DNA of 21,790 nt. Source: a virus. The stretch is taken from the IMG/VR virus record IMGVR_UViG_3300027896_005851, positions 1 to 21,790 of that record. One strand, written 5' to 3'. The translations under genes were made by a program, and so were the position numbers. The notes beneath the pieces were generated by a model. It searched no databases. It saw only the letters and a program-made list of their open reading frames with translations, and was not told the origin of the DNA. This document shows positions 1 to 21,790 of this stretch, in pieces; the first letter of the stretch is position 1, and each line of letters opens with the position of its first letter.

Positions 1-1716
1 ATGCAATTAATTCCTAATCCGCTTCTTTCCGAAGATTTGCAATTCATTAGCGCTGTTGCTCAGGGTGCTACGGGGACTCAGGGCCCCACAGGAGCTTATG
101 GGGGATCCCAAGGGGTCACAGGATTAATAGGAGTCACAGGGGTACAAGGAGAGACCGGAGTCCAGGGAGAAACAGGAGTCCAGGGTCAGACAGGAGCCCA
201 GGGGGTTCAGGGGAAGACAGGAGTACAAGGGGAGACAGGAATTCAAGGGGAGACAGGAGTCCCGGGAGTTACTGGAATAGGATTCACTGGTATTCAAGGA
301 GTTACAGGGATAGAAGGTGAAGAAGGTCTACAGGGGGATAAAGGAGAGACCGGAGTCCCAGGAATTAAGGGAGAGACCGGAGTCCAGGGAGAAACAGGAG
401 TCCAGGGTCAGACAGGAGCCCAGGGGGTTCAGGGGAAGACAGGAGTACAAGGGGAGACAGGAATTCAAGGGGAGACAGGAGTCCCGGGAGTACAAGGAGA
501 GACCGGAGTCCAGGGAGAAACAGGAGTCCAGGGTCAGACAGGAGCCCAGGGGGTTCAGGGGAAGACAGGAGTACAAGGGGAGACAGGAATTCAAGGGGAG
601 ACAGGAGTCCCGGGAGTTACTGGAATAGGATTCACTGGTATTCAAGGAGTTACAGGGATAGAAGGTGAAGAAGGTCTACAGGGGGATAAAGGAGAGACCG
701 GAGTCCCAGGAATTAAGGGAGAGACCGGAGTCCAGGGAGAAACAGGAGTCCAGGGTCAGACAGGAGCCCAGGGGGTTCAGGGGAAGACAGGAGTACAAGG
801 GGAGACAGGAATTCAAGGGGAGACAGGAGTCCCGGGAGTACAAGGAGAGACCGGAGTCCAGGGAGAAACAGGAGTCCAGGGTGAAACCGGCGTTCAAGGC
901 GTTACAGGCGTAGCCGGTGCAGGAGTAACAGGCGTTCAAGGAACTCAAGGTAATACAGGCGTTCAAGGTCAAACTGGAGTTCAAGGAACTTTGGCTCCTA
1001 TAGGTGCTATAATGCCGTATGCTGGACTGAGCGCCCCAACAGGATGGTTAATGGCAGACGGATCTGCTATATCAAGAACTACATACTCTGATCTAAAGGC
1101 TATTGTTGCACCCAGTAAAGGAACGTTCACCGTTACTATCGCAAATTCTGCAGTAGTTACGCTTAACACTCATGGATTATTGACTGGTGACTCCGTATAT
1201 CTAACTACTGACGGCGCTTTGCCAACAGGACTTACCGCGAATACTTTGTATTATGTTGTTTGGATTGATGCAGATACCTTTAACCTTGCCACCAGTTACG
1301 CAAACGCTTTTGCAGGAACAAAAATAGACACGTCTGGCACTCAGTCAGGGACGCACACCTTTACAGCGTGTCCTTATGGATTGGGAAACGGTTCGACAAC
1401 CTTTAATCTGCCTGATTTACGACAAAAAATACCAATTGGAAAAAATGCCGCTTCATTCCGGGCGCTTGGTGCAACTTCTACCGCTGCAAATCCGCCTGTT
1501 GGCGGAGAAGAATCTCATACCTTGACGGCTAATGAATCCGTAAATCATACTCACAATCTTCCTTTCCCTATTGGAAGCACTGGCGGCACTGGATTTAATT
1601 TAGGGCCATACGACAATAATGGTACGGCTGCTACTACCACTGCCACAGGATTTAACGGCGCGGCTCATAACAATTTGCAACCGTTTATAGTCTTGAATTA
1701 CATAATTAAATATTAA
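1..1716 (+). CDS. Collagen-like tail fibre protein with C-terminal Tail Collar domain
   Basis: Predicted 571-residue structural protein, probably a receptor-binding or tail fibre subunit. Residues about 20-330 are Gly-X-Y triplets dominated by GVQGETG, GVQGQTG and GVTG, the pattern of phage collagen-like triple helices. From residue 331 the chain changes to a Tail Collar (PF07484-like) domain, with APIGAIMPYAG, PTGWLMADG, FNLPDLR and a closing NNLQPFIVLNYIIKY. Between the two halves of the collar lies an insert of about 80 residues (from residue 374) containing GDSVYLTTDGALPTGL and LYYVVWIDADTF, a beta-rich type common in phage fibres. The DNA carries an exact 348-bp tandem duplication inside the collagen part. 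The gene starts at the first base of the window, so its ribosome binding site cannot be seen. Trimerisation of the shaft is inferred from the repeats. Confidence 0.85.
   Translation: MQLIPNPLLSEDLQFISAVAQGATGTQGPTGAYGGSQGVTGLIGVTGVQGETGVQGETGVQGQTGAQGVQGKTGVQGETGIQGETGVPGVTGIGFTGIQGVTGIEGEEGLQGDKGETGVPGIKGETGVQGETGVQGQTGAQGVQGKTGVQGETGIQGETGVPGVQGETGVQGETGVQGQTGAQGVQGKTGVQGETGIQGETGVPGVTGIGFTGIQGVTGIEGEEGLQGDKGETGVPGIKGETGVQGETGVQGQTGAQGVQGKTGVQGETGIQGETGVPGVQGETGVQGETGVQGETGVQGVTGVAGAGVTGVQGTQGNTGVQGQTGVQGTLAPIGAIMPYAGLSAPTGWLMADGSAISRTTYSDLKAIVAPSKGTFTVTIANSAVVTLNTHGLLTGDSVYLTTDGALPTGLTANTLYYVVWIDADTFNLATSYANAFAGTKIDTSGTQSGTHTFTACPYGLGNGSTTFNLPDLRQKIPIGKNAASFRALGATSTAANPPVGGEESHTLTANESVNHTHNLPFPIGSTGGTGFNLGPYDNNGTAATTTATGFNGAAHNNLQPFIVLNYIIKY
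151..882 (+). repeat. Exact 348-bp tandem duplication (2.1 copies) in the collagen-like gene
   Basis: Bases 151-498 and 499-846 read identically by eye, and 847-882 begins a third copy before diverging. The period is 348 bp, or 116 codons, so the reading frame is kept. Inside each unit a shorter block starting gagaccggagtcc recurs, at 151, 373, 499, 721 and 847 (spacings 222 and 126). The lack of synonymous differences between copies points to recent duplication or ongoing gene conversion. Confidence 0.9.
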
Positions 1717-1754
1717 AAGGAACAGTTACTGTCTTAATTTTTGAAAGGAACAAT

Positions 1755-2144
1755 ATGCCTATACAGAGTCTAAATTATTTTGATCAACCATCTGTGAGTG
1801 ACGGCACTGAGGTGGGTTCTACAATTAATGCATCAGCATTAATAACCAAAATACATTCTGTATATCCTACAGACACATATCTTGATTCTACAGATAAATT
1901 AGGTATGGTTTATGTCTATTATACCCATGAAGATGGAAGACAACAAAAAAGAGTCGTGCATGACATTGACTCCCATAGAGCGTCTGTATCATGGAGTACT
2001 TATGCCAGGACAGGCACATGGCTCAAAGATAGGATAAAAGCTTTTGATAAAGATGGAGCTTTTTTAGTCCTTAATAGAACAGACATTGGTAGTTCTGAGG
2101 ATTTAATTCATGCTCCAGGCGTAACATATTTGAATGTTTCTTGA
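1755..2144 (+). CDS. Hypothetical protein downstream of the tail fibre
   Basis: A 129-residue protein of no family I recognise. The start is an ATG preceded by gaaaggaac at a suitable distance, and the gene lies 38 bases after the fibre gene on the same strand. The sequence is polar and mixed, without signal peptide or membrane segment. It contains YVYYTHEDGRQQKRVVHDID and ends APGVTYLNVS, suggesting a small soluble beta-rich domain. Its position makes a fibre-associated or fibre-chaperone role possible, but nothing in the sequence proves it. Confidence 0.65.
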   Translation: MPIQSLNYFDQPSVSDGTEVGSTINASALITKIHSVYPTDTYLDSTDKLGMVYVYYTHEDGRQQKRVVHDIDSHRASVSWSTYARTGTWLKDRIKAFDKDGAFLVLNRTDIGSSEDLIHAPGVTYLNVS

Positions 2145-2170
2145 ATTATTTAAGTAAATGCCGCCTTTTG

Positions 2171-2191
2171 TGAAATTACTATGTAATTTCA
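2171..2191. other. Perfect hairpin or palindrome in intergenic gap
   Basis: TGAAATTAC and GTAATTTCA form a perfect 9-bp inverted repeat around a TAT loop, 27 bases after the preceding stop codon. No T-run follows, so it is not a standard intrinsic terminator. It could be an operator or an mRNA processing or stability hairpin. The rest of the gap 2145-2293 is AT-rich and includes the recurrent motif at 2219. Confidence 0.4.
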
Positions 2192-2218
2192 TTCAAATCA
2201 AGTAGTTACATGCCTTTT

Positions 2219-2234
2219 AATAATCTACTAATTA
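2219..2234 (+). promoter_or_regulatory. Recurrent intergenic motif, copy 1
   Basis: AATAATCTACTAATTA resembles the motif AATAATCTTTTAATAT found in full at 11083 and on the minus strand at 21299. It lies 75 bases upstream of the start codon at 2294. A promoter or transcription-factor site is inferred from recurrence only. No classical -35/-10 pair is obvious here. Confidence 0.35.
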
Positions 2235-2293
2235 AATTTACTCTATATACGGTTTTTTTTAAATCCCAATCCTAAATCCAGAAAGGTCTATTT

Positions 2294-2461
2294 ATGAATC
2301 CCGAATTTCAAAGAGAAATTTTGGCTTTTGAAGAAAAAATAGCTCTAGCCAAACTAGAAGTCTCAAAGGCAGAAGAAAGAGTAAAAGAATTGGAATATCA
2401 AAAGACCCGGTTTTCTCTTGACTTTTTTGTTAATGTCCTGAAACAGCAACAAGCAAAATAA
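2294..2461 (+). CDS. Small coiled-coil-like hypothetical protein (55 residues)
   Basis: Short ORF beginning MNPEFQREILAFEEKI and ending VLKQQQAK. The ATG is preceded by gaaagg at a typical distance. The sequence is almost entirely helix-forming and rich in E and K with regularly spaced hydrophobic residues (LAFEEKIALAKLEV), consistent with a coiled coil. It ends five bases before the next start codon. It may be a small scaffold or accessory factor ahead of the portal gene, but no family is recognised. Confidence 0.6.
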   Translation: MNPEFQREILAFEEKIALAKLEVSKAEERVKELEYQKTRFSLDFFVNVLKQQQAK

Positions 2462-2466
2462 TTCTT

Positions 2467-2796
2467 ATGCCTGAATGTCTAAATGACCAAGAAGGAATAT
2501 TTCCAGGGTACTATGATCCCCTTTATAATGTTACCCAGAATACCTTCGAGCCAGGAGCCCCTGATATAGATGGCTATCTGCAAAACATTGCAGGCAGCTT
2601 TCTAAGGACAAGATTAAGTCCTGAAAGACTTAAAAATTTAAAAGAATTCTTGGACATGAAAAATTTAATGAATAGAAATATTGGAGACCCAGAAGTCAGA
2701 ACAGCAATTGAAGCATATTTAAAACGCTATAAAATGGCAGGAAAAATAATAGATAAAATAACAGAAGGGAATTTACATGTCCACAGACTTGAATAA
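2467..2796 (+). CDS. Hypothetical protein upstream of the portal
   Basis: A 109-residue protein of unknown family. It starts at ATG 2467 just after the preceding gene and its 3' end overlaps the next gene by 20 bases, so translation is probably coupled. The N-terminal half is rich in P, G, Y and D (EGIFPGYYDPLYN). The C-terminal half is basic and helical (SPERLKNLKEFLDMKN, EAYLKRYKMAGKIIDKI). Its place before the portal suggests a head-related or packaging-related role, which is inference from context only. Confidence 0.65.
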   Translation: MPECLNDQEGIFPGYYDPLYNVTQNTFEPGAPDIDGYLQNIAGSFLRTRLSPERLKNLKEFLDMKNLMNRNIGDPEVRTAIEAYLKRYKMAGKIIDKITEGNLHVHRLE

Positions 2797-3163
2797 GATG
2801 ATATCAGACATCCAAAAGGATTGTTCTGAAATAAGCGACAGATTAAAAGTTATATTAGGTAAATATGAAAATTTTTATCAAGAAGCTAATAGACAGCTCT
2901 ATCAAGAAAGGTCAGCTTCAGGTTTTATGAAAGGCCTTGAAGATTTCCATCATATGGTTCAATTAATAAAAAGAAATAGGGATGTTATAGGGTCACTAGT
3001 CAGAGGAATAAGTTGTTTGAGGTCTCTTAATGGATTCAAAATTATAGAAGAAGATATCCCTGAAATTCAACCAAAACCAAAAAAGAAAAGAACTCCCCCG
3101 GCTCCATCACAACCCACTGAACCTATAATATCGGAACAGACTGTGGGGATAACAAATGCCTAA
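2777..3163 (+). CDS. Hypothetical helical protein upstream of the portal
   Basis: A 128-residue protein. Residues 1-85 look helical and coiled-coil-like (DIQKDCSEISDRLKVILGKY, FHHMVQLIKRNRDVIGSLVR). The rest is a proline- and lysine-rich tail (QPKPKKKRTPPAPSQP), probably disordered. It overlaps the preceding gene by 20 bases and the portal gene by 8, so the three are one translational unit. No family recognised. An assembly factor for the portal is possible from context. Confidence 0.65.
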   Translation: MSTDLNKMISDIQKDCSEISDRLKVILGKYENFYQEANRQLYQERSASGFMKGLEDFHHMVQLIKRNRDVIGSLVRGISCLRSLNGFKIIEEDIPEIQPKPKKKRTPPAPSQPTEPIISEQTVGITNA

Positions 3164-6100
3164 AAGAATTCGTGTAGTCACAGCTCAAGGAACTCCAGCA
3201 ATGCCCATCGTTGCACAGACACAGAATCCCCAAGTGCCTAGACTTACTCAAAATGAGATTAAAGCTCGTAAATTTATTACAACTACTACTATGGGCTTTA
3301 ATAGCCTGAGAACAGCTAATTCTTTATTTGGAAGTTACGGCAATAGAACAGCTGATACTATTGATAGCCAAACAGCTCAGTTCTATTCCCCCCAGCTTTC
3401 TACCGATTTTCTTGAAAAACCTCAGAATTTACGTGAACGTAGAGCCTTTTATCGCTTTTTTTATACCACTAATGAAGTAGTCCGTAGAGCCATTGACATC
3501 CATTCAACTTTGCCTCTATCTAAGCTTCGTTTAGTTCCTCCCAAGGGAAAAAATAAGCATCAGAACGAATATGTTTATAAATTTTTTCTTGAGATGTGCG
3601 ATAAGATGAAACTTTTCAAGTCTCTTATCGAAATAGCTTTTGAGTATAATTTAATGGGAAATTGTGTTGCCTTCAATGCCGAAATAAAAGCCTCTAAGGG
3701 CTCCAAATTAGCTCAAAATGTGGAATTGGGAGACTTTCTCCTGACTGATAAAGGTAGATATAAAAAAGTCATAAACAAGTGCTCCCGACTCGTTGAAAAT
3801 ATCTTAAAAATTAAATGCTGGAAAGATTATCGTGAATTACCTGTGACAGAAGAACATCCTATAGAAATTGTCAGAGATAATTCATTCATTTTTGAAAAAG
3901 CGGAAAATTTATCCGTTAACGACTATATTAGAATTACATGGCCCATTGAAATAGAAGATAAAACTGAAATAAACCTTTCCTTTTCTGAAGATTATAAAAA
4001 AGTTGAAAATGGCTATGAGGGTATTGTTAAGATATCTCATCAAAGATCAGATATAGTAATAAAAGCTAGAAAAGGTCTAATTTCATGGCTGGGTTCTTTA
4101 AAAGAGCCGACTATAAAAACTAGACAAGAACTAGCCGCAGAATTAGATGTACCTTTAACAGTTCTTCATAGTACTGTTTATATATTACAAAATGAACTTA
4201 ATTTAAAATTTCATAAAAGGTTGCCTATAAGTAAGGGCATGAGCCAAAGGGGTTCTCAAGTTCAGTGGCTACCTATTGACACTAGTAATATAGAGACAAT
4301 AGATTACTATCTTATAACAAGACATAATCTTTTAAAGGCTATAGATACTCTAAAAATTGATAATGATCTTGCCTATCTTGCTGGATTCTGGATGGGCGAC
4401 GGAACTTTAAGTAGAGATAGTCAAAGAGATTCATGGGGACGAGGCTTGTGGCAGATCAGCCAAAAAGAATCTGAAACAAAAAATATTGATAGAATTAAAC
4501 AAATTCTTATCAACATTTTTGGACAAGATTCAATTACTGAGTGGACTTCAGAGGGCATGAAATATATAAAAGTAATATCAAACCCAGCTTTTATTGAATG
4601 GTGGGCTGAAAATTTTGGAGAAACTTCTTTTGGTAAAAACTATAAAAGAATACCTTTATGGTTTATAAAATTACCCATAGAAAAACTTCAGCACTTTATA
4701 TCTGGACTAGTGGATTCCGATGGGTGCATATCCTATACAGGAAGTAAAAAAGATTGTATTGTTAATATTTCTATGGCTTCTAAAGCCATTATGGATTCCG
4801 TAAGAGATATTGCTCTAAAATGTGGCATAGTACCAAGCTATTCAAGAACTAAAGAAAGAGATTCTCGTTTACCTAATGGTAAATTACATGAATGTAAAAA
4901 AATGTATGGCTTGACCGCCTCTGATGAAACTTCCTGTAGAATAATGACTGAATATGCCACTAAAGAAATACCAGAAGAAGCATATTTTTCCGATCAAGAA
5001 TGTGGCTTTATAAGAATAGGTAATGATATAGCCTTTAAAGTAAAATCTATTATATCTGAACCTTACAACGATCTAGTCTACAATTTTGAAGTGGCAGAAG
5101 ACCATACCTATCAGGTCGCCGGTTTCAGTACCCATAACTGCTTTATTTTCACCGAGGAAAATAATTGGCGTGATGATTGCAGCGATGCCCGTGAAGCCGC
5201 AAAAAAACTTCAAGAATCCAAACAAAGAAGCGAATACCTTAAACAACAATATCAAATAGTCGATAATGATCCCCTGTTTAAAGGCTGGGACAAAATAGTC
5301 GTCCTGCCTCCGGATCAGGTAAGAGTCAGAAAACTGCCCCTCTCATCTGAAGTAGCCGTAGAATATATGCCCGATCCCGAAACAAGAAAATATCTTACTT
5401 CAGATATTCCTATAGACCCCATGGACCCCACTCGAAAAATAAAAAATTTCGTTTCTAAAGAAATGCAGGAAAAAATCAGGTCAAGCGGAGTAATACCCCT
5501 TGACTCAGACCCCAATACAGGGTCCCATGTATTTCATCTGGCCCGTAAAAAATCTCAATATGAACCCCTTGGGACATCTATGATCGAGAGCTGCGTAAAT
5601 ACTCTTGTATTAATGGATAAACTCCGCCAGGCACAAACATCCATTGCCTCCCGACACATGACTCCCATGCGTGTTGTATGGGCGGACCAACTTAATAACG
5701 CTGACATTGATAACCTACGAGAACAAGTAGACCAGGCCCTCGTAGATCCAGATTTCAGTATTGTGGCTAACTATGAAATCCACTGGGAAGAAATGGGATC
5801 CCAAGGGCGTCTCCTTGATATTGAAGCCGAAAATGAAAGCAACCTCAACAGACTATTTGCAGGTCTGGGTGTGACCCGAGAAATCTTAACAGGTGAGGGC
5901 ACCTATACCGGCAACCGAATATCTCTCGAAATTATGAATACAGAGTACCTGCTATTTAGAGAAATACTGCAGGATTACGTTGAAAATTATTTGTTTAAAC
6001 CCATAGCCAGAAAAAAAGGCTTTGTAGAACTCGACGACTATGGTAATGAAGTACTACTTTATCCTAAACTTAGCTTCACAAGGTTGGCTATTCGGGATAA

Positions 6101-6524
6101 CGAGCATTATTTTGACTCAGTTTTTCAGCTCTATCAAAAGGGTTCTATCTCAATTGATCTGCTACTCGATGTCTTGAATATAGACCCCGAATCTACACGG
6201 CATAAGATTGAACAAGACATCTTTACAGTCAATGACAGCATATTTAATGAAGTCTTGAGAAATATTTATACCAGTGCCGCTGCCCCACTAGTCGAAAAAA
6301 CTAATGTGGTCCAAAGACTAGCCGAATATCTCAAACTTGAAATGGCTCCGGAACCCCCTCCTTCTGAAGGTGGAGAGTCAAGATTCAGCTCAGATAAAAA
6401 AGCCAGTGAACAGGAACAGCCACAGCTCTCTCAAGAACAAAAAATTAAATTAGGTAAAGTCATGAAATATTTCACGGTAAATCCCAATACTCTGGATAAA
6501 CTCCTATCTAAGGCACCTCAATAA
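3156..6524 (+). CDS. Phage portal protein precursor, interrupted by an intein
   Basis: The 1122-residue precursor should splice to a portal of about 630 residues, the ring at the capsid vertex through which DNA enters and leaves. N-extein (1-169) contains LRERRAFYRFFYTTNEVVRR, typical of the start of large-myovirus portals. The C-extein begins CFIFTEENNW and has VVLPPDQVRV, IESCVNTLVLMDKLRQAQ, GLGVTREILTGEGTYTGNR and LQDYVENYLFKPIARKKGF, the clip, stem and crown-like regions of that family. The C-terminus is acidic and glutamine-rich. The gene overlaps its upstream neighbour by 8 bases and its downstream neighbour by 1 (TAATG). Portal identity is recognised from sequence character and from its order before protease and capsid genes. 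Splicing is inferred from complete intein motifs. Confidence 0.85.
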   Translation: MPKRIRVVTAQGTPAMPIVAQTQNPQVPRLTQNEIKARKFITTTTMGFNSLRTANSLFGSYGNRTADTIDSQTAQFYSPQLSTDFLEKPQNLRERRAFYRFFYTTNEVVRRAIDIHSTLPLSKLRLVPPKGKNKHQNEYVYKFFLEMCDKMKLFKSLIEIAFEYNLMGNCVAFNAEIKASKGSKLAQNVELGDFLLTDKGRYKKVINKCSRLVENILKIKCWKDYRELPVTEEHPIEIVRDNSFIFEKAENLSVNDYIRITWPIEIEDKTEINLSFSEDYKKVENGYEGIVKISHQRSDIVIKARKGLISWLGSLKEPTIKTRQELAAELDVPLTVLHSTVYILQNELNLKFHKRLPISKGMSQRGSQVQWLPIDTSNIETIDYYLITRHNLLKAIDTLKIDNDLAYLAGFWMGDGTLSRDSQRDSWGRGLWQISQKESETKNIDRIKQILINIFGQDSITEWTSEGMKYIKVISNPAFIEWWAENFGETSFGKNYKRIPLWFIKLPIEKLQHFISGLVDSDGCISYTGSKKDCIVNISMASKAIMDSVRDIALKCGIVPSYSRTKERDSRLPNGKLHECKKMYGLTASDETSCRIMTEYATKEIPEEAYFSDQECGFIRIGNDIAFKVKSIISEPYNDLVYNFEVAEDHTYQVAGFSTHNCFIFTEENNWRDDCSDAREAAKKLQESKQRSEYLKQQYQIVDNDPLFKGWDKIVVLPPDQVRVRKLPLSSEVAVEYMPDPETRKYLTSDIPIDPMDPTRKIKNFVSKEMQEKIRSSGVIPLDSDPNTGSHVFHLARKKSQYEPLGTSMIESCVNTLVLMDKLRQAQTSIASRHMTPMRVVWADQLNNADIDNLREQVDQALVDPDFSIVANYEIHWEEMGSQGRLLDIEAENESNLNRLFAGLGVTREILTGEGTYTGNRISLEIMNTEYLLFREILQDYVENYLFKPIARKKGFVELDDYGNEVLLYPKLSFTRLAIRDNEHYFDSVFQLYQKGSISIDLLLDVLNIDPESTRHKIEQDIFTVNDSIFNEVLRNIYTSAAAPLVEKTNVVQRLAEYLKLEMAPEPPPSEGGESRFSSDKKASEQEQPQLSQEQKIKLGKVMKYFTVNPNTLDKLLSKAPQ
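3663..5138 (+). mobile_element. Intein with LAGLIDADG (DOD) homing endonuclease domain inside the portal
   Basis: Residues 170-661 of the precursor (492 residues) form an intein. Cys170 opens splicing block A (CVAFNAEIKASKGS). Block B has TEEHP with Thr231 and His234. The C-terminal blocks are YNFEVAEDHTYQVAGF followed by His660-Asn661, with Cys662 as the +1 extein nucleophile, so every classic class 1 splicing residue is present. The central part has two LAGLIDADG motifs, LAGFWMGDG (Asp415) and ISGLVDSDG (Asp522), so the endonuclease also looks active. Removal leaves an in-frame portal joining MGN to CFIF. The insertion point lies in a conserved-looking helical part of the portal, typical of inteins. 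Confidence 0.92.
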
Positions 6525-6793
6525 TGTACAATTCAATTTATACTCTCATACGAAATATCGTAGCCGACCTCGACGGGGACGTAACCCTGAAAGTTTATGA
6601 AGAACCAAAAGTTAAACCTCCCCGTAGAAACCCCTCCGTTACTAATAAATCCAATAGAAGCGACTACATGAAAAATTATATGGAAAAGTATCGGAAAGAA
6701 GACGGCAAAGACTACCAAAGAACTCCTGACTCCGTGAAAAAACAACGAGCAGAGCAAAGAAAACGCCTTAGAGAGAAATTCCATTTAAAATAA
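6524..6793 (+). CDS. Small basic hypothetical protein after the portal
   Basis: An 89-residue protein whose ATG overlaps the portal stop codon (TAATG), which implies translational coupling. The N-terminal 25 residues look folded (MYNSIYTLIRNIVADLDGDV). The rest is very basic and polar (KVKPPRRNPSV, KKQRAEQRKRLREKFHLK), suggesting nucleic-acid or acidic-protein binding. No family recognised. An antisense ORF in the same region is a shadow. Confidence 0.6.
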   Translation: MYNSIYTLIRNIVADLDGDVTLKVYEEPKVKPPRRNPSVTNKSNRSDYMKNYMEKYRKEDGKDYQRTPDSVKKQRAEQRKRLREKFHLK

Positions 6794-6807
6794 TAACCTA
6801 TTAATAT
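6792..6807 (+). promoter_or_regulatory. Recurrent intergenic motif, copy 2
   Basis: AATAACCTATTAATAT matches the motif at 11083 in 14 of 16 positions and overlaps the preceding stop codon. It lies 42 bases before the start at 6834. The strong ribosome binding site ttggagg follows it. Function unknown; promoter or RNA element inferred from recurrence. Confidence 0.4.
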
Positions 6808-6833
6808 GGCTTTTTGTTTGGAGGATTTTTTAT

Positions 6834-7127
6834 ATGGCAAAGAAAAGCTTTGGCCGCGACGTTGATAGAGCCATGGAAATAGTAAAAGACTTGGTAGAAC
6901 GCCTAAAGGATTTTATACCCGGGGGCTCCTTGAAACTCAAAAGTGGCCTCATCTCCTTAGTTAAAGAAGATGACCCCATACTTAAAATACTGGACGACGC
7001 CTCCGAAGAAGCCCACGCCTTACTAAATAAATTGAGCAATATTAAACATAAAATTGACGGTATTAAGCCCATTTATAGCACAAGATTTGCCAAGAAAGTC
7101 GTAACCAACTTTTTAGAAGAAAAGTAA
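6834..7127 (+). CDS. Hypothetical helical protein in the head gene cluster
   Basis: A 97-residue protein with a strong ribosome binding site (ttggagg) before the ATG. It is predicted to be mostly helical: DRAMEIVKDLVERLKDFIP, PILKILDDASEEAHALLN and FAKKVVTNFLEEK are amphipathic stretches. The middle stretch GGSLKLKSGLISLV is less polar but too short to call a membrane segment. It has the size and position of the small accessory head genes between portal and protease in T4-like maps, but no homologue is recognised. Confidence 0.6.
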   Translation: MAKKSFGRDVDRAMEIVKDLVERLKDFIPGGSLKLKSGLISLVKEDDPILKILDDASEEAHALLNKLSNIKHKIDGIKPIYSTRFAKKVVTNFLEEK

Positions 7128-7156
7128 TAATCTTCTAATAACATATTAATTTGCAT
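7126..7156 (+). promoter_or_regulatory. Recurrent intergenic motif, copy 3, with extended block
   Basis: AATAATCTTCTAATAA begins inside the stop codon region of the preceding gene and is followed by TATTAATTTGCATAT. The 31-base stretch from 7125 lines up with the stretch from 11082 at 26 of 31 positions. It lies about 53 bases before ATG 7179. Probably a promoter or other regulatory element, inferred from conservation between two unrelated intergenic gaps. Confidence 0.45.
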
Positions 7157-7178
7157 ATTTTACAGAGGCTTACTATAC

Positions 7179-8084
7179 ATGAAATTAATAATTTTGGTTC
7201 CTAGGGTCATTCAAGGTTTCATTTCACAATTTCCTGAAACCACTCAGAATGCCTATAAATATTTCAATTATGATAGGCGTGTCTATGACGAACGGGCTGA
7301 ACACCGCTTTGACAATCCCGTGGCATATAAAGGCCCTGAAGACTTGTCCGACCAAGATTATATGACAATAGTTTCATATGCTAAGACCCTTATAAATCCA
7401 ATACTTTCTAAATATAGCTATCATATAGCTTGTGAAGACGCCTTGCATTTGGCCATTAAATCTTATGGACGTGGCAAATATGACGGAAAAATTAATGCCA
7501 GCAAGTATGAAGTTCTACTCAAGGCTATGAAAGCAGTAACCGCTAGCGACGTCGAAGCGAAGAAACATAAGGTACCGGCGAAGCCGAAAACCCAGGTAAT
7601 ACCCAAGATTCTTCTAAAACGCCTCGACATCACAAATGTACCCTTAAAATCAAAAGTCAGACCCTATCAGAAGGGTGATGCTCCAATGATTGTCAGACAG
7701 CCCGGTAAGGGCATTGTAATAGAAAAAAAAGAAGGAAATCAACTTAATTTTAATAAGGAGGACAGAATGTCTCTTAAGAATGCACAGCAGTATACGGAAA
7801 GACTGGACAAAATCGCTGATGAACTTCAGTCTACGTCTCCAGAGCTTGCCCTGGTAATTGATAAGATCTCCGATGTCATTGAAGGGAAAAAGGACGCTTC
7901 AACTCTTAAGTTTGATGCGGACGAAGCTCGCTATATGGCCAATCGGTTCAATATGGACGTTCGCAAACGCGAAGCCGACGAACCATACATGGATGATTAT
8001 AATAAGAGCAATTTCGAACAGGTCATGACCGTTCGGAAAAATCCAGTCCCGATTAAGCTCGCTTATCAAAAAGTGCAGAAATAG
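7179..8084 (+). CDS. Hypothetical protein with possible nested C-terminal product
   Basis: A 301-residue protein of no recognised family. Residues 1-120 look folded (AYKYFNYDRRVYDERAEHRF, YMTIVSYAKTLINPILSKY). Residues about 128-195 are basic and proline-containing, linker-like. Residues 197-301 form a helical region with RLDKIADELQ and ALVIDKISDVIEGK, a motif shared with the protein at 8722. The start at 7179 has only a weak site (gaggc). A far better one, aaggag, precedes an in-frame ATG at 7767, so the 3' third may also be made separately. A role in head assembly is suggested by position between portal and protease. Confidence 0.6.
   Translation: MKLIILVPRVIQGFISQFPETTQNAYKYFNYDRRVYDERAEHRFDNPVAYKGPEDLSDQDYMTIVSYAKTLINPILSKYSYHIACEDALHLAIKSYGRGKYDGKINASKYEVLLKAMKAVTASDVEAKKHKVPAKPKTQVIPKILLKRLDITNVPLKSKVRPYQKGDAPMIVRQPGKGIVIEKKEGNQLNFNKEDRMSLKNAQQYTERLDKIADELQSTSPELALVIDKISDVIEGKKDASTLKFDADEARYMANRFNMDVRKREADEPYMDDYNKSNFEQVMTVRKNPVPIKLAYQKVQK
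7767..8084 (+). CDS. Possible nested in-frame product (105 residues)
   Basis: An ATG at 7767, codon 197 of the larger ORF, is preceded by aataaggaggacaga, one of the best ribosome binding sites in the window, with ideal spacing. The product would begin MSLKNAQQYTERLDKIADEL and consist only of the helical domain shared with the gene at 8722. Nested in-frame products are known among phage assembly genes (lambda C/Nu3). Whether both forms are made cannot be told from sequence. Confidence 0.5.
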   Translation: MSLKNAQQYTERLDKIADELQSTSPELALVIDKISDVIEGKKDASTLKFDADEARYMANRFNMDVRKREADEPYMDDYNKSNFEQVMTVRKNPVPIKLAYQKVQK

Positions 8085-8105
8085 TTAATTTTTTTTACCT
8101 TTCGA

Positions 8106-8132
8106 AGGAACCTAGATAAACTCTAGGTTCCT
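8106..8132 (+). other. Strong 11-bp hairpin between genes
   Basis: AGGAACCTAGA and TCTAGGTTCCT are perfectly complementary around a TAAAC loop. The T-run lies before the hairpin (8089-8096), not after it, so it does not fit a plus-strand intrinsic terminator. It could stabilise or delimit mRNA, or bind a protein, ahead of the gene at 8164. Confidence 0.5.
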
Positions 8133-8163
8133 CAGACTATTCTGAACTATAGGAGTCCTAAAC

Positions 8164-8718
8164 ATGCCCGCTCTTTATCCATCTTGTGTAGCTCCGGAAG
8201 ATTTCCAAGTAGGTGAAAGCGTCCGTAAATGGGTCACCGAATGGAACGTAACACCCTTTATAGGTGTTGTAACGCAGGTTGTCCCCACTACCTATAAGGT
8301 ATGGGTTCAATGGCCCATTGGAAATTCCACACCCGAAGACCCTGAGACCCTTGTTAAGGTGAACCCGGCCATCTGCGGCATGCCTACGGTGACTCAGGAC
8401 TCCGGCTATGACTCCCTGGAAAAGTCCATTAGTGAGGCTATCCATGGCAAGATGCCCCATCGAATAACACCTAGTAGAGACCTGACAAAGCCTTTTATAA
8501 TTACTGCCACGGATAAAATGGCTATTCGAATAGCTCATACCTTTGCTCAAAATGTTGTTGGGAAACTTATTGAGGACATCTGTGCATATAAAAATAAAGG
8601 CCTCCCCGATATTAATACATACAACAGAATTTTCCAGAAGTATGGGAGCTATTGCTCGGATTACATTATCAGAGCTTCTATACAAAGGGTCTATACGCCT
8701 ATTACTGAAAAGGAATAG
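8164..8718 (+). CDS. Hypothetical protein with possible SH3-like barrel
   Basis: A 184-residue protein with ribosome binding site taggag before the ATG. Residues about 15-65 (FQVGESVRKWV, FIGVVTQVVPTTYKVWVQWP, ETLVKVNP) alternate hydrophobic and polar residues and resemble a small SH3-like or KOW-like beta barrel. The remainder is helical (KMAIRIAHTFAQNVVGKLIE). Three bases separate it from the next gene. No family name can be given. Antisense ORFs over this stretch are judged to be shadows. Confidence 0.65.
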   Translation: MPALYPSCVAPEDFQVGESVRKWVTEWNVTPFIGVVTQVVPTTYKVWVQWPIGNSTPEDPETLVKVNPAICGMPTVTQDSGYDSLEKSISEAIHGKMPHRITPSRDLTKPFIITATDKMAIRIAHTFAQNVVGKLIEDICAYKNKGLPDINTYNRIFQKYGSYCSDYIIRASIQRVYTPITEKE

Positions 8719-8721
8719 AAC

Positions 8722-9237
8722 ATGCGTAATCGTCTTACTGATCAAATAGCTAAAACGTCCAGTATTACTCAGGAATTGGATAAAATGGCTACTGAAATAG
8801 AACAGTCAGAGCCAATAATAGCTATGGCGATTGATAAAGTCTCTGATCAATTAGAATTTGGGGTCGACTTTAAAAGAAGCCCCCATGAAGAGGAAGGATC
8901 TAAAAAATATCCCAATCTTTACCATGACGAAAAAAGTCATAAAGAAATTCACGACAATGTCCAAAGGCATTATGAGGAATATAAAAGAATTGTAGAACAA
9001 GGCCTGCATGATGCCGTAAAAGTTGACGACATTGAAGCCCTATCATACAAAGTAGTCAGGCCCGAAGTAACTAAAGGAAAAATTGAATTAAGATATTTTG
9101 TTACAGGTTCGTTTATTAGTGCCCTGTTTTTATCAGAAATAGATAAACACGCATTAATTAATCCTATAGGTAAAAATAAACTTATTCTTGATTTGAATAT
9201 TAATAAAATTGAAGATAAACCCACTGAAAAGGAATAA
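8722..9237 (+). CDS. Hypothetical protein sharing a helical motif with the gene at 7179
   Basis: A 171-residue protein starting three bases after the previous stop. Residues about 17-47 (ELDKMATEIEQSEP, IAMAIDKVSDQLEFG) repeat the pattern LDK-A-E-S-P-AIDK-SD seen at residues 205-234 of the protein at 7179, so the two share a domain by duplication. The rest is charged, with a beta-like segment (KIELRYFVTGSFISALFLSE). Probably soluble. Function unknown; position suggests a head accessory or core protein. Confidence 0.6.
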   Translation: MRNRLTDQIAKTSSITQELDKMATEIEQSEPIIAMAIDKVSDQLEFGVDFKRSPHEEEGSKKYPNLYHDEKSHKEIHDNVQRHYEEYKRIVEQGLHDAVKVDDIEALSYKVVRPEVTKGKIELRYFVTGSFISALFLSEIDKHALINPIGKNKLILDLNINKIEDKPTEKE

Positions 9238-9240
9238 AGT

Positions 9241-9495
9241 ATGTTTCTGCTGAAATACAAGCACGGCGACGACGTTTTTTATCGAATAACGGAAAAGAAA
9301 AATCCTTCGGGAAAAAGTATTGCGTTTGAAAAACCCGTAGCTCCTCCCATTGTCACGTCTCTCGTGAATCAGGCTTTGAGTAAAATTGAGGCCACTATTA
9401 ATGACGAGAGCAATAAGGAAAAGGAAGAAATGTCCAAAGAGCCAAAGAAAATGGCTTTTTCAATCATTCAGAATTTTCTGAAGGACAACCAGTAA
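9241..9495 (+). CDS. Small hypothetical protein before the protease
   Basis: An 84-residue protein whose ATG follows the previous stop by three bases. It starts MFLLKYKHGDDVFYRITEKK, which looks like a short beta hairpin, and ends in a charged helix (NKEKEEMSKEPKKMAFSIIQ). It lies one base before the protease gene, so the two are probably coupled. No family recognised. Confidence 0.55.
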   Translation: MFLLKYKHGDDVFYRITEKKNPSGKSIAFEKPVAPPIVTSLVNQALSKIEATINDESNKEKEEMSKEPKKMAFSIIQNFLKDNQ

Positions 9496-9496
9496 C

Positions 9497-11074
9497 ATGG
9501 CTATGCTTCGCTATGGCTCCGCTACTATAGTAGAGCCTAGTATCTCTTCTGATACTTGGCAAAAGTCCGTTTGTTGCGGGCATAAGGGCGGCTGTGCCTG
9601 TGGTACGAACAAGTGCCGTACTAAAATTGCCAGGACTATACTTGCTAAATATGACCCCGAGAAATGGCTTTTAAGTCATTGCTCAATTATAGCTGCCGTA
9701 GATGTTGAAGAGGCCAAAGAGTCTAAAAGTGACTATAAAGATTATCTGATCAAACCTGAATATTCTAAATACGTTAATAACAATGGCGATGCCTGGACTA
9801 AAGCCTTACTCGCAAAAACTTATAGGACTTTTATAGGATCTAATAACTATTTGGAACACATACAGATTCCTGAGCTCGCCAAAGGTAAGGTTATTGATGC
9901 TGTGCTTAGGGAAGTGCCTATAGGCAAAGATAAAGCCGGTAAAGATATTACAACTTACTATGTGGATATACTGGTTGCAACGGAACGTAAGCATAAAGAT
10001 TTAGTTCGGAAGATAGAGGCGGGCGAGCTCAGGACCCTGAGTATGGGTTGCAAAATAGCTTTTTCCATCTGCACTAAATGTGGAAACAAAGCCGTAGACG
10101 AGGCCCAGGCTTGTGACCATGTCCGCTATGAAAAGAACAATACTTTTTACGATGAAATGGGTACCCAAAGAAAAGTGGGAGAATTATGCGGCCACATTTC
10201 TGATGGAGACTCTGTAACTTTCATAGACGCCTCTTGGGTGGCCAATCCAGCTTTCACGGGAGCTGTTGTACGCAATGTAGTTAATCCTCCTGAGGATATA
10301 ATGGCAAAAATTAAGGACGCCGAAAAGAAAAATGCTTATGAATACCAGGAACTTGATTTCTTGAAAGCAGCCAATAAAACAGCACAGGAGCCAAAAGATG
10401 CCCCAGCAAAAGACGAACTCCCTGCAGAAAAGACCCCGGCAGAAGAGTCCCCTGAAGCCCCTGCAGAAGAAGCAGCCCCCGAAGCAGAAGTCCCTGCTGG
10501 GAATGCTCCGGAAGCTCTTCCTGAAGATTATTCCCAATCTGATATTCAGACTTGGAAGAGTCAGATCAAAAAGAAGCTCCTGAAACAACTTACGGACGAA
10601 ATTAACTCAGAGCTCTCAGGGGAGCCAGAGGATGATGAAGCCAGGGAATTAGACACGCTGGATGAAAATTTGATTCAGCCTTCGGCCACGGCAGCCCTTA
10701 AACAAATGCATAAAATGAAGCAGAGCTGGGATAAATATCTTAAGAAGACTGCTGGTCATTTAGATGAAAAGAGTTATTATAAGCTTAAATTTGGCACTTA
10801 TATGCTTTTGACCAGTAATGATATGACTATTCTTAAGGATTATGGCTATAACCGTAGAGATTTCCTGGCAGTTCTTTCCAGTTTGGATGGGTGCTTTAGG
10901 AGACCCCTGGCTATGGAAATTAAGAAAGCCCTGGCGGAGCTAGGGGGCACGAATAAGATGGCTATAGATAAGGCGTCTTATGCCCTACAGAAGCTTGCGG
11001 GCCGTAAACTTAATGCTGATGAGCTTAAAAAAGCTTTAGTATGGCTTAAGCTCATGGATTTCTATCAAGAATAG
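9497..11074 (+). CDS. Putative prohead (head maturation) protease with cysteine-rich zinc sites
   Basis: A 525-residue protein. The layout fits herpesvirus-assemblin-type phage prohead proteases (S78/U9-like): a possible catalytic His121 in NNYLEHIQIPELAKGKVIDA and Ser182 in EAGELRTLSMGCKI, followed by VTFIDASWVANPAFTG (236-254), a pattern usual after the active site. Such proteases digest the scaffold inside the procapsid. Unusual features are an N-terminal cysteine cluster (CCGHKGGCACGTNKC, 26-40) and a second set, C192, C195, C206, H208, C231, H233, both plausible zinc sites. An acidic PAE-rich linker (about 296-345) joins a C-terminal helical domain. It sits directly before scaffold-like and capsid genes, the expected order. 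Assignment rests on motif pattern and order, not a database match. Confidence 0.6.
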   Translation: MAMLRYGSATIVEPSISSDTWQKSVCCGHKGGCACGTNKCRTKIARTILAKYDPEKWLLSHCSIIAAVDVEEAKESKSDYKDYLIKPEYSKYVNNNGDAWTKALLAKTYRTFIGSNNYLEHIQIPELAKGKVIDAVLREVPIGKDKAGKDITTYYVDILVATERKHKDLVRKIEAGELRTLSMGCKIAFSICTKCGNKAVDEAQACDHVRYEKNNTFYDEMGTQRKVGELCGHISDGDSVTFIDASWVANPAFTGAVVRNVVNPPEDIMAKIKDAEKKNAYEYQELDFLKAANKTAQEPKDAPAKDELPAEKTPAEESPEAPAEEAAPEAEVPAGNAPEALPEDYSQSDIQTWKSQIKKKLLKQLTDEINSELSGEPEDDEARELDTLDENLIQPSATAALKQMHKMKQSWDKYLKKTAGHLDEKSYYKLKFGTYMLLTSNDMTILKDYGYNRRDFLAVLSSLDGCFRRPLAMEIKKALAELGGTNKMAIDKASYALQKLAGRKLNADELKKALVWLKLMDFYQE

Positions 11075-11082
11075 AAATTTTT

Positions 11083-11112
11083 AATAATCTTTTAATATCT
11101 GAATAATTTGCA
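11083..11112 (+). promoter_or_regulatory. Recurrent intergenic motif, copy 4, with extended block
   Basis: AATAATCTTTTAATAT (11083-11098) is followed by TAATTTGCATAT. The 31 bases from 11082 match the block from 7125 at 26 positions. The first 16 bases occur again exactly on the minus strand at 21299-21314. It lies 82 bases before the start of the scaffold-like gene, within the 90-base gap that opens the highly expressed capsid gene set. Promoter role inferred. Confidence 0.5.
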
Positions 11113-11164
11113 TATAAAAATATAAACCTTGCAAATTAAAACTTTTTACTCTTAGGAGGATATC

Positions 11165-12049
11165 ATGCGTCAAAGACTGAGTTGGGATGCGGAGAAGGTA
11201 GCAGAGATTAGCAAGAAGGCTGATCCCTATACCATGAATCAGGATCATGCAAACAACCCGATCGAGAAGTATAAGACCGGTGATCCGTCAGCATGGGCAG
11301 AGGATCCCGATATGAGACAGCCGTGGAAGAATGAAGGCCGTAATGAAGTTGGTCTTCCTGCACCGGAGCATGCAGCTGTTCAGGCCGCGAAGAAACTTGA
11401 GGACAAGGCTCTTAAGTGCATTACAATTGCTCAGAGAATGCTTCCGGGTGCATCAGACGAGCTCATTGAGAAACAGGCAACTGATCTTATGTATATGCCT
11501 GAAGGCCGCATTATCAATACTCTTCAGCGTCAGGCTGAATTGGCGGAAGTTCTTGCCAGTAGCAAGAAAGAAGAAGAGGAAGAGGAAGTAGCCGCAGCGA
11601 AGAAGGAAGAGGAAAAGAAAGAAGAAGGCTGCAAGGAAGAGGAAGAAGTAGCTGCAGCGAAGAAGGAAGAGGAAAAGAAGGAAGAGGAAGTAGTTGAAGC
11701 AGCGAAGAAGGAAGAGGAAAAGAAGGAAGAAAAGAAGGAAGAGGAAGTAGAAGCTGCGAAAAAGGAAGAGGAAAAGAAGGAAGAGGAAGTGGAAGCTGCA
11801 AAGAAAGAGGAAAAGAAGGAAGAGGAAGAAGTAGAAGCAGCAGCGAAGAAAGACGAGCCGAAGCCGGAAGAGAAGAAAGAGGAAGAAGTAGAAGCAAGTA
11901 TTGATCTTCTTGACCAGATTTTTGCTCAGACGACTCCGAAAACAGGTGCGAAGAAACTCAGTGGTATCGTGAAACAGGCCTCTACGGACAGTATGTCCCT
12001 TGATAACCTGTGGAATGCCCCACCGGACGTTTCCCGGGCCTTTAAATAA
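11165..12049 (+). CDS. Putative scaffold or prohead core protein, rich in Glu and Lys
   Basis: A 294-residue protein with a strong ribosome binding site (aggagg). Residues 1-135 are of ordinary composition. Residues about 137-250 are a low-complexity run built from repeats such as VEAAKKEEEKKEE, a highly charged single helix or coiled coil. Residues 251-294 (IDLLDQIFAQTTPKTG, DNLWNAPPDVSRAFK) look like a short interaction domain. Helical charged proteins encoded between protease and capsid genes are normally scaffolds that the protease removes. An alternative is an internal head protein. GC content is higher than in the surrounding genes, as in the next two genes. Frameshifted and antisense ORFs in the repeat are artefacts of composition. 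Confidence 0.6.
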   Translation: MRQRLSWDAEKVAEISKKADPYTMNQDHANNPIEKYKTGDPSAWAEDPDMRQPWKNEGRNEVGLPAPEHAAVQAAKKLEDKALKCITIAQRMLPGASDELIEKQATDLMYMPEGRIINTLQRQAELAEVLASSKKEEEEEEVAAAKKEEEKKEEGCKEEEEVAAAKKEEEKKEEEVVEAAKKEEEKKEEKKEEEVEAAKKEEEKKEEEVEAAKKEEKKEEEEVEAAAKKDEPKPEEKKEEEVEASIDLLDQIFAQTTPKTGAKKLSGIVKQASTDSMSLDNLWNAPPDVSRAFK

Positions 12050-12062
12050 GCTATAAATTCTG

Positions 12063-12078
12063 CCACGCGTTTGTGTGG
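12063..12078 (+). other. Short GC-rich hairpin before the decoration gene
   Basis: CCACGC and GTGTGG pair (one G-U) around a GTTT loop, 13 bases after the stop codon of the scaffold-like gene. No T-run follows. It might act as an attenuator or mRNA stabiliser between the scaffold and capsid genes. Confidence 0.3.
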
Positions 12079-12084
12079 TGTGAA

Positions 12085-12099
12085 GATAATCATTAATAT
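12085..12099 (+). promoter_or_regulatory. Recurrent intergenic motif, copy 5 (one base shorter)
   Basis: GATAATCATTAATAT, followed by CCG, aligns with AATAATCTTTTAATAT (followed by CTG) with one deletion and one or two changes. It lies 36 bases before ATG 12121, with the strong aggagg site between. The copy is weaker than the others. Confidence 0.3.
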
Positions 12100-12120
12100 C
12101 CGAAAGAGGAGGTGAAATTT

Positions 12121-12720
12121 ATGGATTCCAATCTTCCTGTCCCAAATAATCATTGCGAAGTGCTGTATCGCCAAACTTTCAACACGTATGGAGCTGTTGA
12201 TACTATTGGTCTGACACAGGACAACCGCACGATTAGTGCTCAGGCAATTGCGAATACTGGTGCCTCTGGTCGTCTCTATACCATTACTAATAAGGGTATT
12301 CTGGCGGGCAGTGTCGTTGCAGTAGTTGGAAGTGGCGTAGTTGGCCCTTGCAGCACGAACGAAATCGGTACAGCCGGTGACTCGACCACTCTTGATCCGG
12401 TCGTAGGTATTGCTGTTAACGATGCAGTAGGTAATCCGTATGAGTCAAGTTCGGCAGTTGCTTCTCAGAAGGTTGTGTATGCTCATGGTACCGGTACGGT
12501 TATTAAGACCGATATTTATGAGTATTATGAGGCCGTAAGTACTACATCAGCTATTACTTATACAGCTGGTGACCTTATGTACGCAAGCCAAGACGGTCTT
12601 CTGACGAATGCTAATGGTCTCAAGATTAAAGGTGTTGTAGGAAAACAGACACCCGTAGGTATTCTACTGGTGAAACCGACATCAACCGACCCGTTTATGG
12701 TCGTTCAACTCAAGATTTAA
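12121..12720 (+). CDS. Putative capsid decoration or stabilising protein
   Basis: A 199-residue protein immediately before the major capsid gene. I take ATG 12121 as the start because the AGGAGG site at 12107-12112 is correctly spaced for it. A GTG at 12112 is in frame but overlaps that site. The protein is rich in V, G, T, A and S with short beta strands (TNKGILAGSVVAVVGSGVV, VVGIAVNDAVGNPYESS, ASQKVVYAHGTGTVI). This pattern resembles small beta-barrel capsid-associated proteins (DUF2190-like or lambda gpD-like decoration proteins). The identification depends on this likeness and on its place between scaffold and capsid genes. A second capsid subunit is the alternative. Confidence 0.55.
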   Translation: MDSNLPVPNNHCEVLYRQTFNTYGAVDTIGLTQDNRTISAQAIANTGASGRLYTITNKGILAGSVVAVVGSGVVGPCSTNEIGTAGDSTTLDPVVGIAVNDAVGNPYESSSAVASQKVVYAHGTGTVIKTDIYEYYEAVSTTSAITYTAGDLMYASQDGLLTNANGLKIKGVVGKQTPVGILLVKPTSTDPFMVVQLKI

Positions 12721-12734
12721 GGAGGTGAGTCTCA

Positions 12735-13610
12735 ATGCCCGATGTAATTAGTAATGAAGTGAAACAGCAGATCATCGCTGAGTTCATTAAAACCGCTGGC
12801 GGTCGTGCTAAGTTGGCAGCGTCTATGACGCAGCCGTTGCGTCTAAGGAGAGACTACACCTCTGTAGGTCGCAAGACCTTCTTGGTGGAACAACTCCCTG
12901 ACGGTGCACTTCCGATTTATGACAAAGATGCAGGTGTGACAGCATACGTGGTTGGCGAGGAAGGTCAGAACATTTTGGCAATCCAGAAGCCACGCCGTGT
13001 CATTTTCCCGCTCTTTGAGATTTCTAGTAACCCCGAAATTCCGTTGACACAGGTCAAGGAACGTCGGTTCGACCTCATCGAACGTGCTCAGGACCTTGCG
13101 AAGGCTGAAATTCAGGCTGAGGAAGACAATCGTGTCTTTGCAGTGCTGGATGCAGTCGCAACCGGAGGTTTTGACAATATCGGTGCTACGAATGCAGACG
13201 TTAATGTGGCCGCCCCTCTGACACCTGCAGATCTTGCAGATGCCTTTGCGGAAATCGAACGGGCTGACTTGCGGGTCGCAAGAGTCTTTGCTAATGCAAC
13301 AGACTATACCGACATTCGTAAGTGGGGACGTGACGTTCTCGACATCGAGAGCCAGGCAACTCTTCTGAAAACTGGTTTGCAGTCCACAGTATGGGGCGCG
13401 CAGATTATCGTTTCACGTAGGGTACCGGTTGGTAAGCTGTATGTTTGCACAGAGCCAGAGTTCTTCGGACGTATTCCTGTTCGTACAGAACTTACAGTGC
13501 TGAGTGCTGATGACCCGAGAAACCGTACAATTGGATTCTCATGCTTTGAGAATTTAGGTATCGGTTGCTACAACCCACTGGGGTTGGTCAGGGTTAAGCT
13601 GACCCGATAG
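12735..13610 (+). CDS. Major capsid protein, HK97 fold
   Basis: A 291-residue protein with an excellent ribosome binding site (taaggaggtg) 14 bases after the previous gene. Features fit the HK97 fold: a helical N-terminal part, then LRLRRDYTSVGRKTFLVEQL and IPLTQVKERRFDLIERAQDLAKAEIQAEE (positions about 97-125, the spine-helix region). Later segments ADLADAFAEIERADLR, FANATDYTDIRKWGRDV and STVWGAQIIVSRRVPVGKLY are typical of phage capsid and encapsulin-like proteins. GC-rich codons such as cgt and ctg suit high expression. An intrinsic terminator follows 24 bases after the stop. It is fairly short for a large phage, so extra mass may come from the decoration protein. Confidence 0.8.
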   Translation: MPDVISNEVKQQIIAEFIKTAGGRAKLAASMTQPLRLRRDYTSVGRKTFLVEQLPDGALPIYDKDAGVTAYVVGEEGQNILAIQKPRRVIFPLFEISSNPEIPLTQVKERRFDLIERAQDLAKAEIQAEEDNRVFAVLDAVATGGFDNIGATNADVNVAAPLTPADLADAFAEIERADLRVARVFANATDYTDIRKWGRDVLDIESQATLLKTGLQSTVWGAQIIVSRRVPVGKLYVCTEPEFFGRIPVRTELTVLSADDPRNRTIGFSCFENLGIGCYNPLGLVRVKLTR

Positions 13611-13633
13611 TTGAGTAATGTTGAAGTTTAAGA

Positions 13634-13662
13634 GGCTGGTAGGAAACTACCGGCCTTTTTTT
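13634..13662 (+). terminator. Intrinsic terminator after the major capsid gene
   Basis: GGCTGGTAG (13634-13642) and CTACCGGCC (13647-13655) form a 9-bp stem with one G-U pair, closed by a GAAA tetraloop and followed by seven T residues. This is a textbook rho-independent terminator closing the capsid operon, and it separates that operon from the mobile-gene island. Confidence 0.93.
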
Positions 13663-13799
13663 ATTTAATAATGATATCAGATATTCTAAAAAAATTAGTA
13701 TAAATTTTCGAAACGTCAACTTTCTTCATTTTTAAAAAATGAAGTTCCTGCATTAGTGGAGAGCCCTCTCTTAAACTGCAAGGTAATAAGGAGACTAGA
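13663..13799 (+). ncRNA. Candidate omega RNA (HEARO-like) region upstream of the IsrB-like gene
   Basis: In known IscB and IsrB loci the guide-bearing omega RNA is encoded directly 5' of the protein gene and ends near its ribosome binding site. Here the 137 bases between the capsid terminator and the IsrB-like start hold no ORF. They contain a hairpin at 13724-13744 (CTTCATTT with AAATGAAG), a short hairpin at 13759-13770 (GAGAGCCCTCTC), and CTGCA at 13749-13753 and 13776-13780, then the site aaggag. A TATAAA at 13700-13705 might serve as a -10 element. The stretch is shorter than the roughly 200-300 bases reported for these RNAs, so the RNA may run into the ORF or be reduced. Not proven; the exact ends and guide are unknown. 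Confidence 0.35.
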
Positions 13800-14861
13800 G
13801 TGTCCAAGATTAATGTTATGAAAACTCATGACTTTGGTCGTTTGAAGGAAACTGAACTTACTGTTCGTGGCAGAACAAAAGACATTGTAGGTGCTTCCCA
13901 AGCCAGCAATCCCTCTGTAAGTCAGTCTCGAAGGGAGAAATTACCGGACGGTAGGATTGTCCGAGATGTACAGTTAACTGTGCCCGTATTGGGGTCTGAT
14001 CCGGTTAAAAAACAGACCTTTCCACTTATGCCCTGCCACCCTGCAAGGGCTCGCCAATTAATTAAAAAGAAAGGAGCAAAAAGGCGCTGGTTTAAAGGCA
14101 TTTTTTGTATTCAATTAGTAAATAAAGTAGAAAAAAATGTTCAACAGATTGTTTGTGGTATTGACGCAGGCATGAAAAGGGAAGGCTTTACAGTTCAATC
14201 AAAGAGTCATACTTATTTAAATGTTTTATCTGATGCAGTGACAGGAATTACAGACAGGTTAAAAATTAAGAGAAGTTTTAGAGTAGCACGCAGAGGCAGA
14301 AAATGTCCTTGTAGAGCTCCTAGGCCTAATAGGCTAGTAAATTCTAAATGGGTTGCACCTTCTATAAGAAGCAGATGGAATGCTAAATTAAGAATTGTAA
14401 ATTTTTTAAGAAAATTATATCCTATTTCTGATTATATGGTTGAGGACATTAAGGCCAAAAAAGTTATAGGAGCTACGAAATGGAATAAAATTTTTAGTGT
14501 TTTAGAATTAGGTAAAACTGAATTTTATAAACAATTATCTGAATTAGGAAAAGTTACTTTTAAGAGAGGTTTTGAGACCGCTGAAGAAAGAAACAGATTA
14601 GGTTTAAAAAAATTAGGATCTAAATTAGCAGATAATTTTTATGCACATAATGTTGATTCATGGGTTTTGGCTAGTTTTATCACGGGTAAAGCTGTTATAG
14701 ATAATGAAAATGTTTTTAGAATGCTGCCTTTGAGATTTATTAGAAGAAAATTGCATTCTTTTTGGAATAAAAAAGGAGGAATTAGAGATAATAGCCATGG
14801 CTCTATGGTTGCAGGATTTAAAAGAGGCTCAGTAATTAAACATTGTCTCATGCTGGCCTAA
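13800..14861 (+). CDS. isrB: IsrB-like RNA-guided nickase (IscB relative lacking HNH)
   Basis: A 353-residue protein with GTG start and aaggag site. It has the diagnostic PLMP motif of IscB/IsrB (PLMPCHPARAR, 75-85), RuvC-I with Asp122 in GIDAGMKREGF, an arginine-rich bridge helix (about 158-178, FRVARRGRK), RuvC-II with Glu215 in YMVEDIKAK, and RuvC-III with His283 and Asp286 in AHNVDSW. Only about 65 residues separate RuvC-II and RuvC-III, with no HNH residues, which distinguishes IsrB from IscB. ETAEERNRLGLKK and the C-terminal KKGGIRDN also suit IsrB. Characterised IsrB uses an omega RNA to nick the non-target DNA strand. An N-terminal extension of about 60 residues precedes the usual start of the fold. 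No IS200/IS605 transposase is nearby, so homing, defence or regulation is possible. Confidence 0.88.
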   Translation: MSKINVMKTHDFGRLKETELTVRGRTKDIVGASQASNPSVSQSRREKLPDGRIVRDVQLTVPVLGSDPVKKQTFPLMPCHPARARQLIKKKGAKRRWFKGIFCIQLVNKVEKNVQQIVCGIDAGMKREGFTVQSKSHTYLNVLSDAVTGITDRLKIKRSFRVARRGRKCPCRAPRPNRLVNSKWVAPSIRSRWNAKLRIVNFLRKLYPISDYMVEDIKAKKVIGATKWNKIFSVLELGKTEFYKQLSELGKVTFKRGFETAEERNRLGLKKLGSKLADNFYAHNVDSWVLASFITGKAVIDNENVFRMLPLRFIRRKLHSFWNKKGGIRDNSHGSMVAGFKRGSVIKHCLMLA

Positions 14862-14872
14862 TCTTATGCAAC

Positions 14873-15808
14873 ATGAGTACAGGTAAATCTTTACCGCCGA
14901 CTAAAGATTATGAGAATTTTGAATTTTTATATTATTCTAGTTGGAGGACTTTTTGGATAGATAATGCTACTATTAATCACAGAATTAATTTTAAAGGGGG
15001 GCATAATTTTAGAGATCCTGAGAATAGGGCTTTGGCTGGTCAAACAAAATTAAAGAAATATGGAAATTCTAATTTTACTAATAGGGAAAAGGCTAAGCAA
15101 ACCTGTCTTAAAAAATATGGCGTAGATAATGTTGCTAAACTTCCCTCTGTTACTGAAAAAAAGAAAAAAACTTTAATGGTTCGTTATGGAAAAGTTTTTA
15201 ATTTTAATAATAAAAAAGAAAAATACAATATTCCTGAAAACTTTAAGTTGGAATATGAAAAGGGCTATACTCACGAAGAATTAGCGGATATGTTTAATGT
15301 CTCATATTTTTCTATTACTGAGTGGGTTAAAAGATTAAAGTTGACTAGAAAGAAGATGACTTTTAAATTTATAGATTTCTCTGATTGTATATGTTCTTCA
15401 AATTTTACTCCTGCAGATGAAGAAAATTTAATTAAAGCAGTAAAAAGAGTCTATGAAATATATCAAAAGGTTAATAAGCCTCTTATACATAATCTTAAAA
15501 ATTTTCCAATTCCTGTATATTCTATAGAGAAACATTATGGTACATGGAATAATTTTTTAAAAATAGCAGGAATTCCTCTTGAGCGCGAGTATGAAAATTA
15601 TTGTGATATAGTTAAAGATTTTTTTAATCTTTGTAAAGAAAAGGGCAAATTTTTGTCTTTTTATAAATATGGAAAATTAGTTGGACAGAACAAAATGTTA
15701 AAATTAAAACGAATGTTTAATAATGGCGGCAAATATTCTCATCTAAAGGTGGAGCTAAAAAAGGTTTGGAGCACAGATTATACTGCTTTTTTAAATAATT
15801 TTGTTTAA
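14873..15808 (+). CDS. Probable DNA-binding protein with homing-endonuclease-associated repeats
   Basis: Read from ATG 14873 this is 311 residues. A TTG at 14843, overlapping the IsrB-like gene, would give 321. Neither start has a clear ribosome binding site, so coupling to the upstream gene 12 bases away is likely. Residues about 58-110 carry three KYG-type repeats (LKKYGNSNF, LKKYGVDNV, MVRYGKVFNF), known from phage endonucleases. Residues 131-157 form a helix-turn-helix (HEELADMFNVSYFSITEWV). Residues 217-235 (SIEKHYGTWNNFLKIAGIP) match the HNH-associated repeat pattern (PF18780-like), weakly echoed near 265-290. No LAGLIDADG, HNH or GIY-YIG catalytic motif is visible. It may be a nuclease-less relic of a homing enzyme or a partner of the IsrB-like protein. 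Its end overlaps the convergent gene by 18 bases. Confidence 0.6.
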   Translation: MSTGKSLPPTKDYENFEFLYYSSWRTFWIDNATINHRINFKGGHNFRDPENRALAGQTKLKKYGNSNFTNREKAKQTCLKKYGVDNVAKLPSVTEKKKKTLMVRYGKVFNFNNKKEKYNIPENFKLEYEKGYTHEELADMFNVSYFSITEWVKRLKLTRKKMTFKFIDFSDCICSSNFTPADEENLIKAVKRVYEIYQKVNKPLIHNLKNFPIPVYSIEKHYGTWNNFLKIAGIPLEREYENYCDIVKDFFNLCKEKGKFLSFYKYGKLVGQNKMLKLKRMFNNGGKYSHLKVELKKVWSTDYTAFLNNFV

Positions 15809-16789
15809 GCTATAAGAAATCTGCTTATTATTTTTAATATCTTCTTGTATCTTAATTTTATAAGAATCTTTTAAATCTATAATCCCTGAATTTTTTTTAT
15901 TAATTTTTTTAATGCCAGAAAAAGAAATGAATCTTTGAGCTTTTTTACATATATTTTTATGCTTTATCAATATTTTTTCTATAGAAAAATTAACAAATGG
16001 TGGAGACTCACCGTATAATTTGTACCTCATAGAGGGAACAATAAATGGCTCTATTAGTTCAAAAAAGTGACTTCGACTTTCTGCTTTTATATAGATGTTA
16101 AAATAGCCTTTGTTTTTATTTTGATTTTGAAAAGTGGCTTCGAGATTAAATCTATCTTTTAAAAATTTTATTAAAATAGAGCCCTCTTTCGAACTGACAT
16201 TTCCTACGCATAAGTAAGCGCCATAGCTATTATATTTGCCGTCGTCCATGTACCATATAGCTAATCCTAAAGCATTTAAGTCATGTATTGATTCTATTGT
16301 AAGATATTTTTTAGATTTGCCATGAGAATAGAATCTATTAAAATAGGGCTTAAAAATGTCATGCCTGTATGTCCATAGATAGAAAAATTTACCTGTTTTA
16401 ATTTTTTTATATCCGATAGAGGCGATAAAAGGAGCCATAAAATTAGCTATATGATAAAAATATTCCATTTGGTTAATTCCATGTGACAGCATATATGACT
16501 TTGGTTCTTTCATATAGGCATCTCCTAAAAGGCTACCTAATAAAACTTGATGCATTTCTTCTGTAATTATTGGAGATAAAATTCTCGTATCATTGAGTTT
16601 ATTTCGATAGCTAATAGCAAGAGACTTTAAAACATGGACCATTTGAAATTTTTTGAGGCTATATATTTCTCCTAATTCTTTTATTGTCAGATGTCCTTTT
16701 TTAAGTTGGGATTCTAGTTCTTTTTTAGAATATAGCCCATATTTATTGTGAAGAATATTATCCGTGCCCAATTTTTCTATTTTATACAT
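15791..16789 (-). CDS. LAGLIDADG homing endonuclease (family 2 type)
   Basis: A 332-residue protein on the minus strand. LLGSLLGDAYM (Asp90) and GLAIWYMDDGKY (Asp183) are the two LAGLIDADG motifs, placed as in single-chain PF03161-like enzymes that act as pseudo-dimers on long DNA sites. The N-terminal 60 residues contain a helix-turn-helix-like stretch (TIKELGEIYSLKKFQMVHVL). A lysine-rich tail of about 60 residues follows the catalytic domain. It starts four bases after the stop of the other minus-strand endonuclease, with no clear ribosome binding site, so the pair is probably co-translated. Both acidic residues are kept, so activity is plausible. Codons are strongly AT-biased. Confidence 0.88.
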   Translation of the reverse strand: MYKIEKLGTDNILHNKYGLYSKKELESQLKKGHLTIKELGEIYSLKKFQMVHVLKSLAISYRNKLNDTRILSPIITEEMHQVLLGSLLGDAYMKEPKSYMLSHGINQMEYFYHIANFMAPFIASIGYKKIKTGKFFYLWTYRHDIFKPYFNRFYSHGKSKKYLTIESIHDLNALGLAIWYMDDGKYNSYGAYLCVGNVSSKEGSILIKFLKDRFNLEATFQNQNKNKGYFNIYIKAESRSHFFELIEPFIVPSMRYKLYGESPPFVNFSIEKILIKHKNICKKAQRFISFSGIKKINKKNSGIIDLKDSYKIKIQEDIKNNKQISYSLNKII

Positions 16790-16793
16790 ATTT

Positions 16794-17570
16794 TTATTGA
16801 TATTTTTTAGGGAGTTTATATCTTAAGTCATTTGTGATTTCGGATTGAATATATGACCAAGCTTTGTCATGGCTGTTTTTGAGAATACAAATATTGCCTT
16901 CATTTTTATACCAGGTAATGCTTACAGATAAATCAAGAAATTTTTTAAAAATTTTTATTGCATTGGATTTATTGTTTTTAAAATATTTGTCATATGTAAC
17001 AATATTAAAACCATATTTTGATTTTATTCCATCATCCATCCACCAATAAGCAAAGCCTACAGGAGTAATTTCAGATAGAATCTTTGCTGTTATTAATTTT
17101 TTTCTTTTAGGATAAAATTTTGTTCTGTAATAAGTGAATTGGGGCAAAGCGAAAGATCTACTACATATAAAAGGAAAATTTTTTCCTTCTTTTTTAAAAG
17201 GCCTTTTTCCATAGAATATTTTAGAAATAAGCGGTTCTAATATTTGAGCTTTTTTTAAAAGTAATTCTTTTTGGGCAAGACAATGAGTGCACTTCCAATA
17301 GCCCGTTCCAGAAGCCTGAGTAGCAATCATTGAATCTCCCATAAGACTGCCGTGTAAAACTTCTTTTTGATAAATAGTAAGATTAAGATGCCTGAGAGGA
17401 TTTCTATGGAATTGGTATCTTTTATCCGTTTTAATTCCATATATTTTTCGAAGTTTATTAATCCAATTAATGGTCAAATTATATTTTTGAGCTATTTCTT
17501 TGTCATTAAGTTTATTGCCTTTATATTCTTTGCATAGTATTTCCTTGGGCATTTTAGCTTTTAATGCCAT
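16794..17570 (-). CDS. LAGLIDADG homing endonuclease (family 2 type)
   Basis: I choose the ATG at 17570, preceded on the minus strand by aaggga at good spacing, giving 258 residues. An in-frame GTG at 17609 would add 13. LHGSLMGDSMI (Asp79) and GFAYWWMDDGIK (Asp180) are the two LAGLIDADG motifs. Residues 20-45 form a helix-turn-helix (LNDKEIAQKYNLTINWINKL), the same N-terminal arrangement as in the three sibling genes. CTHC (94-97) recurs as CSHC in the gene at 17634. It is first in a two-gene minus-strand unit and divergent from the gene at 17634. Confidence 0.88.
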   Translation of the reverse strand: MALKAKMPKEILCKEYKGNKLNDKEIAQKYNLTINWINKLRKIYGIKTDKRYQFHRNPLRHLNLTIYQKEVLHGSLMGDSMIATQASGTGYWKCTHCLAQKELLLKKAQILEPLISKIFYGKRPFKKEGKNFPFICSRSFALPQFTYYRTKFYPKRKKLITAKILSEITPVGFAYWWMDDGIKSKYGFNIVTYDKYFKNNKSNAIKIFKKFLDLSVSITWYKNEGNICILKNSHDKAWSYIQSEITNDLRYKLPKKYQ

Positions 17571-17616
17571 GAATTTCCCTTGGCTTATAAAAATTTTGTT
17601 TATTATCACGCCTATT

Positions 17617-17628
17617 TATGATATCATA
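17617..17628. promoter_or_regulatory. 12-bp palindrome between divergent endonuclease genes
   Basis: TATGATATCATA is a perfect 12-bp palindrome in the 63-base gap between the divergent starts at 17570 (minus) and 17634 (plus). It is well placed as an operator for both, or may simply be AT-rich promoter DNA. No convincing -35/-10 pair was found for either gene. Confidence 0.3.
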
Positions 17629-17633
17629 TATGT

Positions 17634-18452
17634 ATGAATAAATCAAGTTTTAATGAAAGAATTCTTCAAGAATTATACTATTCTAAGAAAAATGAAGCGG
17701 CTAAAATTATAGTGGCCATGCATGAACAAGGGAAATCTTTTGATTCTATTGCTAAAATTTTAAATGTTAATAGGACTTCATTGACGCGATTATTAGATAA
17801 AAATAACATTGAGTACCATATTCCTCTTCGTAAGCGGCCTAAGGGCCTTTTTGAATACTCTCTTACTGCATTACAAAGATCAATTCTTATTGGCGAGATG
17901 TTTGGTGATGGGAATTTATGCAGGTCTTCAAACAAGGCAGCTTATTACCAATGTTCTCATTGTAAGGATCAAGAATTATTTGTTCAATGGAAATATGATG
18001 TTTTTTTACCTTTGAGTTGTAGAATGAGGCCTTTTAAAATAAAGGACAAGAGGTCAGGAACTGAAAGTGGAGCCATTTCTATGGCAACGTGGTCTAATGC
18101 CGAATTAAAGAATTGGCGGGATCAATTTTATCCTTCCGGGCAAGGCAATAAACAGCCCTCTGCTGAATTAGCCGAATTATTAGATCCTTTAGGTTTAGCT
18201 GTTTGGTTTATGGGAGATGGCTCAAAAGAAAAAAATAAGGGAAAATATACTGTAGGAAAACAAATAAATGTAGCACCTATTGTTCAGGTTTTAAATAGAA
18301 AATTTGGTAATATTTTTTATTTGAGGGACGACGATAAACAATGGTCGATATGTATTAAAGACGCAGACAAATTTTTTAATTTAATAGGCCAATATATAAT
18401 TCCTTCAATGAAATATAAAATTCCTTTTAAATTCCTTCACTATGAATATTGA
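17634..18452 (+). CDS. LAGLIDADG homing endonuclease (family 2 type)
   Basis: A 272-residue protein with an N-terminal helix-turn-helix (SFDSIAKILNVNRTSLTRLL, 35-54) and two LAGLIDADG motifs: LIGEMFGDGNL (Asp92) and GLAVWFMGDGSK (Asp195). The second motif has GDG where its siblings have DDG, but the catalytic aspartate remains. CSHC (107-110) matches CTHC in the minus-strand sibling, showing close kinship. The ATG lacks an obvious ribosome binding site. The 3' end overlaps the next gene by 11 bases. Confidence 0.87.
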   Translation: MNKSSFNERILQELYYSKKNEAAKIIVAMHEQGKSFDSIAKILNVNRTSLTRLLDKNNIEYHIPLRKRPKGLFEYSLTALQRSILIGEMFGDGNLCRSSNKAAYYQCSHCKDQELFVQWKYDVFLPLSCRMRPFKIKDKRSGTESGAISMATWSNAELKNWRDQFYPSGQGNKQPSAELAELLDPLGLAVWFMGDGSKEKNKGKYTVGKQINVAPIVQVLNRKFGNIFYLRDDDKQWSICIKDADKFFNLIGQYIIPSMKYKIPFKFLHYEY

Positions 18453-20475
18453 TAAAGATATTCTAATAGATTTTTACGTTAATAAAAAATTAACTGATAA
18501 AAAAATCTCAGAATTATATGGTTGTTCAGAGAACGCTATTAGAATTAAGAGAAAAAAATTTAACATTGAAACTATAGACAGGTTTTTAGAACGTAAAAAT
18601 TTTTTATCAGCTTTGTCTAATGATGAATTAAAAAATATTATAAAAAACTCTAATTATAGGGCTATTCAGGAACAACTGGGCTTATCGTGTTTTACTTGGA
18701 AAAAGGAACTTAAAAGGCGCGGTCTAAATATGAAAAGCACCTGGAGAATTGAACAGTATCCTGAATTAACCCGAGAACAAATTATTATGTTAATAGGGAG
18801 CTCTCTTGGCGATGGCGGTTTTACTGAAGATGGTAGATTTTTTGAAGCGCATGCCCCAGCTCAATATCAATATTTATTAAAAAAACATGCTATTCTGAAG
18901 CCTTTTAGTTGTGACATTTATAAAGATTATGCACATGACGGATTATTCTGCTATCGCTTTACAACTATTTCACATCCTTATTTCAAGAAATTCAGAGATA
19001 TTTTTTATGAGCCTAATCTTAGAGGCAAATTAATTCCTTTAGATTTTATTAAAGCTTTCTGGCATGATGATATTCTTGGTACGTGGTTTTGTGATGATGG
19101 CCATTATGATGAAAAAAGTGGCGTTTTTTTAATTGCCAATAAATGCCCCTATCCTGATCAGCTATATGACTTTGTAACTTTTTTGAGTTGGCATTACCAG
19201 GCTGAGTTTAAAATTTATACTGGGTCTGATATTTTTAATGTTAAAATTCCTTTGTCTTTTAGGGACCAGTTTATTAAAATCGTTCTGAATGTGGCTACTC
19301 CGGATATGCTTTATAAAGTTCCTGAATCTTATCGTAATCTTCCCGGGATAAAGTCAGAGAAAAAGTTTTTACACCCTCTATATGGGGACAAAATTCAAGG
19401 CCCTTTAAAATTAACAGAATTACAGAAAGATATTTTAATAGGCACTATTTTTGGAGATTCAGGGATATATCAATCTGGAAGAGGCACGGCTGCTTATCTT
19501 ATATCAGAGCATGCTTGGCCTCAAATAGAATATTTAAAAACAAAGGCAGAATTATTTAAGCCGCTAACTTGCCAGATATACAATAATAAACCAAATAGTA
19601 AAAACCAGGATTATCAGATAGGATTTAGGACTTATGTTACTGAGGAATTAGGCTTTTACAGGAATCTTTTTTATACTCAATTAGTTCCTGGTAAAAAGCA
19701 TCTACAAAGAAATATTTTAAAGCCAGAATTATGGGATTTATTAAAGCCCATTTCTTTGGCTTATTGGCTTATGGATGACGGGAAAAAATATGGGAAGGGC
19801 ATTTTCATTGTTATTGGAAAGCGCTTTTATTATGACAAAAAAGTTTTAGAAAGTCTTGTAAATTCTTTAAATGATAAATTTAGTATAGACCTTAAAGTAA
19901 GAGAAGAGAAACTATGCTACGGCGTCTATGCTAATCAGAATTCTAAGTTTATAGAATTAATTAGGCCTTTTATCCTGTCTTATTTTGATTATAAAGTGAG
20001 TTTACCTCGTGAACAATTGGGTTCCTTTTATGAACAATTTGATTGGTATAAGAAATGGTCTATTATTAAAAAAACTGTAGTTTCGTTTTTAGAAACTAAT
20101 AGGTCTCCGAATTATTTTACAGTGGGGACTTTTAAATGTCTTTGTGGTAAGACTTTCGATTCAAAGCTTAAATGTTCTAGGCATGAGTCTACTTGTAAAA
20201 GTTATAGGATTGAATATAAGAAAAAAATAGAATTAAGAAATAATGGCTTTATTGAAGAAAATGTAGATTATGTTCAATGTAAGGAATGTTTATATAAGGC
20301 TGAAGACTTGACTAGGCATTTATTTGAGGCCAAATATCCTCACATATCTTTTAAAGAATATAGAATTAAGTATCCTGATCAAAAATATGTGGCATTTAAG
20401 GTTGTGGAAAGAAGGACTCAAACTCGTTTAAAAAATAAAATTTTTAAAAGAAAGGACTCTTATGTCGGACTATAA
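18442..20475 (+). CDS. Tandem double LAGLIDADG endonuclease with zinc-finger-like C-terminus
   Basis: A 677-residue protein containing two complete LAGLIDADG pairs: LIGSSLGDGGF (Asp124) with LGTWFCDDGHY (Asp219), then LIGTIFGDSGI (Asp339) with LAYWLMDDGKK (Asp446). One pair normally makes a full monomeric enzyme, so this looks like two endonucleases in one chain. The N-terminus has a helix-turn-helix (LTDKKISELYGCSENAIRIK). The C-terminus carries two putative zinc modules, C566, C568, C578, H581, C585 and C613, C616, H626, H634, the second followed by FKEYRIKYPDQK as in phage-associated finger domains. It overlaps both neighbours (by 11 and 14 bases) on the same strand. All four acidic positions are intact. 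Origin by fusion of adjacent paralogues is likely, given the sibling genes next door. Confidence 0.85.
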   Translation: MNIDKDILIDFYVNKKLTDKKISELYGCSENAIRIKRKKFNIETIDRFLERKNFLSALSNDELKNIIKNSNYRAIQEQLGLSCFTWKKELKRRGLNMKSTWRIEQYPELTREQIIMLIGSSLGDGGFTEDGRFFEAHAPAQYQYLLKKHAILKPFSCDIYKDYAHDGLFCYRFTTISHPYFKKFRDIFYEPNLRGKLIPLDFIKAFWHDDILGTWFCDDGHYDEKSGVFLIANKCPYPDQLYDFVTFLSWHYQAEFKIYTGSDIFNVKIPLSFRDQFIKIVLNVATPDMLYKVPESYRNLPGIKSEKKFLHPLYGDKIQGPLKLTELQKDILIGTIFGDSGIYQSGRGTAAYLISEHAWPQIEYLKTKAELFKPLTCQIYNNKPNSKNQDYQIGFRTYVTEELGFYRNLFYTQLVPGKKHLQRNILKPELWDLLKPISLAYWLMDDGKKYGKGIFIVIGKRFYYDKKVLESLVNSLNDKFSIDLKVREEKLCYGVYANQNSKFIELIRPFILSYFDYKVSLPREQLGSFYEQFDWYKKWSIIKKTVVSFLETNRSPNYFTVGTFKCLCGKTFDSKLKCSRHESTCKSYRIEYKKKIELRNNGFIEENVDYVQCKECLYKAEDLTRHLFEAKYPHISFKEYRIKYPDQKYVAFKVVERRTQTRLKNKIFKRKDSYVGL

Positions 20476-20821
20476 GGTAATTCCTATGCAGGGGTCATCA
20501 AATCGTTGGGTTATAGCGGATAAAGAAGAAAAAATTGTAAATGACGCCCAAGGATGGGGCTATACTAGTAGAAACGCGGCTTCTAAAGCTATGTGGTATC
20601 ATTTTGGAGGTGGAAAGGAAAAAATAGATTATAGTAAAGCAGAAGCAGAAAATTTTTGGAATAATAATAAGGAAGTAGCTAAGGATTTAAACGGTCTTTT
20701 TGAAGCTTGGTTTAAAGAATTAAGTAGGAATGAAATTGAGTTAAAAGATCTTATAAAAGAAGTTTGTGAAAAGCATAATATTAAGATTTTTCCTGAGAGA
20801 TATATCAAATATTTATCTTAG
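20462..20821 (+). CDS. Hypothetical protein at the end of the endonuclease island
   Basis: A 119-residue protein with a good ribosome binding site (aaagga) inside the end of the preceding gene. Residues 14-50 (NRWVIADKEEKIVNDAQGWG, SRNAASKAMWYHFGGG) look like a compact alpha/beta domain of a type common in phage hypothetical proteins. The remainder is helical and acidic (FEAWFKELSRNEIELKDLI). No function can be assigned. It may be a native phage gene adjoining the insertion rather than part of the island. Confidence 0.65.
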   Translation: MSDYKVIPMQGSSNRWVIADKEEKIVNDAQGWGYTSRNAASKAMWYHFGGGKEKIDYSKAEAENFWNNNKEVAKDLNGLFEAWFKELSRNEIELKDLIKEVCEKHNIKIFPERYIKYLS

Positions 20822-20884
20822 TTGTTTAATTTCTTTCTTACTTTTTGTATCATTTAAGATAATTTATTTTGATAAGGAGTTTTT

Positions 20885-21028
20885 ATGACTATAGATAAAG
20901 CGTCTGGAATTGGTCAAAAAAAGTCTTTTATTTGGAATAGACTTATTAAAATTGAAGATGAAGCCTTAAAAAGAGGAGTAATAGAAAATGTTATTTACGA
21001 AAAGGGGCATAGAGCTTTATCCGCGTTG
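20885..21028 (+). CDS. Small hypothetical protein (47 residues)
   Basis: Short ORF beginning MTIDKASGIGQKKSFIWNRL and ending at TGA 21026-21028. Its ribosome binding site aaggag lies eight bases before the ATG and is the main support. The product is charged and helical. No family recognised. Confidence 0.5.
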
Positions 21029-21116
21029 AATTAAATCATTGTAATAAGACTTATAAACTTGTCCAATATTCCTGATGGAGTCAAGCTTAGACTTATTAGT
21101 ATAGGAGCTCTTGAAT

Positions 21117-21272
21117 TTATAAGTTTGGATCATTTTTATTTTCTTTGTGATCTTCATAAAAGCGGTCTAGGATTCTTCGAACCATCTCAGTAAATGATGT
21201 TTCATGCTCCTCAGCTTCCTTCTGGACCCATTTAATCTGTTGATCTGAGAAATAAATTATTTTTTTAAACAT
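21117..21272 (-). CDS. Ribbon-helix-helix (CopG/Arc-like) DNA-binding protein
   Basis: A 51-residue minus-strand ORF with the strong ribosome binding site aaaggagg before the ATG. It begins MFKKIIYFSDQQIKWVQKEA, continues HETSFTEMVRRILDRFYEDH and ends in a charged tail. A short beta strand (KKIIYFS) followed by two helices with SFTEMVRRILD is the typical ribbon-helix-helix layout of small dimeric repressors. It probably regulates transcription of itself or nearby genes, including the recurrent motif just upstream at 21299. Alternatively it is an antitoxin, but no toxin gene is seen beside it. Confidence 0.75.
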   Translation of the reverse strand: MFKKIIYFSDQQIKWVQKEAEEHETSFTEMVRRILDRFYEDHKENKNDPNL

Positions 21273-21298
21273 AGGCCTCCTTTATACTATAGTGCCAT

Positions 21299-21314
21299 AT
21301 ATTAAAAGATTATT
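21299..21314 (-). promoter_or_regulatory. Recurrent intergenic motif, copy 6, before the regulator gene
   Basis: On the minus strand this reads AATAATCTTTTAATAT, identical to 11083-11098, and is placed 27 bases before the start codon of the ribbon-helix-helix gene. It is followed by ATGGCACTATAGTATAAAGG, which contains TATAGT/TATAAA-like elements. Identity over 16 bases in the opposite orientation, again upstream of a gene, favours a strand-specific promoter-type role. Confidence 0.45.
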
Positions 21315-21640
21315 AAAAAAAGCATTACTTTATAAAAAGACTTATAAATTGTATAATAAAATGAAACGTTAATAGCATTAGTTTATACTTAATAGCTTTT
21401 TATTTGAATATTTACAATACTGACAACATTTCTAAAATAAAATTTGATGAAGATGAATGTCCCCTATGCCCTAAATATTCTTTTATATCTGAGCCGGATG
21501 GCATGGATACTTTTAAAGAAGTAGATCAAATAGAAGTGCATTTTATTTCCTGACAGAGTTGCCAAATTTAATGGATTAAAATGTATAATATGAGCAGATG
21601 TTTATAAAAATACGTTAATATTGTATTAAAGTCAATAATT
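21315..21640. other. AT-rich non-coding stretch with a possible gene remnant
   Basis: No well-supported gene lies here. A weak plus-strand ORF from TTG 21404 to TGA 21553 would encode 49 residues with a CPLCP cysteine pair (KFDEDECPLCPKYSFIS), but it has no ribosome binding site or ATG and may be a decayed gene. A sigma-70-like pair, TTGCCA at 21559 and TATAAT at 21584-21589 with a 19-base spacer, could drive the gene at 21641. Confidence 0.4.
21559..21589 (+). promoter_or_regulatory. Possible sigma-70-type promoter
   Basis: TTGCCA (21559-21564) and TATAAT (21584-21589) are close to consensus, but the spacer is 19 bases, slightly long. It would start a transcript about 45 bases before the ATG at 21641. 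Confidence 0.35.
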
Positions 21641-21790
21641 ATGATTAATATTAAACTGAATTGTGGCGAGACTAGGAATCCAATTGGTTCTATTTTTGGA
21701 AATAAACAGGAATTGCAACCTCAAGTAACTGGTCGGGTTGTTGATACAATTTATGTGGTAATAGATAAGTCTACTATAGTTAGGAAGTGA
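21641..21790 (+). CDS. Small hypothetical protein (49 residues) at window end
   Basis: ORF beginning MINIKLNCGETRNPIGSIFG and ending VVIDKSTIVRK, with its stop codon at the last base of the window. The residue pattern is protein-like, with beta-strand alternation (GRVVDTIYVVIDKS), but there is no clear ribosome binding site. The possible promoter at 21559-21589 is in support. No family recognised. Confidence 0.4.
   Translation: MINIKLNCGETRNPIGSIFGNKQELQPQVTGRVVDTIYVVIDKSTIVRK

What the first reader, a model, noticed from the sequence alone, without database searches (positions are those of the whole stretch)
13800..14861. Phage-encoded IsrB-like RNA-guided nickase directly behind the major capsid gene
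Seen in the sequence: the PLMP motif, bridge helix and all RuvC residues (D122, E215, H283, D286) are present and the HNH domain is absent. Established: IsrB belongs to the OMEGA systems related to the ancestors of Cas9 and nicks DNA guided by an omega RNA, usually in IS200/IS605-type contexts. Inference: with no TnpA transposase here and a cluster of homing endonucleases beside it, this copy may be an RNA-guided homing element or an anti-competitor weapon that targets the capsid locus of related phages.
Basis: partly seen in the sequence, partly recalled or inferred. Interest (0 to 1): 0.88.

Follow-up and report, generated by a model that had tools for sequence, protein, structure and literature searches.

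The report
Phage RNA-guided nickase aimed at capsid gene
In a family of giant bacterial viruses, an RNA-guided DNA-nicking enzyme sits right behind the major capsid gene, is joined in relatives to a homing-enzyme module, and carries a fixed guide sequence that fits the capsid gene of related viruses, so it may spread by, or fight with, RNA-guided homing.

Summary
The ORF at 13800-14861 is a genuine IsrB (Pfam RRXRR 3.5e-30; best solved-structure match DtIsrB 8dmb, 5e-28; RuvC residues conserved; no HNH). Two corrections. Its first ~60 codons are not protein but omegaRNA: a covariance model built only from other IsrB loci hits 13849-13933 at E=1.5e-18. Its C-terminus is cut by a ~32-nt deletion/frameshift at 14843; ORF 14843-15808 is its continuation. 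In intact relatives (L006, L020, L090) IsrB runs in frame into a DUF7487/helical module that also occurs on LAGLIDADG-methyltransferase homing-type enzymes and on Zn-finger proteins in the same post-capsid hotspot of ~80 related huge-phage contigs. The 5' end of the omegaRNA, variable (the guide) in ordinary IsrBs, is conserved in this clade (yAArTTTTCGAArC) and matches, antisense and in codon register, the capsid codons C-F-E-N-L 150-170 nt upstream (joint permutation p about 0.001-0.003). The window's own site has an NTGA TAM but three synonymous seed mismatches. Best reading: an RNA-guided, intronless-homing/marker-exclusion nickase with a hard-wired capsid guide; this copy is probably damaged. 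Identity is solid; the targeting function is well-motivated inference, untested.

The parts
12735..13610 (+). Major capsid protein gene (HK97 fold), neighbour and proposed target gene
   Evidence: phrog_2522 major head protein 1.9e-52; NCBIfam capsid_Caudo_2 2.3e-44
13543..13556 (-). Proposed protospacer inside the capsid gene (antisense of codons C-F-E-N-L): TAAATTCTCAAAGC; own site differs from own guide at 3 positions, all synonymous
13539..13542 (-). Candidate TAM ATGA (fits NTGA of DtIsrB) next to the proposed protospacer
   Evidence: TAM preference from PMC9581776
13701..13714 (+). Guide segment of the omegaRNA: TAAATTTTCGAAAC, immediately before scaffold GTCAAC
   Evidence: conserved in L006, L018, L020, L090, variable in ordinary IsrB loci
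13715..13979 (+). omegaRNA scaffold (approximate 3' end)
   Evidence: comparative alignment of IsrB upstream regions
13849..13933 (+). Conserved omegaRNA core matched by covariance model R1 (89.5 bits, E 1.5e-18); overlaps the called N-terminal ORF extension
13980..14861 (+). IsrB protein: PLMP, RuvC I, bridge helix, RuvC II/III; truncated in the TAM-interacting domain. In-frame GTG at 13980 is a plausible start (inferred)
14843..14846 (.). Deletion/frameshift junction relative to intact relatives (about 32 nt missing)
   Evidence: contig L002 ends at 14843
14846..14950 (+). Out-of-frame remnant of the IsrB C-terminal (TAM-interacting) domain
   Evidence: tblastn of L006 and L020 fusions
14951..15808 (+). 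C-terminal module (DUF7487, HTH-like helices, 'homing endonuclease associated repeat'), fused in frame to IsrB in L006, L020, L090
15791..16789 (-). LAGLIDADG_2 endonuclease gene of the same hotspot
16794..17609 (-). LAGLIDADG_2 endonuclease gene
17634..18452 (+). LAGLIDADG_2 endonuclease gene
18442..20475 (+). LAGLIDADG_2 endonuclease gene with two matched stretches

Best explanation
This is the IsrB + omegaRNA part of a free-standing mobile gene that behaves like a homing endonuclease with an RNA guide. The omegaRNA carries a hard-wired guide of about 14-16 nt that pairs with the coding strand of the major capsid gene at codons C-F-E-N-L (shown: the match; inferred: pairing). In a co-infected cell the RNP, helped in intact relatives by the C-terminal homing-type DNA-binding module, would nick the capsid gene of a related phage that lacks the element; recombinational repair from the donor would copy the post-capsid cassette, with the donor's capsid end, into the recipient (inferred: intronless homing / marker exclusion). 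Donor genomes are shielded by synonymous seed mismatches (window) or lack of an NTG TAM (L006, L018, L020, L090). The copy in the window is probably a damaged member.
For: IsrB identity. Genuine omegaRNA: with 21 of 27 pairs showing compensatory changes in the training set. Guide at the RNA 5' end: the scaffold begins at GTCAAC in all clades, and L018/L020 have TTGACT-N17-TATAAT ending just before the guide. Guide frozen in four lineages 54-59% identical in protein, variable elsewhere. For all four guides the best site in the codon-aligned capsid genes of 81-82 relatives is the same one; joint permutation 7/6000 and 15/6000. 3 of the 4 variable guide positions fall on wobble positions of the target codons. 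Own site with NTGA TAM and three synonymous mismatches. IsrB sits behind the capsid gene in all four lineages. In-frame fusion to a module shared with LAGLIDADG-methyltransferase enzymes and Zn-finger proteins of the same hotspot. Near-identical phages L017 (no IsrB) and L020 (IsrB fusion) lose identity from the last ~130 bp of the capsid gene and regain it inside the shared module. Nicking homing enzymes and intronless homing are known in phages (PMC12908238; PMC2988022).
Against: The four guides are homologous, so the match is one observation with p about 0.001-0.003, found after looking. Within one genome a 14-mer with 3 mismatches is expected by chance. Only 14 of 82 relatives have an NTG at the TAM position; perfect 14-nt targets (L172, L176) lack it, and targets with the full 10-nt seed plus NTGA (L035, L036, L246) have TAM-distal mismatches. 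LAGLIDADG genes in the same cassette could explain the conversion tract. The window copy is frameshifted. No expression or nicking data.
Confidence: 0.55

Rival explanations
1. Ordinary transposon-type IsrB relic: the guide is flanking DNA captured at insertion, and its likeness to the capsid gene is coincidence.
For: Ordinary IsrBs in viral contigs and MAGs carry unrelated guides and are multicopy. Self-locus scan not significant. Window copy is truncated.
Against: Guide conserved in four diverged lineages although the DNA just upstream is not; constant location behind the capsid gene; same capsid site best for all guides; no TnpA seen among the ORFs scanned.
Confidence: 0.2
2. The RNP or the RNA alone regulates the phage's own capsid gene (antisense pairing to capsid mRNA, or RNA-guided repression as in phage-borne TldR).
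For: The guide is complementary to capsid mRNA; phage-encoded RNA-guided repressors exist (TldR, PMC13418256).
Against: RuvC catalytic residues are intact, unlike in TldR (general knowledge); own capsid sites mismatch the guide or lack an NTG TAM; the target is at the far 3' end of the gene.
Confidence: 0.1
3. Passenger: LAGLIDADG enzymes drive mobility of the post-capsid cassette; IsrB rides along and may be decaying.
For: LAGLIDADG genes follow the capsid gene in most relatives; frameshift in the window.
Against: L006 has the fused IsrB behind the capsid gene without any LAGLIDADG hit in its contig; core under purifying selection (12 synonymous / 6 nonsynonymous codons); RuvC residues invariant.
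Confidence: 0.15

Closest known systems
IsrB OMEGA nickase (DtIsrB, PDB 8dmb; K2IsrB from a viral metagenome, PMC9581776)
   Same: PLMP-RuvC-bridge helix without HNH; upstream omegaRNA with 5' guide; core fold (Foldseek E 5.7e-21)
   Different: Clade-fixed guide matching a neighbouring phage gene; fixed locus; C-terminal homing-type module in relatives; no TnpA seen; window copy truncated in the TI domain
IscB / HEARO
   Same: Same superfamily; RRXRR domain; structured upstream RNA
   Different: No HNH; NCBIfam guided_IscB score 98.6, below cutoff 175; no Rfam hit at gathering threshold and HEARO not among weak hits
Free-standing homing endonucleases of T4-like phages (SegF, SegG; intronless homing, PMC2988022)
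   Same: Gene next to target gene, diverged donor site, hotspot of mobile endonuclease genes, conversion-like tract
   Different: Specificity from an RNA guide; RuvC nickase core
TldR phage-encoded RNA-guided repressors (PMC13418256)
   Same: Phage-borne, transposon-derived, fixed guide
   Different: TnpB lineage and nuclease-dead (general knowledge); here RuvC intact and IsrB lineage

Membership tests
IsrB | PLMP/RRXRR domain with RuvC and Arg-rich bridge helix | tested here: met
   Pfam RRXRR 3.5e-30; 8dmb 5.2e-28
IsrB | RuvC I/II/III catalytic residues | tested here: met
   Aligned with 8dmb, invariant in the clade
IsrB | HNH domain absent | tested here: met
   No HNH in Pfam or NCBIfam
IsrB | Complete C-terminal TAM-interacting domain | tested here: not met
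   Lost by deletion/frameshift in the window; open frame in L006, L020, L090
IsrB | Upstream omegaRNA | tested here: met
   CM hit E 1.5e-18
IsrB | RNA-guided nicking of the non-target strand | not testable with these tools
   Needs biochemistry
IsrB | IS200/IS605 context with TnpA | tested here: not met
   No Y1 transposase among the ORFs scanned with Pfam; many IsrB loci lack it too
IscB / HEARO | NCBIfam guided_IscB cutoff, HNH, HEARO RNA | tested here: not met
   98.6 of 175 bits; no HEARO hit
Free-standing homing endonuclease | Gene adjacent to its target gene | tested here: met
   Candidate target 145-172 nt upstream of the guide
Free-standing homing endonuclease | Donor site resistant, recipient site sensitive | tested here: inconclusive
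   Every donor has seed mismatches or no NTG; few relatives have seed plus NTG
Free-standing homing endonuclease | Presence/absence polymorphism with co-conversion tract | tested here: inconclusive
   L017 versus L020; LAGLIDADG genes confound
Free-standing homing endonuclease | Site-specific cleavage and biased inheritance | not testable with these tools
   Needs crosses
Known anti-phage defence protein | PADLOC model match | tested here: not met
   None

The most novel reading that the evidence does not exclude
An RNA-guided homing endonuclease: IsrB captured by a huge-phage homing hotspot, fused to a homing-type DNA-binding module, with a germ-line-fixed guide against the capsid gene of competing phages.
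Probability: 0.5. Interest if true: 0.9.

Novelty: new variant of a known kind. Interest (0 to 1): 0.76.

Why it matters
OMEGA nucleases are thought to help transposons persist, with guides that change at each insertion. A phage clade in which the guide is frozen and fits a neighbouring essential gene of rivals would join two fields, RNA-guided nucleases and homing endonucleases, and give a natural function for IsrB nicking. It yields sharp predictions (site, TAM, donor immunity) and an intact natural IsrB fusion to test. In the papers searched (PMC open licences only) I found no description of it.

Tried and rejected
Rfam on the window and at relaxed threshold on the locus: no meaningful RNA hit. 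Guide against its own locus alone: not significant. Four-residue codon-register scan of all guides: no power, and it omitted the reverse-complement frames. Extra DNA hits to guide+scaffold in viral contigs (L162, L165, L167, L169-L171): no IsrB homology, judged chance. A second case, IscB behind the portal gene in L031 whose guide resembles portal codons F-N-E-V: shuffles 7-19% depending on length, so only a lead; its IscB relatives show no own-locus excess. Fold search of the C-terminal module: nothing significant. More fusion members in genome and viral collections: none beyond those listed. Defence library: none.

Full report
What is there. The window is a 21,790-base virus record. Its capsid protein is 77% identical to that of a 485-kb uncultured phage (LR745208) and homologous to phage G, so it is very probably a fragment of a huge phage. 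The ORF 13800-14861 is an IsrB: Pfam RRXRR 3.5e-30, NCBIfam guided_IscB 3.5e-28 but below that model's cutoff, best solved-structure match 8dmb DtIsrB 5.2e-28 with RuvC I-III aligned. The predicted structure of the related fusion L020 also finds 8dmb first (E 5.7e-21). HNH is absent.

The RNA. Alignment of the DNA upstream of about 34 IsrB loci shows a common scaffold that begins at GTCAAC. A covariance model made only from 17 non-clade loci (21 of 27 pairs with compensatory changes) finds the window at 13849-13933 with 89.5 bits, E 1.5e-18. The RNA overlaps the first 60 codons of the called ORF. Between L020 and L018 this stretch changes like RNA (codon positions 10/7/7; 5 synonymous, 14 nonsynonymous codons) while the core changes like protein (3/3/12; 12 and 6), and residues 1-58 of the L020 model have pLDDT below 50. 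The protein therefore probably starts near 13980.

The C-terminus. L006 (691 aa), L020 (625 aa) and L090 (645 aa) run in frame from IsrB into a module with DUF7487 and helical, HTH-like units. In the window about 32 nt are missing and the frame shifts at 14843-14846; the next ORF starts with the IsrB tail and continues with the module. Much of the TAM-interacting domain described in PMC9581776 is lost, so this copy is probably inactive unless the junction is an assembly or strain artefact; the 99.96% identical contig L002 stops exactly there. Pieces of the module also end LAGLIDADG-methyltransferase proteins (L012, L023, L040) and Zn-finger proteins (L010, L017, L021) in the same hotspot. The stretch behind the capsid gene holds LAGLIDADG genes in most of the 80 relatives.

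The guide. In ordinary IsrBs the 14-20 nt before GTCAAC differ from locus to locus; in this clade they are nearly constant: TAAATTTTCGAAAC (window 13701-13714), TAAGTTTTCGAAGC (L018, L020), CAAGTTTTCGAAGC (L006), TAAGTTTTCGAAGT (L090). L018 and L020 have TTGACT-N17-TATAAT placed so that transcription would begin just before this segment. The segment is the antisense of capsid codons C-F-E-N-L. For all four guides this is the best site in the codon-aligned capsid genes; permuting the 14 positions jointly reaches the observed counts in 7 of 6000 (three or fewer mismatches) and 15 of 6000 (two or fewer). The guides share ancestry, so this is one observation, and it was found by exploring; I treat it as good, not conclusive. 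Three of four variable guide positions fall on wobble positions of the target. The window's own site has ATGA on the TAM side and differs from the guide at three synonymous positions; the own sites of L006, L018, L020 and L090 lack an NTG. Published IsrB TAMs are NTG, NTGA, NTGG (PMC9581776), and the related HEARO enzymes tolerate few mismatches up to position 13 (PMC9755519), which makes donor immunity plausible. Candidate recipients with the full 10-nt seed and NTGA exist (L035, L036, L246).

Exchange at the locus. L017 (no IsrB in its contig) and L020 (fusion) are 98-100% identical over most of the kilobase before the capsid end, drop to about 80% in the last ~130 bp, differ completely behind it and regain 87% identity inside the shared module. 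That is the pattern expected of cassette replacement with co-conversion, but LAGLIDADG genes lie in both cassettes and could have caused it.

Mechanism. Shown: IsrB, omegaRNA, frozen guide, fusion in relatives, hotspot, capsid match. Inferred: the RNP nicks the capsid gene of related phages and repair copies the cassette. Nicking homing enzymes and intronless homing with marker exclusion are established in phages (PMC2988022; [quoted passage not shown] PMC11620839, abstract). Whether the benefit here is gene spread or interference cannot be told.

Verdict. New variant of a known kind: an IsrB by membership, apart from the damaged TI domain in this copy, that probably works like a free-standing homing endonuclease.

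Noticed in passing
window 3156-6524: Portal protein gene carries an intein with LAGLIDADG_3/Hom_end domains.
   Followed up: no
window 1-1716: Collagen-like GETGVQGxTG repeats in a tail-fibre-like ORF.
   Followed up: no
window 11165-12049: Head-region protein with long EEKKEEE low-complexity repeats.
   Followed up: no
L031 1-1708: Full IscB with HNH inserted between portal and the next gene in a related huge phage; its guide resembles portal codons F-N-E-V, but shuffles reach this 7-19% of the time.
   Followed up: partly
L012 2157-4907, L023 2658-5078, L040 3561-6059: LAGLIDADG proteins continuing into a DNA-methylase-like region (N6_N4_Mtase match clear in L012, weak in L023, read from motif in L040) and the same C-terminal module; a homing enzyme that may protect its own genome by methylation.
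   Followed up: no
L198-L205: Eight contigs of one Ardenticatenales MAG each carry an IsrB, suggesting recent multiplication without a phage context.
   Followed up: no
L223, L228: At least two IsrB copies with different upstream DNA in one 68-kb viral contig.
   Followed up: no
L004 5941-7089: Microcystis phage LMM01 gp171, annotated as RRXRR domain protein, is an IsrB-like gene (30.8% identity).
   Followed up: no
L002 end / window 14843: A near-identical contig ends exactly at the frameshift junction, hinting at strain variation or an assembly problem there.
   Followed up: partly
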